This document shows positions 1 to 64,000 of a DNA stretch of 64,000 nt, piece by piece. Each line of letters begins with the position of its first letter. The stretch's first letter is position 1. The DNA comes from Bacteroidota bacterium (GTDB lineage: Bacteria > Bacteroidota > Bacteroidia > AKYH767-A > 2013-40CM-41-45): positions 1 to 64,000 of the forward strand of contig QQVM01000004.1 of the NCBI GenBank assembly GCA_003389385.1, in the 5' to 3' direction. A program made the position numbers and the translations under genes. The notes below the pieces were generated by a model, which searched no databases, was not told the DNA's origin, and worked only from the letters and a program-made list of their open reading frames with translations.

Positions 1-101
1 TCAGGATCGCTCAGGAAGGATAATATCACTTTATAGCCAAATAGGCTGAAGGGCATCCTGGTCAATTGTACATTTAGAAAGGTAGATGTGTTTTTATATG
101 G

Positions 102-129
102 CGGTTGTGCAACGGCTACCGCTGTTAGC
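102..129. repeat. attC-like half-site at the left edge of the cassette array
   Basis: This stretch ends in GCTGTTAGC (121-129), which matches the outer-box pattern of the three complete palindromic sites at 1024-1157, 13751-13887 and 14457-14532. It lies 30 bases past the stop codon of the 275-aa gene, where a cassette boundary would be expected. The opposite arm would fall at or before base 1, so only half the site can be seen. The assignment rests on position and a short match. Confidence 0.4.
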
Positions 130-158
130 AGCTGGGCTTTCTCTATTATCAAGCACTA

Positions 159-986
159 TCATTCAAAATTTATTGAAATCCAATTTGGTGTTGATAGTTG
201 AACTCTTCGTCTGTCGCCTCGCCTTAATTCCAAGGTTTCACCTGTATATTCAAGAATGTCCTGTGAGTGTGCAGTAAAGTAATGCTCATTTAACTTGTTA
301 TACATTACAATTTCATCTGCATCTAACTCGTCAGAAAATTGTTTGAAATATACATTGTAAGAATTTCCGTTTGGCTCGTAAAAATATTGAGATATCCCAA
401 TTACTTCAGGGCTTATGTCATAGTGAAGTGCTTGCAAGGAAATTGGATAGTGTTTGTGGGTCTTATAGTAATTTTCAATTGACTGAATTAGCGTCTCGCT
501 GTTTTTAATTGCTATACGTCTGCTCATTTCAACTGCGTTGTCGATAAATCCAAACCTTGCAAACGCTACCACTATCGGAACAATAATTAAATAAAGAGGT
601 AAAAATTCGGTCTTTAATCTTTCATTTTTAAGCTTTAAGAATGTCCTTGTCAGTGTAATGAAAGATGTCGCAAGAAACAATATTGCTAATGAAGTATGAT
701 TCTGAGAGAGTGCACCAATCGAAACAAACAATGAAACGAGTCCCGCAATAATGAGTGTCGTCTTTAAGAATCGTCTTTGGGTCACTTCTCGGATGCCAGT
801 AGTCTTGTTTCTAATCAGCCAAATAAGTCCTAAAGGAACAAATATTAAACTGGAAAAACTGAATATCTGTGTCATAAATGACAACGGTATAGAAAGGTTG
901 TCATATCTACCCGGCAAAAATGGTCTGAACATTACGAAGATAATTGCCGCACTAATCAGAAGTATGTAAAAAGTGTGTTTTTTCAT
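159..986 (-). CDS. Hypothetical multi-pass membrane protein (cassette gene)
   Basis: I do not recognise a family for this 275-aa protein. The first ~150 residues contain about five hydrophobic segments (near 5-25, 35-58, 75-95, 100-115 and 130-150). The remaining ~120 residues are soluble and contain SIENYYKTHKHYP, a pattern also seen in pilin-like or secreted domains. The ATG at 986 lies 38 bases downstream of the palindrome box at 1024 and just after the motif GTTGTCCTAA (1006-1015 as read on the plus strand). That motif also precedes the other orphan gene at 13881-14435. It is oriented like the recombinase at 14595-15641. I infer that it is a gene cassette; its function is unknown. Confidence 0.75.
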   Translation of the reverse strand: MKKHTFYILLISAAIIFVMFRPFLPGRYDNLSIPLSFMTQIFSFSSLIFVPLGLIWLIRNKTTGIREVTQRRFLKTTLIIAGLVSLFVSIGALSQNHTSLAILFLATSFITLTRTFLKLKNERLKTEFLPLYLIIVPIVVAFARFGFIDNAVEMSRRIAIKNSETLIQSIENYYKTHKHYPISLQALHYDISPEVIGISQYFYEPNGNSYNVYFKQFSDELDADEIVMYNKLNEHYFTAHSQDILEYTGETLELRRGDRRRVQLSTPNWISINFE

Positions 987-1005
987 ATTTGTCTGCTATG
1001 TCCTG

Positions 1006-1015
1006 GTTGTCCTAA
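1006..1015 (-). promoter_or_regulatory. Shared cassette leader motif (TTAGGACAAC on minus)
   Basis: The minus strand reads TTAGGACAAC here, 20 bases before the ATG of the 275-aa gene. At 14442-14451 the minus strand reads TTAGGACGAC, 7 bases before the ATG of the other cassette gene. Nine of ten bases are identical between otherwise unrelated genes. It may be a translation or promoter element carried by cassettes; that role is inferred. Confidence 0.4.
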
Positions 1016-1023
1016 GCCTTGCT

Positions 1024-1157
1024 GCTAACGGTTTGCAGCTACCCGAAGGTGGCGATTTTAAGCACCAACTTTCATACGGAGAACTGCCGTTCAAAGATAA
1101 ACAAAACTGACCTACGAAGCACGTCACCGCCACTTGCGGGTAGGTGCTGTTACCGCC
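1024..1157. repeat. attC-like imperfect palindrome, site 3
   Basis: The left arm (1024-1054, GCTAAC...GCAGCTACCCGAAGGTGGCG) pairs with the right arm (1128-1157, CGCCACTTGCGGGTAGGTGC then GTTACCGCC). Within the inner arms CGCCAC, CGGGTAG and TGC all pair. A loop of about 73 bases separates the arms. The layout of short outer boxes (GCTAAC/GTTACCGC) and longer inner arms is like an integron attC site. It lies directly upstream of the orphan gene at 159-986. Confidence 0.6.
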
Positions 1158-1264
1158 AGTGGTTCTGTCTTTCGTGGCAGTGTCCACCGTGCTTTCAGCG
1201 ATTTTCACAGTCCGTTTACCTGTCCCGAAAAACGATTTTTTGTCTGTCGGCTATGAGCGGTCGG

Positions 1265-1427
1265 GAAAGATTTAATTTTTGTGAAGCGAGGGAATTTTTA
1301 CTGTCTTACCGTGCGTTTGCTTTTGGCATATCTTTTTGTTTGCGGGTCGGCTTTAGCTCTTTGCCGCCCGCAGGAACGAGGACGGCAATGTGCTAAAAGT
1401 GCGTGGCACAAAAAGTATGACAAAAAG
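1265..1427. repeat. Palindromic flanking repeat, copy A (left end of metal module)
   Basis: The order is GAAAGATTTAATTTTTG (1265-1281), AGCGAGGGAA (1285-1294), a 46-base palindrome with arms TTTAGCTCTTTGCCG (1352-1366) and CGGCAATGTGCTAAA (1383-1397), then CGTGGCACAAAAAGTATGACAAAAAG (1402-1427, split here only for description). Copy B at 13413-13640 has the same core elements in the same order and orientation. The 17-mer at 1265-1281 recurs exactly inverted at 13624-13640. The two copies bracket the genes at 1459-13413. No ORF in this gap looks real. Confidence 0.6.
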
Positions 1428-1458
1428 AAGCGATGGCATGATTGGTCTGTATCAAAAT

Positions 1459-4400
1459 TTATTCAATTTCAACTTTCTTGTCTTGGAAGTATTTCTTAAT
1501 TGCTTTCTCTCCAAAAGTGTGAAACACAACAGGCGTTACAATCATGTCTAAAAGTGTGCTGCTGATTAGTCCGCCTAAAATAACGGTGGCAACGGGGTAG
1601 AGAATTTCTTTACCTGATGCTTGTGCGTCTAAGGTCAGTGGAATAAGGGCAAGCGCTGCGACAAGTGCTGTCATTAGCACCGGAACTAATCTTTCGAGCG
1701 AGCCTCTTATTATCATTTTTATATCGAATTTTTCTCCTTCATGCTCAATAAGATGTATGTAGTGTGAAATCATCATAATGCCGTTTCTGGATGCAATGCC
1801 TGTAAGTGTAATAAATCCGACCATGGTAGCTACTGAAAAAGTTCCGCCAGTAAGTAATACTGCTACTACACTTCCTATCAATGCCAACGGAATGTTCAGC
1901 ATGATTTGTAGCGTGATTTGTGTGGATTTAAAATGCGAATACAGCACTAAGAAAATTCCGATAACAGAAAAGATGCTTAAAAAGAGTATGAGTTTCGATG
2001 CTGATTGCTGACTTTCAAACTGTCCTCCATATTGCACAAAATATCCCTGTGGAAGTTTTACCTGCTCACTAATTGTTTTTTGAATTTCCTGAACAGTTGT
2101 TCCTAAGTCTCTGCCCTGCACATTGCAACTGATAGTGATTTTGCGTTGTGTGTTTTCGTGCATAATGCTGTTGATAGCGGTTGTGTTTTCAATACTGGCA
2201 ATTTGTTGCAGGGGGATAAGTGTTCCGTCAGGAGCATCAATCAAGGTGTTGCGGATTGCTTCAATGTTGGTGCGTTCTTCATCGGTAGTGCGAAGTAAAA
2301 TATCAAATGTTTTATTGCCGTCTAAAATTTGCCCTGTTACTTTTCCATTATAAAAAATTTCCAAGTCTTCTGCTACTTTCCCTGCTTGCAAGCCATAACG
2401 CTGCAACGCCTCCCTGTTCACTTTAATTAAAAGTTGCGGAACCATTACCTGCTTTTCAATCTGCACATCCACCACTCCGGGAATATTTTTGATAGTTTCA
2501 GAAATTTGATTGGCGTTAGTGCGTAAATCAGTTAAATCATTTCCAAAAAGTTTGATCGCAACCTGTGCACGAACACCCGAAAGCAGATGGTCTAAGCGGT
2601 GAGAAATTGGCTGCCCCACATTAACCGTTACACCTTTCAACACATCTAATTTATCTCGTATATCAGCCAAAATTTCGTCCCGTGTTCTTTTGGTATTGCT
2701 TTTCAACTGCACATCTATTTCTGAATTAGATACAGGTTCAACATGTTCATCTAATTCTGCCCTGCCTGTTCTACGGCTTACATATTCCACTTCGGGAACT
2801 TGTAGCATAAGTTCTTCTGCCATTGTTCCGATTTTATTGCTTTCTTCCAAAGATGTTCCTGCCGGTGTGGAAAGATTGATAGTAAAAGAACCTTCGTTGA
2901 ATGGCGGTAAAAATTCTGTCCCGAAAAATGGAACGATGCTAACAGATGTGATGATTAAAATAATAGCTGCTCCAATAATTGTTTTTGGACGGGCTAATCC
3001 CCAATGTAAAAGTTTGGCATCATATTTTTTAAGAAAGCGAACCAACCAACTTACCTTTTCAATATGTTCCTTTTTCCCTTTTAATAAATAGGAACATAAA
3101 ACAGGAGTAACAGTAAGCGAAACAAACAATGATGCGATGATGGAAGTAATGTAGGCAATGCCAAGCGGTGCAAAAATTCGCCCTTCCATTCCCTGCATAT
3201 AAAAAAGCGGAATGAAAACCAATACAACAATAACAGTAGCATAAACAATGGAATTTCGTATTTCCCTGCTTGCGTCATAAACCACTTGTAAAAGTGGCTT
3301 TGGGTTGTCTGATTTTTTATTTTCGTTTATGCGCCTGAAAACATTTTCTACATCTACAATTGCATCGTCCACCAACTCACCAATGGCAATGGCAAGCCCA
3401 CCTAATGTAAGAGTGTTGATACTGAACCCAAATAGCTTAAAAATAATGGCGGTGATAACGAGCGATAGCGGAATGGCAGTAAGTGTAATGATGGTTGTTC
3501 GGAAATTCATCAAAAACAGAAAAAGAATAATAACAACCAAAATGAACCCGTCACGCAAGGCTTCTTCAACATTAGAAAGTGCTGTTGTAATAAAATTCTT
3601 CTGTTGAAAGATGTTAGGATTGAGTTTTACATCAGGTGGTAAAGAAGATTGCATTTCCACTAATGCCTTTTCTACTTCGTCTGTTAATGTAACCGTGTTT
3701 GCTCCCGGTTGCTTTTCTATGGTAAGTATTACGGCAGGATTTCCGTTAATGCTTGCATCTCCTCTTTTTTGTGCTCCACCAAATTTCACTTCTGCCACCT
3801 GCGAAAGAAGCACGGGTAAACCGTCACGGTTGGCGACAACAGTATTTTTTAAATCATCTAAAGTATAAGCCCTGCCCACATTTCTTATGATAACTTCCGA
3901 ACCGTATTGATTATAAAAACCGCCTGTGCTGTTTTGGTTGGTAAGTGTAAGGGCTTTGTCAATGTCGTCAATAGATAAATTAAATTGTTTCAATTTAGCA
4001 GAAGAAATTAAAACCTGATACTGCAAGCGTTCTCCACCTATTGAGATTACCTGCGAAATGCCTTTGATGCTCATGAGCCGTCTGCGAATGGTAAAATCAG
4101 CAAGAGTGCGTAGTTCTGACGGTGAAGTGCTATCGGCTGAAATTCCTACCATCATTATTTGACCCATTACTGAACTAATGGGCCCCATTACAGGAGTGAT
4201 GCCATCGGGCAATTGAACGGTTTGAAGTTTCTCGGCAACCAATTGTCTTGCACGAAAAATATCAGTGTTCCAATCAAACTCAACAAAGACCATCCCAATA
4301 CCAATTGCCGAACTGCTGCGGACATCTTCTACATTGGGTGCACCGTTTAATGCTGTTTCAACAGGCAACACCACTTGTGTTTCGATTTCTTCGGGAGCCA

Positions 4401-4566
4401 TGCCGTTTGCCTCTAAGAAAATGGTAACTCTCGGACGATTGAGGTCGGGCAATACATCTACAGGTAAATTGATGATAGTGAAAACGCCATAAACCAAAAG
4501 CAGGGCAGCAGACGCAACTACAAAGAGGCGATTTTCAAGAGAGAATTTTATGAGTTTATTGAGCAT
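1459..4566 (-). CDS. HME-type RND efflux pump, inner-membrane permease (CzcA/CusA family)
   Basis: This is the proton-driven inner-membrane component of a tripartite heavy-metal exporter. The 1035-aa length is normal for the family. The sequence shows the two-fold RND layout of two large periplasmic loops and twelve membrane segments. The acidic transmembrane motif LVDDAIVDVEN lies near residues 390-405, where proton-relay Asp/Glu residues sit in CzcA and CusA. Two methionines that bind Cu(I)/Ag(I) in E. coli CusA appear absent. The CusA context DLLYMPST corresponds to SFTINLST here, and RIDMLSTG to RLDHLLSG. A divalent cation (Co/Zn/Cd/Ni) is therefore at least as likely a substrate as copper. 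It is the last gene of the efflux operon, 15 bases after the metal-binding lipoprotein. Family certain; substrate not. Confidence 0.93.
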   Translation of the reverse strand: MLNKLIKFSLENRLFVVASAALLLVYGVFTIINLPVDVLPDLNRPRVTIFLEANGMAPEEIETQVVLPVETALNGAPNVEDVRSSSAIGIGMVFVEFDWNTDIFRARQLVAEKLQTVQLPDGITPVMGPISSVMGQIMMVGISADSTSPSELRTLADFTIRRRLMSIKGISQVISIGGERLQYQVLISSAKLKQFNLSIDDIDKALTLTNQNSTGGFYNQYGSEVIIRNVGRAYTLDDLKNTVVANRDGLPVLLSQVAEVKFGGAQKRGDASINGNPAVILTIEKQPGANTVTLTDEVEKALVEMQSSLPPDVKLNPNIFQQKNFITTALSNVEEALRDGFILVVIILFLFLMNFRTTIITLTAIPLSLVITAIIFKLFGFSINTLTLGGLAIAIGELVDDAIVDVENVFRRINENKKSDNPKPLLQVVYDASREIRNSIVYATVIVVLVFIPLFYMQGMEGRIFAPLGIAYITSIIASLFVSLTVTPVLCSYLLKGKKEHIEKVSWLVRFLKKYDAKLLHWGLARPKTIIGAAIILIITSVSIVPFFGTEFLPPFNEGSFTINLSTPAGTSLEESNKIGTMAEELMLQVPEVEYVSRRTGRAELDEHVEPVSNSEIDVQLKSNTKRTRDEILADIRDKLDVLKGVTVNVGQPISHRLDHLLSGVRAQVAIKLFGNDLTDLRTNANQISETIKNIPGVVDVQIEKQVMVPQLLIKVNREALQRYGLQAGKVAEDLEIFYNGKVTGQILDGNKTFDILLRTTDEERTNIEAIRNTLIDAPDGTLIPLQQIASIENTTAINSIMHENTQRKITISCNVQGRDLGTTVQEIQKTISEQVKLPQGYFVQYGGQFESQQSASKLILFLSIFSVIGIFLVLYSHFKSTQITLQIMLNIPLALIGSVVAVLLTGGTFSVATMVGFITLTGIASRNGIMMISHYIHLIEHEGEKFDIKMIIRGSLERLVPVLMTALVAALALIPLTLDAQASGKEILYPVATVILGGLISSTLLDMIVTPVVFHTFGEKAIKKYFQDKKVEIE

Positions 4567-4581
4567 GGCTGGTTTTTCTTT

Positions 4582-5580
4582 TTAATGTTTGTGGTCTGAA
4601 TGATTATTATGGTCGTGTTGTGTTTCCGTTGTTTTAACTTGACCTTTTTCTACATTGATGACAAAATCTACCGTGTGCAATTTCCCGTCTGCCATGAATT
4701 GCAGCCATGCACGGTATATTCCTGCGTTTTCAAATGTGGTATGGAAATGCAAAACAGTTCCTTCCACTTCGGGATGCAGATGCACATATTCTTTAGTTTC
4801 GATATTGATGGCAACCATGTGTCCTTTTGCACCGAGATGGTTTTGCAGTTGATTTACATCAAAGGGTTTTCCCTCATTGGTAAATACACCATCAAAGTGG
4901 ATGGCTTTGTTGGCAATGAAAATTCCATCATCTGGTTTTAGCGTTATGCTATATGCATCGCTTACGGCAGTGTTTATGGTTTTTGTAAATGTTTTTGCAG
5001 GAATGGTTTTGCCTTTGACTTCTACATTTATTTTTTCCAACTGGTGAGTGCTTCCGCTTGGTTTGTAATCAGCATATAAAATATAATTGCCACCATTGGG
5101 AAATGTTTCCGCAACCGAATATGTGCCGTCTGTCTGATAATCGGGATGGATATGATTGAACCATGATAAATCTTCGCTTACCAAAATAAGGTGAAGTTTC
5201 TTTTCATGCTCCATATCTAAGGGAACAACTGCATTGGGATTGTCTTTGTTTTTTGGCGTGAAAGCAAGTGTTACGGGATTATCCGCTTCAATTATTTGTG
5301 GTGATGAAGTGAATTGCATTTGAAAATTACCTGTTGCGGGAACTTCGTCTATGTGTTCTAAAGCCATTCCACATTTGGGGCATTTGTCCCCTTCTTTGCC
5401 TGTAACTTCGGGGTGCATGGGGCAGGCGAAAATGTGTTCGTGATGGTCGCCTTCACCGTGTTGATGTTCGTGTGTTTCTGAAGTGCTTTCAGTTTTATTG
5501 CTGCTGTTGCTGCATGAAGCAATAAAAAGAGATGTTGCCATTGCACACATTGTTATTGCCGTTCCGATTTTTGTTTTCAT
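4582..5580 (-). CDS. Lipoprotein with heavy-metal-binding domain (HMBD)
   Basis: This is a 332-aa predicted periplasmic or outer-membrane lipoprotein. Its signal sequence ends in a lipobox (FIASC, cysteine near residue 23). A His-rich linker (HEHQHGEGDHHEH) is followed by a compact metal-binding motif, CPMHPEV...CPKCGM (about residues 50-75), typical of HMBD domains in metal-efflux adaptors and P-type ATPases. The rest looks like a beta-rich domain containing HIHPDY and HLHPE, and the C-terminus is again His-rich (HDHNNHSDHKH). It lies between the adaptor gene (25-base gap) and the RND gene (15-base gap). A role as periplasmic metal chaperone or buffer for the pump is inferred from the motifs and position. 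Confidence 0.85.
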   Translation of the reverse strand: MKTKIGTAITMCAMATSLFIASCSNSSNKTESTSETHEHQHGEGDHHEHIFACPMHPEVTGKEGDKCPKCGMALEHIDEVPATGNFQMQFTSSPQIIEADNPVTLAFTPKNKDNPNAVVPLDMEHEKKLHLILVSEDLSWFNHIHPDYQTDGTYSVAETFPNGGNYILYADYKPSGSTHQLEKINVEVKGKTIPAKTFTKTINTAVSDAYSITLKPDDGIFIANKAIHFDGVFTNEGKPFDVNQLQNHLGAKGHMVAINIETKEYVHLHPEVEGTVLHFHTTFENAGIYRAWLQFMADGKLHTVDFVINVEKGQVKTTETQHDHNNHSDHKH

Positions 5581-5605
5581 TTTATTTGTTTTTAATGGTT
5601 AATAA

Positions 5606-7291
5606 TTATTGATTGAGATAAATCATTTTGAGTTGATAACTGGCATTGATTACTACCCGTTCGCCTTCTTCAACGCCTTTAAGAATACTTGTGTGCGTGC
5701 CGTTATTTTCGCCCAATTGCACATAACTTACCGTATAATTTTCTGCTGCATCTTTAATGAATACTACGGGTTTGCCGTTTATTTCAGTAATGGCAGAATT
5801 AGGCAAAGCGATTTGTTGTGAATTTTCAGAAGCGAAAACACGGATGTTTACAAATTCACCGATTTTGAAATCGCTGTCCGGGTTATTGAGTTTAAACAAA
5901 ACGCGCTGTGATTGGTTTGTAGCGTTTATTTCCTGAGCTAATGAAAGCAAGTTTACTGCACTTGTTTTGTGATTGTCGTTTACACATTCAATGGTAAACT
6001 TTGCACCTTGTTTTACTTTTCCGGCATCTCTGTCAAAAACCTGTGCTTCGGCATATACTTCTGAAAGATTTGTGATTGTAAAAAGGCTTTGTCCTGTATT
6101 CACTGTTGCTCCGATGGATAAATTAAAATTGGCAACTATACCACTTATAGGTGCGTTCAATGCAATGGTTTTTCCGGAATTTCCTGTAAATAATTTCAGA
6201 TTGGTTTCTGCTTTCTGTAATCGGGATTTGGCTTCATCCACATCCTTTTTTGCGGCTATGTCCTGTATGGAAGTAAGGCGGTCGTATTCTTTCTTTGCAG
6301 CATCGTATTCGGCCGTGAGGTTATTTTTTTCTGCCAACAAATTAACCTGCGTTCCCGCATCAATGTTTTGTTCAATAACGGCTAATTGTTGTCCTGCTTT
6401 TACCTGTTCGCCTACATTCACATTGAGCGAAATAACTCTACCATTTTGGGGTGTGGTTATTAACGCCTGTCCGTTGCTACTGGGGATTATAGTTCCAAAT
6501 AGCTTTGTGCTTTCTGTAAAACTTCCCTTTTGGACTTTCTCTGTAAGCACATCAAAAAGAAATTGTGTTTCTTTGGGAACATTGAAAGAGTTTGAAAAAT
6601 TAACGCCTGATTTTTTTGCTCCGTGGTCGTCATCACCATGAGCAATGCTGTTTTGTATGGGTAAGAAGCAATTTACGATAAGCAAAATAACAGCGATGGC
6701 TGTTTTACCTTTTACCGTGTTCCTTTTTTGAATAAGTATTCCTAAAACCAAACCAAAGAAAAGAGCAAGGACAATCATTAACCAATTTTTCCAATTTGAA
6801 AAATGAGATTTGCCATTTGTTTCTTCTGTATGGGGCAATTCTTTCCCTGCTTCAATGTTTGTAAGCAAAATCAAATCTGCACCTAATGAACCATTGATGC
6901 TTATTGCCAAAGAATAGTTCTTCTTTTCTGGAAAAGAAGTTTCAACGGTATATGTGCCTTCGCCTGATTGTTTGACATTAAAAACAAGTTTGCCATCTTC
7001 CTGTGCAGTGATTTTTATTTCAGCATTGTCAATGGGTTTGTTAGTTGCATATTCGCTTATAAACAAGGTAAGGTGTGCGGGTTCGCCTATGCGAATGGGT
7101 TCATAGCGAATGAGCAACTCGTATTTGTCCGATACTGCTTCGGATGAAAAAAACTTTTGCTGCTGTTCTGTTGTTGTTGGCTTTTCATCACCATGCGAAT
7201 GGTCGTCTCCACCAGACGCAAAGAGCAGTTGACTGTTTGCAATAAGCAAAAGAAAAAGCAGTATTATTTTGTATGATTTATTTGTCTTCAT
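5606..7291 (-). CDS. RND efflux periplasmic adaptor with extra N-terminal domain (CzcB/CusB-like)
   Basis: The protein (561 aa) links the RND pump to TolC. Residues 1-26 form a signal peptide, followed by a His-rich patch (HSHGDE). A beta-sandwich-like domain occupies about 35-155. Two hydrophobic segments (about 168-192 and 198-220) come next, with a second His motif (AHGDDDHG) after the second. The conventional adaptor follows from about 235, including the lipoyl/barrel segment TPQNGRVISLNVNVGEQVKAGQQLAVIEQ and a helical hairpin (about 320-365). A classical adaptor is about 350-400 aa, so the first 230 residues are an added module. It overlaps the TolC gene stop by one base, indicating translational coupling. 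Confidence 0.9.
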   Translation of the reverse strand: MKTNKSYKIILLFLLLIANSQLLFASGGDDHSHGDEKPTTTEQQQKFFSSEAVSDKYELLIRYEPIRIGEPAHLTLFISEYATNKPIDNAEIKITAQEDGKLVFNVKQSGEGTYTVETSFPEKKNYSLAISINGSLGADLILLTNIEAGKELPHTEETNGKSHFSNWKNWLMIVLALFFGLVLGILIQKRNTVKGKTAIAVILLIVNCFLPIQNSIAHGDDDHGAKKSGVNFSNSFNVPKETQFLFDVLTEKVQKGSFTESTKLFGTIIPSSNGQALITTPQNGRVISLNVNVGEQVKAGQQLAVIEQNIDAGTQVNLLAEKNNLTAEYDAAKKEYDRLTSIQDIAAKKDVDEAKSRLQKAETNLKLFTGNSGKTIALNAPISGIVANFNLSIGATVNTGQSLFTITNLSEVYAEAQVFDRDAGKVKQGAKFTIECVNDNHKTSAVNLLSLAQEINATNQSQRVLFKLNNPDSDFKIGEFVNIRVFASENSQQIALPNSAITEINGKPVVFIKDAAENYTVSYVQLGENNGTHTSILKGVEEGERVVINASYQLKMIYLNQ

Positions 7292-8487
7292 TATTGCCCG
7301 ATTAAATAGTTAAGATTAATTATGGATTGATTGAAGTTGCGAAGTGTTTCAAGATATTTTATCTGAATGTTGTAAGCATCAGAAAGAGTTCTCAGATAGG
7401 TGATGTAATCACTTTGTCCTGCCGAGAACATCCTGTTTGAAGAAGTTATCAAATCGTCTGCCTGTTTTAGTCCTGTATTTTCGTAGTATGTCAAGGATGT
7501 TTGAAATTTGATTGCTTCGCCTTTTACCTGCTGCATTTTTGCTGTAAGGTTTTGCTGCTGTGCCAACGTGTTTTGTTCTGTGATTAGCAAATTTGTTTTT
7601 GCAGCTTTGATAGATGAATTGTATTGCCAAAACCAAAGAGGAATGTTTATACCCGCCCGTAAGCGCAATGGAATTTCCGTATTTGGCAACCCCTGGTTCA
7701 TATAGCCGAATGAAAAGCCCGGCAGTGCTTTGTTGCGTTCTAATTGTAGTGATTTTTTAGCGACCATTTGTGTTTGGCTATAATATTGAATAAAAGGAGT
7801 GTTGAATAGAGTTGCACTGTCGGTGGTTATTCCGGTAAATAAGAATGAACTGAGTGCTTTGCTGAAAGGAGCAGTAGCGATGCTGTCAGAAATACCAGTG
7901 TATAATTGTAATTGCTGCAATGCAATTTGAGCATCTGTTTGTGCTTGCACCAAATTATTATGCACTTCACCATATTGCGTAGCCGCATAAGTTTTCGCCA
8001 CAAAATCAATTTGTCCTGCCTCAAACTGGCGATTAGCTGCATCGGCAATACGGAAATAAATGCTGTCCTGCTTTTTCAGTTGCTCTAAAATTTGATTAGC
8101 GAACTGCAAACTGAGATAAGCGGTTTTTACCTGTTGTTTTACTTCTGCTTCGGTAATGGTCTTTCCCTTCTCGGCTAAAACTGTTTGCTGTTTGGCAAGT
8201 TGCCCCTGTTTTAAATACACAGTCGGGAATTCAAAGGACTGCAACACGCCAACGGTCATAAATTCACCTGTCGGGCTTTCTAAAGTAATGTCGGGATTAG
8301 CCAAATTGAAACTTGTTCCCTGCAATTGTTTATGCTGCTTTATCTGCAAGGTAGAGGCATTGAGCAATGGACTGTTTTTAAGGGCAAAGTCAATGGCTTG
8401 CTGCTCGGTTAATGTGGTTTGTGCATTTGCAAACTGAACGCAGATTAAACCTACAACAGTAAATAATATGTGCTTGGCGTTTTTCAT
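7291..8487 (-). CDS. TolC-family outer-membrane efflux protein
   Basis: This is the outer-membrane channel of the tripartite metal exporter. It has 398 aa with a signal peptide (residues 1-22, ending NAQ) and two similar halves dominated by long amphipathic helices (for example AKTYAATQYGEVHNNLVQAQTDAQIALQQLQLYTG), as in the OEP repeat. It is slightly short for TolC but typical of Bacteroidota CusC/CzcC-like proteins. Its start overlaps the methyltransferase stop by four bases (ATGA) and its stop overlaps the adaptor start by one base. Confidence 0.9.
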   Translation of the reverse strand: MKNAKHILFTVVGLICVQFANAQTTLTEQQAIDFALKNSPLLNASTLQIKQHKQLQGTSFNLANPDITLESPTGEFMTVGVLQSFEFPTVYLKQGQLAKQQTVLAEKGKTITEAEVKQQVKTAYLSLQFANQILEQLKKQDSIYFRIADAANRQFEAGQIDFVAKTYAATQYGEVHNNLVQAQTDAQIALQQLQLYTGISDSIATAPFSKALSSFLFTGITTDSATLFNTPFIQYYSQTQMVAKKSLQLERNKALPGFSFGYMNQGLPNTEIPLRLRAGINIPLWFWQYNSSIKAAKTNLLITEQNTLAQQQNLTAKMQQVKGEAIKFQTSLTYYENTGLKQADDLITSSNRMFSAGQSDYITYLRTLSDAYNIQIKYLETLRNFNQSIINLNYLIGQ

Positions 8488-9140
8488 TGTTCGTGTTTAC
8501 TTGCTTGGTAATAACTATAAGTTCCGATTTTGGTATTGATGAAATCAACTTCAGATACTTGCTTAAAACCCGCATTAGAAATGAATTGAGGGAGCAAACC
8601 GTTTACATTGTCGTTAGTGGTTTTGAAGCCGTCCAGAAACTGGACTGCATAAAATGAAAATCTCATCCATTTAGATTTTGCTTTTCCCCAGTCGCCAATA
8701 ATGAGTTTACCATTGGGCTTTAATACACGGTGCAGTTCTTTCAGGCAAATCAATTTTGTTTTTGCTTCCAGTTGGTGAAACACCAATGAGCTAAACACTT
8801 TATCAAAAGATTTATCGGCAAATGGCAAAACTTCCCCATCGTAAAGATGAAGCGGAATACTAAGGTTGTGCTGCTTTAGTTTGTGTTCGGCAATGGATTT
8901 AATTTTAGGGTCAATGTCAACACCTTGAACAATTGCTTCCGGTTTTCTTACCTTTAAGAGTATGAGATTTTGTGCTGTTCCGAAACCAAACTCTAAAATA
9001 TTCTCGTCCGATAGCGGATTTAGCCAATCAATCAATTTTGCTCTGAATGTATTTTCAGGCATGGTGAGTTTTATAGTGAGGTCGTAATACTTACTCAGAA
9101 AATCGTAACCCAAAGCAGGGATATATTTTTTGTTTTCCAT
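8484..9140 (-). CDS. Class I SAM-dependent methyltransferase in the efflux operon
   Basis: This 218-aa protein has a Methyltransf_11-type core. The SAM-binding motif I is ILEFGFGTAQNLILL (about residues 46-60), followed by the acidic loop GVDIDPK, a DGEVLPFADKSFDKVFSS segment, and LKELHRVLKPNGKLIIGDW. It has no cysteine cluster of the kind used by arsenite methyltransferases, so the substrate is unknown. The four-base overlap with the TolC gene places it firmly in the metal operon. A role in metal or metalloid detoxification is possible but rests only on context. Confidence 0.85.
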   Translation of the reverse strand: MENKKYIPALGYDFLSKYYDLTIKLTMPENTFRAKLIDWLNPLSDENILEFGFGTAQNLILLKVRKPEAIVQGVDIDPKIKSIAEHKLKQHNLSIPLHLYDGEVLPFADKSFDKVFSSLVFHQLEAKTKLICLKELHRVLKPNGKLIIGDWGKAKSKWMRFSFYAVQFLDGFKTTNDNVNGLLPQFISNAGFKQVSEVDFINTKIGTYSYYQASKHEQ

Positions 9141-9234
9141 TTCATTTCAAATTAAATTAGACAATATGCAAAAGCCACCTGCGGTATGCAAGCAGCAAAA
9201 GGCATATAACATCAGGACAATTGAAACGCCTGTG

Positions 9235-9654
9235 TTATGCCATGGAAATGAAATGAGGAGGACCTCTTAAAGAAAAAGTGGAATAGAGCCCTGAGGAAAG
9301 GGGTGGAGAACAATCGGGAGGACTGCTACGCTTGATGTTGGAAAACTCGTCCTTTATTACAAATAAATCCGTAAAAACGAAAAGTAAATCGGAATGAATT
9401 TTTGAAAAATCGGGGAAAGAAACAGAAGGATTAAGAATGTAGTTGCCAAAATCAGCCGAATGAACAAAATGCGGTGTATGTCCGTGTTCTTCGCTTTCTT
9501 TGCCATCATCGTGATGGTGGTCAGTATGTTCGCTATGGTGGTGATGTTCAGCTTCCTGTGGTGTGTCGTGATGATGATGCGGTATTACAGAATGAACCAA
9601 CAATAGCGAGTATGCCAGAAAAAGACTGAAAATTATGAGGTGTTTATAACGCAT
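9235..9654 (-). CDS. Small His-rich exported protein, first gene of the efflux operon
   Basis: From the ATG at 9654 the product is 139 aa. It has a hydrophobic N-terminus (HLIIFSLFLAYSLLLVHSVIP) followed by a dense histidine region (HHHH repeated, HTDHHHDD, HGHTPHFVH) at about residues 25-70. The remainder has no recognisable domain. An upstream in-frame ATG at 9681 would add nine residues but lies beyond the promoter -7 element (9661-9668), so 9654 is preferred. His-rich leaders like this are typical metal-binding periplasmic or membrane proteins; a sensor or buffer role is inferred. The 94-base gap to the methyltransferase has no obvious terminator. Confidence 0.75.
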   Translation of the reverse strand: MRYKHLIIFSLFLAYSLLLVHSVIPHHHHDTPQEAEHHHHSEHTDHHHDDGKESEEHGHTPHFVHSADFGNYILNPSVSFPDFSKIHSDLLFVFTDLFVIKDEFSNIKRSSPPDCSPPLSSGLYSTFSLRGPPHFISMA

Positions 9655-9660
9655 CAGGTG

Positions 9661-9668
9661 CAAAGGTA
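9661..9668 (-). promoter_or_regulatory. Promoter -7 element of the efflux operon
   Basis: The minus strand reads TACCTTTG, an exact match to the Bacteroidota TAnnTTTG element. It ends only six bases before the ATG at 9654, so the transcript would be leaderless or nearly so. The same sequence serves the di-heme operon at 12660-12667. Confidence 0.6.
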
Positions 9669-9770
9669 AAGAAAATTTCAATCTAAAAATCTAAACTGAA
9701 ACAAAATCTTTCTTTCGGTTTGGTTATAAAGAGAGGGATATGGCTTGTGTAAGCGTTTCATGGGGTAATT

Positions 9771-11018
9771 TTAAAAATAAGTTGAAAATCCGAATTGAAT
9801 TACTCCTGTATTTGCTGGTGGATTGCCAAACAAATCGGTATGTTGCTCAAAGCGATAATTGAAACGCAAAACAGTTGTCCCAACTGGTCTGAATGCGATA
9901 GTCGGAACGATAGCCCAAACGTCATCACCTATGTTTCCATCTGTTTCCTTAAACCTTCCCTGATTATAGTCCGCATATTCAAGGCGAACCCCTAAATTAA
10001 GTTTGGCACTTTCCCAACCAAGCATTTTCTTTTGTAAAACTGTTCCGATAATATCAATGTAACCACCTAACTGCTGTGTTCCATATTGCTGCGTGTAGGT
10101 ATCGGGAACATCAACAAAAACTTTTACCAGTTCTCCTGTAAAGGTTAATCGGTCTTTAAAAACAGAGGTATTAAAATCAACTGCCAGAACGCTTGCATTT
10201 CTTTTGTTGTCAATAACTAAACCATCGTCTTTCCATTTGTTGTAAACGCCTGTCATATACGAAAGTCCTAATTCACCTATTTTACGATTGCGGATAGCCA
10301 GTTTACCTGTAAACATTGGCAGTCCGCTATTGCTTTCTTCAAAGCGTTCAGGATTTTTCTTTCCGGCAGCAAGTGAAGTCCTGCCTTCGGGATTGGAAAT
10401 AATATTATCGTCAAATCCGTTGGTCAGGTATGCTTCATAACCCATAATCCAATTATTAGCAAAATATTTTCCGTGCAGCCCGAAACCTGCGTTTGAAAGT
10501 GTTGAAGGAATAATAGTAGTTGCTGAAATCGGTCGGTCAATAAAATCCCATCTTGGCCCATCGTGGTTTTGGTTAAATGCCCCGATGGGGTTCATAATAA
10601 TTCCACCTCTTAAATTGAGCAAAGGATGAAATTCAATATCCATTGCTGCAAATTCAATATTTATTTCTTTTGTGCCGTCTTCAAATTCCAGTTCCGAAAG
10701 GAACTTGATTTTTTTAGCAATGGTGGAAGAAAAAAACAAAGTGAAACGCCTTGCCTGAAAAGAAAACCCATCTGAAACTCCATCTGTGGCCGCATACTGT
10801 GTATTAGCTTCCAGATAACCACCAATGGCAATGGGTAATTTCCCTGCTGTTAAAAACGGTCGGTTGTAAACTGCATCCATATTCAGCTTTTGTTTGGAAG
10901 TATCGGCAGGGATGCGTTGAAAAAAGTTCGTGGTGTCGGTTTGTGCAAAGGCATTGAATGTGCAGATAAAGCCCAATATTGCAAATGCGATTTTATAGAT
11001 AGATGTAGATGTTTTCAT
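9771..11018 (-). CDS. Outer-membrane porin (phosphate-selective porin O/P-like)
   Basis: This 415-aa protein has a signal peptide (residues 1-25, ending AFA-Q). The body consists of alternating beta-strand sequence ending in aromatic FGFSTYF, as expected for an outer-membrane barrel. Features such as GGYLEANTQYA, FSSTIAKKIKFLSELEFEDG and a final FRFNYRFEQHTDLFG resemble the OprO/OprP-like porins of Bacteroidota. It overlaps the Rieske gene by 26 bases and would be co-transcribed with it and the di-heme protein. The solute is unknown. Confidence 0.75.
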   Translation of the reverse strand: MKTSTSIYKIAFAILGFICTFNAFAQTDTTNFFQRIPADTSKQKLNMDAVYNRPFLTAGKLPIAIGGYLEANTQYAATDGVSDGFSFQARRFTLFFSSTIAKKIKFLSELEFEDGTKEINIEFAAMDIEFHPLLNLRGGIIMNPIGAFNQNHDGPRWDFIDRPISATTIIPSTLSNAGFGLHGKYFANNWIMGYEAYLTNGFDDNIISNPEGRTSLAAGKKNPERFEESNSGLPMFTGKLAIRNRKIGELGLSYMTGVYNKWKDDGLVIDNKRNASVLAVDFNTSVFKDRLTFTGELVKVFVDVPDTYTQQYGTQQLGGYIDIIGTVLQKKMLGWESAKLNLGVRLEYADYNQGRFKETDGNIGDDVWAIVPTIAFRPVGTTVLRFNYRFEQHTDLFGNPPANTGVIQFGFSTYF

Positions 11019-11433
11019 TGTCTGTTGAAGTTTTAAATGTTTTTAGATTTTGTTCGGCAGGCGGATTTTGCACTACACCTTTATTGGTGAACTCGCTACC
11101 GTGACAAGGACAAACCAAAAAATTTCCTTGTGGTTGCAATTCGCAACCTTTATGTGTGCATTGGAGAAGCATAGCGGAATATTCGTTTTCTTCAATTTTG
11201 TAAACGCCAATGGGATAACCGAATTTTTCAGTTCTCACTAAAACAAATCTTCTTTCCGTAATCTTTTCTTTTTCAGTTTTCAGGAACTCTGTTTTTTTAA
11301 TCAATATCCGATTTTCCTCAAAAGTGGTTTGAGCAAAATAGTTAGTGCTTGCACAACTTTGAAGCAATGCCATAAATGCCGTTCCCCCAATGCAGGCAAA
11401 GCCACAGGTTTTAATAAATTCTTTCCTGTCCAT
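10993..11433 (-). CDS. Rieske [2Fe-2S] protein, exported
   Basis: This 146-aa protein has the two Rieske ligand boxes, CTHKGC (about 92-97) and CPCHGS (about 108-113). Together they supply the two Cys and two His ligands plus the disulphide cysteines. The N-terminus (MDRKEFIKTCGFACIGGTAFMALLQSC) looks like a membrane or lipoprotein export signal, placing the cluster outside the cytoplasm. It sits between the di-heme protein (3-base gap) and the porin (26-base overlap). Electron transfer to or from the di-heme protein is inferred from the shared operon. Confidence 0.9.
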   Translation of the reverse strand: MDRKEFIKTCGFACIGGTAFMALLQSCASTNYFAQTTFEENRILIKKTEFLKTEKEKITERRFVLVRTEKFGYPIGVYKIEENEYSAMLLQCTHKGCELQPQGNFLVCPCHGSEFTNKGVVQNPPAEQNLKTFKTSTDNENIYIYL

Positions 11434-11436
11434 TGC

Positions 11437-12636
11437 TTACAATGATTTTAGGAATTTGAGTAATGCTTCCTTTTCCTGTGGTGAAAGATTTTGATAAAGT
11501 GTTTTGCTGTTTGTTGCTTCTCCTCCGTGCAACAAAATGGCTTCTTCAATACTTTTTGCCCTGCCATCGTGCATTAAAAAATATTGCCCGCCTTGCGAAT
11601 TGGGTGAAAGACCCAAGCCCCAAAGCGGTGGCGTTCTCCATTCCGAAGTTTTTGCATTTCCTTCTGTATATCCATCGTCTAACTGGCTTCCCATATCGTG
11701 CAAAAGTAAATCGGTGTATGGGTGAAACTCTTTGTATGATAATGTTGCAATAGGAGAATAGTCCGTTTTTAATGTGGGTTTATGACAGGAAGCACAATTA
11801 ATTTGATTGAAAATATTTTTTCCCTGAATTACTTCAGCATCGTTCTGATTTCTTTGAACAGGAGCTTTTAATGTTTGCAGATAAAACACCACATTATTTA
11901 AGGTTTGTGTAGAAACTTCGGGGTCAATTTCCAAACCTGTATGGGTATCAAAAGGACTATAAAGCGATGTAATGCCAATGTCCTCATTATAGGCGTTTAC
12001 GGTTTGATGCAATAAATTAAATGCAGCCGCTTTCTTGCCGAAGCGCCCAATGTATTTTCCGTTTTGTGTAATGGCGTTTTGATGTGGAATGATATAAGAA
12101 GGAATATTTATCCAGTTCGTAACACCTGAAATTCCATCGCCATTTGCATCGTTTGGGTCAGCCATAGCTAAAATATCCGCATCGGAAACGAAAGCCAAAA
12201 AACCTAAACCTGTTACCGCAGGCGGAGTGAATTTTGAAAAAGTTGCCCCTGACGGAATTTGTTCGGGAGAAAATCCGGGTATTGCCCGATTTTGTAATTG
12301 AGGGCCGCCAAAGTTCAAAAATTGGTTGCCTGTGCTGTCTGTTTGCCCAAAGCGGGTAAGGGTTGTAAACGGATGTCCTTTGCCGTCTCCTGAGTGACAA
12401 CTGATACAACTTGTGGCAACGAATATGCTCCCCAATCCTGTTTCTGTTGTAAAAGTTTCGCTAAAGGCAGCATCACCTTTCAAGAATAGAGAGAGTTGGG
12501 CAGAAGTTAATCCGTCCATCGGGCCGTCTAAAACTTCATCGTCTTTAGGTTCGGGCGGTAACATCTTTTCACAAGATACTATTGCGATAATTGCAAAAAG
12601 CATTACTGTAAATACAAGAAGTCGCTTATTTTTCAT
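11437..12636 (-). CDS. Di-heme c-type cytochrome, DUF1111/MauG-like thiol oxidoreductase family
   Basis: The protein (399 aa from the ATG at 12636) has a signal or lipoprotein sequence (LFAIIAIVSCE). It carries two CxxCH heme sites: CISCHSGDGKGHP at about residue 84 and CASCHKP at about 282. The spacing and motifs such as FNQINCASCH and a final LSPQEKEALLKFLKSL match the di-heme oxidoreductase (DUF1111) family, related to MauG and cytochrome c peroxidases. A GTG or ATG further upstream (to 12660) would overlap the promoter -7 element, so 12636 is chosen. The substrate is not predictable. It is the first gene of the operon with the Rieske protein and porin. Confidence 0.88.
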   Translation of the reverse strand: MKNKRLLVFTVMLFAIIAIVSCEKMLPPEPKDDEVLDGPMDGLTSAQLSLFLKGDAAFSETFTTETGLGSIFVATSCISCHSGDGKGHPFTTLTRFGQTDSTGNQFLNFGGPQLQNRAIPGFSPEQIPSGATFSKFTPPAVTGLGFLAFVSDADILAMADPNDANGDGISGVTNWINIPSYIIPHQNAITQNGKYIGRFGKKAAAFNLLHQTVNAYNEDIGITSLYSPFDTHTGLEIDPEVSTQTLNNVVFYLQTLKAPVQRNQNDAEVIQGKNIFNQINCASCHKPTLKTDYSPIATLSYKEFHPYTDLLLHDMGSQLDDGYTEGNAKTSEWRTPPLWGLGLSPNSQGGQYFLMHDGRAKSIEEAILLHGGEATNSKTLYQNLSPQEKEALLKFLKSL

Positions 12637-12659
12637 TGTTCTAAATTTTGATTTCAGCA

Positions 12660-12691
12660 CAAAGGTAAAAATAAATTTGAATTACCAAATT
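12660..12691 (-). promoter_or_regulatory. Promoter and overlapping inverted repeat for the di-heme/Rieske/porin operon
   Basis: The minus strand shows TTG (12686-12688), an 18-base spacer and TACCTTTG (12660-12667), a good Bacteroidota promoter. An inverted repeat AATTTG-N6-CAAATT (12674-12691) covers the -33 side. It has the same 6-base spacer as the second repeat at 12696-12715. Binding of the adjacent DtxR-type regulator here is inferred. Confidence 0.55.
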
Positions 12692-12695
12692 AAAT

Positions 12696-12715
12696 AAATT
12701 AGATAGCCCTAATTT
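12696..12715. promoter_or_regulatory. Probable DtxR/MntR-type operator
   Basis: The sequence is AAATTAG-ATAGCC-CTAATTT, perfect 7-base arms around a 6-base spacer. Its core TTAGATAGCCCTAA resembles the DtxR consensus TTAGGTTAGCCTAA. It lies upstream of the divergent regulator gene at 12760, 23 bases centre to centre from the inverted repeat at 12674-12691. Autoregulation is inferred. Confidence 0.6.
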
Positions 12716-12735
12716 AATTCATTAGATGAAATGTG

Positions 12736-12743
12736 TATCTTTG
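12736..12743 (+). promoter_or_regulatory. Promoter -7 element of the DtxR-type gene
   Basis: TATCTTTG is an exact TAnnTTTG match, 16 bases before the ATG at 12760. The transcript leader would be about ten bases. No clear TTG is seen at -33, where the operator at 12696-12715 lies. Confidence 0.55.
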
Positions 12744-12759
12744 TCAAAAAATTCAATAA

Positions 12760-13413
12760 ATGCATTCATTAACGGAAGAAAACTATTTGAAAGCCATTTA
12801 TCGCCTTTCTCAAAAGGGTTTAGATAAGATCACTCCTACTGCTTTAGCGGAAGAAATGAGCATAAATGCCGCATCGGTAGTAGATATGATAAGAAAGTTG
12901 TCTGATAAGAAACTGATTAATTACGATAAACAGAAAGGGGCAAAACTCACGGCACAGGGAAATAAAATTGCCCTTGATATAGTTCGGAAACATCGCCTTT
13001 GGGAAGTTTTCCTGTTAGAGAAATTGGGTTATTCCTGGGATGTTGTTCACGAAATAGCAGAACAGTTGGAACATATCAAGCACGAAGAATTGGCAGACCG
13101 ATTGGATAAGTTTTTAGGTTATCCTGAATATGACCCGCACGGAGACCCGATACCCAATGCAAAAGGAGAAATACCATCAATAGCAAATACTTTATTGTCT
13201 GAAATTGAAGTCGGCAAAACTTGTCAGGTTACTGCTGTGAAAGATACTTCGGCTGTTTTTCTTCAATACTTGGAGCAACTGTCTATAAAGATTGGAACGA
13301 AAATAAAAGTCCTTGAAAAAATTCCGTTTGATGCGTCAATGGCTGTTCAAATTGAAAAAGATGTCAAAACAACGGTGTCTAAAAAGTTTGCCGAAAGCTT
13401 GTTCGTCAGTTGA
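12760..13413 (+). CDS. DtxR/MntR-family metal-dependent transcriptional regulator
   Basis: This is a 217-aa cytoplasmic repressor that binds operators when loaded with Fe(II) or Mn(II). The N-terminal winged helix (about 1-62, SLTEENYLKAIYRLSQKG...TALAEEMSINAASVVDMIRKLSDKKLINYDK) is followed by the metal-binding and dimerisation region (about 63-140, with EVFLLEKLGYSWDVVHEIAEQLEHIKHEELADRLDKFLGYPEYDPHGDPIP). A FeoA-like SH3 domain follows (about 148-217). The full three-domain layout places it nearer DtxR/IdeR than short MntR. It is divergent from the di-heme operon and ends where flanking repeat copy B begins. It probably controls the divergent operon and perhaps the efflux operon. Confidence 0.93.
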   Translation: MHSLTEENYLKAIYRLSQKGLDKITPTALAEEMSINAASVVDMIRKLSDKKLINYDKQKGAKLTAQGNKIALDIVRKHRLWEVFLLEKLGYSWDVVHEIAEQLEHIKHEELADRLDKFLGYPEYDPHGDPIPNAKGEIPSIANTLLSEIEVGKTCQVTAVKDTSAVFLQYLEQLSIKIGTKIKVLEKIPFDASMAVQIEKDVKTTVSKKFAESLFVS

Positions 13414-13640
13414 GCGAGGGAAAATTTTTGGGCGCGTGTTTTTGTATGTGGGAGGGGTTTAGCTCTTTTGCAGGTGGTGCGAAGCAAAATTTTTTAATGC
13501 GTATTTTTTCCTACGCATAAAAAAATTTAACCTGCAAATGTGCTAAACGAAGCGTGGGTCAAAAACCGTGACAAAAAATTGAAGGTGGGCTTGTTTCTTT
13601 TTCCTTTTTAAAGTGCGGTGGGGCAAAAATTAAATCTTTC
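13413..13640. repeat. Palindromic flanking repeat, copy B (right end of metal module)
   Basis: The order is AGCGAGGGAA (13413-13422), then a 90-base palindrome with outer arms TTTAGCTCTTTTGCAGGT (13458-13475) and ACCTGCAAATGTGCTAAA (13530-13547). Nested inside is a second hairpin whose arms include TGCGTA and TACGCA. GCGTGGGTCAAAAA and TGACAAAAA (to 13578) follow, and then CAAAAATTAAATCTTTC (13624-13640), the exact inverse of 1265-1281 in copy A. The core matches copy A in direct orientation. It is not coding. Confidence 0.6.
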
Positions 13641-13750
13641 TTGGGTCGGACTGTGTGTCGCCCGTTTTTCTGTCTGCCCGAAATGTTTTTAGCTTGTCTG
13701 TCCTGTTAATATTTCACTGTCATTGTCAAGGTAGGCACGTCCTACCATTG

Positions 13751-13887
13751 GCGGTAACGTTCCCACGCTTGGCGTTCGTGCGGGATTTCGGAGCACAAAA
13801 CTGTCAACCCAGCACTAAAGCACAATTGGAAAACTGAACTTGAATGTAACCACGTCACCCCGCATGACGCCAAACGTGTGTTATAGC
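13751..13887. repeat. attC-like imperfect palindrome, site 2
   Basis: The left inner arm CACGCTTGGCGTTCGTGCGGG (13764-13784) pairs with CCCGCATGACGCCAAACGTG (13858-13877) with few mismatches and one bulge. The outer boxes are GCGGTAAC (13751-13758) and GTTATAGC (13880-13887), and the loop is about 73 bases. The TAA stop of the 184-aa cassette gene lies inside the right outer box, a compactness typical of integron cassettes. Confidence 0.6.
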
Positions 13888-14435
13888 CAGTTTTTCTTGA
13901 AGTCGTCACGTGTTTCGTTAAGTTTGTCACTGAATTTTTCGTTGTCTAAAGTTACGTATTTGTCGAGGTTGTAAGAATGTAATTTGTCCCAGAATTTTTG
14001 TTGGTCAAAGTTTGGTTTTACTTTATACTCGTCATATAGTTTATGTGAAAATGAAAACAATTTGTTTCTGTTTCGTAATGTCGTAATTGTCGTTTGAGTG
14101 TCTACTGATTTATAGACTTTTACTTTGTCTAAACCCTTACGTTTGATTAAGAAGTAGTCTGAATGAATGAATACATTAATACTGTCGTCTTGCGATTTGA
14201 ACGCTGGCTTAGTCGCAAAACTTTCCATATTTATTTGTAGTTTTTTCGCAGGTATGTGTCCGAATATTTGTCCGCCTTTTTGAAAGAAATATTCAACTTC
14301 AATTATTGTGTCAGAATAAGTCAAGTAGCAAATGGTAAAAGGAAGTTTTTGTCCTTTGTAAATTCCTTTTTCCAACGTCTGTCCAAGCGAAATTGTCGTC
14401 CAAAAAATTGCTAATAATAAAAGTATCTGTCTCAT
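13881..14435 (-). CDS. Hypothetical exported protein (cassette gene)
   Basis: This 184-aa protein has a clear signal peptide (MRQILLLLAIFWTTISLGQ). The mature part is mostly charged and beta-rich, ending in KKNWL, with no family I recognise. The gene fits exactly between attC-like site 1 (14457-14532, 21 bases upstream of the ATG) and site 2, whose outer box contains its stop codon. It reads in the same direction as the recombinase. The leader motif TTAGGACGAC (minus strand, 14442-14451) precedes it, as for the 275-aa cassette gene. I call it a gene cassette; its function is unknown. Confidence 0.75.
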   Translation of the reverse strand: MRQILLLLAIFWTTISLGQTLEKGIYKGQKLPFTICYLTYSDTIIEVEYFFQKGGQIFGHIPAKKLQINMESFATKPAFKSQDDSINVFIHSDYFLIKRKGLDKVKVYKSVDTQTTITTLRNRNKLFSFSHKLYDEYKVKPNFDQQKFWDKLHSYNLDKYVTLDNEKFSDKLNETRDDFKKNWL

Positions 14436-14441
14436 TTTCGT

Positions 14442-14451
14442 GTCGTCCTAA
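14442..14451 (-). promoter_or_regulatory. Shared cassette leader motif (TTAGGACGAC on minus)
   Basis: The minus strand reads TTAGGACGAC seven bases before the ATG at 14435. It matches nine of ten bases of the motif at 1006-1015. The AGGA core could act as a ribosome binding site at a short distance. Confidence 0.4.
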
Positions 14452-14456
14452 AATTG

Positions 14457-14532
14457 GCTATAACTTATTTATTTCCCCCGTTGATGTTCATGCATAACCA
14501 GTAACAACGGGGATCTGTATGTCTGTTATGGC
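14457..14532. repeat. attC-like palindrome, site 1 (recombinase-proximal)
   Basis: The outer boxes GCTATAAC (14457-14464) and GTTATGGC (14525-14532) pair at seven of eight positions. The inner arms CCCCGTTG (14476-14483) and CAACGGGG (14505-14512) pair perfectly, with spacers of 11 and 12 bases and a 21-base loop. The R-L-loop-L-R geometry and 76-base length are those of an integron attC site. It lies 63 bases beyond the recombinase stop codon. Function is inferred. Confidence 0.65.
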
Positions 14533-14594
14533 GTCTAATATTGTTGAGATTCAACATTCGGTGCTGGGGATTTGGGTGTGAGTGTTGTGGGTAA

Positions 14595-15641
14595 TTAGAT
14601 ACTCATGTCCTCGAATGGACTCCTGATCTCGCTGATTTTTTTCTTGCTCACGTGTGTATAAATCTCTGTCGTCCTCGAACTCTTGTGTCCTAACAATTCC
14701 TGTATATACCTCAAGTCCGTACCTGCTTCCATCAAATGCGTGGCATAACTGTGCCTTAACCAATGCAAAGTCGCTGGCTTGCGTATCCCGCTCTTCTTCC
14801 GCGCACGGTGAAAAACATTCTCCAAACTGCGCTCCGAATATCTGTTGCCTGGCTTGTCGCCTTCAAATAAATACGTTTCGGGCCTGTACATCTTGTAGTA
14901 TTCTCTTAACTGATCTATCATCTTCTCCGGCAAGGGCGCTATCCTGTCTTTCCTGCCCTTGGCCTGTCGTATCACCAATACATTGCGTGTGCTGTCTACG
15001 TCATGCAACTTCAACGATAATAACTCTCCGCGCCTCAAACCGCAACAATAAATTAAACTCAGCATGGCCCGGTGCTTCACATTGAACGAGGCTCTCAACA
15101 AAGCCTGAACTTCTTCCTTGCTCAATACATTGGGCAATTTACGATCTTTTTTGGGCAATACAATCTTGTCCAGATTTATTTTTCTATCTGCAATCCTCGA
15201 GAAATAATGCTTGATCGCATTGATCATCATCCTTTGCCAACTGATTGACAAATTCCCCTGATGCGCATAGCGGTGAAAAAATTTCAATACCTCTTCGTCT
15301 GTGATGTCCCTGGATTCCCGATTCGGAAATCCGTCTAAAAATATTTTCAATGCTTGTGTATAACTCTCCACAGTAGATTTACTGTAACGCGATGCCTCCA
15401 GATATTTTCGGAAGTCTTCAAGCTCTAACTCTTGCTTACTGGGTGGCTTTGGTGGCAAACCAAAAATCTCCCTAAGCCTGGCCTGGTTCTGCTTGTTGTC
15501 CGGAACAATCCAGCCCGACAACTCTTCACTCCAGACACATCGATTTATTTTTCTGAGTTCGCCACTGATTTTTCCGTTTCTCTCAAACTGAAGTAATATC
15601 CAGTCACGGTCATTTACCTTAACTTTTTTTGCTCTGAACAT
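14595..15641 (-). CDS. Tyrosine recombinase, Xer/integron-integrase-like
   Basis: This 348-aa site-specific recombinase has an N-terminal region (1-60) common in Bacteroidota phage-type integrases. A SAM-like core-binding domain (about 70-160) and the catalytic domain (about 170-340) follow. The catalytic set is complete: R in CGLRRGELL, K in QAKGRKDR, HxxR in LHWLRHSYATHL, H in LLGHKSS and the nucleophile Y in TEIYTHV. SGIRKPATLHWLRHSYATHL is close to the IntI patch, but the extra IntI-specific insertion just before it is not evident. The cassette-like genes and palindromic sites lie beyond its 3' end in the same orientation. That is the arrangement of so-called inverted integrons. It probably catalyses cassette exchange, but ordinary Xer-like integration cannot be excluded. 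Confidence 0.9.
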   Translation of the reverse strand: MFRAKKVKVNDRDWILLQFERNGKISGELRKINRCVWSEELSGWIVPDNKQNQARLREIFGLPPKPPSKQELELEDFRKYLEASRYSKSTVESYTQALKIFLDGFPNRESRDITDEEVLKFFHRYAHQGNLSISWQRMMINAIKHYFSRIADRKINLDKIVLPKKDRKLPNVLSKEEVQALLRASFNVKHRAMLSLIYCCGLRRGELLSLKLHDVDSTRNVLVIRQAKGRKDRIAPLPEKMIDQLREYYKMYRPETYLFEGDKPGNRYSERSLENVFHRARKKSGIRKPATLHWLRHSYATHLMEAGTDLRYIQELLGHKSSRTTEIYTHVSKKKISEIRSPFEDMSI

Positions 15642-15692
15642 GGCATAAAATTAATCTGCCTTGTTCTCTCTTTGAATAAGTTATTAAAGATA

Positions 15693-15706
15693 CCGCATTC
15701 ATGCGG
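15693..15706 (-). terminator. Short hairpin between the SRPBCC gene and the recombinase
   Basis: CCGCAT-TC-ATGCGG is a perfect 6-bp stem. It lies 7 bases past the stop of the SRPBCC gene on the minus strand and is followed there by TATCTTTA, a weak T-tract that is also one base from a -7 promoter element for the recombinase. Either role is possible. Confidence 0.35.
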
Positions 15707-15712
15707 GTGAAT

Positions 15713-16150
15713 CTATGTCCTGTATCCCGGGCTACCAAAAGCTTCTCCCTTGCCGGTCTGACAGTATTGCCTCAAACTCTCAAGATATTTTCCCCAGCTG
15801 AAATTGCACATGGCGTAATAATCATCCTGCTCATTCCATCCATCATGCAGAAACTTCAGTCTGGTTTTGCCTTCATGATCTTCCAGCTTGAAACTGAAAC
15901 GATGCCCTTTCCATCCGTGCGGACTCTCAACGCATTCCCAGTCTGCTTGCTTCCCGGCATGTCCGCCAATCACTTTCATGTCGGGTCCGCCCATGTCTCC
16001 AAACCTGAACCGGATGATGCCTCCCGGTTCAGCACGTCCTTCCGTTTGAATCGTCCACCAGTTGCGCAATCCTTCCAGACTAGTGATGGCTTCATAGACT
16101 TTTTCCCTGGACGCTGAGATGTGAAGTAAATGTCGTATCTGGTATTTCAT
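15713..16150 (-). CDS. SRPBCC / AHSA1-like (START-fold) domain protein
   Basis: This is a 145-aa single-domain cytoplasmic protein with a hydrophobic ligand-binding helix-grip fold. The family pattern is visible: an N-terminal strand (QIRHLLHISASREKVYEAITSLEGLRNWW), a central beta-sheet (RFRFGDMGGPDMKV, ADWECVESPHGWKGHRFSFKLE) and a C-terminal helix (NFSWGKYLESLRQYCQTGKG). Length is normal. The ligand is unknown. It lies on the non-array side of the recombinase and looks chromosomal. Confidence 0.85.
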   Translation of the reverse strand: MKYQIRHLLHISASREKVYEAITSLEGLRNWWTIQTEGRAEPGGIIRFRFGDMGGPDMKVIGGHAGKQADWECVESPHGWKGHRFSFKLEDHEGKTRLKFLHDGWNEQDDYYAMCNFSWGKYLESLRQYCQTGKGEAFGSPGYRT

Positions 16151-16556
16151 GTTGATTTGCCTTCAGGGTTATTAAGAAAGTATTGCCTTGTCCTCACAAG
16201 TTAATTAATTTGGATTAATTTATTAGAAATATGTATTTAGTTCGCTTGTCTACGAATCTTCAAGGGTTATTATTAGTAATTGATGTTTTCTGATATAACT
16301 AATTGCAAATATTCAAGGAATTGGCATTTGATCGAGCGGCGCGTAGGCCCGACCATCCCGATAATTATAGGGAACGCGGCCTGCCTGCAGACAGGGATGC
16401 GTCCGCTTGTGCGGCTGGCAGAATCAATTGGTCTTGATTTTTTTGCATACTTTTTTATCAAAAAAGTATGAAGAATGATGTAAATGGTAGAATCGTTTGT
16501 AATAAAGAATTCTGGAATTAAATACTTAAACAATTAATTTGTATACAGCGCTCAAG
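16151..16556. other. Intergenic gap with repeat-like palindromes
   Basis: No convincing gene is present. The AT-rich gap contains a GC-rich block (about 16332-16433) with the near-palindrome TCCCGATAATTATAGGGA (16356-16373). It also has a perfect 11-bp hairpin, CATACTTTTTT / AAAAAAGTATG, at 16446-16470. Dispersed elements with TCCCGAT...ATCGGGA cores are common in Bacteroidota intergenic DNA, so this is probably a copy of a dispersed repeat. Confidence 0.45.
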
Positions 16557-17198
16557 ATGCTTCGCCTGATTCTTTCTATTATTCTGATAATTCCCTTGCC
16601 GATTATTGCTTCAGGCCAAAATTCTCCGGGAATGATTCGTTCATTCTGGAAAATCTCATGGCCTGAAAAAAAATGGGTTATCACGCATCCTTTTATTTCC
16701 TCAAAAGCTTTCCGATCGGCAAAAGATGCCAGACAGCTTGCTCAAAAGTTACTAAACGATTCTTTGCTTGATGCTGATCCCGACGGCGGTCAGATCGACG
16801 CTTTCCGCCATGCTTATTGGATGGCCTCACTATCCCAAAAAATTTGCTGGAAGAAAGCTGTCAAACTGGGTGAAGCTCATGAGAAGGGAAATTTCAGAAA
16901 CTTTAAAAAGGGCAGGAGGGAAGAGCTTTACCAGGCCGACTCACTGGGATCGGTGATGGACCTGAAAAATAATCTTGCAGGTGCCGCAATCGGTTGCCGT
17001 AACAGGGAAATTTCTTCGGATTCCCTGAAAATTGTGATCCTGGATGAAATTCAAAATGGAAACATGTATGTACTTCTAAAGGATCGTTCAGGCAGATTTC
17101 TCGACTGCAATCATCAGGTGCTCGATACTGCTTCCTTTATAGGAATATGGAAAATCCCAAAATGCCTTGTCGCTTCAGATAAGGGCCGTATTCCCTGA
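16557..17198 (+). CDS. Exported protein with DGGQxDAFRHAYW motif, unknown function
   Basis: The product (213 aa from the ATG at 16557; a TTG six codons upstream is less likely) has a signal peptide (MLRLILSIILIIPLPIIASGQ). The central region holds a conserved-looking block, DADPDGGQIDAFRHAYWMASLSQ (about 81-103), then GEAHEKGN and SVMDLKNNLAGAAIG. The spaced Asp, His and Asn residues suggest a helical domain with a metal or catalytic centre; I recall this block from an uncharacterised DUF family in Bacteroidota but cannot name it with certainty. The gene stands alone between the repeat-like gap and the CotH protein. Confidence 0.75.
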   Translation: MLRLILSIILIIPLPIIASGQNSPGMIRSFWKISWPEKKWVITHPFISSKAFRSAKDARQLAQKLLNDSLLDADPDGGQIDAFRHAYWMASLSQKICWKKAVKLGEAHEKGNFRNFKKGRREELYQADSLGSVMDLKNNLAGAAIGCRNREISSDSLKIVILDEIQNGNMYVLLKDRSGRFLDCNHQVLDTASFIGIWKIPKCLVASDKGRIP

Positions 17199-17455
17199 CA
17201 TTCGGGTGAAAATATGAATTCATAAAACTGGAATACCTCTAGCCGCTTTATCTTCTTACCTTCATGCCTCTGTTTCCTTTATTCCTTAAGACTTTCAGGA
17301 ATCAGGCCAACATGCCTCCGCTACTTCCTGATCTCATTCGGACATTATGAATCAACTTAGACACATTCAGAATAATGCATAAATTAATTGCGAATCTCGG
17401 TGTATCTGGGTTACATTGTTCCTAATTCCTCATCTTTGTATATTATTAATGCAAT

Positions 17456-20400
17456 ATGAAATTTAATAAGCTGATAATCGCCTTTTCGCTTTGCTGTGTC
17501 TCATTTTCTTCAAAAGCACAGATTTATATCAATGAATTCATGAGCAATAACCAAACATTCGTATTGGATGGTTTTGGTGAATACAGTGACTGGATTGAAT
17601 TGTATAATGCTGGGGCTTCCACTGTAAATCTCGCGAATTATGCTTTGTCTGACAATCCTGACAGCATCCGCAAATGGATTTTTCCTTCAAGAACTCTCGC
17701 TGCGGGGGCATTCATCAGGATATGGTGTTCAGGTAAAAATATTTTAACCGGTACTCTTCATACCAATTTTTCAATCGACTCCCAGGGAGAGACAATTTTT
17801 TTGTCTGATGCTACAGGTACTGTCATCGACAATTATGGAGCTGTGTTCATGCCTTCCAATGTCTCCTACGGAAGACTTCCAAACGGAAGCCCCAATTTGG
17901 TGCATCTGTCAACTCCTACTCCTGCTGCTTCCAATAATGTCGCAAGTGCGATGACGGGCGTCCTTACGGATCTTCCTTCTTTTTCTGTCCCTGGTGGTTT
18001 GTATCCCAATCCTGTATCGCTTTCATTTACACATACCGATCCTACGGTCACGATTCATTATACTTTGGACGGTTCCGAGCCTACAGAAGCATCTCCTGTT
18101 TTCACGGCTCCGCTTTTTCTGCAGGATAAAACTTCTGATCCGAATTTTTATTCTCTCATCAGAACTGCTTATCAGCGTTACGCCTGGCTGCCTGACTGGT
18201 ATCCTCCTATTGGTAATGTATATAAGGCGAATATAGTCAGAGCACGTGCATTCAAAACTGGCTATGTCCCGGGGCCTGTGCAAACAGCGACTTATTTCAT
18301 TGACCCGAATATTTTTGGTCGTTATGGAAATCTGCCGCTTGTTTCGGTGGTGAGTGATCCTAAGCATTTGTTTAATGATACTACGGGTATCTATGTGCCT
18401 GGTTTATTGTATAATCCTCCTGCTACTTACGGTAATTACGAGCAGGGTTGGAGCCGTCCTGCTAACATAGAAATGTACTGGGCTGATGGCAGACAAGCTT
18501 TTAACAGCAATTTTAAAATCAGTATCAATGGTCAGAGTTCCACTTCTTCTCCTCAAAAAGGTTTGAATGCAAATGCGACAACTGATTACGGTGAAAACAA
18601 ATTTAATTATCCAGTTTTTGAAAACGCAGCAGGACCAGCAAAGTATATCCGTCGATTCGACAAACTAAAGTTTCGCGCCTGGGGAAGCGATCGTATCAAA
18701 GCTCTCTTCCGCGATGCCTATTGCATGCAGTTCATGCGAAAGACAAAACTTGATTACGAAGAATATCAACTCTGCATCGTTTTCATTAACGGAGAATATT
18801 GGGGCTTTCAGGAACTGCGCGAACGTGACCGTGAAGGTTCTTATTTTGAAGAGCATTATCTCATCGACTCTAAAAATCCTGGTTTTGATATTATCGATGG
18901 TGCAGGTAATACTGCCATTGAAGGTGATAATCTTCATTGGAATGCTATTTCCGGATTCATCAGCACAAACAGTATGGCGAATCCCGCGAACTATGCTTAT
19001 GCAAAAACTCAGATCGATATGGAAAGCCTGATGCTGCATTATATGTTCAGCATCTACTTGTCAAGAGGTGATTGGCCTGATCAGAATGAAGCAAAATGGA
19101 GACCGCGTGTGCCCGGAGGGAAATGGAAATGGATTATGTGGGATATGGATAACACCACTGCGCATTATCTCAACCCATGGTACGACATGTTCCAGCAGAC
19201 TCTGGTGGGCAACCGTGGCTACGGACCTTCGGCATTGCTGAATTCTTTATTGCAAAGCCCGGAGTTTAAAAATGAATTCATCAATCTGTTCGCTGATTTC
19301 ATGAATACAGAATTTCTTCCTCCTTTGATGCAGAAAAAGGTGGATCAAATGAAACAGCCTTTCGTCAGCACGTTTTCCGAGTATCAAAACAGATGGCAGG
19401 TGAATTACAACTGGCAAACTTCACTCGATAGCATCAAGTGGTGGGTCGGACTGCGTCCTTCATTTTGTAAGCAACACATCCTTTCAACTTTTGGTTTGCC
19501 AAGCGTTCATAATCTTACTCTGGATGTCTCGGATACATTGAAAGGAAATATCAAGGTGAATACTGTTTTTCTTGATTCAACAACGGCGAGAATTATCGAG
19601 CCTACATATCCATGGTTGGGAGAATATTTTCAGGGTGTGCCCGTGCCTCTGACTGCAATTGCTAAACCAGGATACAAATTTCTCCACTGGCTTCCAGGAG
19701 GAAATACTAACGCTTCAATTTCGCTGAGCCTGACCGGCAGCACTTCGCTTACTGCAGTATTCGATGTTGATCCGGACTATAAACCGATGCTGCCTCCTGT
19801 GATCAACGAAATCATGGCTTCCAACCTAAGCACCATCGCAGACAATTACGGTGAGTATGACGATTGGATTGAAATCTACAATCCGAATCCTGATACAATC
19901 GATCTTGCCGGATATTATCTTTCCGATAACCTTGTACTTCCCACTAGGTTTCAACTTCAGTCGGGAACTGACTCAACTAAAATTCCACCATATGGATTTT
20001 TGCTTATTTGGATCGACGATGATCCTGAACAGGGTTTATTGAATGCCAACTTTAAAATGAATGCAGCCGGTGATCTGATTATGCTTGTGCATACTGATGG
20101 TGTCAGCATCGTCGATTCAATACGTTTCGGACCACAGATTACTGATGTGTCTCTCGGCAGGAGTTATGATGCTTCTCCAACCCTGGTTAATTTTACATCT
20201 CCAACTCCGGATGCGACGAATGTGATTTCTCCGGGAGAAAATCTATTGATCAACGAAGTGCTGTCTGTGAATGTGAATTCAGTAACAGATGAATATGGTG
20301 AACATAATCCATGGCTCGAAATTTATAATCCTAATGCAGACACTTTGGATCTTGCAGGATGGCATCTGAGTAATGAAGCAGGAAAGCCTTCAAAATTCCG

Positions 20401-21355
20401 TTTCAGTTTCGGAAATGATTCAACTAAAATTGCACCGTATTCTCATAAACTTGTTTGGCTTGATGAAAGCACTCATCAGGGTGTGCTTCATGCGAACTTC
20501 GCCATTACCGGAAGTCCGTCTTGCCTTTATCTTTCAAAGCCTGATCCGGCTCTGATTTCAGATAGTTTGTGCATGGGTGTGCTCGCAGCCGATAAATCTC
20601 TCGGCAGAAGATTCGATGCAGCAACCTCATTCATAATTTTTAATGTACCTACTCCTGGATCCATGAACTGGATTTATACAACAGACATCGCGAAGATAAA
20701 TGAACTGCAGGTGCAGAATTTTAATACTGTTGCTGATGAATACGGCGAGTATGATGCCTGGATTGAATTGTATAATCCGAATCCGGACACGCTTGATTTG
20801 TCGGGCTGGACAATCACCAACGATATTTCTAATCCGCAGAAATTCCGTTTCGCCTGGGATTCTGATTCTCTCAAAATTGCCCCCGGTGATCACCTTTTGA
20901 TTTGGGCGGATAATCAGCTCTATCAGGGTGTGCGACATCTCAATTTTGTGTTGTCTAATTCGGGCGAATGTCTGACTATCAGCAGGCCTGATCTCAGCTT
21001 CTCTGACTCTGCCTGTTATGCAGCTGTTCCTCCCGGCGAGTCTTACGGAAGAACTTCCGACGGAGCTCCTTTCTGGATGATCTTTGCGCTCCCAACGCCT
21101 GATTCAAACAATGTGGATCTTACCATATCAGTTGTAAGCCGGGAAATAAAGAGTGAATTGATCGTTTATCCTAATCCGGTAACAGATGGTGTTCTCAAGC
21201 TGAATAAGCATATAAACTTTATTTTGAATGATGCTCTCGGCCGTTCCCTTCTTCAGGGCTATAACCGTAATCAAATCGATCTGAAAGGTCTTGGCAAAGG
21301 TGTTTATTTTCTTCAAACAGAAGAATACGGAAGCCTGAGAATTGTAGTGAAATGA
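17456..21355 (+). CDS. CotH-like kinase / lamin-tail-domain surface protein with T9SS sorting signal
   Basis: This is a 1299-aa exported protein. The order is a signal peptide (1-22), lamin-tail domain 1 (about 23-165), a chitobiase-C-like Ig domain (about 173-285, HYTLDGSEPTE) and a CotH kinase-like region (about 290-675, including KISINGQSS, RDAYC and WIMWDMDNTTAHYL with its metal-binding DxD-type motif). An InlB-type repeat follows (GYKFLHWLPGG, about 738-768). Three further lamin-tail domains (about 780-920, 930-1068, 1078-1218) share INE..., GEYDxWIEIYNPNPDTxDLxG. A type IX secretion C-terminal domain ends the protein (about 1232-1299, VYPNPVTDG...GVYFLQ). It is expected to be exported to the cell surface or medium. 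CotH proteins phosphorylate secreted proteins in Bacillus spores; the target here is unknown. Confidence 0.92.
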   Translation: MKFNKLIIAFSLCCVSFSSKAQIYINEFMSNNQTFVLDGFGEYSDWIELYNAGASTVNLANYALSDNPDSIRKWIFPSRTLAAGAFIRIWCSGKNILTGTLHTNFSIDSQGETIFLSDATGTVIDNYGAVFMPSNVSYGRLPNGSPNLVHLSTPTPAASNNVASAMTGVLTDLPSFSVPGGLYPNPVSLSFTHTDPTVTIHYTLDGSEPTEASPVFTAPLFLQDKTSDPNFYSLIRTAYQRYAWLPDWYPPIGNVYKANIVRARAFKTGYVPGPVQTATYFIDPNIFGRYGNLPLVSVVSDPKHLFNDTTGIYVPGLLYNPPATYGNYEQGWSRPANIEMYWADGRQAFNSNFKISINGQSSTSSPQKGLNANATTDYGENKFNYPVFENAAGPAKYIRRFDKLKFRAWGSDRIKALFRDAYCMQFMRKTKLDYEEYQLCIVFINGEYWGFQELRERDREGSYFEEHYLIDSKNPGFDIIDGAGNTAIEGDNLHWNAISGFISTNSMANPANYAYAKTQIDMESLMLHYMFSIYLSRGDWPDQNEAKWRPRVPGGKWKWIMWDMDNTTAHYLNPWYDMFQQTLVGNRGYGPSALLNSLLQSPEFKNEFINLFADFMNTEFLPPLMQKKVDQMKQPFVSTFSEYQNRWQVNYNWQTSLDSIKWWVGLRPSFCKQHILSTFGLPSVHNLTLDVSDTLKGNIKVNTVFLDSTTARIIEPTYPWLGEYFQGVPVPLTAIAKPGYKFLHWLPGGNTNASISLSLTGSTSLTAVFDVDPDYKPMLPPVINEIMASNLSTIADNYGEYDDWIEIYNPNPDTIDLAGYYLSDNLVLPTRFQLQSGTDSTKIPPYGFLLIWIDDDPEQGLLNANFKMNAAGDLIMLVHTDGVSIVDSIRFGPQITDVSLGRSYDASPTLVNFTSPTPDATNVISPGENLLINEVLSVNVNSVTDEYGEHNPWLEIYNPNADTLDLAGWHLSNEAGKPSKFRFSFGNDSTKIAPYSHKLVWLDESTHQGVLHANFAITGSPSCLYLSKPDPALISDSLCMGVLAADKSLGRRFDAATSFIIFNVPTPGSMNWIYTTDIAKINELQVQNFNTVADEYGEYDAWIELYNPNPDTLDLSGWTITNDISNPQKFRFAWDSDSLKIAPGDHLLIWADNQLYQGVRHLNFVLSNSGECLTISRPDLSFSDSACYAAVPPGESYGRTSDGAPFWMIFALPTPDSNNVDLTISVVSREIKSELIVYPNPVTDGVLKLNKHINFILNDALGRSLLQGYNRNQIDLKGLGKGVYFLQTEEYGSLRIVVK

Positions 21356-21465
21356 GAAATTACTGAATAGGGTGCCTGTAGCGAGGGTTTTTGAATTCAC
21401 TTTAGCTCTTATGACTTTTAAAAAAGCTATGTTTATCCTACATTTACAGCAATAGTTATTCGATC

Positions 21466-22794
21466 ATGAAATACAAAGCAATTGACAAAAAACTGTTCAT
21501 CGAGAACAGAAAGAAATTCGTAAAGCATCTGCATACAGACAGCGTTGCATTTTTTAACAGCAATGATGAAATGCCCAGAAGCGGCGACCAGAATTTTCCA
21601 TTCCGTCAACAGGCGGATTTGTTCTGGCTGACCGGAATTGACCAGGAACAGACGATTCTTGTGCTGTCCCCGGGTCATCCGCTCCCTGAATACAGGGAAA
21701 TGCTTTTCCTCAGAAAAACGAATGAGCACATCGCCGTTTGGGAAGGACATAAATACACCAAGGAGGAGGCACGTGAAGCTTCCGGAATAAATCATGTGTA
21801 TTGGGTGGATGATTTCAAAACCATGCTGCCGGTGCTGATGCATCATAGCAATCATGTGTACATCAACCTGAATGAAAACGACCGCTTTGTAACAGAGGTT
21901 CCTTACAGGGAAGAGCGTTTCGCCTCTAACCTTAAGTCGAAATATCCCAACCATATTTACGAGAGAAGCGGACCATTAATGGCACAACTGCGTACAATCA
22001 AGTCGAACATTGAGGTTGATCTGATGTGTGAAGCGATTGACATCACCGACAAGGCATTTCGCCGTGTGCTCGGTTTTGTGAAACCGGGTGTGATGGAATA
22101 TGAAATCGAAGCGGAAATCATGCATGAGTTTCTCAGGAACCGCGCAACCGGAAATGCATATTATCCCATCATTGCCAGCGGAGCCAGCGCATGTGTTTTA
22201 CATTATAACGACAATAACAAGGAATGCAAGGATGGGGATGTGATCCTCATGGACTTCGGGGCGGAGTACGCTAATTACGCAGCCGACCTTACACGCAGTA
22301 TTCCGGTGAACGGAAAATTCAGCAAACGCCAGAAAGAAGTGTACAATGCAGTGCTTCGAGTTATGAAAGAAGCTACATCCATGCTGGTGGAAGGCAATAC
22401 TATTCTCAAATATCATGAGGCTGTAGGTAAAATCATGGAGCAGGAGTTAATCGGACTCGGTTTGTTGAAAGCAGCTGATGTGAAGAAGCAGGATCCAAAA
22501 CAGCCCTTATATAAAAAGTATTTCATGCATGGAACTTCACACTTCCTTGGTTTGGATGTGCATGACATAGGCAACCGTTATCAGCCTATGAAAAACGGAA
22601 TGGTCTTCACCTGTGAGCCGGGCATTTACATTCCTGAAGAAAAACTGGGGATCAGAATCGAGAACAACATTCTGCTCACTTCAAAGGGACCCAAGGATTT
22701 GATGAAAAATATTCCTATTGAGGTGGATGAAATCGAAGACCTTATGTCTGCCGGAAAAAGTAAAACAGGAAAAAAAGTCCTGGTTAAAAACTGA
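21466..22794 (+). CDS. pepP: Xaa-Pro aminopeptidase (aminopeptidase P, M24B)
   Basis: This 442-aa cytoplasmic metallopeptidase releases N-terminal residues preceding proline. The N-terminal AMP_N domain (about 1-165) is followed by the pita-bread domain (about 175-430). The dinuclear metal ligands are in MDFGAEYANYAADLTRSIPV (two Asp), HGTSHFLGLDVHD (His), CEPGIYIPE (Glu) and GIRIENNILLT (Glu). Length is typical. The gene ends at a strong terminator. Confidence 0.95.
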   Translation: MKYKAIDKKLFIENRKKFVKHLHTDSVAFFNSNDEMPRSGDQNFPFRQQADLFWLTGIDQEQTILVLSPGHPLPEYREMLFLRKTNEHIAVWEGHKYTKEEAREASGINHVYWVDDFKTMLPVLMHHSNHVYINLNENDRFVTEVPYREERFASNLKSKYPNHIYERSGPLMAQLRTIKSNIEVDLMCEAIDITDKAFRRVLGFVKPGVMEYEIEAEIMHEFLRNRATGNAYYPIIASGASACVLHYNDNNKECKDGDVILMDFGAEYANYAADLTRSIPVNGKFSKRQKEVYNAVLRVMKEATSMLVEGNTILKYHEAVGKIMEQELIGLGLLKAADVKKQDPKQPLYKKYFMHGTSHFLGLDVHDIGNRYQPMKNGMVFTCEPGIYIPEEKLGIRIENNILLTSKGPKDLMKNIPIEVDEIEDLMSAGKSKTGKKVLVKN

Positions 22795-22806
22795 AAGTAA
22801 ATACTG

Positions 22807-22839
22807 ACAGCGCTGAAATGAATCAGCGCTGTTTTTTTT
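22807..22839 (+). terminator. Intrinsic terminator after pepP
   Basis: A perfect 10-bp stem ACAGCGCTGA / TCAGCGCTGT with a 6-base loop is followed by eight T residues. It lies 13 bases after the pepP stop. Confidence 0.9.
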
Positions 22840-22856
22840 AATCAAACTATCAGATC

Positions 22857-23360
22857 ATGAAAAACCAATTGATTCAATATGCCGAATACAACCACTGGGC
22901 GAATGAACGCCTTTTCAGTCATTGTGTTCAAAACTGTAGTCCGGATGATTTTGAAAAAGAAGTGAACAGCAGCTTTAAAAGCATTAAGAAAACCTGGCTT
23001 CATATATGGGGCGCTGAATCCATATGGTTGCAGAGGTTAAAAGGTAATTCGCCTTCAGGTTGGAAATGGTCAGATCATACAGGAAATATGGAAGAACTCA
23101 AAAAAGATCTCTTGGACAACTCGAAAGATTTCAGCGATTACCTCTCATCCTGTAGTGAACAGTTTTTTCTCACTCCATTTGAGTATTCCACGATAGACGG
23201 CACTCTGTATAAAAACTTCATCTGGGAAGCTGTCTTACATTGCATGAACCACAGCACTTTTCACCGGGGACAAATTGTTACTCTTCTTCGTCAATCAGGT
23301 TCTTCGAAATTTGAACCAATGGACTTTGTTGTCCATGCAAGACAATTGAATTCGGTTTAA
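22857..23360 (+). CDS. DinB-family protein
   Basis: This 167-aa four-helix-bundle protein belongs to the DinB/YfiT-like putative metal-dependent enzyme superfamily. Family features are the opening IQYAEYNHWANERLF, the metal-site histidine in TWLHIWGAESIWLQRL, and the C-terminal pair HCMNHSTFHRGQIVTLLRQSG. The usual three His ligands can be identified. Members include thiol transferases and DNA-damage-inducible proteins; the reaction here is unknown. It starts 17 bases after a terminator and so has its own promoter, and it converges on the response regulator gene. Confidence 0.88.
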   Translation: MKNQLIQYAEYNHWANERLFSHCVQNCSPDDFEKEVNSSFKSIKKTWLHIWGAESIWLQRLKGNSPSGWKWSDHTGNMEELKKDLLDNSKDFSDYLSSCSEQFFLTPFEYSTIDGTLYKNFIWEAVLHCMNHSTFHRGQIVTLLRQSGSSKFEPMDFVVHARQLNSV

Positions 23361-23378
23361 CTCTCAGGAATAAAACTC

Positions 23379-24011
23379 TTAGCGAAGCTTTCCTGCTTTA
23401 TTAATTGCCTCAACTCTGCTGGTCACGTGCAGCTTCTGGTAGATGTTGTAAATATGTGTTTTTACAGTGCTGATGGAGATGTGCAAAGCATCTGCGACTT
23501 CTTTATTTCGGTAACCTTCAGAAAGCAACTGTAGAATCTCCTTCTCACGTGAAGACAATTCAGATTTGTCATTATTGCTCACATTAATCCTGGGCTGTAA
23601 ATAAGAAATTACCTTTCTTGCAATAGGTGCACTAATCGGTGAGCCGCCATTGCGCAGATCACGGATTGCTTCGGCCAGCGAGGCGCTTGTTGTTCTTTTT
23701 AGGATGTAACCGCTTGCTCCGGAAGCGAGTGCGTTAAAAATCTTTTCGTCATTTTCATATACCGTGCATATCATGATGGGCAGTTCGGGATATTTTGATT
23801 TCAGGATTTTAGTACATTCAATACCAGACATGCCTGGAAGTCCTATGTCCATCAGCACTACATCAGGAATTTTTTTCTCAAAAGCGTGAAGCGCCAATTC
23901 CGCGGTGGAATATGTACTGCACTCAAACTCTCCTGAATCACCTATAAGATATTCCAAACCTTCTGCGATTTCTTCCTGATCTTCGATAATTGCTACTGAA
24001 ATTATGTTCAT
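23379..24011 (-). CDS. NarL/LuxR-type response regulator
   Basis: This 210-aa protein has a receiver domain (about 1-125) with the phosphoacceptor Asp in VVLMDIGLPGMSG and the switch residues in ICTVYEND and GYILKRT. A LuxR helix-turn-helix follows (about 145-205, LSSREKEILQLLSEGYRNKEVADALHISISTVKTHIYNIYQKL). It is nine bases downstream of the sensor kinase gene and is its evident partner. Regulated genes are unknown. Confidence 0.95.
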   Translation of the reverse strand: MNIISVAIIEDQEEIAEGLEYLIGDSGEFECSTYSTAELALHAFEKKIPDVVLMDIGLPGMSGIECTKILKSKYPELPIMICTVYENDEKIFNALASGASGYILKRTTSASLAEAIRDLRNGGSPISAPIARKVISYLQPRINVSNNDKSELSSREKEILQLLSEGYRNKEVADALHISISTVKTHIYNIYQKLHVTSRVEAINKAGKLR

Positions 24012-24020
24012 TTATATTGA

Positions 24021-27000
24021 TTAAAATTTATAACTGATGCGTGTTGTAGTGCCAGATCCCGGAATGGAATCTATACTGTAAGCTGCTTTTATTTCTTGTG
24101 CCCTTTTTTGCATATTTCCAAGTCCGTTTCCTTTTATTTTAACAGTGCCAGGACTGAATCCGACACCTTTATCCATAATCAGAATTACAAGTTCTGAATT
24201 TTCCCATGAAACGGAAATAGTAATAAAGTCTGATTTTGAATGTTTGATCGAATTGTTAAGGCTTTCTTTCACAATCAGGTAAATGGATCGGCGGATTGTG
24301 CTGCTCATGGGTTTATCAGGAATATCGTCTGGACCGATAAATTGAATTTTCGTTTCCACCGACTCTGCGGTTTCCATGATATATGATCGTAAATATGATA
24401 AAAAACCTTTGGTAGTGTCATGTGAAGGATTAAGCGCCCAGATAATTTCATCCATTCGCTTGAGAACACCATAGCTTAGAGATGAAATTTTACCAACTGG
24501 AACAGCAATGTTTCCAATGCCTCTTTCTTTTTCCCTGATGATGATGTTTGATAATATTGATATTTTGGTGAGATCGGAACCAAGATCGTCGTGCATATCG
24601 GTTGCAATTCGCATTCTTTCGGTTTCAATTGCTTCTTTCTGCTTGAGAACCATGATTTGTTTTTGAAGCCGTCTCGTATAAATCAATCTTGCAAGGAAAA
24701 AAAGCGAAGCACATATTGAAGCTATAATGATTCCTTTAAACCATGCTGTTTCATGTGTTAAGGGTTTGAGTTCAAATTTCAATGATTCAATTTCACTCCA
24801 GTTGCTATTAGCTCTCTTAGACTGGACTAAGAAGGTGTATTCGCCAGGCGGCAGGTCACTGAATTCGGCTTGGGTATGACTTGTTTGATGCCATATTGTA
24901 TCGTTTGACACAAGTGCGTATTTGTATAATACGCTTTTAGGATTTTGATATGCTATTCCGACAAACTTAATAATCAAGTGTGATGTACCGGGATTAAAAA
25001 TAACAACTTGATTATGTTTAAACATTTGATCATCAGAATAAATAGCTAATATGTGCGTATGAGGCGGGTCAATTGATTCCTGGTTAAAATCTAATGGTCC
25101 TATGCTGATACCTTGGCTTGTTGCAATGTACATTGAGTCTTGGTAAACAAGAATGTCATATATATCACTTGAAATCAATCCGACTTGTACATCATAGATG
25201 TCGGTAATCTCCAGACTCATTTGGTTCCATTTCGCCCTGACCAATCCGGCATTTGTGCAAATGAAAATTTTATCCTCATATATTCTGGCCCTTCGGCATA
25301 AATTAGAAGGTAAACCGGATTTTATGGAATAAGACGCTGCAACATCTTCATGATTTAAAATAAAAATTCCCTGACCTTCTGTTGAAATAATTTTTACGGA
25401 ATCATTCAGTGAAAGGAAATCAACGACTCTTGATTTGACAACTTTATTAATCCGATCCAGCCATCTTTTTTTGCCCATTGAATCAATAATATACAATCCA
25501 TTAACATTTGAAATCCAGAAATTATTCTTTGGATCGAAGTGATGTGCAAAACTTCTCGCTTCATTTTTTGTTTCCATGCGCCGGAATACCCTTTGACGAA
25601 CATTTCGAACTGATATGGTATCTGGTATCAATACTCCTAGAAAATAAGTTGCATACATATTACCTGTTGTGTCCGGACTCAGGTATTTGGATGCATATGA
25701 ATTTACCAAAGGTTGGTCATGTGCTATAAATAATGGAATTGTTTTTAAAGTTTCTGGTTTTCTGTATGTAAATGTTGCCAGGCCTACATCACCAACAAAC
25801 CAAAAGTTGTTATCTCTGTCAAGGCAAATTTGCCTGATTCTGTTATATTGATTTTTTGAAGTGAATACATTGTAATTTCCGATTACTTTCTGATTGCTGA
25901 TAAGACTCATTTTGCCCTGGTTTGTACCAGCCCAAATTGTGTCACCAACTCTGATCAGTGAATAAATCTCTTCATTCTTCAGTCCCTGTTTTATGCCAAT
26001 GTGTTTCCAATATCTGTATTTGCGAGGCATAAGGTAAAGTCCAGCTCCTGCAGTTCCTATCCAATAATTCTCTTCATCATCAATATAAAGATTGGAGATT
26101 ATCTTCCCGGAGATTAAAAGTTCCGGCTCGTATTTGTCACCAACCTTATTAAATTTATATGCTGCATTTTGAGTGCTTAAATTGATATTTCCGTTCAGTG
26201 CAAACTGGAAGTTGGTGATGTTATTAAAACGGATTTCTTTGTTGTATGGTATAATTAGCTCCTCCTTTTTGTCTCTTATCTCAACAATTCCCTTATCAGA
26301 CAAATACAGAGCCCTTCCTTTTTCTGCCAGTGCAAGCCTTGTGTCGGCGATGTGATGGCTAAACACATACTCATCAACAGGATGTTCAGAGTCAGTTTTG
26401 CAGTTGCGAATACAAATCGCTTTCATGATTCCGTCTTTCATTGTCTGGAGTCCGTAAGCATAAATTGCTCCCTGGGAACTTTCAAAAAGCATGAAACTAT
26501 ATAAACCTTTATTCGGATCCGTAAGACTTAAATCAGGTTCGCTGTCATAACGATCAACACTATTATCAATATTGATGGTGACAATCCCTGAAGTGTTTGA
26601 CACAAACCAGAGATTTCCTGTTCTGTCTTCGTGAACTCTTAGATAATTTGAGTTGGCAATTGTCTTTGCAAGGATTGTATCATTTTCCGTATTATGAAAA
26701 ATCCCATTATAATAATATGAAAGTCTTCCATTGATTGTTAAGAACCAAATCCTTCCTTTTGAATCTTCAAACAATCCGGTTACTTCATTATCAGAAAGAC
26801 CGTCATCAATTGTAAATTTCTCAAAATTGGTTCCGTCAAATCTATTTACACCCCCACTGGTACTAATCCAAATAAAACCATTCTTGTCTTTAATGATTTG
26901 ATATATGGTGGAACTTAACAGTCCATGATCAACATTAAAGTGTTTGAATGTATATTCAAATTCAGTGTTTATAGCAAAACAATTTCGGTTGGTCAGATTC

Positions 27001-27053
27001 AACAGAACTAAAATGCAAATACTAAAAAGTCTGTGCTGTAATCGCATAAACAC
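24021..27053 (-). CDS. Hybrid-free sensor kinase with two-component regulator propeller (HisKA_3)
   Basis: This is a 1010-aa membrane histidine kinase. After a signal peptide (MRLQHRLFSICILVLLN), repeated propeller blades (about 35-650) show the motif DxxGxIWxxT/S (KDKNGFIWISTSGGVNRFDG, EDSKGRIWFLT, EDRTGNLWFVS). A Y_Y_Y-type Ig domain follows (about 690-755), then a membrane helix (about 771-794). HisKA_3 follows with the phosphoacceptor His in RIATDMHDDLGSDLTKIS, then a HATPase domain (about 905-1010, MDKGVGFSPG, GNGLGNMQKRA). The first in-frame start is GTG; an ATG two codons in is equally plausible. It lacks the fused receiver and AraC domains of Bacteroides hybrid regulators and pairs with the adjacent NarL-type regulator. 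Confidence 0.92.
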   Translation of the reverse strand: MFMRLQHRLFSICILVLLNLTNRNCFAINTEFEYTFKHFNVDHGLLSSTIYQIIKDKNGFIWISTSGGVNRFDGTNFEKFTIDDGLSDNEVTGLFEDSKGRIWFLTINGRLSYYYNGIFHNTENDTILAKTIANSNYLRVHEDRTGNLWFVSNTSGIVTINIDNSVDRYDSEPDLSLTDPNKGLYSFMLFESSQGAIYAYGLQTMKDGIMKAICIRNCKTDSEHPVDEYVFSHHIADTRLALAEKGRALYLSDKGIVEIRDKKEELIIPYNKEIRFNNITNFQFALNGNINLSTQNAAYKFNKVGDKYEPELLISGKIISNLYIDDEENYWIGTAGAGLYLMPRKYRYWKHIGIKQGLKNEEIYSLIRVGDTIWAGTNQGKMSLISNQKVIGNYNVFTSKNQYNRIRQICLDRDNNFWFVGDVGLATFTYRKPETLKTIPLFIAHDQPLVNSYASKYLSPDTTGNMYATYFLGVLIPDTISVRNVRQRVFRRMETKNEARSFAHHFDPKNNFWISNVNGLYIIDSMGKKRWLDRINKVVKSRVVDFLSLNDSVKIISTEGQGIFILNHEDVAASYSIKSGLPSNLCRRARIYEDKIFICTNAGLVRAKWNQMSLEITDIYDVQVGLISSDIYDILVYQDSMYIATSQGISIGPLDFNQESIDPPHTHILAIYSDDQMFKHNQVVIFNPGTSHLIIKFVGIAYQNPKSVLYKYALVSNDTIWHQTSHTQAEFSDLPPGEYTFLVQSKRANSNWSEIESLKFELKPLTHETAWFKGIIIASICASLFFLARLIYTRRLQKQIMVLKQKEAIETERMRIATDMHDDLGSDLTKISILSNIIIREKERGIGNIAVPVGKISSLSYGVLKRMDEIIWALNPSHDTTKGFLSYLRSYIMETAESVETKIQFIGPDDIPDKPMSSTIRRSIYLIVKESLNNSIKHSKSDFITISVSWENSELVILIMDKGVGFSPGTVKIKGNGLGNMQKRAQEIKAAYSIDSIPGSGTTTRISYKF

Positions 27054-27439
27054 GAATATATGAAATCAATTAGCTATACTTATTTCTCAAATACTTTTGA
27101 TTATACAATAAAAAACCGGCTTGTTCAAGGAACACGCCGGTTTATAGGTTCGGTTCTTTCAGAAGATCATCACATCTTTCTCAAGATAAATAGAAGTAAG
27201 CGAAAGGACTGCGGGACGTTTCGCTTTCATTATAAAAATAAGAAATGAACCCGGGATAAAAGTAATTGACAAGAACCTAAAAGCAATCAACCAAAAGGTT
27301 GAATTTACTTTTCTCGCCATTTTAAAAATGGCCTAAAAACAATGAAAATGAGGATTGAGCTAAATTTGTGGTACTAATTATCTAATTGTGAGTGCGGATT
27401 TTAAAGCAATTTCACAACACGCTGCACAGATAAAAAATT
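27054..27439. other. Gap with two hairpins between the sensor kinase and thiL
   Basis: No gene is evident in these 386 bases. Apart from the terminator at 27113-27143 there is a perfect 8-bp hairpin, AAGCGAAA / TTTCGCTT, with a 13-base loop (27198-27226). A further AT-rich inverted repeat around GCCATTTT/AAAATGGC lies near 27318. No tmRNA, RNase P or SRP RNA signature was recognised. The stretch could be the long 3' end of the thiL transcript. Confidence 0.4.
27111..27143 (-). terminator. Intrinsic terminator, minus strand
   Basis: AAACCGGC (27113-27120) pairs with GCCGGTTT (27136-27143). On the minus strand the stem runs into a T-tract (TTTTTTATTG). It is 297 bases past the thiL stop and just before the sensor kinase start. 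Confidence 0.7.
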
Positions 27440-28486
27440 CTACTTATTCAATAAGGCATCCCATCCCTGTGCTGTCAATTTTACAAGAGATCCTCCACGT
27501 GAAATCATGTTGATGCCTGATGATTCTTCTTTTATATGTCCAATGATGCTAATGTCCACTTCTTCCCTCAGCTTTTCATAGTCAGCTTGTCTGATAGTAA
27601 ATAGCAGTTCGTAATCTTCACCGCCACTCAGAGCGCAAACAGTTGGATCAAGTCGAAATTCTTCTGCACGGTTTATTGCCTGTGGATCAATCGGGATTTT
27701 ATCTTCATAAATATCGCAGCCAGTTCCCGAAGCACGGCAGATGTGAATGATTTCAGATGATAAACCGTCAGATATATCAATCATTGCCGAAGGTTTTACA
27801 CCTTTCTCCGTTAATTTTTCTATGATTTCCTTCCTTGCTTCTGGCTTGAGTTGCCTCTCAATGATGTATTCATTTCCGCTCAGGTCAGGCTGTATTCCGG
27901 GGTGTTCTAAAAAAATCTTTTTTTCCCTTTCCAGTACTTGCAAGCCAAGATATGCCGCGCCTAAATCTCCGCTCACACACAACAGATCGTTTTCTTTTGC
28001 CCCGCTTCTGTATACAATGTTTTGTTCATCTGCATGTCCGATTGCAGTGATTGAAATAACCAAACCTGAATTGGAACTTGTGGTGTCGCCACCAATGAGA
28101 TCCACACCGTAAATTTTACAGGCGAGCTTCATCCCCGAATACAGTTCATCAATGGCTTCCAGCGAAAACCGGTTCGACAGGGCAATATTCACCAAAATTT
28201 GCGAGGGATGTGCATTCATCGCGTATATGTCAGATAGATTCACCACCACAGCCTTATATCCTAAGTGTTTCAGCGGATGAAAGCTCAGGTCAAAGTGCAC
28301 ACCTTCAACCAGCATGTCGCTGCTCACAATAGTTTTTTTTCCCATAGCATCAATCACCGCAGCATCATCACCGATTCCGGTCAAGCTACTCTTGTTTGCA
28401 GTTTTGAACTGCTTTGAAATATGTTCGATGAGCCCAAATTCTCCCAGCTCACTCAAATTGGTAAAGCTGCCCTTTGCTTCAGTCAT
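27440..28486 (-). CDS. thiL: Thiamine-monophosphate kinase
   Basis: This 348-aa enzyme phosphorylates thiamine monophosphate to thiamine diphosphate using ATP. The diagnostic motifs are GIGDDAAVID (about 38-47), SSDMLVEGVHFDLSF (about 55-69), NLSDIYAMNAHPSQILVNIAL, LIGGDTTSS and MIDISDGLSSE. Length is normal. It is monocistronic in this window, divergent from the SUF operon. Confidence 0.95.
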   Translation of the reverse strand: MTEAKGSFTNLSELGEFGLIEHISKQFKTANKSSLTGIGDDAAVIDAMGKKTIVSSDMLVEGVHFDLSFHPLKHLGYKAVVVNLSDIYAMNAHPSQILVNIALSNRFSLEAIDELYSGMKLACKIYGVDLIGGDTTSSNSGLVISITAIGHADEQNIVYRSGAKENDLLCVSGDLGAAYLGLQVLEREKKIFLEHPGIQPDLSGNEYIIERQLKPEARKEIIEKLTEKGVKPSAMIDISDGLSSEIIHICRASGTGCDIYEDKIPIDPQAINRAEEFRLDPTVCALSGGEDYELLFTIRQADYEKLREEVDISIIGHIKEESSGINMISRGGSLVKLTAQGWDALLNK

Positions 28487-28726
28487 ATCGTATGCTATTA
28501 TGGTTTGCGAAATTATAGATTGGGAGCGGCATTTCCATTTCTCTTACATGATTCCTTTTTTATTGAATCTATAGTATAAATCTTTAAAATGATTGTCCAT
28601 TTGGCTAAATAGACTTTAATAATCGGTTTATTATATCATTTTGGTGGTCTTTTTGTCCTTTTGTTGTCTGACGCCAAACTTTAAAGCTCTGAAATGCGTT
28701 TAAAATGCGCAAAATCCTTTAAATCA

Positions 28727-28757
28727 TTGGAAAAAAGAGCGTCAATTTGTACCTTTG
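28727..28757 (+). promoter_or_regulatory. Promoter of the SUF operon
   Basis: TTG (28727-28729), a 20-base spacer and TACCTTTG (28750-28757) match the Bacteroidota TTG-N17-23-TAnnTTTG pattern. Transcription would start about 20 bases before the sufA ATG. The remaining gap (28487-28726) shows no other clear feature. Confidence 0.75.
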
Positions 28758-28783
28758 TAAGGTAAAAAACAGCTTGAAAATTA

Positions 28784-29110
28784 ATGATTAAAGTTAGTGA
28801 AAAGGCAAAAGAAAAAGCCATCGAATTAATGAAGTCTGAAAACAGACCTGAAGGTAGTTTTATCCGTGTCGGTGTGGAAGGCGGAGGCTGTTCTGGCCTG
28901 ACCTATAAACTGGAATTCGATCATGAGTCCAGGGAAGATGATAAGATCTTTGAAGATAAAGGAATCAAAATCGTATGCGATAAAAAAAGTTTTCTCTACC
29001 TGATTGGAACAGAGTTGGATTTCAGTGAGGGCTTGAACGGAAAAGGTTTCACATTCATTAACCCGAACGCTAGCCGGACTTGCGGTTGTGGTGAGAGTTT
29101 CTCTGTATAA
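28784..29110 (+). CDS. sufA: A-type iron-sulfur carrier
   Basis: This 108-aa HesB/IscA/SufA protein receives clusters from the SufBCD scaffold and passes them to apoproteins. The three ligand cysteines are in GGGCSGLTY (about residue 33) and the C-terminal TCGCG. It is the first gene of an eight-gene operon. IscA and SufA cannot be told apart by sequence, so the name follows the operon. Confidence 0.9.
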   Translation: MIKVSEKAKEKAIELMKSENRPEGSFIRVGVEGGGCSGLTYKLEFDHESREDDKIFEDKGIKIVCDKKSFLYLIGTELDFSEGLNGKGFTFINPNASRTCGCGESFSV

Positions 29111-29189
29111 TTTTTTTTGCCAAAAAATATTATTTAGAATCAGTTTAAATAAGGATCAGGCCCAAATGCAAAGGGTTTGAAAACACAAG

Positions 29190-30635
29190 ATGTCAGAAGA
29201 TCAAAAAATACTGGAAGATATATCGCGCAGCGAGTACAAGTGGGGATTTGTTTCTGCGATTGAGTCTGAAACAGCGCCAAAAGGTCTTAATGAAGATATC
29301 GTTCGCTTTATCTCCATGAAGAAAAATGAACCCGAATGGCTGCTGGAATGGCGTCTCAGATCTTTTCGTCATTGGCTAACGATGAAAGAGCCGAAGTGGC
29401 CCAATGTTCAGTATCCGGAAATTAATTTCCAGGATATTATCTATTACTCAGCTCCAAAGAAAAAGCCTGAACTCAGCTCACTGGATGAGCTGGATCCGGA
29501 AATCAAGGCAACATTCGACAAACTCGGCATTTCACTTGAAGAACAAAAACGTCTTGCCGGGGTCGCAGTTGACGCTGTTATCGACAGCGTATCCGTAAAA
29601 ACAACTTTTAGGGAATCTCTGGCTGAACTGGGAATTATTTTCTGTTCATTCAGCGAAGCTGTACAAGAGCATCCTGAACTGGTGAAGGAATATTTAGGTT
29701 CAGTAGTTCCTCATACCGACAATTTTTATGCAGCGCTCAATTCGGCTGTCTTCAGCGACGGTTCTTTCTGCTATATCCCGAAAGGCGTTCGCTGTCCGAT
29801 GGAGCTCAGTACTTACTTCCGGATTAATTCAGCCGGAACCGGACAGTTTGAAAGAACTCTCATCATTGCTGACGAGGGTTCTTATGTAAGTTATCTTGAA
29901 GGCTGCACTGCTCCGATGCGTGATGAAAACCAGTTGCATGCCGCAGTGGTAGAAATTTTCGCTCACAAGGATTCGCAAGTAAAATACAGCACAGTTCAAA
30001 ACTGGTATCCCGGAAACAAAGAGGGCAAAGGCGGAGTGTACAATTTCGTGACCAAGCGTGGAATCTGCTCCGGCAGGAATTCAAAAATTTCATGGACGCA
30101 GGTAGAAACCGGTTCTGCAATCACTTGGAAATATCCAAGTGTGATCTTGAAAGGCGATAATTCAATCGGGGAATTCTATAGCGTGGCTGTCACCAATAAT
30201 TTCCAGCAGGCTGATACCGGAACCAAGATGATTCACCTGGGTAAGAACACCAGAAGCACCATCATTTCAAAAGGAATCTCCGGAGGGCAAAGCCAAAACA
30301 GTTATCGTGGTTTGGTTCGTATCAGTAAGAAAGCAGATCATGCGAGAAATTTCTCTCAGTGTGACTCCTTGTTGCTGGGTGACCGCTGTGGTGCTCACAC
30401 TTTCCCTTACCTGGAAGTTCACAATAAAAACGCAATGGTTGAACATGAAGCGACAACCTCCAAAGTGGGAGAGGATCAGATTTTCTATTGCAACCAGCGA
30501 GGTATTTCAACAGAAGATGCAGTCGGACTTATCGTGAATGGTTATTGCAAAGAAGTGTTCAACCAGCTTCCGATGGAATTTGCTGTGGAGGCTCAAAAGC
30601 TGCTCGCAATATCTCTGGAAGGAAGCGTAGGCTGA
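29190..30635 (+). CDS. sufB: Fe-S cluster assembly scaffold SufB
   Basis: This 481-aa protein is the core scaffold of the SufBC2D complex, on which clusters form using sulfur from SufS-SufE. It has family length and the characteristic C-terminal beta-helix with [40 protein letters not shown] and [21 protein letters not shown]. The conserved cysteine in NFSQCDSLL is the usual sulfur-acceptor position. A 79-base gap follows sufA. Confidence 0.96.
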
Positions 30636-30668
30636 TTAAATGAATCAAAGAAAAAAGAAAACAATCAT

Positions 30669-31430
30669 ATGCTTAAAATTAAAAGCCTCAGGGCAAGAGT
30701 GGAAGACAAACAGATTCTCAAAGGATTGAATTTGGAAGTCGGCGCCGGTGAAGTTCATGCAATCATGGGGCCTAACGGTTCCGGAAAGAGTACCCTGGCG
30801 TCTATTCTCGCGGGTCGGGAAGATTTTGAAGTGGAGTCGGGTGAAGTGACTTACAATGGAGAAGACTTGCTTGAAATGTCACCGGAAGACAGAGCAAGAA
30901 AAGGTGTATTCCTCGCATTCCAGTATCCTGTCGAAATCCCGGGAGTTTCCAATGCCAACTTTCTCAAGACTGCCATCAATGAAATCCGCAAAGCACGAGG
31001 CGAATCTGCCCTTGACAGCAAAGAATTTCTTCAACTGATGAAAGAAAAAATGAAGCTGGTTGAAATGGATAAAACCATGACACAGCGTTCTGTGAATGAA
31101 GGCTTCAGCGGCGGTGAAAAAAAGAGAAACGAAGTTTTTCAAATGGCTATGCTCGAGCCAAGTCTTGCAATCATGGATGAAACGGATTCAGGACTTGATA
31201 TCGATGCACTCAGAATTGTTGCCAATGGCGTGAATGCGCTCAGAAATGAGAATCGTTCATTCGTAGTGATCACTCACTATCAACGATTGCTTGATTACAT
31301 AGTCCCTGATTACGTACACGTGTTGTATGACGGAAAAATTGTGAAGTCGGGTAAAAAAGAACTGGCGTTCGAACTTGAGCAAAAAGGTTACGACTGGATT
31401 AAAGAAGAAATTTCTGCTGTGAAGGCCTGA
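30669..31430 (+). CDS. sufC: SufC ATPase
   Basis: This 253-aa ABC-type ATPase of the SufBC2D complex drives conformational change of the scaffold. It has Walker A (GPNGSGKST, about 35-43), the signature region FSGGEKKRNEVFQ, Walker B (LAIMDETDSGLD) and the switch His (VVITHYQRLLDYI). It lies 33 bases after sufB and four bases before sufD. Confidence 0.97.
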   Translation: MLKIKSLRARVEDKQILKGLNLEVGAGEVHAIMGPNGSGKSTLASILAGREDFEVESGEVTYNGEDLLEMSPEDRARKGVFLAFQYPVEIPGVSNANFLKTAINEIRKARGESALDSKEFLQLMKEKMKLVEMDKTMTQRSVNEGFSGGEKKRNEVFQMAMLEPSLAIMDETDSGLDIDALRIVANGVNALRNENRSFVVITHYQRLLDYIVPDYVHVLYDGKIVKSGKKELAFELEQKGYDWIKEEISAVKA

Positions 31431-31434
31431 TAAA

Positions 31435-32760
31435 ATGAACACTACATTTCAACATAACGGAACCGAAGTATTCGTTCGCGAATTCAACAAATTCAAAGGC
31501 GCTGGAAATGGCACCCTCACCAGCATGCGCAAGGATGCCATCAACAGGCTTTCTGAGCTTGGTTTTCCAACAACCAAGCATGAGGAGTGGAAGTACACCA
31601 ACATCAGTCCTATTCTGAAAGGCGATTTTACTCTGATCACCGATGATCAGTTCTTCCTCACTCAGGAAGACATCAAGCCATTTCTTTTTGCCGGAAAAAA
31701 TTCCATTCTGCTCGTATTTGAAAACGGACGTTTCAATGAAGCCCTCTCTTCAATACCTGAAAATTCAGAAGGAATTGTATTAGGAAATCTTTCCGATCAT
31801 TTTACTCATCCCGCTGTGAAAAGCCACCTTGGGAAATACGCAGGCTATAAGGATGAATCTTTCATAGCCTTAAACACTGCTTTCGTGAACGATGGAGCTT
31901 TTCTTTATATCCCGGCAAACGGAAGCTGCGAACAAGTTGTTCATATCCTTTACTTAAATGATACAAGGAAACATGCAACCGTAATGTATCCCCGCAATCT
32001 GATAGTCGCAGAAAAAAACTCTTCGCTAAAAGTCCTGGAAAGTTATCACACGCTTGGACACATCAACCAGAGTTTTTCAAACAGCGTGACTGAAATTCTA
32101 GTTGAAGAAAATGCGGCTGTGGAAATGTGCAAGTTGCAGGCTGAAAACGCAATCGCGAATCACATTAGCCATACTGAAGTGAATCAGACTGCAAATTCCC
32201 GCTTTAACATTTCTACCATTACCTTCGGAGGAAATGTGGTGAGAAACAATTTGCATATCGTACTGGACGGGGTTCAGGCTGAAGCTCGTTTGTACGGATT
32301 GTATCTTATAGACGGTAAAGAACTTGTAGATAATCACACCCTGGTTGATCATGCCAGTCCGAACTGTTACAGCAATGAACTTTATAAGGGAATCCTTGAT
32401 GAACATGCTCAGGGAGTATTCAACGGAAAGGTTTTGGTGAGGCAGGATGCACAGAAAACTAATGCGTATCAGTCGAATAAGAATATTTTAATGAGTGATG
32501 ATGCGGTGATGAATACCAAGCCGCAGCTGGAAATATTCGCTGACGATGTGAAATGCAGTCATGGCGCTACCACCGGACAACTGGATGAAGAAGCTCTCTT
32601 TTATCTTCGCTCTCGTGGTATCGGTGAAAAGGATGCGAAGGCCTTTTTGAACATCGCTTTTGCTGCAGAAATCATCCGAAACATCAGCAGCCAGTACCTT
32701 CAAGACAGGCTGATGCAGCTTGTGGAAGCAAGGCTGAAAAAAATCAATTCATATGAATGA
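31435..32760 (+). CDS. sufD: SufD scaffold subunit
   Basis: This 441-aa SufB paralogue forms the SufBC2D complex and helps acquire iron. It has the beta-helix core and the C-terminal motif DDVKCSHGATTGQLDEEALFYLRSRGI, with the conserved Cys-Ser-His typical of SufD. Its end overlaps the sufS start by eight bases. Confidence 0.96.
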   Translation: MNTTFQHNGTEVFVREFNKFKGAGNGTLTSMRKDAINRLSELGFPTTKHEEWKYTNISPILKGDFTLITDDQFFLTQEDIKPFLFAGKNSILLVFENGRFNEALSSIPENSEGIVLGNLSDHFTHPAVKSHLGKYAGYKDESFIALNTAFVNDGAFLYIPANGSCEQVVHILYLNDTRKHATVMYPRNLIVAEKNSSLKVLESYHTLGHINQSFSNSVTEILVEENAAVEMCKLQAENAIANHISHTEVNQTANSRFNISTITFGGNVVRNNLHIVLDGVQAEARLYGLYLIDGKELVDNHTLVDHASPNCYSNELYKGILDEHAQGVFNGKVLVRQDAQKTNAYQSNKNILMSDDAVMNTKPQLEIFADDVKCSHGATTGQLDEEALFYLRSRGIGEKDAKAFLNIAFAAEIIRNISSQYLQDRLMQLVEARLKKINSYE

Positions 32761-34012
32761 CCTCGTACAGGTACGGAATAAGACTACATCTGTTTTTGAT
32801 GTGGATATCATCAGACAAGATTTTCCCGTGCTTGGAACAATGGCATACAACAAGAAGCTGGTTTACTTTGACAATGCGGCAACATCGCAGAAACCTTCTT
32901 CAGTCATCAACAAGCTGACATCCTATTACAACGAATACAACGCAAACATTCACAGAGGTGTTCACTTTCTGAGCAGGAAAGCTACAGATGCTTATGATAA
33001 TGTCAGAACGCTCGCGGCGAAATTTGTGAATGCTTCTACTGAAAAGGAAATAATATTTGTTCGAGGAACTACTGAAGCCATAAATCTTGTTGCTTCCACA
33101 TTCGGTAAAATGAAGGTTGGTGAGGGTGATGAAGTGCTCATCACTGGTATGGAGCACCACAGCAATATTGTTCCATGGCAAATGCTTTGCGAGGAAAAGA
33201 GAGCGAAACTGCGTGTAGTTCCGATTTCAGAAAAAGGAGAAATACATTTGGAGGAATTCAAGAGTTTGATTACTGACCGAACAAAATTTATATCCATTGT
33301 GCATACTTCCAATTCTCTCGGCACTGTCAATCCCGTAAAGGAAATGATCAGGATTGCCAGAGAGAAAAATATCCCGGTGATGATCGACGCGGCGCAAGCT
33401 GTGGTTCATGAGAATGTGGATGTTCAGGATCTTGATTGTGATTTTCTTGCTTTCTCTTCTCATAAAATGCTCGGACCTACAGGTGTTGGAGTGCTTTACG
33501 GAAAAATGAAGCATCTTGAAGATATGCCTCCTTATCAGGGTGGTGGTGAAATGATTCACTCCGTTTCATTTGAGAAAACCTCATACAATGAAGTGCCGCA
33601 TAAGTTTGAAGCCGGTACCCCTAACATTGCTGATGTAATAGCTTTTGGTGAAGCGATCAATTATTACAATAAACTCGACAGAGATGCAGCATTTCTTCAC
33701 GAAAAGGAACTTGTGAAGTATGCACTGAAGAGACTTCAGGAAATTGAAGGGGTGAAGATAATCGGACAGGCTTCAGAAAGAACCAGCCTGGTTTCTTTCA
33801 TTGTACGGGGACTTAATGCTTTTGATATCGGAATGTATCTGGATACTCAGGGTGTTGCTGTCCGCACGGGTCATCATTGCACAGAACCTGTCATGGACAG
33901 GATGCAAATACCAGGAACTGTGAGGGCTTCTTTCATGTTCTATAACACAAAAGAAGAAATTGAAATATTTATTGAAGCCTTGAAGAAAGCGATTAAACTG
34001 CTAAATAAGTAG
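32753..34012 (+). CDS. sufS: Cysteine desulfurase SufS
   Basis: This 419-aa PLP enzyme takes sulfur from cysteine for Fe-S assembly. The PLP-binding lysine is in SSHKMLGPTGVGVLYG (about 238), with IDAAQAVVH upstream. The catalytic cysteine lies in RTGHHCTEPVMDR (about 380), the group II (SufS) loop form. It overlaps sufD and is followed by its partner sufE after seven bases. Confidence 0.97.
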   Translation: MNDLVQVRNKTTSVFDVDIIRQDFPVLGTMAYNKKLVYFDNAATSQKPSSVINKLTSYYNEYNANIHRGVHFLSRKATDAYDNVRTLAAKFVNASTEKEIIFVRGTTEAINLVASTFGKMKVGEGDEVLITGMEHHSNIVPWQMLCEEKRAKLRVVPISEKGEIHLEEFKSLITDRTKFISIVHTSNSLGTVNPVKEMIRIAREKNIPVMIDAAQAVVHENVDVQDLDCDFLAFSSHKMLGPTGVGVLYGKMKHLEDMPPYQGGGEMIHSVSFEKTSYNEVPHKFEAGTPNIADVIAFGEAINYYNKLDRDAAFLHEKELVKYALKRLQEIEGVKIIGQASERTSLVSFIVRGLNAFDIGMYLDTQGVAVRTGHHCTEPVMDRMQIPGTVRASFMFYNTKEEIEIFIEALKKAIKLLNK

Positions 34013-34019
34013 GGAAAAG

Positions 34020-34463
34020 ATGGTGCAGAGTGAAAATATGAACGGACTGGCAACAATCGAAAATGATATAGTGGAGGAATTCACTTTGTTCGATGACTGG
34101 GAACAGAAATATGAGTACATCATTGAACTGGGACAAAAGTTGCCTGAGTTAAATCAGGTGTATAAAAAAGATGAGTATAAAATTAAAGGTTGTCAAAGCA
34201 GCGTATGGTTGAATTCCTACGAAGAGAATGGCAGAATATTTTACGAAGCTGACAGCGATTCGACATTTGTCAAAGGAGAAATCGCCATGCTTATCAGGGT
34301 TTTATCCGGCCAAAAGGCTGAGGATATCGTAAATGCCGAACTTGGATTTATCGACAGAATCGGCTTACGGCAGCATCTGGCCATGACAAGAGCAAACGGA
34401 CTTGCTGCGATGATTAAACAGATGAAACTGTATGCCTTGGCCTTTCATGCACAAAAATCATGA
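34020..34463 (+). CDS. sufE: SufE sulfur-transfer protein
   Basis: This 147-aa protein accepts persulfide sulfur from SufS and delivers it to SufB. The acceptor cysteine is in YKIKGCQSSVWL (about residue 58), and the C-terminal FIDRIGLRQHLAMTRANGLAAMIKQMK is typical. The stop overlaps the next start by four bases (ATGA). Confidence 0.95.
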   Translation: MVQSENMNGLATIENDIVEEFTLFDDWEQKYEYIIELGQKLPELNQVYKKDEYKIKGCQSSVWLNSYEENGRIFYEADSDSTFVKGEIAMLIRVLSGQKAEDIVNAELGFIDRIGLRQHLAMTRANGLAAMIKQMKLYALAFHAQKS

Positions 34464-34798
34464 CAGAAGCTGTAGAAAATATCAATACAGAAGTGAAGCC
34501 CCTTAAGCAACGAGTCATCGAGGTGCTTAAGTCATGTTATGATCCGGAAATACCGGTAGACATATATGAACTTGGTCTGATTTACGAAATACGCATCGAT
34601 CCGGGCCAGGATGTTTATGTAAAAATGACCCTTACTTCTCCTGCTTGTCCGGTTGCAGAAACTCTTCCACCGGAAATTGAGGAAAAGATCAGAAGAATTC
34701 CTGACGTAAACCAGGCAAGAGTGGAAGTGACTTTTGATCCGCCTTGGGAAAAGGACATGATGAGTGAAGAGGCAAAGTTAGAGCTGGGTATGTGGTAA
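34460..34798 (+). CDS. MIP18/DUF59 family Fe-S assembly protein (SufT/PaaD-like)
   Basis: This 112-aa protein has the family motif SCYDPEIPVDIYELGLIYEI (about 26-45) and the conserved cysteine region MTLTSPACPVAETLP. Bacterial SufT-like members assist maturation of Fe-S proteins. Translational coupling to sufE and its position in the SUF operon support this role. Confidence 0.92.
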   Translation: MTEAVENINTEVKPLKQRVIEVLKSCYDPEIPVDIYELGLIYEIRIDPGQDVYVKMTLTSPACPVAETLPPEIEEKIRRIPDVNQARVEVTFDPPWEKDMMSEEAKLELGMW

Positions 34799-34808
34799 AC
34801 ATTGAATT

Positions 34809-35315
34809 ATGGCTGAGATAGTAAATAAGGTAGCACAAAGCGGAATTATCACCATCGATCTGGAGAAATTGATTCCTTCAGGAGAACGGGTTCTGCTTGA
34901 TCTTAAGCCATGGCTGCATATGGAACTCATACTTCGGGAAGCAGAGTTCAGAAAACATCTCGAGACTCATTCATGGAAGGATTATGAGGGAAAGTTTGTG
35001 GCAGTGCATTGCTCTGCAGATGCAATAATTCCAGCCTGGGCTTATATGCTTATTGCTATCGAGCTCCAGCCTTATGCTCAGATGATAGTGCAGGGTAATC
35101 TGCAAAAGCTGGAAGAGGAAATTGTTTCTTCAGCAATTGCTTCACTTAACCCGGATGAATATATGGATCAGCGTGTGGTAATCAAAGGATGCTCCGGAAC
35201 AAAAATTCCAGCATCTTCATACATGACTCTCACAGTTTTTCTGAAGCCATTGGCCAGAAGCATCATGTATGGCGAACCATGCAGCACTGTTCCGGTTTAC
35301 AAGAAGAAAAAATAA
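34809..35315 (+). CDS. DUF2480 family protein
   Basis: This 168-aa predicted cytoplasmic protein contains WAYMLIAIELQPYA, VVIKGCSGTKIPASSYMTLTVFLKPLARSIMYGEPCSTVPVYK and two conserved-looking cysteines. I recognise it as DUF2480, a family largely limited to Bacteroidota and often found at the end of SUF operons. Its function is unknown; a link to Fe-S assembly is inferred from the ten-base spacing to the MIP18-like gene. Confidence 0.85.
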   Translation: MAEIVNKVAQSGIITIDLEKLIPSGERVLLDLKPWLHMELILREAEFRKHLETHSWKDYEGKFVAVHCSADAIIPAWAYMLIAIELQPYAQMIVQGNLQKLEEEIVSSAIASLNPDEYMDQRVVIKGCSGTKIPASSYMTLTVFLKPLARSIMYGEPCSTVPVYKKKK

Positions 35316-35317
35316 TA

Positions 35318-35325
35318 TATTTTTG
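35318..35325 (+). promoter_or_regulatory. Promoter -7 element of lysA
   Basis: TATTTTTG matches TAnnTTTG exactly. It lies three bases after the DUF2480 stop and about 55 bases before the transcription start implied for lysA's ATG at 35387. Confidence 0.45.
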
Positions 35326-35386
35326 CAAAAGCCTGTTCATTTAAGATGAATTGGTTATTTGGTTCATTAACATAAAAACATTACCC

Positions 35387-36655
35387 ATGCAATTCGAAGA
35401 CGGACGTTACCGGTTTTCCGGTGTTGATTTATTGTCGGTGGCGGATGAGTTTGACTCTCCGCTATATGTGTATGATGCCAATACAATGATCCGTCAGTAT
35501 AAACGTCTGCAGGATGCATTCGGTGATGTGAAGCTGAAGATTAAATACGCCTGCAAGGCATTATCAAATCAGGCTGTCTTGAAGTTGTTTCGCAGTTTGG
35601 GTTCTGGCCTTGATGCTGTTTCTATTCAGGAAGTCTGGCTGGGACTCCACGCAGGATATGAACCCTCTGAAATACTGTTTACACCTAACGGAGTTTCTTT
35701 CGATGAAATCAAGCTGGGTGTGGAAGCCGGTGTAGTAATCAACATAGATAACATCGCAATTCTTGAACATTTCGGACATGAGTACGGAAACAAGGTTCCT
35801 TGTTGCATCCGTCTCAATCCACACATTGTAGCGGGAGGCAATCAGCACATTCAAACCGGACACATTGACTCAAAATTCGGAATCTCAGTCCATCAGCTGA
35901 GGCATGTGGAGAGAATAGTAAAAACATATGACATCAGGGTAAACGGATTGCATGTACATACAGGCTCTGAAATTCTGGATGCCGGGGTGTTTCTTCGTGC
36001 CGCTGAACTGATGTTTGAATCTGCCAGACATTTTGAGCATCTGCAGTTCATTGATTTTGGCAGCGGCTTCAAAGTGGCTTACAAAGATGACGATGTAACT
36101 ACTGATATTGAAGAGCTTGGGCAAAAACTGGGAAAAAGATTCAGGGAGTTTTGCGATCAGTACGGAAGCGAACTGGAGCTTTGGTTTGAGCCTGGCAAAT
36201 TCCTTGTAAGTGAATCCGGTGTGCTTTTAGTAAAAGTGAACACAGTGAAACAGACCATGGCAACTGTCTTCGCCGGTGTGGATTCTGGCCAAAACCATCT
36301 GATAAGGCCAATGTTTTATGATGCTTACCATCACATCGTCAACATTTCAAATCCTACAGGGAAACCAAGAGTGTACACTGTAGTAGGTTACATCTGCGAA
36401 ACAGATACTTTTGCATGGGACCGCAAGATCAACGAAATAAGGGAAGGCGATATTCTTGCAATCATGAATGCAGGTGCTTATGGCTTCACTATGAGCAATA
36501 ATTATAATTCCCGTTTCAGACCTGCTGAAGTGCTTGTGTACAATGGTAAAGCTCAGCTCATCAGAAGAAGAGAAACTCTTGAAGACTTGCTCAATACACA
36601 AGTTGATGTGCAGATCGGGAATTTGCAAACTGAAAAAGTGAGTCAGAATTTTTAA
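35387..36655 (+). CDS. lysA: Diaminopimelate decarboxylase
   Basis: This PLP enzyme of the alanine-racemase fold converts meso-diaminopimelate to lysine. From the ATG at 35387 the protein is 422 aa; the open frame extends 12 codons upstream without a good start. Motifs are KYACKALSNQAVLKLF (PLP lysine near residue 46), GLHVHTGSEI, DFGSGFKVAY, EPGKFLVSESG and CETDTFAWD at the second active-site cysteine. NAGAYGFTMSNNYNSR is also diagnostic. LysA is favoured over other decarboxylases by the CE(T/S)xD motif. Confidence 0.93.
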   Translation: MQFEDGRYRFSGVDLLSVADEFDSPLYVYDANTMIRQYKRLQDAFGDVKLKIKYACKALSNQAVLKLFRSLGSGLDAVSIQEVWLGLHAGYEPSEILFTPNGVSFDEIKLGVEAGVVINIDNIAILEHFGHEYGNKVPCCIRLNPHIVAGGNQHIQTGHIDSKFGISVHQLRHVERIVKTYDIRVNGLHVHTGSEILDAGVFLRAAELMFESARHFEHLQFIDFGSGFKVAYKDDDVTTDIEELGQKLGKRFREFCDQYGSELELWFEPGKFLVSESGVLLVKVNTVKQTMATVFAGVDSGQNHLIRPMFYDAYHHIVNISNPTGKPRVYTVVGYICETDTFAWDRKINEIREGDILAIMNAGAYGFTMSNNYNSRFRPAEVLVYNGKAQLIRRRETLEDLLNTQVDVQIGNLQTEKVSQNF

Positions 36656-36666
36656 GAATTTATTTT

Positions 36667-38052
36667 ATGTCCATCCAGTCTGAGCAGTTTCTTACAGATG
36701 CAGAGTCCAGGGTCTTCGACTCTGAGCATCGCAGAAAACTCGCTTTTAACATCGCTCAGTACGACAAAAAAGTCGTGGATGGAAAAAACCAGTTCGTTGA
36801 CTTTGAGCTTGCACGACAGCGTGCTTCAGTTATTAAGTGGAAAGTGCTTGAAAATCTCGATAAGTACCTCATCGAATTTGAATCGAATTTGTCAAAACGC
36901 GGAGGCAAAGTCATGTGGGCACAAAACGCCGCTGAAGCCATTGATGAAATAATCCGCATCATGAAATCCGCTGAGGCAAAAACAGTGGTTAAGTCTAAGT
37001 CCATGACCACTGAAGAGTTACATGTTAATGATGCATTGGAAAAAGAAGGGATAGAATCAATTGAAACTGACCTTGGGGAATTTATTGTCCAACTCCGCAA
37101 GGAACATCCCTACCACATAGTAACGCCTGCCATGCATCTGAGCAAGGAAGATGTGGCGAAAACATTCCATGTAAAGTACAATCTGCCCCTTAACAGCACG
37201 CCAAAAGAAATTACCGCATTTGTCAGGCAGCGCTTACGTGAGAAATACCAGCGTGCAGACGTGGGTATCACTGGCGCTAATTTTCTGATTGCTGATACCG
37301 GCAGCGCCGCTGTGACAGAGAATGAAGGAAATGCCCTGATGTCTGTTGCATTCCCAAGAATTCACATTGTTATTGCAGGTATCGAGAAGATAATTCCCTC
37401 ACTTACAGATCTTGATTTATTTTGGCCTTTGCTTGCAACACACGGCACAGGACAGAATATCACTGTATACAATTCCATTTTGAGTGGGCCTAAACAGTCA
37501 GGCGAGAAGGATGGGCCTGAGGAGATGTATGTGATACTTCTTGACAACGGAAGAGTTAACTTGCTTTCTGAACAGGATCAAAGACAGGCTTTATCATGTA
37601 TTCGCTGCGGCGCATGTCTGAACGGATGCCCCGTATATAAGGGAGTCGGAGGCCATGCTTATGGAGCGACATATTCAGGACCAATCGGATCTGTAATCAC
37701 GCCGCATTACAACGGCATGAAAGAATTCAAGCACCTGAGCTATGCATCCTCGCTTTGTGGAAAGTGCACAGAAGTTTGCCCAGTCAAAATTGATTTGCAT
37801 AAACTGCTTCTTTATAACCGCCGTGATTCAGTTGAACAAAAAACAAGCGGCATCTCAGAAAAGTGGATGTTTATGATTTGGAAGAAGGCAATGTTGAGCC
37901 GCAGCCTGATGAACAAAGGCGGTGCCGGGTTGAAAAATTTTCTCTTGAAGAATTTTTTCAAAACAGCATGGGGCGACAGAAGAGAAATGCCTGAAATTGC
38001 GCCCAAGTCATTTAATCAACTTTGGGCAGAAAGAAACAAATCTGAAAAATAA
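36667..38052 (+). CDS. lutB: LutB/YkgF-like ferredoxin-type lactate utilisation protein
   Basis: This 461-aa protein has an N-terminal LUD domain (about 60-290, TGANFLIADTGSAAVTENEGN) and a C-terminal pair of 4Fe-4S motifs. These are CIRCGACLNGCPVYKGVGGHAYGATYSGPIG (about 313-342) and CGKCTEVCPVKIDLHKLL. In LutABC lactate dehydrogenase the B subunit carries these clusters. No lutA or lutC lies beside it here; it follows lysA by 11 bases. Partners must be encoded elsewhere, or the protein has another electron-transfer role. Confidence 0.9.
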   Translation: MSIQSEQFLTDAESRVFDSEHRRKLAFNIAQYDKKVVDGKNQFVDFELARQRASVIKWKVLENLDKYLIEFESNLSKRGGKVMWAQNAAEAIDEIIRIMKSAEAKTVVKSKSMTTEELHVNDALEKEGIESIETDLGEFIVQLRKEHPYHIVTPAMHLSKEDVAKTFHVKYNLPLNSTPKEITAFVRQRLREKYQRADVGITGANFLIADTGSAAVTENEGNALMSVAFPRIHIVIAGIEKIIPSLTDLDLFWPLLATHGTGQNITVYNSILSGPKQSGEKDGPEEMYVILLDNGRVNLLSEQDQRQALSCIRCGACLNGCPVYKGVGGHAYGATYSGPIGSVITPHYNGMKEFKHLSYASSLCGKCTEVCPVKIDLHKLLLYNRRDSVEQKTSGISEKWMFMIWKKAMLSRSLMNKGGAGLKNFLLKNFFKTAWGDRREMPEIAPKSFNQLWAERNKSEK

Positions 38053-38104
38053 AAAACACGGTTTAACACCGGGATTTTTTATTGTGCATGTTTTCGTGAA
38101 TCGC

Positions 38105-41100
38105 TTATGGCTGGGCCGAGAATATTACAGCAGCAGCATTGTTTTCCATTAAACTGAAATCAGAAGCTTCAACATGAATGTCTCCGTCAAGATCATTCAC
38201 CTGATAACCGGTGAGCAGTGAGCCAATTTGATTTTCCATATATTGATAGTCAAAATGATCAATCACTCCGTCTTTCATTCCCGGGAATGCGCCGGACACA
38301 TCACCTGAATACATTGCAAATACTCCTGTTTCGACTTCAGCCTGTATACTTCCGAAAGCCTGTGAAGCTGCTGTGCTGAAATCGTAGCTGGTGTTAGTCG
38401 ACATTGACACGGTAGTTCCGCTGTAAATGTCAAGCGCGTTTCGGTGTTGTACTCTGATATAATATGAATTGCCGTTAGTGCTTCCGGGGAAGGTACAGGA
38501 AATTGTTCCGTTGCTTTGCAGGATGCCTGTGAAAGTGGCAACCGTGTCACTGGTAGAGAATTCATCCATCAGGCTTACTACAACAGTGTCTACATCTGCA
38601 TTGTTCGGAGAAATCCCTGCCGTGAAGAGAGGAGTCTTCATGTTAGGGCCGGCGCCTGATATATAATATCCCTGAATGTAAACCTTAAGATCCAGAGTCA
38701 CACTTCCTGACACCACATTGAAAGGAGTGCCATGCGTACCCTGACACGTATTCACAAATACGGTAACAAAACCAGTGCTGGCACCTGATGGAACTGTAGC
38801 AGTTATTTGTCCGTCATTATCTACTGTGAATGCAGCCGATGTTCCGTTAAAGGTGACTGCTGTAGCGCCTATGAAACCAGATCCGCCAATAATCACGGAT
38901 GTTCCAACAGTGCCGCTGCCTGGATTCAGGGAGCTGACAATGATCGGTGCAGGCTGTGTGACTGTTCCGCTGGCTGTTGCTGTACATGAATTTGCATCAG
39001 TGACAGTTACGGAATAAGAACCCGCTGTCAGACCGGTGGCAGGATTGCTGGTCTGTACAGGACTGGTATTCCAGGAGAAAGTAAACGGAGCAGTTCCTCC
39101 GGTCATGTTGGCAGTTGCTGTTCCGTCATTGCCGCCGTTGCAAGTAACATCAGTAGTCGAAACACTGGCTGATGGAGTTGGATTTACTGTCAGGCTGATA
39201 GTATTTGATACGGCGGTACAACCATTGAGATCTGTGAGTGTTGTAAAATAGTTTCCGCTGCTTCCTGCCGTGATTATTTTAGAAGTTTCTGATCCCGGTG
39301 CCCAGAGGTTTCCTGTAGCTACATTAGAAGATATTTTCACGGATCCACCCTGACAGAAAGTGGTTGATCCATGCGCTGTTGCTGTAATAATATTGGTAGT
39401 GCCGGTCAGTCTCACATCATCAATTCTGAAGCTGACACCTGTCTGCTTTTCAAACTTGATACGGAGATTAGATGTAGCCGGAATTGTTCCGCTGCATGTT
39501 ACGACTGCCCATACGTTTTGTGCAGGTTGTGTTGAAGTTGTAAGCGGTGTGTAGTTGATGCCATCTGAACTAACAGATACTGCAAGCAACTCTGTCGTTG
39601 CTGTTCTCAGCATCCCGAATGACAGAGCCAGATTAGAGAAACCATCCGTGTTTATGCCACTAATCAGGAAATCGCGAGGATTAGTTCCACCCGCTGTACC
39701 CATGAATACGTTTCCAAGTCCGCTTGCCCCAGAATAGTTGGAAGTTGTAGTTGCCCTAACATCACTCGGATTGGTTGTAGGAGGATTATTAGTAGTTGAG
39801 AACACGAGAGCTCCGTTATTCGCCCATCCGGTGTAAGTGTTCAGTGCTACTGTTCCACCCGGATTACCCATAGTCTCAAGGAATATTGTGCCATTGTACA
39901 CAAATGAATTTACAGTAACTGTAACTGGTGCAGAAGTTGATGAACAGTTAAATGCATCAGTAACCACAACAGAAAATGTCCCGGAAGTGTTTACTACGAT
40001 GCTTTGGGTCGTTTCGTTATTCGACCAAAGGTATGTGTCACCGCTGCTTGCTGTTAATGTTACTGAGCCTCCGCTGCAGAATGTAGTTGGTCCTCCAGGT
40101 GTGATCGTAGCCTGAGGGCAGCTGAGTCCGTTTCCGCTTACAGCTACATTGACAGTAGTTGCGCCAGTACTTGCATGGGTGATGTCTCCGCTTGCTGCTC
40201 CAACGCTGTTAGGGGTAAAGCGGACATATATTGTTGTAGCTGTTACAGTACCGGAAGAAGGAGTCAAAGAGATGGAACTGCTAAATCCGCTTCCGCTAGT
40301 GGTGGAAATCTCGAATCCGGATGGTGCGGTGATAAGCAGTGGGTCGGTGAGAAATACCGCGGACACATCATAAGATTGCTCTGATGAAGAGTTGCCTACA
40401 ATGACATTACCAAATGATGGTAGATTGCTCACGGTGGTGGTTATTTCCGGAAGTGGGTCCTCAAGAGTGATTTGTGCGGTTTTAGTGCAACCATTGGCAT
40501 CTGTTACAAGGACACAGTATGTACCGGCTGTCAGTCCGTTTTGAGTTGCTGTATAGGACGGATCCACTACATTAATTCTGAAGCCCATGTACTGATGATG
40601 TCCACATGAGTAGTAGAGTAAGTTTGGATGGCCCGCATCAGGTGTGAATGTGAGAGTGCCATTCTCTTCACGGCTATTTGTCACACCTGAAATTATTTCA
40701 CCGGCATAATTACCTCCGGCCGAGTCAGTGCTGATGTGAAATGGATGACCAGGCGTGCTAATGTTGAAAGAATAAGTGATACCACGTACCAGTGTGAGCT
40801 CGCGACCTTCAACACCATTGATTTCATATCCGAAGGAACTTCCTTGTCCGAAGAAAGGATGCGCAGCGGTTTTCGGAACATCAATCACATTGAAAGTTGT
40901 GCTGATTCCGTCAATGATATTGATTCGGAAGCCCATGTATTGATGATGTCCGCAGCTGTAATATAATAATGATGGGTGTCCGGCATCCGGAGTAAAAGTG
41001 AGTATGCCGCTTTCAACCTGGCTATTCAATACTCCGGAAGTTATTTCACCTGAATAGTCTCCACCTACTGAATCAGTGCTGATATGGAATGGATGTCCTG

Positions 41101-43600
41101 GTGTATTCACGGTAAAAGTATACGTGATGCCTCTCATCAGCGTCAGTTCTTTGCCTTCGACGCCATCAATCACATATCCTGTTCCGCTACCTTGTCCGTC
41201 AAATGGATGTGCAGCTGTTTTTGGTGCATCAATCACATTGAAATTTTTGCCACCGGGATTATTGGTATCCCACTGAAACAAATAAGGAGCAGTCCCACCA
41301 CTAGCCGATGCAGTTGCGCTTCCGTCATTGTTGCCGATAGTGCTGGGGTTCGTGCCACTTACCGAAAGAGTGATGGAGTCCGGTTGAAAGATGATTGCAT
41401 CGCCGCTTCCTGTACATCCGTTTATATCAGTAACTACTGCTTTGTATGTGCCTGTAGCAAGATTTACTGCCATGGCTGAGTTCTGAACAGGATTAGTGTT
41501 CCATGAATAAGTATACGGTCCGGTTCCACCGCTGCCAACCGCAGTCGCAGTTCCGTCTGCGCTACCGTAGCAAAGAGCGTCTGTTGATGTTATGCTCACT
41601 GTTGGTGTATCAAGAACAGATACACTGATTGAATTCGAAACCGAAGTGCAACCGTTCAGATCAGTAGCGACAGTAAAATATGTGCCCGGACCAGAATCAT
41701 CCACAACAATACTTTGTGAAAATGAAAACACTGGATCCCACTCATTGCCTGCAGGAACGTTCGACAAGAGTGTCACTGTTTTGCCCTGACAAATGTTTGG
41801 AGAGCTTTGCGCAGAGATTTCCACGGCACTGATTGTTCCGCTTAGCTTCACATCGTCAATTCTGAAGCTGGAAGTGTCTGATTTTTCGAATTTGATTCTC
41901 AGATTTGAAGCGGAAGGAATAGAGCCTGTAGCTGTCACAAGTGTCCATGTTCCGGTTGTTGTGCTTGGAACAGTAAGTGGGGTATAGTTGATTCCGTCAG
42001 TACTTACAGATACTCCGATTGTAGCTGAGCCAACAGCAGTTTCTCTTCTGAGTCCGAAAGTGAGTGTAAGATTCGTGGCATTGCTTGCGTTAATCCCGCT
42101 GATGATGAAATTTCTGGGTAGAGTGGTGGACGTTCCAAGGAACACGTTGCCGCCTCCGCTTGCACCTGAATAACCGGAAGATACCGAAGTAGATCTGACA
42201 TCCGCATTGGTAGTGCTGGTGCTGCTGAAATTAAGAATGCCATTATTCTGCCATCCGGTATATGTGTTGACATTTGTCGTTGCTCCAGGAACTCCCATAT
42301 TCTCAGCGTAGAGCAGTCCGTTGTATGTAAAGCTGTTTACTGTAACTGTAACAGGAGCAGAGACTGCAGTGCAATTGGAACCATCTGTAACCGTAACAGT
42401 GTAATTGCCTGATGAGGTAACGATAATGCTTTGTGTGGTTTCATTGTTTGACCATAAGTAACTTACTCCTGAACTAGACATAAGTTCCACGGAACCTCCA
42501 ATACAGAAAGTGGTAGGTCCAACAGGTGTGATGGTAGGAGCAGAACAACTCGTGCCGGTTCCGGAAACTGAAATATCTTTTTGAGTAGCGCCAGTGCTGG
42601 TATGTGTGATGTTTCCCGATGCAGCTCCGGTAACAGTCGGACTGAAGCGAACAAAAATCGGTGTATGGCCGACTGTGCCTGATGATGGGGTGAGATTGAT
42701 TGAATTTGTGAAACCGCTTCCACTCGTTAAGGATATTTCGAATTGAGAAGGGGCGCTGATGTTAATATCGTTGAAAAGATTAAATCCGGAGACCGTGTAA
42801 AATGCTTCCGCAGAGGATGATCCGGTTTGAACGTTTCCAAAATCCGGAATTGTAGTTGTACTCACATTGATTGTAGGAGGTAGCGCTGATCCTGTGATAG
42901 AAATATCATCAATGGCGAAACTGGGTCGTCCGCCGCCACCGGAAATATCTTTTTGTACCCAACGCAAATAAACGACAGACTGATTGTTACAATCTGATGG
43001 AAGTGTTAATGAAACAGGTAATACATTTTGTGGCGTTGTGACAGCAGTAGTTTGATTATTTGCTGAGCCGGTGAGGTTTTGATACACACCGTTAGTCAAA
43101 CCGGAAACAGAAACCCAAGGACCTGCAATTGTACCAACACGATATTGGAGATCCATACCGTTTTGTCTGGTATTAGTGCCATCCTGCTGATTGCGGATGG
43201 TCATCGCATTGAAGTTAACCTGTATTGAGCCGAGCCCTGTGGTGTTTATGGCTAGTGCTATGCTTGGGTCGAGAGAACCTGTACCAAGAATACCAATTTT
43301 GCCATTATAGTTATTTACACCTCCTGCTGTTGTTGAAGCAGTACTTGATGCCGACATGGCCCTGTCTGTAGTGGCAGTGGTTGTCCGGAATACAGTTGTA
43401 TTGCTTGTTCCAAGTGTCCAACCTTGCAAGCCTGCAGGATAAGTGGTGGATGTGTGAAGTAGTCCGGAAAAATTCTGTGTATAGGGTAATGTCTGAGCTG
43501 CCGGTGCGGTTTGCGCAAATGATTTTGGGCTTAGCAAAATCAGAAAAAGAATGCTCGTTAAGGCGCATGACAAGCGCCAGAAAGTAAATGTGTTTTTCAT
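38105..43600 (-). CDS. Giant exported adhesin with SprB repeats and tandem cupredoxin-like domains
   Basis: The protein is 1831 aa from the ATG at 43600; a GTG 14 codons upstream is less likely. A signal peptide ends near LSPKSFA. A jelly-roll-like domain is followed by two copies of a large module at about 247-737 and 1050-1548. Each has a choice-of-anchor-D domain, an Ig-like domain (SYLWSNNETTQSI), an anchor/CBM-like domain and a SprB repeat (GTATAxGSGGTGPYTYSWNT). Between them lie two ~110-aa cupredoxin-like copies (about 787-893 and 903-1010), each with GHPFHIST and YYSCGHHQYMGFRI. An IPT/TIG domain (about 1550-1620) and a dockerin-like, EF-hand-type C-terminus (GDVSGAFPGMKDGVIDHFD...DLDGDIHVEASDF) complete it. 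It is probably surface-exposed or secreted; a type IX sorting domain is not obvious. Confidence 0.85.
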   Translation of the reverse strand: MKNTFTFWRLSCALTSILFLILLSPKSFAQTAPAAQTLPYTQNFSGLLHTSTTYPAGLQGWTLGTSNTTVFRTTTATTDRAMSASSTASTTAGGVNNYNGKIGILGTGSLDPSIALAINTTGLGSIQVNFNAMTIRNQQDGTNTRQNGMDLQYRVGTIAGPWVSVSGLTNGVYQNLTGSANNQTTAVTTPQNVLPVSLTLPSDCNNQSVVYLRWVQKDISGGGGRPSFAIDDISITGSALPPTINVSTTTIPDFGNVQTGSSSAEAFYTVSGFNLFNDINISAPSQFEISLTSGSGFTNSINLTPSSGTVGHTPIFVRFSPTVTGAASGNITHTSTGATQKDISVSGTGTSCSAPTITPVGPTTFCIGGSVELMSSSGVSYLWSNNETTQSIIVTSSGNYTVTVTDGSNCTAVSAPVTVTVNSFTYNGLLYAENMGVPGATTNVNTYTGWQNNGILNFSSTSTTNADVRSTSVSSGYSGASGGGNVFLGTSTTLPRNFIISGINASNATNLTLTFGLRRETAVGSATIGVSVSTDGINYTPLTVPSTTTGTWTLVTATGSIPSASNLRIKFEKSDTSSFRIDDVKLSGTISAVEISAQSSPNICQGKTVTLLSNVPAGNEWDPVFSFSQSIVVDDSGPGTYFTVATDLNGCTSVSNSISVSVLDTPTVSITSTDALCYGSADGTATAVGSGGTGPYTYSWNTNPVQNSAMAVNLATGTYKAVVTDINGCTGSGDAIIFQPDSITLSVSGTNPSTIGNNDGSATASASGGTAPYLFQWDTNNPGGKNFNVIDAPKTAAHPFDGQGSGTGYVIDGVEGKELTLMRGITYTFTVNTPGHPFHISTDSVGGDYSGEITSGVLNSQVESGILTFTPDAGHPSLLYYSCGHHQYMGFRINIIDGISTTFNVIDVPKTAAHPFFGQGSSFGYEINGVEGRELTLVRGITYSFNISTPGHPFHISTDSAGGNYAGEIISGVTNSREENGTLTFTPDAGHPNLLYYSCGHHQYMGFRINVVDPSYTATQNGLTAGTYCVLVTDANGCTKTAQITLEDPLPEITTTVSNLPSFGNVIVGNSSSEQSYDVSAVFLTDPLLITAPSGFEISTTSGSGFSSSISLTPSSGTVTATTIYVRFTPNSVGAASGDITHASTGATTVNVAVSGNGLSCPQATITPGGPTTFCSGGSVTLTASSGDTYLWSNNETTQSIVVNTSGTFSVVVTDAFNCSSTSAPVTVTVNSFVYNGTIFLETMGNPGGTVALNTYTGWANNGALVFSTTNNPPTTNPSDVRATTTSNYSGASGLGNVFMGTAGGTNPRDFLISGINTDGFSNLALSFGMLRTATTELLAVSVSSDGINYTPLTTSTQPAQNVWAVVTCSGTIPATSNLRIKFEKQTGVSFRIDDVRLTGTTNIITATAHGSTTFCQGGSVKISSNVATGNLWAPGSETSKIITAGSSGNYFTTLTDLNGCTAVSNTISLTVNPTPSASVSTTDVTCNGGNDGTATANMTGGTAPFTFSWNTSPVQTSNPATGLTAGSYSVTVTDANSCTATASGTVTQPAPIIVSSLNPGSGTVGTSVIIGGSGFIGATAVTFNGTSAAFTVDNDGQITATVPSGASTGFVTVFVNTCQGTHGTPFNVVSGSVTLDLKVYIQGYYISGAGPNMKTPLFTAGISPNNADVDTVVVSLMDEFSTSDTVATFTGILQSNGTISCTFPGSTNGNSYYIRVQHRNALDIYSGTTVSMSTNTSYDFSTAASQAFGSIQAEVETGVFAMYSGDVSGAFPGMKDGVIDHFDYQYMENQIGSLLTGYQVNDLDGDIHVEASDFSLMENNAAAVIFSAQP
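40570..41245 (-). repeat. Tandem duplicate of a cupredoxin-like domain inside the adhesin
   Basis: Two ~345-base units (about 40917-41245 first in the protein, 40570-40895 second) encode near-identical segments beginning FNVIDxPKTAAHPF and ending YYSCGHHQYMGFRIN. The His, Cys, His and Met residues of a type 1 copper site are kept in both copies. The nucleotide sequences differ at many third positions, so the duplication is not recent. Confidence 0.75.
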
Positions 43601-43775
43601 GTTAATGTTTATGTTACCTTGATTCGACGTCGCAATGATCACTCGGGTTCACTCTTGCTCAAGTGATTTTTGTAGGCTCTAAAATAATCAAATTACATGG
43701 ATCTCGCAGCATTAATACATTAAAAATTAAGGAGGTAGATTTGGGTAAAGGCTGCGATTTTATTGGTAAAAAAAA

Positions 43776-43793
43776 AGAGCCGTAGCCGGCTCT
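43776..43793 (-). terminator. Intrinsic terminator after the 105-aa gene
   Basis: AGAGCCG-TAGC-CGGCTCT is a perfect 7-bp stem. On the minus strand it runs into a tract of at least eight T residues. It lies 36 bases beyond the stop at 43829. Confidence 0.85.
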
Positions 43794-43828
43794 GGAACAT
43801 GAACACAAATGATCAGCATTTTAGTTGA

Positions 43829-44146
43829 TTAATGCATGGAATTTATTATCTGATTCCTTTCGTTTAATAGCTCCAAAATGATTTTATAATCTGCCAGAGA
43901 AACTGGCCGTATTGATATAATATCCTGTATATCAATTTTCTCTGAAAGTTCAATGCATGCATGCCTGTCGTAACGCTCAAAGGCGCTTTTATAGGCCTGC
44001 ATATTGAAATGCGGAATGAAAAAATATTCAATTTCAGACAAATGAATATTGTATTTATTGAAAATGATCCCTGCTTCTTTTCTTCCGCTTTTAAAGGAAA
44101 ACATGCTGTAAACATGGATATGATCCTGAAGTTCTATCGCGCTCAT
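43829..44146 (-). CDS. Hypothetical 105-aa protein
   Basis: I do not recognise a family. The protein is soluble and contains DHIHVYSMFSFKSGRKEAGIIFNKY and a C-terminal helix-rich section ending LLNERNQIINSMH. A strong terminator just past the stop supports expression as a single gene. No second frame of the same strand looks better. It may be a regulator or a surface-associated orphan; nothing can be inferred with confidence. Confidence 0.6.
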   Translation of the reverse strand: MSAIELQDHIHVYSMFSFKSGRKEAGIIFNKYNIHLSEIEYFFIPHFNMQAYKSAFERYDRHACIELSEKIDIQDIISIRPVSLADYKIILELLNERNQIINSMH

Positions 44147-44276
44147 GATATTGTATTTTACCTCAATCTAATATTAAAATGGCCCTTTAAAAAGAAAAGT
44201 TGGTAAAAGGTCAGTTTAAAGCACTTATTATAGCTCTGAATTGGGTGAACGGTAGTTTTTAACTGACAGACAATTA

Positions 44277-44308
44277 AAAAGCCCGGCAGCTGCGTCCGCC
44301 GGGCTTTT
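44277..44308. terminator. Bidirectional intrinsic terminator
   Basis: AAAAGCCCGGC / GCCGGGCTTTT forms an 11-bp stem with a 10-base loop, flanked by A and T tracts. It terminates the PAS-LuxR operon (stop at 44434) on the minus strand and could block read-through from either side. The rest of 44147-44433 shows no gene. Confidence 0.85.
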
Positions 44309-44433
44309 AAAAAGTTGAATTAATGGAGCTAGTATGAAAAGATATGACAAAAATGTGTGTTTAGCTGTGATTCTCCTATAGCCATTAATGGTATATATTA
44401 TCACTAATTCTGGTTAAACCAAGAGACGTAGGC

Positions 44434-45546
44434 TCAACCACTAATACCCAGTCTTAATCCCTTCGCCACCAAATCTGCTATGTTCTTTGCATTCATTTTC
44501 TTCATCAATTGTTTCCTGTGCATATTCACTGTATTCTTTGAGATGTTAAGTGTGCTGTGAATTTCTTCTGAAGACATTCCTTTTAGAATCAGCCTGAGAA
44601 TCTCCTGCTCTCTCTTCGTTAGCCGGTATTCTGATATTGCATGATTGTCTGACTTTAATGTCTGGCTTTTGGTCCGCAACTTTCGGAGATAGTCAAGAGA
44701 TAAAAATATCTTTCCTTCGATCACTTTGAGTGCTTCAGCAGGTATTCTTTTACTTTTTAATCGGATATCTCTTGATTCAATCTGAGGTTTAATCACTCCA
44801 ATGAAATACATGATCCTGCCCGAAGAATCTCTTTCCATCACGCTGATGAGTTCCTGCACATGCAAATAATTCCCGTTGTGTTTACGAATCGGATATTCCA
44901 ATTTTATGGGAACATAGTCATGTAGAAAAGGATCCTTCAATCTGGATTCATATTGTGCATGGAATTCATGGCTTGCAGTCCGGATATAATCCGGGTGAAT
45001 AAGAGAAAAATAAAATGCCCATCCTCCCTCAAGATATTGGGAAGCTTTCCATCCTGTCATGCTGTAGAATGATTCCGAACAAAACACGTTTACTCGGTGA
45101 TTCATGTCCAAGATAAACCAGGCTTGATCAGGTCTTTTACCTATGATCTGCATCACCGGGTTGACTCTAAATTCATCCTTTACTCTCGTGTTCTTTTCCT
45201 GATCCGAATTAATAATTGCGAGAATTCCCACTACAGATTTTTCATGTTCAATTAACATAAAACTTACAGTAAGAAATTTCCCTTGTCTGCTATTCAGGGA
45301 AAATTTCGATTTGACTGAAAAAAATTTCTCTTGCCTTATCCTAATATTTAAATATTTGTTTTTGATATCCGGAAATAAGCCTGACAGGGTTTTGCCTTTG
45401 AGTTTTTGAAGCGTAGTGTCACTCAGATCAATTGCTTTTGAATTCGCATATGCAATTTTTCCCTGCGGATTTGTGATAAAAACAGATTGATCTAAATCCT
45501 GATACATCTCCCGGGTGATTTTAAGGTACTGGTTCAGGTTGATCAT
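44434..45546 (-). CDS. PAS-domain LuxR-type transcriptional regulator (paralogue 2)
   Basis: This 370-aa protein has two PAS domains (about 12-115, FITNPQGKIAYANSKAIDLSD; and about 135-265, with LQEL-type PAC region KHNGNYLHVQELISVMERDSSGRIMYFIGVI) and a C-terminal LuxR helix-turn-helix (about 308-365, LTKREQEILRLILKGMSSEEIHSTLNISKNTVNMHRKQLMKKM). It has no receiver, kinase or membrane segment, so it is a one-component sensor-regulator. The ATG at 45546 is preferred to the in-frame 45567. It lies downstream of a close paralogue and ends before a strong terminator. Confidence 0.85.
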   Translation of the reverse strand: MINLNQYLKITREMYQDLDQSVFITNPQGKIAYANSKAIDLSDTTLQKLKGKTLSGLFPDIKNKYLNIRIRQEKFFSVKSKFSLNSRQGKFLTVSFMLIEHEKSVVGILAIINSDQEKNTRVKDEFRVNPVMQIIGKRPDQAWFILDMNHRVNVFCSESFYSMTGWKASQYLEGGWAFYFSLIHPDYIRTASHEFHAQYESRLKDPFLHDYVPIKLEYPIRKHNGNYLHVQELISVMERDSSGRIMYFIGVIKPQIESRDIRLKSKRIPAEALKVIEGKIFLSLDYLRKLRTKSQTLKSDNHAISEYRLTKREQEILRLILKGMSSEEIHSTLNISKNTVNMHRKQLMKKMNAKNIADLVAKGLRLGISG

Positions 45547-45575
45547 ACAGATAATTAAAAAAAACACATTATCAA

Positions 45576-46670
45576 CTAGCTAATGTTTCGCTCCATGGAA
45601 ATCTTGACGAGCTCGGCGGAATTTTTAGCATTCAGTTTTGCCATGAGATTTTTTCGATAGGTATTTACCGTATTCACTGTCAATCCCAGCCTTGCAGAGA
45701 TCAATTTTGTGGAAAGTCCGACTTTGATGAGGCTCAGGATTTCTTTTTCTCTTTCACTTAATGGCACACTATTACCAGACTCCATTTTGCTCCCTCTTAC
45801 AATGTCAATATTTCTGATAAGGTCCGTAGTTTCATCGTTGAACAAATCCAACACATCTTTTTCGGATAAATCCATGCCGTGCATTTTAGCCTGAGAGTCA
45901 TCTCTTACAAATCCAATGATATGACGTACCTGTCGGTTTTCGTCCCTGTCCAGTACATAGTATTCAGAATGAACCCAAATCCATTTTCCATTCTTATGCC
46001 TTCTGTTATATTCAATTATCATGGGCTCATTATCATGTTCAAAGGGCTCTTTGTTCCATCGTTTAATGGCTTCTTCAAATTGCTTCATCAAATCGTTGAG
46101 TGAGTCTTCAGGAACTGATGAAAGCCCCAAGGCATAACCTCCGTTTATAAATTCATCGCTTGTATAACCTAGCACATTTTCTACTGTATCAGTACAAAAA
46201 GTAAATCTTCTCGAAATCACATCCCCGATATAGCAATATTCGTCATGTCGGAAATTCAGTGCCCGCAGTATATGCTCCTGTTTGTTCATGAATTCTATTT
46301 CGGGCTCAGTCAGGCTTTCATCTTTGATGCTGATCATCATTCCGACCGGATTATTGTCTTTGTTTCTGAGCAATGAAAAACAAGTTTTCACAGGTATTTT
46401 TTTACCGTCTTTTCTAATACATATAATTTCTTTTGCCAGTGTGTTTTTATTCAATAATGATTGAATGATTTCCGGGAAATCAATCTTTGGTTCCTGCTGA
46501 AAAGCTTCGCAACTTGTTCCAATCAGATCATCACTCGTATACCCAGTGATTTTTGTAACAGAATCATTATGTACCTGAATTAACCCCTTTAAATCAGTGA
46601 ACAAAACTCCGTCATGAGTATAATTAAATAGTGCCCGAATAGGTTTGAGATATTCCAATAAACGCTTCAT
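45576..46670 (-). CDS. PAS-domain LuxR-type transcriptional regulator (paralogue 1)
   Basis: This 364-aa protein has the same plan as its downstream neighbour. PAS 1 (about 10-125, VLFTDLKGLIQVHNDSVTKITGYTSDDLIG) is followed by PAS 2 (about 140-265, YNRRHKNGKWIWVHSEYYVLDRDENRQVRHIIGFVRD) and a LuxR helix-turn-helix (about 302-360, LSEREKEILSLIKVGLSTKLISARLGLTVNTVNTYRKNLMAKLNAKNSAELV). The two proteins share the final segment MxAKNxAxLV. The signal and the genes controlled are unknown. A promoter -7 element lies at 46705-46712. Confidence 0.85.
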   Translation of the reverse strand: MKRLLEYLKPIRALFNYTHDGVLFTDLKGLIQVHNDSVTKITGYTSDDLIGTSCEAFQQEPKIDFPEIIQSLLNKNTLAKEIICIRKDGKKIPVKTCFSLLRNKDNNPVGMMISIKDESLTEPEIEFMNKQEHILRALNFRHDEYCYIGDVISRRFTFCTDTVENVLGYTSDEFINGGYALGLSSVPEDSLNDLMKQFEEAIKRWNKEPFEHDNEPMIIEYNRRHKNGKWIWVHSEYYVLDRDENRQVRHIIGFVRDDSQAKMHGMDLSEKDVLDLFNDETTDLIRNIDIVRGSKMESGNSVPLSEREKEILSLIKVGLSTKLISARLGLTVNTVNTYRKNLMAKLNAKNSAELVKISMERNIS

Positions 46671-46704
46671 AGAAAATGATAAAATGTGATGATTTATTCA
46701 AAGT

Positions 46705-46712
46705 CAAAAATA
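46705..46712 (-). promoter_or_regulatory. Promoter -7 element of the PAS-LuxR operon
   Basis: The minus strand reads TATTTTTG, an exact TAnnTTTG match, ending 34 bases before the ATG at 46670. No clear TTG is found at the expected upstream distance. Confidence 0.4.
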
Positions 46713-46758
46713 ACATAGAAAAGTTAAATAAAAAGCGTTAAGCTTCAAATCTCTTGCA

Positions 46759-47805
46759 TTATTCAAAGTCCCATTTACCTGTGTCCAATTCAGAAATACA
46801 GTTTGTCAACAATCTGATGCAAGAATCAATGTCCGTTTTGTCGGCCATTTCAATAACCTGGTGGATATGTCGCGTGGGAATGGACACCGCTCCGGCTATG
46901 GCTCCTGATTTACCCATTCTTTGTATTCCGGCTGTATCGGTGCCACCTGCCTGAAGGATTTCCGGTTGCCAGGGGATCTGATGAGTGTCAGCGGTTTTTT
47001 TCATGAACCGAATCATCCGCGAATCACAAATGGTGGACGAGTCCATGATCTTTATCGCGGCACCGGCTCCAAGTCTGGTAACTTGCTCATGGGGCTTTGC
47101 GCCAGGAACATCATAGGCTATAGTTGTGTCAAGACCGAAGCCAAAATCCGGTTCAATTTGATGGGCAGCCACAGAGGCGCCTCGAAGCCCTACTTCTTCC
47201 TGAACGGTAAATACTCCGTAAACGTCATACGGAACATCTTTCAATTGCCTGAAAGTTTCAATGAGGATAAATACACTTACACGATTATCAATGGACTTGC
47301 AATTCACACAATTCCCCATTTCAATGAGCTCCCGCTGGCGTGTGATCGGATCTCCCACCGAAACAATCTCTTCGACTTCAGCTTTATTCATGCCCAGGTC
47401 AATGAAATAGTCATTTATCTGTGGCGCCTTGTTTTTTTCATCTGAGGTCATGATATGAATTGGCTTACTTCCCATAACACCAATCAGATCTTTCTTACCG
47501 TGAACAATGACTCGTTGTGCAGTAAGTGTTTTCGGATCGAATCCGCCGAGCGTGTGAAATCGAAGGAACCCATTGTCATCGATATGAGTCACAATGAATC
47601 CGATTTCATCCATGTGTGCTGCCACCATCACCTTTTTATTCTGCTTGCCTTTTTTTACAGCGGTAACATTTCCGATCTTATCCACTGAAACATCATCAGC
47701 GAGCGGGGATATTTCTCTGAGAACAATTTGTCTTACTTTCTCTTCAAAGCCCGGAGCACCGGCAGTTTCACAAATTTCTTTCAGCAAAGCAATATTCAAT
47801 GACAT
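46759..47805 (-). CDS. M42 family metallopeptidase (glutamyl aminopeptidase/FrvX-like)
   Basis: This 348-aa di-metal aminopeptidase forms large tetrahedral complexes in characterised relatives. Metal and catalytic motifs are AAHMDEIGFIV (His-Asp, about 62-72), DNRVSVF, VQEEVGLRGA (Glu-Glu, about 207-216), GLDTTIAYD and AGGTDTAGIQ with a final His in IPTRHIHQV. The start lies 18 bases after the pyk stop, so it is probably co-transcribed with pyk. Confidence 0.93.
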   Translation of the reverse strand: MSLNIALLKEICETAGAPGFEEKVRQIVLREISPLADDVSVDKIGNVTAVKKGKQNKKVMVAAHMDEIGFIVTHIDDNGFLRFHTLGGFDPKTLTAQRVIVHGKKDLIGVMGSKPIHIMTSDEKNKAPQINDYFIDLGMNKAEVEEIVSVGDPITRQRELIEMGNCVNCKSIDNRVSVFILIETFRQLKDVPYDVYGVFTVQEEVGLRGASVAAHQIEPDFGFGLDTTIAYDVPGAKPHEQVTRLGAGAAIKIMDSSTICDSRMIRFMKKTADTHQIPWQPEILQAGGTDTAGIQRMGKSGAIAGAVSIPTRHIHQVIEMADKTDIDSCIRLLTNCISELDTGKWDFE

Positions 47806-47823
47806 ATCATTATTGTTTTAATA

Positions 47824-49251
47824 TTACTTTACTGAACCAAGTTTAATCATGTTGGTTCTTCCCTGTTCTGAAAGGGGGATGCTCGCAAGATTGATCACAA
47901 GATCTCCTGCTCTGATAAGTCCTTTTCCCTTTAATATTTCCTGTAGGTCGACAATGGTTTCATCAGTCGTGTTAGTGCTTTGATAGTAAAAAGCCTGTAC
48001 TCCCCAAACCAGACTCAACACGCTTAAAAGTGATGGCTCGTCTGTGAATATAAATATGTTTGCGTGTGGTCTTTGAGCAGCCACTTTGTAGGCAGTATAA
48101 CCGGAACGGGTCATTCCAACAATGGCATTCGCTCCGACCTGTGATGCCATCACGCATGCATGGTAGCAAACTGAATCTGAAATATAAGTTTCACTTTGTA
48201 CATCAGGTTTAATGTCACGGTTATAACGGAACGATTGCGATTCTACAGTCGCGATTATCTTGCGCATGTATTCTACAACTTTTACCGGATGTTTTCCTAC
48301 GGAGGTTTCCCCGCTTAACATCACAGCATCCGCGCCGTCCATCACCGAATTGGCTACATCGTTAACTTCAGCTCGGGTTGGAGAGAAGTTGCTGATCATG
48401 CTTTCCATCATCTGAGTGGCAATGATAACCGGCTTATTTGCTTTGATACATTTATCGACAAGCATTTTTTGTATCACCGGAACCTGCTCCATCGGAAGCT
48501 CGACACCAAGGTCGCCCCTTGCCACCATCAAAGCGTCTGTTTCACGAATGATGTGATCAATGTCGTTGATAGCTTCCGGCTTTTCTATTTTAGCTACCAC
48601 TCTTGTTTTCTTTCCTGAGGAGAGAATCCTGGTTTTCAGGTCTATGATATCTGTAGCGCTGCGAACGAATGAGAGTCCTATCCAGTCTACATCATGCTTT
48701 AGTGCAAACCGAAGATCTTCAAGGTCTTTTGGAGTTAGACTGGGCAATGTAATTTTAGTGTTAGGGAGATTTACACCTTTTCTTGGAAAAAGCTTTCCTC
48801 CACTCACTACTTCTGCCTTTACTTCATCTTTTCGGTTTGTGCCTGTGACTTTAAGCTGAATTTTTCCATCATCAATTAACACCTGGTTTCCTGTTTCAAC
48901 ATCCTGCGGTAATTGAAGGTAATTCATATACAGTTTGCTCTTATTTCCGGCGGATTCAGTAGTTGTGAATATCACCTCGTCACCTGCATTTAGTTCCAGG
49001 AATGCCATATCCAGTTCTCCTATGCGTAACTTTGGCCCCTGCAGGTCGACTAATATGGAAGCTGGGAAATCAAGTTTTAGACTGAGCGCTCGGATATTTA
49101 AAATAATTTCTTCGTGCATGGCATAGGAACCATGACTCAGGTTGATGCGGAAAACATCCACACCTGCGATGATCATTTGTTCCAGGATTTCCGGGGAAGA
49201 TGACGCAGGACCTACGGTGGCAACGATCTTTGTTCGGTTTGTTGGTATCAT
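47824..49251 (-). CDS. pyk: Pyruvate kinase
   Basis: This 475-aa enzyme performs the last step of glycolysis, phosphoenolpyruvate plus ADP to pyruvate plus ATP. Diagnostic motifs are TKIVATVGPASSSPEILEQMI (about 6-26), RINLSHG, DLQGPKLRIGEL, VAKIEKPEAINDID and MVARGDLGVELPMEQVPVIQK (active-site region, about 241-261). IATQMMESMI follows. Length is normal. It follows the IPExxxVDY gene by about 50 bases. Confidence 0.97.
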   Translation of the reverse strand: MIPTNRTKIVATVGPASSSPEILEQMIIAGVDVFRINLSHGSYAMHEEIILNIRALSLKLDFPASILVDLQGPKLRIGELDMAFLELNAGDEVIFTTTESAGNKSKLYMNYLQLPQDVETGNQVLIDDGKIQLKVTGTNRKDEVKAEVVSGGKLFPRKGVNLPNTKITLPSLTPKDLEDLRFALKHDVDWIGLSFVRSATDIIDLKTRILSSGKKTRVVAKIEKPEAINDIDHIIRETDALMVARGDLGVELPMEQVPVIQKMLVDKCIKANKPVIIATQMMESMISNFSPTRAEVNDVANSVMDGADAVMLSGETSVGKHPVKVVEYMRKIIATVESQSFRYNRDIKPDVQSETYISDSVCYHACVMASQVGANAIVGMTRSGYTAYKVAAQRPHANIFIFTDEPSLLSVLSLVWGVQAFYYQSTNTTDETIVDLQEILKGKGLIRAGDLVINLASIPLSEQGRTNMIKLGSVK

Positions 49252-49300
49252 ACTACGGAATAGAAAGCAAATGTAAGGCTAATTGCTTCGGCTAAGAAAT

Positions 49301-49723
49301 TTAAAAAACTAGATTTTCCTTGGACTTTAGCTGTGTGACATCCAGTTTATATGCCCCTAATACCGTGTTTGTGTTTTTAAGTTGATGTACTAGCTCATCT
49401 GAATCGTACTGATGTTGACCCTGTCTGATCATCAGAAAATAATCCATTTGTTTCTGCTCCGGAATAAGTATACCCTTCGGATTTTTATTTGCGACCAGGC
49501 AGAATTCGTCAAACTCCTTGCTTAAATACTGAAAGAACGCGAATCCCTGAGTTTCCATTCTCTTGTTATTGAAAACATCAAAATCATTCATACGAACCAT
49601 CTTGATGTCTAAACTTATATTAATCTCCCTGCAAATCCTGTAATCATTGTGAAAGCATACTATTCCAATGAGTATAAAATCAAATTTGTCGCTGTCGTCC
49701 AGCCGCAAAACCGTTTTGGCCAT
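49301..49723 (-). CDS. IPExxxVDY family protein
   Basis: This 140-aa predicted cytoplasmic protein carries ILIPEQKQMDYFLMIRQG (about 86-103), the motif that names this Bacteroidota-specific family (here Met replaces Val). Its function is unknown. It occupies the usual place between rnc and pyk, a conserved order in the phylum. Confidence 0.88.
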   Translation of the reverse strand: MAKTVLRLDDSDKFDFILIGIVCFHNDYRICREINISLDIKMVRMNDFDVFNNKRMETQGFAFFQYLSKEFDEFCLVANKNPKGILIPEQKQMDYFLMIRQGQHQYDSDELVHQLKNTNTVLGAYKLDVTQLKSKENLVF

Positions 49724-49812
49724 TGATTTACTCTGAAATGTGAAAAACGAAATTACGGGCTAGAGTCCCGAGTTCAGACTGCAAGCTGAATTAGTTATCA
49801 AAAGATTTATTC

Positions 49813-50532
49813 TCAGATGCCAATCTGAGCGCAGGCTTTTTCCGCCGCAATCTGTTCGGCCCGCTTCTTGCTGAAATCTTCACCACGGCTGATTTCCTGC
49901 CCGTCCAGTAATACTCTGACCCGCAGAAGTTTCTTGCCCATGTTTTCAATTTCCTCAAGGAATTCGAATTCCACGTTTCTTTTTTCTCTTTGACTCCAGT
50001 TGATGAGTTTACTCTTGAAATTGCTTTCCTGCCCAACAATTTCATCCAGGTGAATGTGATTGTTTACAATTCTTTTCAGAATGAGCCTTTTAGTTTTCTC
50101 ATATCCCTTATCTATATACACAGCACCGATGAGTGCTTCAAATGCGTCTCCATAAGCTGAACGGTTTTTTGCTCCCGGATCTATGGATCCGTTCATGAAC
50201 TGATCAATTCCCAGTTTCATTGCGAGTTTGTTGAGGTGATCCCTGTTCACAATCCTGCTGCGCATTTCTGTTAGGAATCCCTCTTCCTTATATGGGAATT
50301 TTTTAAAAAGCATTTCGGCAATCACAGCGCCAAGCACTGCATCGCCAAGATATTCCAGACGTTCATTGCTAAGCTTAATTCCGCTTGGATGTTCTTCAGC
50401 TGCTGAACGATGTCGGAATGCCAGATGATATACAGAAATGTTTCCGGGTGTGAATCCCAATAAATTACTGAGGGATATGGCGAAATCCCTATCCTTTGAA
50501 AAAAGTATCCGGATGGAGTTTATAATATTCAA
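49813..50532 (-). CDS. rnc: Ribonuclease III
   Basis: This 239-aa double-strand-specific endoribonuclease matures rRNA and regulates mRNAs. The catalytic motif NERLEYLGDAVLGAVIAEMLF (about 56-76) and the downstream AYGDAFEALIGAVYID (acidic residues of the two-metal site) are complete. A C-terminal dsRNA-binding domain follows (about 168-239, GEDFSKKRAEQIAAEKACAQIG). It lies 43 bases after fabF. Confidence 0.96.
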   Translation of the reverse strand: MNIINSIRILFSKDRDFAISLSNLLGFTPGNISVYHLAFRHRSAAEEHPSGIKLSNERLEYLGDAVLGAVIAEMLFKKFPYKEEGFLTEMRSRIVNRDHLNKLAMKLGIDQFMNGSIDPGAKNRSAYGDAFEALIGAVYIDKGYEKTKRLILKRIVNNHIHLDEIVGQESNFKSKLINWSQREKRNVEFEFLEEIENMGKKLLRVRVLLDGQEISRGEDFSKKRAEQIAAEKACAQIGI

Positions 50533-50575
50533 GCAGGAATTTTGTGCAGCCGCTCGTAGCTTACAGAATCAAATA

Positions 50576-51826
50576 TCAGGAATATTTTCTGAAGATCACT
50601 GATGCGTTGTGTCCGCCAAAGCCGAAAGTATTGCTCAGAGCGGCGTTCACTACGCGTTTCTGCGCTTTGTTGAATGTCAGGTTTAGCTTTGGATCAAATG
50701 CAGGATCGTCGGTAAAATGATTGATTGTTGGAGGGATGATATCATTCACGACAGCAAGAATGCTCGCAACAGATTCTATTGCTCCGGCTGCTCCAAGCAG
50801 GTGTCCGGTCATTGATTTTGTGGAGCTGATATTCATCTTGTATGCGTCATCTCCAAACACTGTCTGAATTGCTTTGATTTCCTGCGGATCTCCTATAGGG
50901 GTTGAAGTTCCGTGTACGTTTATGTAATCAATCTGGTTCTTTTGCATACCCGCATCTTCAAGCGCAGCTCTCATCACATTGGCTGCGCCCAATCCTTCCG
51001 GATGTGGTGCTGTCATGTGATATGCGTCAGCAGACATTCCACCACCTACTACTTCGGCATATATCTTTGCGCCTCGTGCTTTGGCGTGTTCATATTCTTC
51101 AAGTATGATGCAAGCCGCGCCTTCGCCCATCACAAATCCATCACGCTCAAGGTCAAAGGGCCTGGACGCGGTTTTAGGGTCATCGTTGCGCTGACTAAGC
51201 GCCTGCAAAGCATTGAATCCGCCAACGCAGGTTTCATTCACTGTGGATTCCGATCCTCCGGATATGATCATATTGGCTTTCCCTAATCGAATGTAAGTGA
51301 AAGCGTCGATCAAAGCATTGGTGGATGATGCGCACGCTGAAACTGTCGTGAAGTTAGGACCGCGGAATCCGTATTTAATCGAAATATGACCGGATGCGAT
51401 ATCCGCAATCATCTTAGGAATGAAAAAGGGATTGAAGCGCGGAGTGCCGTCGCCTCTTGCAAAAGCCGAGACTTCGTCCTGAAAAGTTTTCAGTCCGCCA
51501 ATTCCTGAGCCCCAAATTACGCCGACTCTGTCATGATCAACTTTTTCAAGATCCATCCCGGAGTCACGCACGGCTTCATCAACCACCACAAGCGCATATT
51601 GAGAAAATCCGTCGAGTTTCCTCGCTTCTTTCCGATCGAAAAAATTATTCGGATCAAATCCTTTTACCTCACATGCAAAGCGAGTCTTGAACTTGGATGC
51701 GTCAAACTTGGTGATCATGTCTGCACCGCTAACTCCATTGATCAGGCCATTCCAGTACTCAGGAACAGTATTGCCGAGCGGGGTTAATGCACCCAGTCCG
51801 GTTACTACGACTCTTTTTAACTGCAT
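50576..51826 (-). CDS. fabF: Beta-ketoacyl-ACP synthase II
   Basis: This 416-aa condensing enzyme of fatty-acid elongation starts at the ATG at 51826 (MQLKRVVVTGLGALTPLG); an in-frame start 14 codons upstream would overlap the acpP 3' hairpin region. The catalytic triad is the Cys in TVSACASSTNA (about 164), His in NVHGTSTPIGD (about 303) and His in STKSMTGHLLGAAGA (about 340). It is downstream of acpP, its substrate carrier. Confidence 0.97.
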   Translation of the reverse strand: MQLKRVVVTGLGALTPLGNTVPEYWNGLINGVSGADMITKFDASKFKTRFACEVKGFDPNNFFDRKEARKLDGFSQYALVVVDEAVRDSGMDLEKVDHDRVGVIWGSGIGGLKTFQDEVSAFARGDGTPRFNPFFIPKMIADIASGHISIKYGFRGPNFTTVSACASSTNALIDAFTYIRLGKANMIISGGSESTVNETCVGGFNALQALSQRNDDPKTASRPFDLERDGFVMGEGAACIILEEYEHAKARGAKIYAEVVGGGMSADAYHMTAPHPEGLGAANVMRAALEDAGMQKNQIDYINVHGTSTPIGDPQEIKAIQTVFGDDAYKMNISSTKSMTGHLLGAAGAIESVASILAVVNDIIPPTINHFTDDPAFDPKLNLTFNKAQKRVVNAALSNTFGFGGHNASVIFRKYS

Positions 51827-51879
51827 TCGGTTAGAATTTAATATAAGCTCAGGATGGATTATCCTCACTCTGAACTAAA

Positions 51880-51916
51880 CACAAACCGCCCTGAACATGT
51901 TTCAAGGCGGTTTGTG
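51880..51916 (-). terminator. Strong hairpin between acpP and fabF
   Basis: CACAAACCGCC (51880-51890) pairs perfectly with GGCGGTTTGTG (51906-51916), an 11-bp stem with a 15-base loop. It begins nine bases after the acpP stop. On the minus strand only a weak T-tract (TTTAGTTC) follows, so it may be a partial terminator or a 3'-stabilising stem that raises acpP over fabF expression. Confidence 0.65.
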
Positions 51917-51924
51917 CTGTAAAA

Positions 51925-52161
51925 TTATTTGGCGTTCTTTTCGATGTACTCGATTGCCTGGCCAACGGTGGAGATTTTTTCTGCCTGGTCGTCCGGAATT
52001 GCAATGTTGAATTCTTTTTCAAATTCCATGATCAATTCTACGGTATCCAGGGAGTCTGCTCCCAAATCATTAGTAAAACTGGCTTCAGCGTTTACTTCTT
52101 TCTCGTCAACACCAAGTTTATCGATGATGATGGATTTTACTTTTGCAGCAATGTCTGACAT
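51925..52161 (-). CDS. acpP: Acyl carrier protein
   Basis: This 78-aa acidic protein carries acyl chains on a phosphopantetheine arm attached to the serine in [16 protein letters not shown] (Ser near residue 37). Length and four-helix pattern are standard. It is the first gene before fabF. No exact TAnnTTTG element was found upstream. Confidence 0.97.
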
Positions 52162-52459
52162 GTGAATCTTTTTTGTGTTTAAGTATATAAATGAGGGTGC
52201 AAATTAAAATTTATTCGTATTAAAATCAAAATCAGAGTTGACTTAGCGATGCTTTGTTTTCATTTATTGAGTTGAATATAGCCTTTGATCACAGTATCCA
52301 TATGCCAGTTTAAGGGGCCGACTGGATAATTACCTGAAATACAAACATATAATTTCAGGACCTTGCGTGGTATGAGGATTTGGTGACCATTCGGTATTTC
52401 CAGAATGGAAATCGCCCTTTTCCGGATTTTATTCCTATCCTGATTTAAAGGAGTATGCA

Positions 52460-52467
52460 TATTTTTG
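52460..52467 (+). promoter_or_regulatory. Promoter -7 element of purN
   Basis: TATTTTTG matches TAnnTTTG and ends seven bases before the purN ATG at 52475, so the mRNA would be leaderless or nearly so. The rest of the acpP-purN gap (52162-52459) shows no convincing gene; a 70-aa minus-strand frame there has no support. Confidence 0.45.
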
Positions 52468-52474
52468 AGCACAC

Positions 52475-53053
52475 ATGATCAGACTTTCGGTTTTTGCCTC
52501 AGGTTCAGGAACGAATGCGGAGAATATTATCAGGCATTTTAACTCTTCGAAGTATTTCAAGGTTGTTTCGGTTTATTGCAATAAACCGGATGCTGCTGTA
52601 ATTGGCCGGGCAAAGAAGCTTCATGTTCCTTGCAGGATTTTCAACAGGGACGACTTTTATTATGAAGGGAATGTGCTCAAATGGCTGAAGGAAGATCAGA
52701 CTGATTTTATTGTTCTCGCAGGTTTTTTGTTGCTTGTCCCTAATGAGCTGATAACAGCTTTTCCTGACAGGATAATAAACATCCATCCTGCATTGCTTCC
52801 AAAATTCGGTGGCAAGGGTTTTTATGGCAGCAGGGTTCACCAGGCTGTTACTGAAGCAGGAGAGGTAATGAGTGGCATCACAGTGCACCTCGTCAATGAA
52901 AAATTTGATGAAGGCAGAATCATCTTTCAGGCTGGATGCCATGTAAGCAGGAGTGATACTGCAGAGTCTCTTGCCAAAAAAATACATGAACTTGAGTATC
53001 GTTATTTCCCGCGTGTAATTGAAAAATTCATACTGAGTAATATTACAAAGTGA
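52475..53053 (+). CDS. purN: Phosphoribosylglycinamide formyltransferase
   Basis: This 192-aa enzyme transfers a formyl group from 10-formyl-tetrahydrofolate in purine synthesis. Motifs are VFASGSGTNAENIIRHF (about 6-22, substrate phosphate loop), FIVLAGFLLLVPNEL and INIHPALLPKFGGKGFYG (active-site Asn and His near 106-108), followed by SGITVHLVNEKFDEGRIIFQ with the catalytic Asp. It converges on the glycosyltransferase gene with a three-base gap. Confidence 0.95.
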   Translation: MIRLSVFASGSGTNAENIIRHFNSSKYFKVVSVYCNKPDAAVIGRAKKLHVPCRIFNRDDFYYEGNVLKWLKEDQTDFIVLAGFLLLVPNELITAFPDRIINIHPALLPKFGGKGFYGSRVHQAVTEAGEVMSGITVHLVNEKFDEGRIIFQAGCHVSRSDTAESLAKKIHELEYRYFPRVIEKFILSNITK

Positions 53054-53056
53054 ATA

Positions 53057-54727
53057 TTAAGGTGATCCGGTTTTGTAAAGTATCATAGTTCCTTTCTCAT
53101 CCTTTAAAATCTGTTCAAAGTTTTCGGGGACCTCAACATTTTCATGGGATTTTTTCCAGACTATAAAGTAATCAATAATATGTTCTGCGAGTTCATTGGC
53201 ATTAATACTGTCTCTTTGACCGATAAATTGCCATCTTTTATTATATGCAATCATCAGTGAACGTGAATACGTGTCTCGGTCAAAGGCAGGATTATCAAGG
53301 GATGCAAAACGCATTGATTCATCAGGTAAGTTGCTGAATAATTCCAGAATTTCTTTCAATTCCTTCTCTGGCCTGAAGTTTACTTCCAACGCAGTGATGG
53401 GACTTGCAAGTGACATCCGTAAATGAAAGAAGCTTACGTCTTTGTCTTCTGAAAATAAGACTTCTTTCACCGGTCTTTTTATTGCAAGCAGGCAAATTGC
53501 AGATAAAATGACAAGCACAGGTATCCTGTTTTGACTCGTCTCAAAAATTCTTTCCAGGCAGACAGCTGAAATGAGCAGCATCAGAAACATGCAAATCCAT
53601 GAATAGCGATAGTGGAATAATATGAGAGAGTACCCTGCGTAAACAGCAGTGATCAATACCAGTGAAAGAAAAATTTCAGGATGACGAATTTCATCTCTGA
53701 ACTTAGTCCTAAGAATTAAGGCAATGGCAAGAAGTATTAGGAATACAATTCCAGGTTGCCGGCTGAAGTCATAATACCAGATGCTTAGAAGATTTCGATT
53801 TATCAGTTTGAGAAATTCTCTGAATTCAGATATCTCCTCGGGCTGGCCGGAATTATCCTCACGCAAAGTTTCTCCCGGAGCTTCCCAGGCGCTGAGCGCA
53901 AGAGAGTCCTGCGGTTCAGTGAGCTGATTATGCAATACAGGAAGAAAAGTTGTTTGTCCGGCTCGCGGCGAAACTTCCTGACTTAAGTTGAAAGTTGCAG
54001 CTTCTGATACTGTGAAGTGTCCCTGCTTGAAGCTGATCAATATTATCCATGGCGCAATGATCAACAGGAAGATGGTAAGTCTATTGAAATACAAAGGCAA
54101 ATTTCCTCGGTCATTCTTCAGATAGTGCCTGTACAGTTCAGCTGCAGATAACATAAAAATGAAGAGTGGAGCGCCAAAGGCTTTGGAGAAATACAGGAAT
54201 GCTCCTGCAAAAGGCAATAAATAAAAATGCTTTCTTTTATCAGAATGAAACAAATCGCGGATAAGTAAGCGGATGAATATCAGCAGTGAAAAGAGAAACA
54301 ACAAATCCGCAGATGTGTGAATCATGGCATAACTCAGTGCAAAAGGTACAGCAGTATATAGCAGAATCACTCTGCTCCACTTGCTCATTGAGAAAAGATC
54401 CAGGAGTTTCTTCCATTGATAAATCATGAAAGATCCCAGCATAATCTGCATGAACTTAAATGCGATAAGTCCGGGTATACCGGCAATCAGCAAAAGCGAA
54501 ATCAGCCAGGACAACATAGGACTCCAGTATGCATTGATGGCCAGGTGGAAATTTCCCTCAGAATACTTTCGTGCCAGAGACAAATACTGAAATGTATCTG
54601 GATTGTCGAAGTAGAGCCGCGTGAAAGGCCACAAGAAAACAATCCCTGAAAGGAATAAAAACTGAGAAATTACCAGATGTATTCTGTTTGAATCTTCTTG
54701 TTTGGAGATTGTTCCGGATTCAATCAT
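53057..54727 (-). CDS. GT-C fold membrane glycosyltransferase (GT39/ArnT-like)
   Basis: This 556-aa integral membrane protein has about ten hydrophobic segments in residues 20-415 and a C-terminal soluble domain (about 430-556). The N-terminal loop DNPDTFQYLSLARKYSEGNFHLAINAYWSPMLSWLIS has the acidic catalytic-type motif and wsP pattern of lipid-linked sugar transferases. Donor and acceptor are unknown. It is the last gene in an operon with SGNH and MBOAT proteins, suggesting envelope glycan modification. Confidence 0.8.
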   Translation of the reverse strand: MIESGTISKQEDSNRIHLVISQFLFLSGIVFLWPFTRLYFDNPDTFQYLSLARKYSEGNFHLAINAYWSPMLSWLISLLLIAGIPGLIAFKFMQIMLGSFMIYQWKKLLDLFSMSKWSRVILLYTAVPFALSYAMIHTSADLLFLFSLLIFIRLLIRDLFHSDKRKHFYLLPFAGAFLYFSKAFGAPLFIFMLSAAELYRHYLKNDRGNLPLYFNRLTIFLLIIAPWIILISFKQGHFTVSEAATFNLSQEVSPRAGQTTFLPVLHNQLTEPQDSLALSAWEAPGETLREDNSGQPEEISEFREFLKLINRNLLSIWYYDFSRQPGIVFLILLAIALILRTKFRDEIRHPEIFLSLVLITAVYAGYSLILFHYRYSWICMFLMLLISAVCLERIFETSQNRIPVLVILSAICLLAIKRPVKEVLFSEDKDVSFFHLRMSLASPITALEVNFRPEKELKEILELFSNLPDESMRFASLDNPAFDRDTYSRSLMIAYNKRWQFIGQRDSINANELAEHIIDYFIVWKKSHENVEVPENFEQILKDEKGTMILYKTGSP

Positions 54728-54755
54728 TTTAAGTGCGGAAACTTTTATGCCGCTA

Positions 54756-55694
54756 TTAATATTTGTTATGCTTGCTTAAACTATCGGATTTCTTTCCGCT
54801 TGCCTCCAGCAGGAGTGTAAGGCAATATTTTGCTCCTGCTTCGCTGAGGTGATCGGGATCTGAAAACAAACTGTCTGCAAATAAATAATCTTTATTGAAG
54901 TTGATCATATGCGTTTTTTCTCTGCTGACAAATGACAGGATTGAGTCAGAGGCAAGCCTGATGTTACTCGGGTTCCTGTTTTCAAGATAACATTTTCTTT
55001 TCGGTGGAATGAAAATTACAATTTCTGTCCCTGATGATTTTGCGGTTGATATGATATTTTTCAGGTGCCTGATGTTTTCTTCAATCAATGCAGCACTGAA
55101 CCTTATCTCAGAATGCTCCTTAGCTCTTTTAGTGCATTCTTCCTTGCTGACAGGTCGGAATTGCGTTGAAATAGGCTGATTACCGGATAGGTTATCCTTG
55201 CTGAAAAGCCATTTTAAATCCCTGTTCGCTCTGTAAAAATTGCTTGATGCAAGCAGTCGATTGAACCATGTATCGTTATAAAGCGTGTCAGTATATCTGA
55301 AAAATGCTCTGTTGGAATATTCAACCCTGAAGACATTTTGGTTGTATCCTAAAAGCTCTTCATCCAGACCAAGGTAAATTGTTTGAAGCGCAGGCATTTC
55401 GTTCACGAACTTTGCCATCAAGACATTCATCCAAAACAAATCCGTTCCGCCAAATGTGAGTGATGCAATGAAAGGCGCATGAACCGATGAATCACCTACT
55501 GAGACAAGAGGCAATGTGTGAGAGTTTCCAACAAATAAAAATCTGGCTTCATTTTTTTTCGAGTTAAAAACCTCCATTTGCCTGTCAACTCCGGTCTTAT
55601 AATCGCTGTAACGGAATTCTAATAAACGAATGACAAGGACCATGAACAGTATGATGCCGGCGACTTCCAGAAAAAGTAATATCCTGTTGTTCAT
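54756..55694 (-). CDS. SGNH-hydrolase-like membrane-anchored protein, MBOAT partner
   Basis: This 312-aa protein has one N-terminal membrane helix (about 5-25) and an external domain. Residues FVGNSHTLPL (about 53-62) look like the SGNH block I nucleophile, and DPDHLSEAGA (about 277-286) has the DxxH catalytic pair. Such proteins work with MBOAT acyltransferases in polysaccharide O-acylation (as AlgJ/AlgX with AlgI). It is three bases from the MBOAT gene, supporting that pairing. The acceptor is unknown. Confidence 0.8.
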   Translation of the reverse strand: MNNRILLFLEVAGIILFMVLVIRLLEFRYSDYKTGVDRQMEVFNSKKNEARFLFVGNSHTLPLVSVGDSSVHAPFIASLTFGGTDLFWMNVLMAKFVNEMPALQTIYLGLDEELLGYNQNVFRVEYSNRAFFRYTDTLYNDTWFNRLLASSNFYRANRDLKWLFSKDNLSGNQPISTQFRPVSKEECTKRAKEHSEIRFSAALIEENIRHLKNIISTAKSSGTEIVIFIPPKRKCYLENRNPSNIRLASDSILSFVSREKTHMINFNKDYLFADSLFSDPDHLSEAGAKYCLTLLLEASGKKSDSLSKHNKY

Positions 55695-55697
55695 GGA

Positions 55698-57095
55698 TCA
55701 AAATTGAAAATAGATAAATGACTGCTTTTCAAAAATGCCGGCCAGAGCCACAGCACTTGCCAGCAATGCGTTTTGCGCATATCGCCTCAGTCTTGGAACA
55801 GGCAAAATCAGGTTTGCACTTCCATAACTGCTGAACCGGCGAATAGCCTCATCTGACATGAGGAATATAATTAGTCCGATATTGATCATGAAACTCTGCA
55901 CACTGATATTGGGCACTCCGATGAGACCTCCGCCTGGAAGAATGTTTTTTACTATGTGCATCGCATCACCCCAGCTTTCAGCCCTGAAAAATATCCAGGA
56001 AAATGTAACCAGGGTAAAGACCAATGGTAGTCGCCAGATTGTTCTGACTTTAAAACCAATTGATTGTTCGGTCAGATATAAAACTGCGTGAATCAATCCC
56101 CATACCACAAAGGTCCAGGCTGCTCCGTGCCATAGTCCGCTTATCGCGAATACAGTCAGGATGGCAAGGATCCAGTTCAGATTTCCTTTTTGACTTCCTC
56201 CCATCGGGAAATACAAATAATCTCTGAACCAGGTGGAAAGTGACATGTGCCATCGCGACCAAAATTCCCGAATTGAAAAACTGAGGTAAGGGAAGTTGAA
56301 ATTCTCTCTTAGCCTGAAACCAAGAACCTTTGCCGTCCCAATTGCTATGTCGCAATATCCGCTGAAGTCACAGTAGATTTGTATTGAAAAAAATATTGTG
56401 GCCCAGATCAATGGCCATCCGGCATAACTCTCAGGACTTCCGTAGACCGAATCGACATATATTGCCAGCCTGTCGGCAATCACCATCTTTTTGAAAAAGC
56501 CCCAAAGCATACGGTTCAGTCCCTGGCTGATTCTGTCATAATCAAAATTAAATTTCATCCGGAATTGTGGCAGCAGCTCGCTTGGCCTTTCAATGGGACC
56601 GGCAACAAGCTGGGGAAAGAACATGACATACAAGGAGTAAATTCCAAAATGTTTTTCAGCCCTTTGATTTCCCCGGTAAACTTCAATCGTGTAACTCATG
56701 GCCTGAAATGTGTGGAAACTCAATCCGACCGGAAGTAATATTTCCAGTGCAGGGAATAAGTTTTCGTTATTACCGAAACCAAACAAAGAACTAAGGTTGT
56801 CGTTAAGAAAAGTGTAATACTTGAAAATCGCAAGCACTCCTACATTCGCCACTATACTTGCTACGAGCCATGCTTTTTTGGTACTTCTGGTCGAAGCTCT
56901 TTCAATCAACAATGCCGAGACATAATCGACAATGATTGTGAAAGCGAGAATAAGCATATAAACCGGCTTGAAATACATATAGAAAAAACAGCTGGCAAAT
57001 AACAGCCAGCTCCATCTCCAGCGGTGATCAAGCAGGAAGAAGCCGATGCACACCACTGGAAAAAAAACCGCGTATGAAAAAGAATTAAAAAGCAT
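55698..57095 (-). CDS. MBOAT family O-acyltransferase (AlgI/DltB-like)
   Basis: This 465-aa protein with about ten membrane segments transfers acyl groups to extracytoplasmic polysaccharide or teichoic-type acceptors. Family signatures are LPVGLSFHTFQAMSYTIEVYRG (about 130-151), GPIERPSELLPQF, DFSGYCDIAIGTAKVLGF, FWSRWHMSLSTWFRDYLYFPMGGSQKGN and the catalytic His in SGLWHGAAWTFVVWG. It heads the three-gene minus-strand operon. Confidence 0.93.
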   Translation of the reverse strand: MLFNSFSYAVFFPVVCIGFFLLDHRWRWSWLLFASCFFYMYFKPVYMLILAFTIIVDYVSALLIERASTRSTKKAWLVASIVANVGVLAIFKYYTFLNDNLSSLFGFGNNENLFPALEILLPVGLSFHTFQAMSYTIEVYRGNQRAEKHFGIYSLYVMFFPQLVAGPIERPSELLPQFRMKFNFDYDRISQGLNRMLWGFFKKMVIADRLAIYVDSVYGSPESYAGWPLIWATIFFSIQIYCDFSGYCDIAIGTAKVLGFRLRENFNFPYLSFSIREFWSRWHMSLSTWFRDYLYFPMGGSQKGNLNWILAILTVFAISGLWHGAAWTFVVWGLIHAVLYLTEQSIGFKVRTIWRLPLVFTLVTFSWIFFRAESWGDAMHIVKNILPGGGLIGVPNISVQSFMINIGLIIFLMSDEAIRRFSSYGSANLILPVPRLRRYAQNALLASAVALAGIFEKQSFIYFQF

Positions 57096-57122
57096 AATCT
57101 GAATCGCTGTAAAAAAAATGAA

Positions 57123-57130
57123 TAGTTTTG
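57123..57130 (+). promoter_or_regulatory. Promoter -7 element of the NtrY-like kinase
   Basis: TAGTTTTG matches TAnnTTTG exactly and would give a leader of about 40 bases before the TTG start at 57175. No clear -33 TTG was identified. Confidence 0.4.
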
Positions 57131-57174
57131 ATTCGGGGAAAATTATTTTGAATGATTCATAAATTTAGCATGAT

Positions 57175-60100
57175 TTGAAGAGCATCATCCGTAATTCCAT
57201 TGCTTATCTCGTGCTTTCAATTGCACTTATTGGTGCAGCTGAAATGCACGAAGCGATTAGCTATTGTTCAGCAGATGAAAAAGTGAAGTCGGCGGAAGAG
57301 CTGTTGCAGGATCTTGACAGGAAGATGATCCAGGATTTATCCTATCTCCAACAGAAAGCCGATTCAGCGGAGGTTTCAGAATTTTTCAGAGAAGATGCAA
57401 GAGCTGATGACGGAATAAGTTATTATCATGTCAAAGATGGTATACTTTCAGACTGGACTGACAGCGAACCGGTTCTCAATGAAGGTCTGCTGATGTCTTT
57501 GCCGGATAGCGGATTGTATAGTCTGCCCAATGGTTTTTTTCTTGTCAGATCTGCAAGTAATAGTTCTAATAAGTTTGTTGCACTGTTGCTTGTGAAACAT
57601 GATTTCGCTTATGAGAATCGTTACCTTAAAAACGAGTTCAATCCTAAACTGGGATTTGCTGAGAATTTTATCACTGATCCGAAGCAAGGAATAGCTTTTC
57701 ATGCACCAGACGGAAGAGTTATGTTTAAGGTTCGCGAATCGGACCCGGGAGTTTATGTTCCTTTCCAGCTTTCCGGATATCTGTATTTTATATCTCTGCT
57801 TTTGTTCATCCTTTTCTTATTTCAGGTTGGCAAGACTTACTTCAGCCAGTCAGGCTTTCATTTAATATTTTTCTCGTCAATAGTTATTGTTGCCAGAATT
57901 CTGATGAAATACCTGGATATTCCGGGAGTTTTATATAATACTGATCTGTTCAATCCAAGGCATTATGCAGAGTCCTATCTCTTTAGCAGTACCGGAGATC
58001 TGCTTCTCAATTCAATTGTCATTGCCATGATCAGTCTGCTGGTATACAGACGCAGCAGGAAAAATGTATCCGGGTCATCGAACAAATTCACACTTTTAAT
58101 TTATCTGCCTGCCATGATAATTGCGGGTATGTTGCTTCACACATTAATCAGCGGCATTGTACTTCATTCGAAAATTTCGTTTGATGTGAGTGACATGTCC
58201 GGCTTGAGTGAATATACTCTGATCGCTGCTATTAGTATAGCGATATTGCTGGCTTCATACACATTACTTGCGTTTGCGCTCGCCGGGCCTTTAATAAAGC
58301 AACGCTTGAGCTACGGACAACTGGCCTTTATACTGCTTTTCTTTGCTGTCTATGCATCACTCAGCATTTTCTTCAATAAAGAACGTAAAGAAAGAGAGGC
58401 CAGAAAAGTACTGGCACAAAAGGCAGACATCGGACAAGATTTTATTGCCGAGCATCTTTTGTCTGAAATTCTAAGAGAAATCCGAAGAGACAGTCTGCTC
58501 TGGAATTCGATCCGAATGAGGTCTTTTGGTCCTGATCAGCTTGTCAGTTATCTTAATGCGAATTATTTCAGCGGATATTTATCCCGTTATGAAATCAATG
58601 CCAATGTCTTTGACTCATCAGGGCGGAATTTGTACAATGGGGTGTATCCTGGCAGCATAACTTACTACAATGATCTTATCAGCACAAGGGGAAAAGCAGT
58701 GCAGAATTCTGATTTGACATACATTCAGAGTGATAATGGCAGGCAAACTTATGTATCCCGCTTGGATTTCGAATACAAGAATGCACAGGAGCCTGTGAGT
58801 CTTGTGATGATGATGAATTCCAGATTTTTCCGCTCAGACATTGGTTTTCCGGAATTATTCGTCAGCGGGCCTGCCGGAGAATTAAATGAACCAGGAGAAT
58901 ATTCTCTTGCCAGATACCATCAGGGAGAACTGGTATACCAATACGGAAGTTTTACATACGCCATCACTTCGGCTAACATTGAGGCCAGACCTCTGAAAGA
59001 CAATTTTACTGTATTTGAAAATTACAGCCATTATCTGTACAAGCCTTCTGATGATCTTTTAATAATAGTCAGCCGTCCGGTCAGAGGATATTTTGATCTG
59101 ATCACATTGTTTTCCTGGCTCTTCGCTTTTTTCAGTTTCTTTTTTGGCCTGTCGATCATTACATACCGATATTTTTCAGGGGCCGCACTGCGTGTGCAAA
59201 GCCTCACAAGAAAAATTCAGCTTTCACTGATGTTTCTTGTCATCCTGTCTTTTATTCTCATCGGATCAGGAACTGTATTTTACATATATAAAAAGTATGA
59301 ATCAGACCAGAAGCGAAGCATATCAGAACAGGTAAATGCTTTATGGTTTTATCTTGGAAGCAACTTTGGCCTTCAATCTCCTTTGTCACAGTCTATGCTT
59401 TCTGAAAGGGAAAATCAGCTTAACCAAATGGTTCGCAATCTGAATGTGGATTTCAATCTCTACGATGAGCGCGGACGGCTTTTCTATTCATCCCAGCCTA
59501 AGCTTTTCGAACAGCATATAATTTCTGAAAGGATGAATTATGTGGCCTTGCATGAAATAAAAAACAAGGGCAGAACACAGTACATACTGCCAGAAAGCAT
59601 CGGCCGTCTCAACTACATTGCTGCTTATGCTCCATTTACCGACAGGAACGGAAGCGTGACAGCTTACCTTAATCTACCTTATTTTGAAAAGCAGAATGAG
59701 CTAAACAGGGAGATTTCAGGCTTCCTGTCGGCATTGGTAAATATCTATGTGTTTTTGTTTGCTCTTGCGATGTTTCTTGCCATCATTATCTCTGGCAGGA
59801 TCACAAAACCTTTGCTATTGATTCAGGAACGAATGGGCAGTATCATATTAGGCAGGAAAAACGAACCAATCGCTTATTCGGCAAATGACGAAATCGGACA
59901 CTTAGTTGCGGAGTACAACCGAATGCTTGAGGAGCTTGCACGAAGTGCGGACAAACTGGCAAAAGGTGAGAGAGAAAGCGCATGGCGTGAAATGGCCAAG
60001 CAGGTTGCACATGAAATTAAAAATCCATTGACTCCAATGAAACTGAGCATACAGCATCTTCAAAAAGTATGGAAGGAAAATCATCCGGATCGAGAAAAGC

Positions 60101-60642
60101 TGCTTCAAAACATGTCAGAAACATTGATCCGGCAAATTGATGCGCTCTCACACATCGCTGAGGAATTTTCAAACTTCGCTCAGATGCCCAAAGCAAGAGT
60201 TCAGGATGTTGAGCTCACTTCAGTTTTAACATCTGTGATTGACCTGTTCAGCAAGACACCGCAGATGGAATTTTCTTTTGAGCATCCTCAAATAAAATGC
60301 TTTGTTAAAGCTGACAGAGACCAGCTTGAAAGGGCATTTTCCAATTTGATAAAGAATGCTATCCAGTCCATTCCGGAAGGCCGCATGGGTCTGATTAGAA
60401 TCGGATTGGGCCAGGGAACTGAAGGATTTTACCGGGTGAGTATTTCCGATAATGGTATCGGAATTCCTGAGAATCAAAGGGATAAAATTTTCAGACCTAA
60501 CTTCACCACAAAATCCAGCGGAATGGGCCTCGGCCTCAGTTTGGTCAAAAACATCATCGATTTTTCAAATGGAAGAATTTGGTATTCAAGCGAATATAAT
60601 AATGGCTCAAGTTTTTTTGTTGAGCTGCCGGTTTCGGAATAA
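57175..60642 (+). CDS. NtrY-like membrane sensor histidine kinase
   Basis: This 1155-aa kinase has an N-terminal membrane anchor (about 5-22) and a further membrane block (about 195-400, six or so segments). An extracytoplasmic region (about 410-630) is followed by membrane segments near 640-660 and 685-705, a second outer region (about 710-850) and a membrane helix (about 855-875). HAMP (about 878-930), HisKA (His in MAKQVAHEIKNPLTPMKLSIQHL, about 946) and HATPase (IKNAIQSIPEG, DNGIGIPE, GMGLGLSLVKNI) follow. The region between base 57170 and the next ATG (57244) forces a TTG start at 57175, needed to keep the membrane anchor. No response regulator lies beside it. Confidence 0.9.
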   Translation: MKSIIRNSIAYLVLSIALIGAAEMHEAISYCSADEKVKSAEELLQDLDRKMIQDLSYLQQKADSAEVSEFFREDARADDGISYYHVKDGILSDWTDSEPVLNEGLLMSLPDSGLYSLPNGFFLVRSASNSSNKFVALLLVKHDFAYENRYLKNEFNPKLGFAENFITDPKQGIAFHAPDGRVMFKVRESDPGVYVPFQLSGYLYFISLLLFILFLFQVGKTYFSQSGFHLIFFSSIVIVARILMKYLDIPGVLYNTDLFNPRHYAESYLFSSTGDLLLNSIVIAMISLLVYRRSRKNVSGSSNKFTLLIYLPAMIIAGMLLHTLISGIVLHSKISFDVSDMSGLSEYTLIAAISIAILLASYTLLAFALAGPLIKQRLSYGQLAFILLFFAVYASLSIFFNKERKEREARKVLAQKADIGQDFIAEHLLSEILREIRRDSLLWNSIRMRSFGPDQLVSYLNANYFSGYLSRYEINANVFDSSGRNLYNGVYPGSITYYNDLISTRGKAVQNSDLTYIQSDNGRQTYVSRLDFEYKNAQEPVSLVMMMNSRFFRSDIGFPELFVSGPAGELNEPGEYSLARYHQGELVYQYGSFTYAITSANIEARPLKDNFTVFENYSHYLYKPSDDLLIIVSRPVRGYFDLITLFSWLFAFFSFFFGLSIITYRYFSGAALRVQSLTRKIQLSLMFLVILSFILIGSGTVFYIYKKYESDQKRSISEQVNALWFYLGSNFGLQSPLSQSMLSERENQLNQMVRNLNVDFNLYDERGRLFYSSQPKLFEQHIISERMNYVALHEIKNKGRTQYILPESIGRLNYIAAYAPFTDRNGSVTAYLNLPYFEKQNELNREISGFLSALVNIYVFLFALAMFLAIIISGRITKPLLLIQERMGSIILGRKNEPIAYSANDEIGHLVAEYNRMLEELARSADKLAKGERESAWREMAKQVAHEIKNPLTPMKLSIQHLQKVWKENHPDREKLLQNMSETLIRQIDALSHIAEEFSNFAQMPKARVQDVELTSVLTSVIDLFSKTPQMEFSFEHPQIKCFVKADRDQLERAFSNLIKNAIQSIPEGRMGLIRIGLGQGTEGFYRVSISDNGIGIPENQRDKIFRPNFTTKSSGMGLGLSLVKNIIDFSNGRIWYSSEYNNGSSFFVELPVSE

Positions 60643-60656
60643 TCCTGCCTGAGTCG

Positions 60657-60664
60657 TATATTTG
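60657..60664 (+). promoter_or_regulatory. Possible promoter -7 element for the B12-binding/enoyl-CoA hydratase operon
   Basis: TATATTTG matches TAnnTTTG, 125 bases before the ATG at 60789. The intervening leader shows no clear structure. The call is weak because a single 8-base match is common in AT-rich DNA. Confidence 0.3.
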
Positions 60665-60788
60665 CATAAGGCCTTTGGCTTCCTGTTAATCTATCCAATA
60701 GAATTCTGGAATTAAGCATTAGTTTATATACTCATAAAGCGTTTAATGAAGATATAAACCTAATAATATATTGTCGATAAATATTCTT

Positions 60789-61226
60789 ATGCAAGATCAA
60801 ATATCAAAACCCATTCGAGTGTTAATTGCTAAGGTCGGATTGGACGGGCATGACAGAGGAGCGAAAGTTATCGCTTCATTCCTTCGTGATGCAGGCATGG
60901 AGGTGATTTATACCGGACTGAGGCAAACACCAGAGATGGTAGTGAATGCAGCTATGCAGGAGGATGTGGATGTAATTGGTGTAAGCATACTTTCCGGAGC
61001 ACACATGACAGTGTTTCCAAAACTCATGGACCTGATGAAGCAGAACGGCATGGAAGATGTCTTACTCACCGGGGGCGGTATTATTCCTGATCATGACATG
61101 AAAAAATTAAGCGAATCGGGTGTAGGCAAATTATTTCCTCCCGGAACGGAAACTGAAACCATCGTAGCCTACATCAAAGAAGAAGTGAGCCGTCGCAGGA
61201 AACATCTGCTGGGCAGTAAAAAGTAA
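60789..61226 (+). CDS. Stand-alone B12-binding subunit of methylmalonyl-CoA mutase type
   Basis: The product is 145 aa from the ATG at 60789 (the upstream TTG frame is less likely). It is a complete cobalamin-binding domain: the DxHxxG motif ([12 protein letters not shown], about 21-32), SILSGAHM and LLTGGGIIP. It matches the C-terminal part of methylmalonyl-CoA or isobutyryl-CoA mutase, which in many Bacteroidota is a separate subunit. The catalytic subunit is not in this window. It precedes enoyl-CoA hydratase by 11 bases, suggesting short-chain acyl-CoA metabolism. Confidence 0.88.
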
Positions 61227-61237
61227 TATCAAGTAAC

Positions 61238-62020
61238 ATGAAAACATTTGAAAATATACTGACAGAATTAAGGGACGGAATCCTTTTGATTACGGTCAAC
61301 CGTCCGGACAAGCTGAACGCTCTGAACAAGAGAACCATTGAAGAAATCGGGGAGGCAGTAAGCCTTGCGGTTGCTGACAATGCAGTGCGAGGAATAATAC
61401 TGACAGGTTCTGGAAACAAGGCCTTCATTGCCGGGGCTGACATTTCAGAATTTTCTTCTTACTCTGTGGCACAAGGCAATCAGCTCAGCGCAGCCGGCCA
61501 TGCCGTATTTAATTCTGTCGAAATGTGTCCCAAACCCGTGATAGCAGCTATAAACGGCTTCGCACTCGGCGGAGGCTGCGAGCTGGCAATGAGTTGTCAT
61601 ATTCGACTCGCATCTGACAATGCGAAGTTCGGCCAGCCTGAAGTCAAGCTTGGACTGATTCCGGGTTACGGAGGAACACAAAGGCTGATTCAGCTGATAG
61701 GCAAGGGCAAAGCGATGGAGCTTTTAATGAGCGCTGAAATGATCAGCGCCGAAGAAGCGCTTCGTCTGGGTTTGGTTAATTATGTGACAAGTCAGGATGA
61801 GTTACTCCTCAAATCAATTGAGTTGATGAACAAAATCACTGCTCAGTCTCCAAGAGCAATAGAAGGCATTGTACGTTGTGTGGCAGCACATTTCAAAGAT
61901 GGCGTAGACGGACTGGCTTTTGAGGTGGAAGAATTCGGGAAGTGCTTCGGGACCAATGATTTTAAAGAAGGTGTGTCTGCCTTCATGGAAAAAAGAAAAG
62001 CGGACTTTAGAAAGACATAG
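61238..62020 (+). CDS. Enoyl-CoA hydratase/isomerase family (crotonase)
   Basis: This 260-aa crotonase-fold enzyme has VNRPDKLNALNKRTIEEI (about 16-33), the oxyanion-hole loop NKAFIAGADISEFSS (about 61-75) and PVIAAINGFALGGGCELAMSCH. It retains the catalytic Glu pattern (GQPEVKLGLIPGYGGTQRL, about 131-149). It probably hydrates 2-enoyl-CoA in fatty or branched acyl breakdown; crotonases are diverse and the substrate is not fixed. It is operonic with the B12-binding subunit. Confidence 0.92.
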   Translation: MKTFENILTELRDGILLITVNRPDKLNALNKRTIEEIGEAVSLAVADNAVRGIILTGSGNKAFIAGADISEFSSYSVAQGNQLSAAGHAVFNSVEMCPKPVIAAINGFALGGGCELAMSCHIRLASDNAKFGQPEVKLGLIPGYGGTQRLIQLIGKGKAMELLMSAEMISAEEALRLGLVNYVTSQDELLLKSIELMNKITAQSPRAIEGIVRCVAAHFKDGVDGLAFEVEEFGKCFGTNDFKEGVSAFMEKRKADFRKT

Positions 62021-62054
62021 TATTCAGCTAAGATTAATAATAGAAATAACAGAG

Positions 62055-62061
62055 AAAGGAG
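62055..62061 (+). promoter_or_regulatory. Strong Shine-Dalgarno site
   Basis: AAAGGAG lies six bases before the ATG at 62068. Such a perfect Shine-Dalgarno is unusual among the genes in this window and fixes the start of the CHAT-like gene. Confidence 0.7.
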
Positions 62062-62067
62062 TGAGCA

Positions 62068-62637
62068 ATGCGGATCGCTAAAAATTTTGCAAAACATGTA
62101 TTCTGCCTGGAAGGTGATTGGGATAAAGACTTGAGGAAAAAGTCAAGCGTAGGGGCAGCCCTTGATTTTCTTCAAACTAACTGCGACATCAAGTACATCC
62201 ATAAAAGCTGTGGCACCAAAGAAAATCTCATGTACTATCTTTCCAGATGGAAACAGAAAAGGTACAAGGATTACACCATATGTTACCTCGCCTTTCACGG
62301 ACATCCGGAAATAATTGAGGTGGGAAATGAACACGTGGATCTCACAGAACTCGCCGATATTCTGAACGGATCTTGTGTGAACAAAATCATCCACTTCGGT
62401 TCATGTAATACGCTTGATACTGATGAAAAAAAAGTGAGAAAATTTCTGGACACCACTCAGGCTTTGTGTGTGTGCGGCTTCAGGACTGACATAGAGTTTC
62501 TGGAAAGTTCAGTCTTCGACATGTTACTCATGCAGAAGTTTCAGCAGTATAAAGATATTAAGGCTGTTGATCGTGACCTCAAGAAGAATTACCGCAAACT
62601 GATAACCAAACTGGATTTCCGCCTTATGTACAATTGA
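62068..62637 (+). CDS. Small CHAT/caspase-like (clan CD) putative protease
   Basis: This 189-aa protein has no signal peptide. It carries two motifs spaced as in CHAT and caspase-fold cysteine proteases: YTICYLAFHGHPEIIEV (His-Gly at about 76-77) and VNKIIHFGSCNTLDTD (Cys about 114). The second strand is followed by CVCGFRTDIEFLESSVFDMLLMQKF, resembling the substrate-pocket region of CHAT domains. It lacks the usual TPR or sensor partner and is the size of the protease domain alone. The catalytic dyad is seen; protease activity and target are inferred. It sits between enoyl-CoA hydratase and acylphosphatase. Confidence 0.75.
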   Translation: MRIAKNFAKHVFCLEGDWDKDLRKKSSVGAALDFLQTNCDIKYIHKSCGTKENLMYYLSRWKQKRYKDYTICYLAFHGHPEIIEVGNEHVDLTELADILNGSCVNKIIHFGSCNTLDTDEKKVRKFLDTTQALCVCGFRTDIEFLESSVFDMLLMQKFQQYKDIKAVDRDLKKNYRKLITKLDFRLMYN

Positions 62638-62660
62638 TCAGTGCCCTTTAAAAATTTCAG

Positions 62661-62933
62661 ATGAGATCAGTGAAACTGAAAATTTACGGTAAAGTACAGG
62701 GTGTGTATTTCAGGGTTCACACTCAGGAAAACGCACGGCAACTTTCGCTGAACGGATACGTTAAAAACTGTCCTGATGGAACAGTTGAAGCATTGGCAGA
62801 AGGCGATGATAAGAATGTGGAGGCTTTCATAGAATGGTGCAGAAAAGGCCCGATTGAAGCATCTGTCCTGAGGGTGGATATTCACGAAAGTACGGTGAAA
62901 AATTACTCCGGCTTCGCAATTCTGAGAGACTGA
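62661..62933 (+). CDS. acyP: Acylphosphatase
   Basis: This 90-aa enzyme hydrolyses carboxyl phosphates such as acetyl phosphate. The substrate-binding Arg is in GKVQGVYFRVHTQENA (about 11-26) and the catalytic Asn in LNGYVKNCPDGTVEALAEG (about 37). Its length is at the family norm. Confidence 0.94.
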   Translation: MRSVKLKIYGKVQGVYFRVHTQENARQLSLNGYVKNCPDGTVEALAEGDDKNVEAFIEWCRKGPIEASVLRVDIHESTVKNYSGFAILRD

Positions 62934-63008
62934 ATTTGTGACATTTGACAGGGCATTTGTTTGCTTTGCCTTGGATGCCTGCCACTTCAGGCGATATCCT
63001 GAACATTT

Positions 63009-64000
63009 ATGTCTGTACTGAGAAAGCTGGCGGGACAGACCGCCGTTTATGGTCTTAGCAGCATCATAGGAAGGTTTTTAAACTACCTTCTGGTACCACT
63101 TTACACCAGGATTTTCGATACAGCAGAATACGGAGTGGTGACCCAGCTCTATGCTTACGTTGCATTCTTAAACATCATCTTTACTTACGGAATGGAGACT
63201 GCTTTCTTCCGTTTCTTTCAAACGGAAAAAGGAAATAAGCGGGTTTATTCCACGGCCTTGTCCTCCATAGCTCTTACTTCAATTATATTTTCTATTGCGA
63301 TCATTCTTTTTTCACCCGGAATCGCATCCGTCATTTCTTTGAATGGCTCACATGGTGGAAAGCTTGAAACTTACCTTCTTTGTTTTGCGGGCATACTCGC
63401 CTTTGACGCGCTCACTGCAATTCCGTTTGCACGCCTGAGGCAACAAAACAAGGCTTTGAAATTTGCTTCATTCAAGCTCTTCAATATCGTGCTGAACATC
63501 GGACTGAACTTGTTCTTTCTGGTACTGTGTCCTCATTTGCATGAAAGCGGATATCAGGCCGCCTGGCTGAGCAGTATTTACTCACCATCAGTCGGAGTGG
63601 GCTACATATTCCTTTCGAATCTGATTTCAAGTGCGCTCACATTGATTTTACTTTTACCCGGCTTGAAAGAAATTCGGTTTGGAATTGACATCCGGCTGTG
63701 GAAGCAAATGCTTTTGTATTCTCTTCCGCTGATGGTCGGTGGAATGGCAGGGATGGTCAACGAAACAATTGACAGAATTCTCATTCCTTACCTGATCAGC
63801 GACCAGTCTTCCGCAATGTCGCAACTGGGTATTTACGGAGCATGCTACAAGCTTTCGATTTTGATGACTCTTTTCATACAAACATTCCGTTATGCCGCAG
63901 AGCCTTTCTTCTTCAGCCAAAGCCAGGAGGAAAGCTCAGGAAAGATTTATGCTATGGTCATGAAATGGTTTGTAATTGTATGCTCTTTTATCTTCCTGGC
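63009..64000 (+). CDS. Wzx-type polysaccharide flippase, cut by window end
   Basis: The open frame starts at the ATG at 63009 (MSVLRKLAGQTAVYGLSS) and runs off the window at residue 330 or so. It has the polysaccharide-synthase opening (YGLSSIIGRFLNYLLVPLYTRIFDTAEYGVVTQLYAYVAFLNIIFTYGMETAFFRFF). Roughly ten hydrophobic segments are visible, with NETIDRILIPYLIS at the expected place. It belongs to the MATE/MOP superfamily of lipid-linked oligosaccharide exporters. The 3' end is missing. Confidence 0.9.
   Translation, partial: MSVLRKLAGQTAVYGLSSIIGRFLNYLLVPLYTRIFDTAEYGVVTQLYAYVAFLNIIFTYGMETAFFRFFQTEKGNKRVYSTALSSIALTSIIFSIAIILFSPGIASVISLNGSHGGKLETYLLCFAGILAFDALTAIPFARLRQQNKALKFASFKLFNIVLNIGLNLFFLVLCPHLHESGYQAAWLSSIYSPSVGVGYIFLSNLISSALTLILLLPGLKEIRFGIDIRLWKQMLLYSLPLMVGGMAGMVNETIDRILIPYLISDQSSAMSQLGIYGACYKLSILMTLFIQTFRYAAEPFFFSQSQEESSGKIYAMVMKWFVIVCSFIFL

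Follow-up and report, generated by a model that had tools for sequence, protein, structure and literature searches.

Two cupredoxin-like domains nested within a single SprB repeat of a secreted, adhesin-like protein from a Bacteroidota bacterium

Within a stretch of 64,000 nucleotides of DNA from a Bacteroidota bacterium, referred to here as the window, one gene for a large SprB-repeat protein encodes two adjacent domains that carry the ligand motifs of blue copper proteins. This raises the question of how such domains are accommodated in a protein of this type, whether they are likely to bind copper, and what they might do there. The gene lies at 38105..43600 on the minus strand and encodes a secreted protein of 1,832 amino acids. 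The mechanically defined open reading frame is slightly longer (38105-43642, (-)), as it opens at a GTG 42 bases upstream of the ATG at 43600; the true start is likely this ATG, from which the protein begins MKNTFTFWRL. The N-terminus reads as a signal peptide, MKNTFTFWRLSCALTSILFLILLSPKSFAQ (43511..43600, (-)), which was judged by eye from knowledge of Sec signals.

Pfam SprB matches three stretches of the protein above its cut-off (E 6.8e-22). An intact repeat lies at 41381..41608 (-), directly before the interrupted one described below; its E value of 1.4e-38 comes from a SprB profile that was built in this analysis and includes the repeat itself. A second intact repeat, found by the same profile, lies towards the C-terminus at 38951..39178 (-). 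The protein ends in a domain of approximately 190 amino acids with Asp-rich, dockerin-like motifs (38108..38677, (-)). This domain is common to large proteins of this family, and is C-terminal in 17 of its 18 matches among them. No T9SS or other NCBIfam model matched it, and it may constitute an undescribed sorting or anchoring domain. Since no T9SS C-terminal sorting domain was recognised anywhere in the adhesin-like protein (NCBIfam T9SS models, up to E 1), its location, which is probably the cell surface, can only be inferred.

In its SprB repeats, signal peptide, large size and many paralogues in the genome, the protein resembles the SprB-type adhesins of gliding Bacteroidota, from which it differs in the interruption of one repeat by other domains and in the lack of a recognised T9SS C-terminal domain. 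The genome, 3.36 Mb in 24 contigs, gives 129 SprB matches, so SprB-type proteins are numerous there. The first-pass annotation had placed the two copper-type domains inside a SprB-repeat adhesin. The SprB repeats are indeed present, but the domains lie within one interrupted repeat and not between repeats, and the name adhesin derives from the architecture, for which reason the protein is termed adhesin-like here.

The nesting is seen when the 76 positions of the SprB profile are followed through the host repeat. Profile positions 3-41 are accounted for by an N-terminal half at 41258..41377 (-), where Pfam SprB also matches, which ends at QWDTN; the cupredoxin pair then follows, and positions 42-76 resume in a C-terminal half at 40454..40558 (-) that starts at SYTATQNGLTAGTYCVLVTDANGC. 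The pair is thus inserted in frame, in the loop between ...YLFQWDTN and ...GLTAGTYCVLVTDANGC. The insertion point in the SprB repeat is fixed, at profile position ~39/43, and a further seven genomes of the order show the same break to within a few positions. One of these (L042/G004) has four copies, each occupying a separate SprB repeat, with whole SprB modules lying between them; G414, G415 and G431 have three copies each, and the break is also present in G428, G002 and G007.

The domain is also nested in other hosts, the types of which were all judged by eye from the flanks. In G008, G416 and G429 it interrupts a different Ig-like domain, of the Cep192 or 'choice-of-anchor D' type; in G308 it is nested in another Ig-like repeat; and on the phage contigs L022, L024 and L031 the hosts are phage Ig-like domains, interrupted near their YQW strand. 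The domain is therefore a recurrent loop insert that is not specific to SprB. With weak support (84/78), the tree places the copies from G008, G416 and G429 among those nested in SprB; such a placement would imply that the domain has moved from one host domain to another. The bacterial loci with non-SprB hosts are L006/L174 (G008), L052/L175 (G416), L051/L176 (G429) and L018/L177 (G308).

The two inserted domains are each 112 amino acids long: domain 1 at 40907..41242 and domain 2 at 40559..40894, both on the minus strand. Two copies of about 110 residues with HPFH and C-x2-H-x2-M had been reported in the first-pass annotation, and both are present, at 41242-40907 and 40894-40559. Each contains one HPFH, one CGHHQYM and one Cys, in the order H...C-x2-H-x2-M; the single Cys per domain rules out an internal disulfide as the reason for its conservation. 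In domain 1, the predicted copper ligands are the first His of HPFH (41093..41095, with HPFH at 41095-41084) and, in the CGHHQYM loop at 40934..40954, Cys (40954-40952), His (40945-40943) and Met (40936-40934). Those of domain 2 are the corresponding His (40745..40747, with HPFH at 40747-40736) and, in the loop at 40586..40606, Cys (40606-40604), His (40597-40595) and Met (40588-40586). All are on the minus strand, and the assignment of the HPFH histidines follows the plastocyanin register.

The two domains are identical at 87 of 112 amino acids (78%), with a DNA identity of 69.6%. Nei-Gojobori counting gives a pS of 0.80, at which synonymous sites are saturated, against a pN of 0.155, showing that the conservation is selective, that the copies are old, and that the duplication is not recent. 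They are sisters in the tree (support 99/92), and the tandem therefore arose in this lineage. The family alignment A5 (20 rows, mean identity 42%) includes some rows retrieved by patterns that contain the motif, and omits the ligand-less copies of G002 and G007. Its columns are invariant only at F43, H50, P51, Y95, C97, H100 and M103. All four ligands thus fall among seven invariant positions of 112, which has a probability of 5.6e-6 by chance. A less biased figure comes from the profile search, in which 27 of 29 bacterial copies carry the full ligand set. Part of the viral copies were collected by means of motif patterns, which inflates ligand conservation among the latter.

The domain and its fold are of already known kinds. 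Pfam PF25489 (At5g54830-like) is matched at 51.2 bits, well above its curated cut-off of 27; this family is named after a plant protein, and the name is silent on both copper and fold. Here the domain stands in tandem within a bacterial SprB repeat. A fold for the domain pair predicted from single sequence was set aside (pLDDT 44), and a single-sequence search of the PDB returned a spurious match only, a profile being required. The AlphaFold2 model, built on 14 aligned rows that are all unaltered sequences from the window, L042 and viruses, is of moderate confidence (mean pLDDT 79.4, pTM 0.63). Its best Foldseek matches in the PDB are laccases, multicopper oxidases and copper nitrite reductases, with E values down to 2.4e-7. 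By VIA-align, domain 1 (model residues 40-156) superposes on rusticyanin with Z 9.6 and 2.8 Å over 99 residues, and domain 2 (model residues 160-272) with Z 9.2 and 2.4 Å over 96 residues.

Profile comparison gives a similar picture. A6, a profile of seven rows that include domain 2, matches plastocyanin 3cvb in HMMER with E 1.5e-4, its positions 20-102 aligning to residues 17-104 of the 105-residue chain, and further matches after the plastocyanins are to nitrite reductases, auracyanin, pseudoazurin and amicyanin (the last with E 0.05). The residues that hold copper in plastocyanin are well established, and the His of HPF, the Cys, the second His and the Met of A6 all align with them. No NCBIfam plastocyanin or amicyanin model matched up to E 1, including the amicyanin equivalog TIGR02657; the domains are consequently not filed as amicyanin, despite the C-x2-H-x2-M spacing of their loop CGHHQYM. 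A partial cupredoxin match elsewhere in the same protein (E 0.005, residues ~1706-1787) lies outside any ligand motif and was taken as noise.

Together, the model and the profiles support the assignment of domains 1 and 2 as cupredoxins, that is, Greek-key beta-sandwiches, with a type-1 ligand set. The first-pass annotation had likened them to cupredoxins, subject to structure prediction and comparison with known members; both were carried out, and the likeness held in the predicted fold, in the rusticyanin and oxidase matches, and in the plastocyanin profile with its aligned ligands, so that the case of a fold other than cupredoxin did not arise. Judging from the plastocyanin register, the four ligands would meet in space. 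It is thus quite probable that each domain binds one copper ion, at a type-1 (blue) site formed by His of HPFH, Cys, His and Met. The likeness to plastocyanin, amicyanin and rusticyanin lies in the fold and in the His-Cys-His-Met set in register, together with the amicyanin spacing, whereas the domains here are inserted in frame into a large secreted protein and are not free electron carriers.

Profile searches detected the domain in 9 of the 395 genomes sampled from the phylum and in 11 of 42 from the order, and a profile scan of genome contigs with a narrow alignment returned one contig, from a MAG titled 'Bacteroidetes bacterium' LacPavin. In several loci it is not nested: it stands N-terminal or C-terminal beside CHRD-like repeats in L011, L012 and L014 (the repeat type was judged by eye), in a lipoprotein-like protein in L015, and in a short protein in L013. 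PF25489 occurs in the present genome in the adhesin-like gene only, in two copies. The same genome also encodes, at L178 (G000:C13:30403-30648 and its ORF), a separate plastocyanin-like protein with C-x2-H-x2-M and a T9SS type A sorting tail, which makes it a second exported protein of the blue-copper type.

The domain is far from confined to bacteria. On viral contigs, at least 590 stretches were matched by one query, and 51 tandem pairs of the domain are present in the viral loci that were fetched. It matches PHROG 677 (E 6.6e-22) and is abundant in tail-fibre and baseplate proteins of marine cyanophages. The 'tail fiber-like protein' of Prochlorococcus phage P-SSM2 and the 'baseplate wedge initiator' gp7 of P-HM1 each contain one copy with all four ligands, and giant-virus 'beta-sandwich proteins' also match by fold. 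Both PHROG 677 and PHROG 30742 comprise tail proteins of cyanophages, namely the baseplate wedge-tail fibre connector and tail fibre proteins, in which the same domain is present, often in tandem and sometimes nested in an Ig-like domain. They differ from the proteins described here in being virion proteins, in the C-x3-spaced Met of one large group, whose loop is C-x2-H-x3-M, and in forming a clade separate from the Bacteroidota copies. Recent import from phage was rejected on the basis of the tree, which places the window copies with the nested copies of Bacteroidota, and of the GC content of the insert. In P-HM1 gp7 (L220, locus residues 407-517), a degenerate, ligand-less cupredoxin-like copy directly precedes the intact one.

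Comparison with close relatives shows what else the SprB loop can contain. When the insert is excised, the host becomes a 75-residue SprB repeat, whose best match among 553 intact SprB repeats is an empty repeat in the homologous adhesin L167 of G010, a genome from the same genus. The two are 56% identical and have the unusual start PSTIG(N/G)NDG in common. The next unit of that protein also has the corresponding SprB repeat, followed by the same DPLPEIT..LP(S/D)FGN domain, but there approximately 190 amino acids, assigned by Pfam to CBM96 (E 2.5e-10), interrupt the repeat at the same point. The split repeat spans residues ~1410-1691 of an ORF of 2616 amino acids (G010:C25), one unit downstream of the empty paralogous repeat. 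CBM96 is a carbohydrate-binding module of a family unrelated to the cupredoxins, and its presence in the homologous socket indicates that the cargo of the socket is exchangeable.

Two other relatives retain a single nested cupredoxin from which the ligands are gone: L005 (G002), with GFPF and YYNCTNQLNVG, and L004 (G007), with GFPF and YYASGTGTLMG. In both, His has been replaced by Phe, and the Cys loop is broken differently in each. Since the domain has been kept in these copies without the site, the metal is dispensable in some relatives. Among close relatives, the same loop may therefore be empty, filled by a copper-type domain, filled by a decayed one, or filled by a sugar-binding module. 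The search for split SprB repeats, in a set of SprB loci enriched for cupredoxins, yielded besides these only CBM96 and the weak L204, so that the idea of a general socket rests on two types of cargo. L204 was not counted as a further split repeat, as both of its halves are weak (E 0.004-0.02).

The explanation that best accommodates these observations, and that is probably correct, is that the SprB repeat acts as a socket holding two copper-type cupredoxins on a secreted, probably surface-anchored, adhesin-like protein. In this arrangement the SprB repeats would form a stalk, from which the interrupted repeat would present its cargo sideways. The cargo would be the pair of cupredoxins, each with one copper ion, and the copper may stabilise a binding surface or be part of it; the same is proposed for the phage tail fibres that contain the domain. 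The contexts of the family, in phage tail fibres, baseplates and adhesins, and the exchange with CBM96 both favour, by analogy, a recognition or adhesion head on the SprB stalk, a function for which the chances appear about even, and such a binding head is more likely than an electron-transfer chain. A broader and more tentative extension is that the SprB repeats of the order are interchangeable sockets, in which recognition or redox modules are inserted, duplicated, inactivated and swapped at one Ig-like loop, and where blue-copper cargo might provide surface copper centres for binding or for redox chemistry away from the cell.

Surface redox or copper capture were the roles suggested in the first-pass annotation. 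The kept type-1 ligand set would also suit a surface redox relay, in which the copper sites of the adhesin exchange electrons with a donor or acceptor outside the cell. This reading gains from the three to four copies found along one adhesin in other genomes, from the plastocyanin-like protein, also encoded in this genome, that ends in a T9SS type A tail, and from the listing of a mutant in At5g54830, the plant name-giver of PF25489, with CYBDOM-type genes (PMC10784544). However, the genes near the adhesin-like gene encode Suf proteins, pyruvate kinase, a ketoacyl synthase, a LUD/Fe-S protein and two PAS-LuxR regulators, a setting of core metabolism and regulation, and no cytochrome, copper transport or resistance, or electron-transfer gene adjoins it. 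The domain is found in phage virion proteins as well, where there is no electron-transfer chain; its ligands are gone in G002 and G007; the copies of L042 are kept apart by whole SprB modules; and at the SprB socket a cupredoxin can be swapped for CBM96. A relay is therefore distinctly improbable. The same neighbourhood, with copper transport and resistance genes not adjacent, weighs against capture or buffering of copper at the cell surface for nutrient uptake or protection. While ligand conservation and the display of several predicted high-affinity sites per molecule would agree with such a role, one to four sites on a protein of >600-1,800 amino acids would make a costly sponge, and the phage homologues fit it poorly, so that copper capture is rather unlikely.

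Ligand-less versions persist in G002, in G007 and in one copy of P-HM1 gp7. These would be understandable if the domain were a structural beta-sandwich spacer, and its His, Cys, His and Met an inherited relic or a site for another metal, such as zinc. Yet the ligands are conserved in both window copies although the synonymous sites between these are saturated, they make up four of only seven invariant family columns, and they stand in the plastocyanin register, which together leave the spacer a doubtful proposition. Finally, the domain is typical of phages, and the nesting might for that reason be suspected to be an artefact of assembly or translation, either a misjoining of two genes or a phage fragment. 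This can scarcely be the case: the gene is one open frame with no stops, the GC and GC3 of the insert are those of the host gene, the same nesting recurs in seven further genomes of the order, a named MAG contig among them, and the tree groups the window copies with the nested copies of Bacteroidota, apart from those of phages.

The first-pass annotation had regarded copper-binding domains in a giant surface adhesin as an unfamiliar combination. As to the combination, this agrees with the open-licence literature, in which no paper was found that treats the PF25489/PHROG domain of adhesins or phage tails as a blue-copper domain, or that describes its nesting in SprB repeats or a change of cargo at a single SprB loop. 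The domain itself, on the other hand, is an existing one (Pfam PF25489, PHROG 677) that is common in phage tails. What the present analysis provides is a tie between a functionally silent, widespread phage tail-fibre domain, known in Pfam under a plant name, and the blue copper fold with its full ligand set. This leads to a prediction for hundreds of phage proteins, namely that their tail fibres contain copper. Likewise, a fixed SprB loop with alternative cargo in sister species would offer Bacteroidota a concrete way of altering the specificity of their surface proteins. If copper is indeed bound, the question becomes why adhesins and phage tails, which are built to stick and not to pass electrons, would conserve a type-1 site.

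With respect to possible regulation, the two PAS-LuxR genes of the neighbourhood adjoin one another just upstream of the adhesin-like gene and on the same strand (44434-46670, (-)). Both have a PAS-PAS-LuxR (GerE) architecture, and their products are possible regulators.
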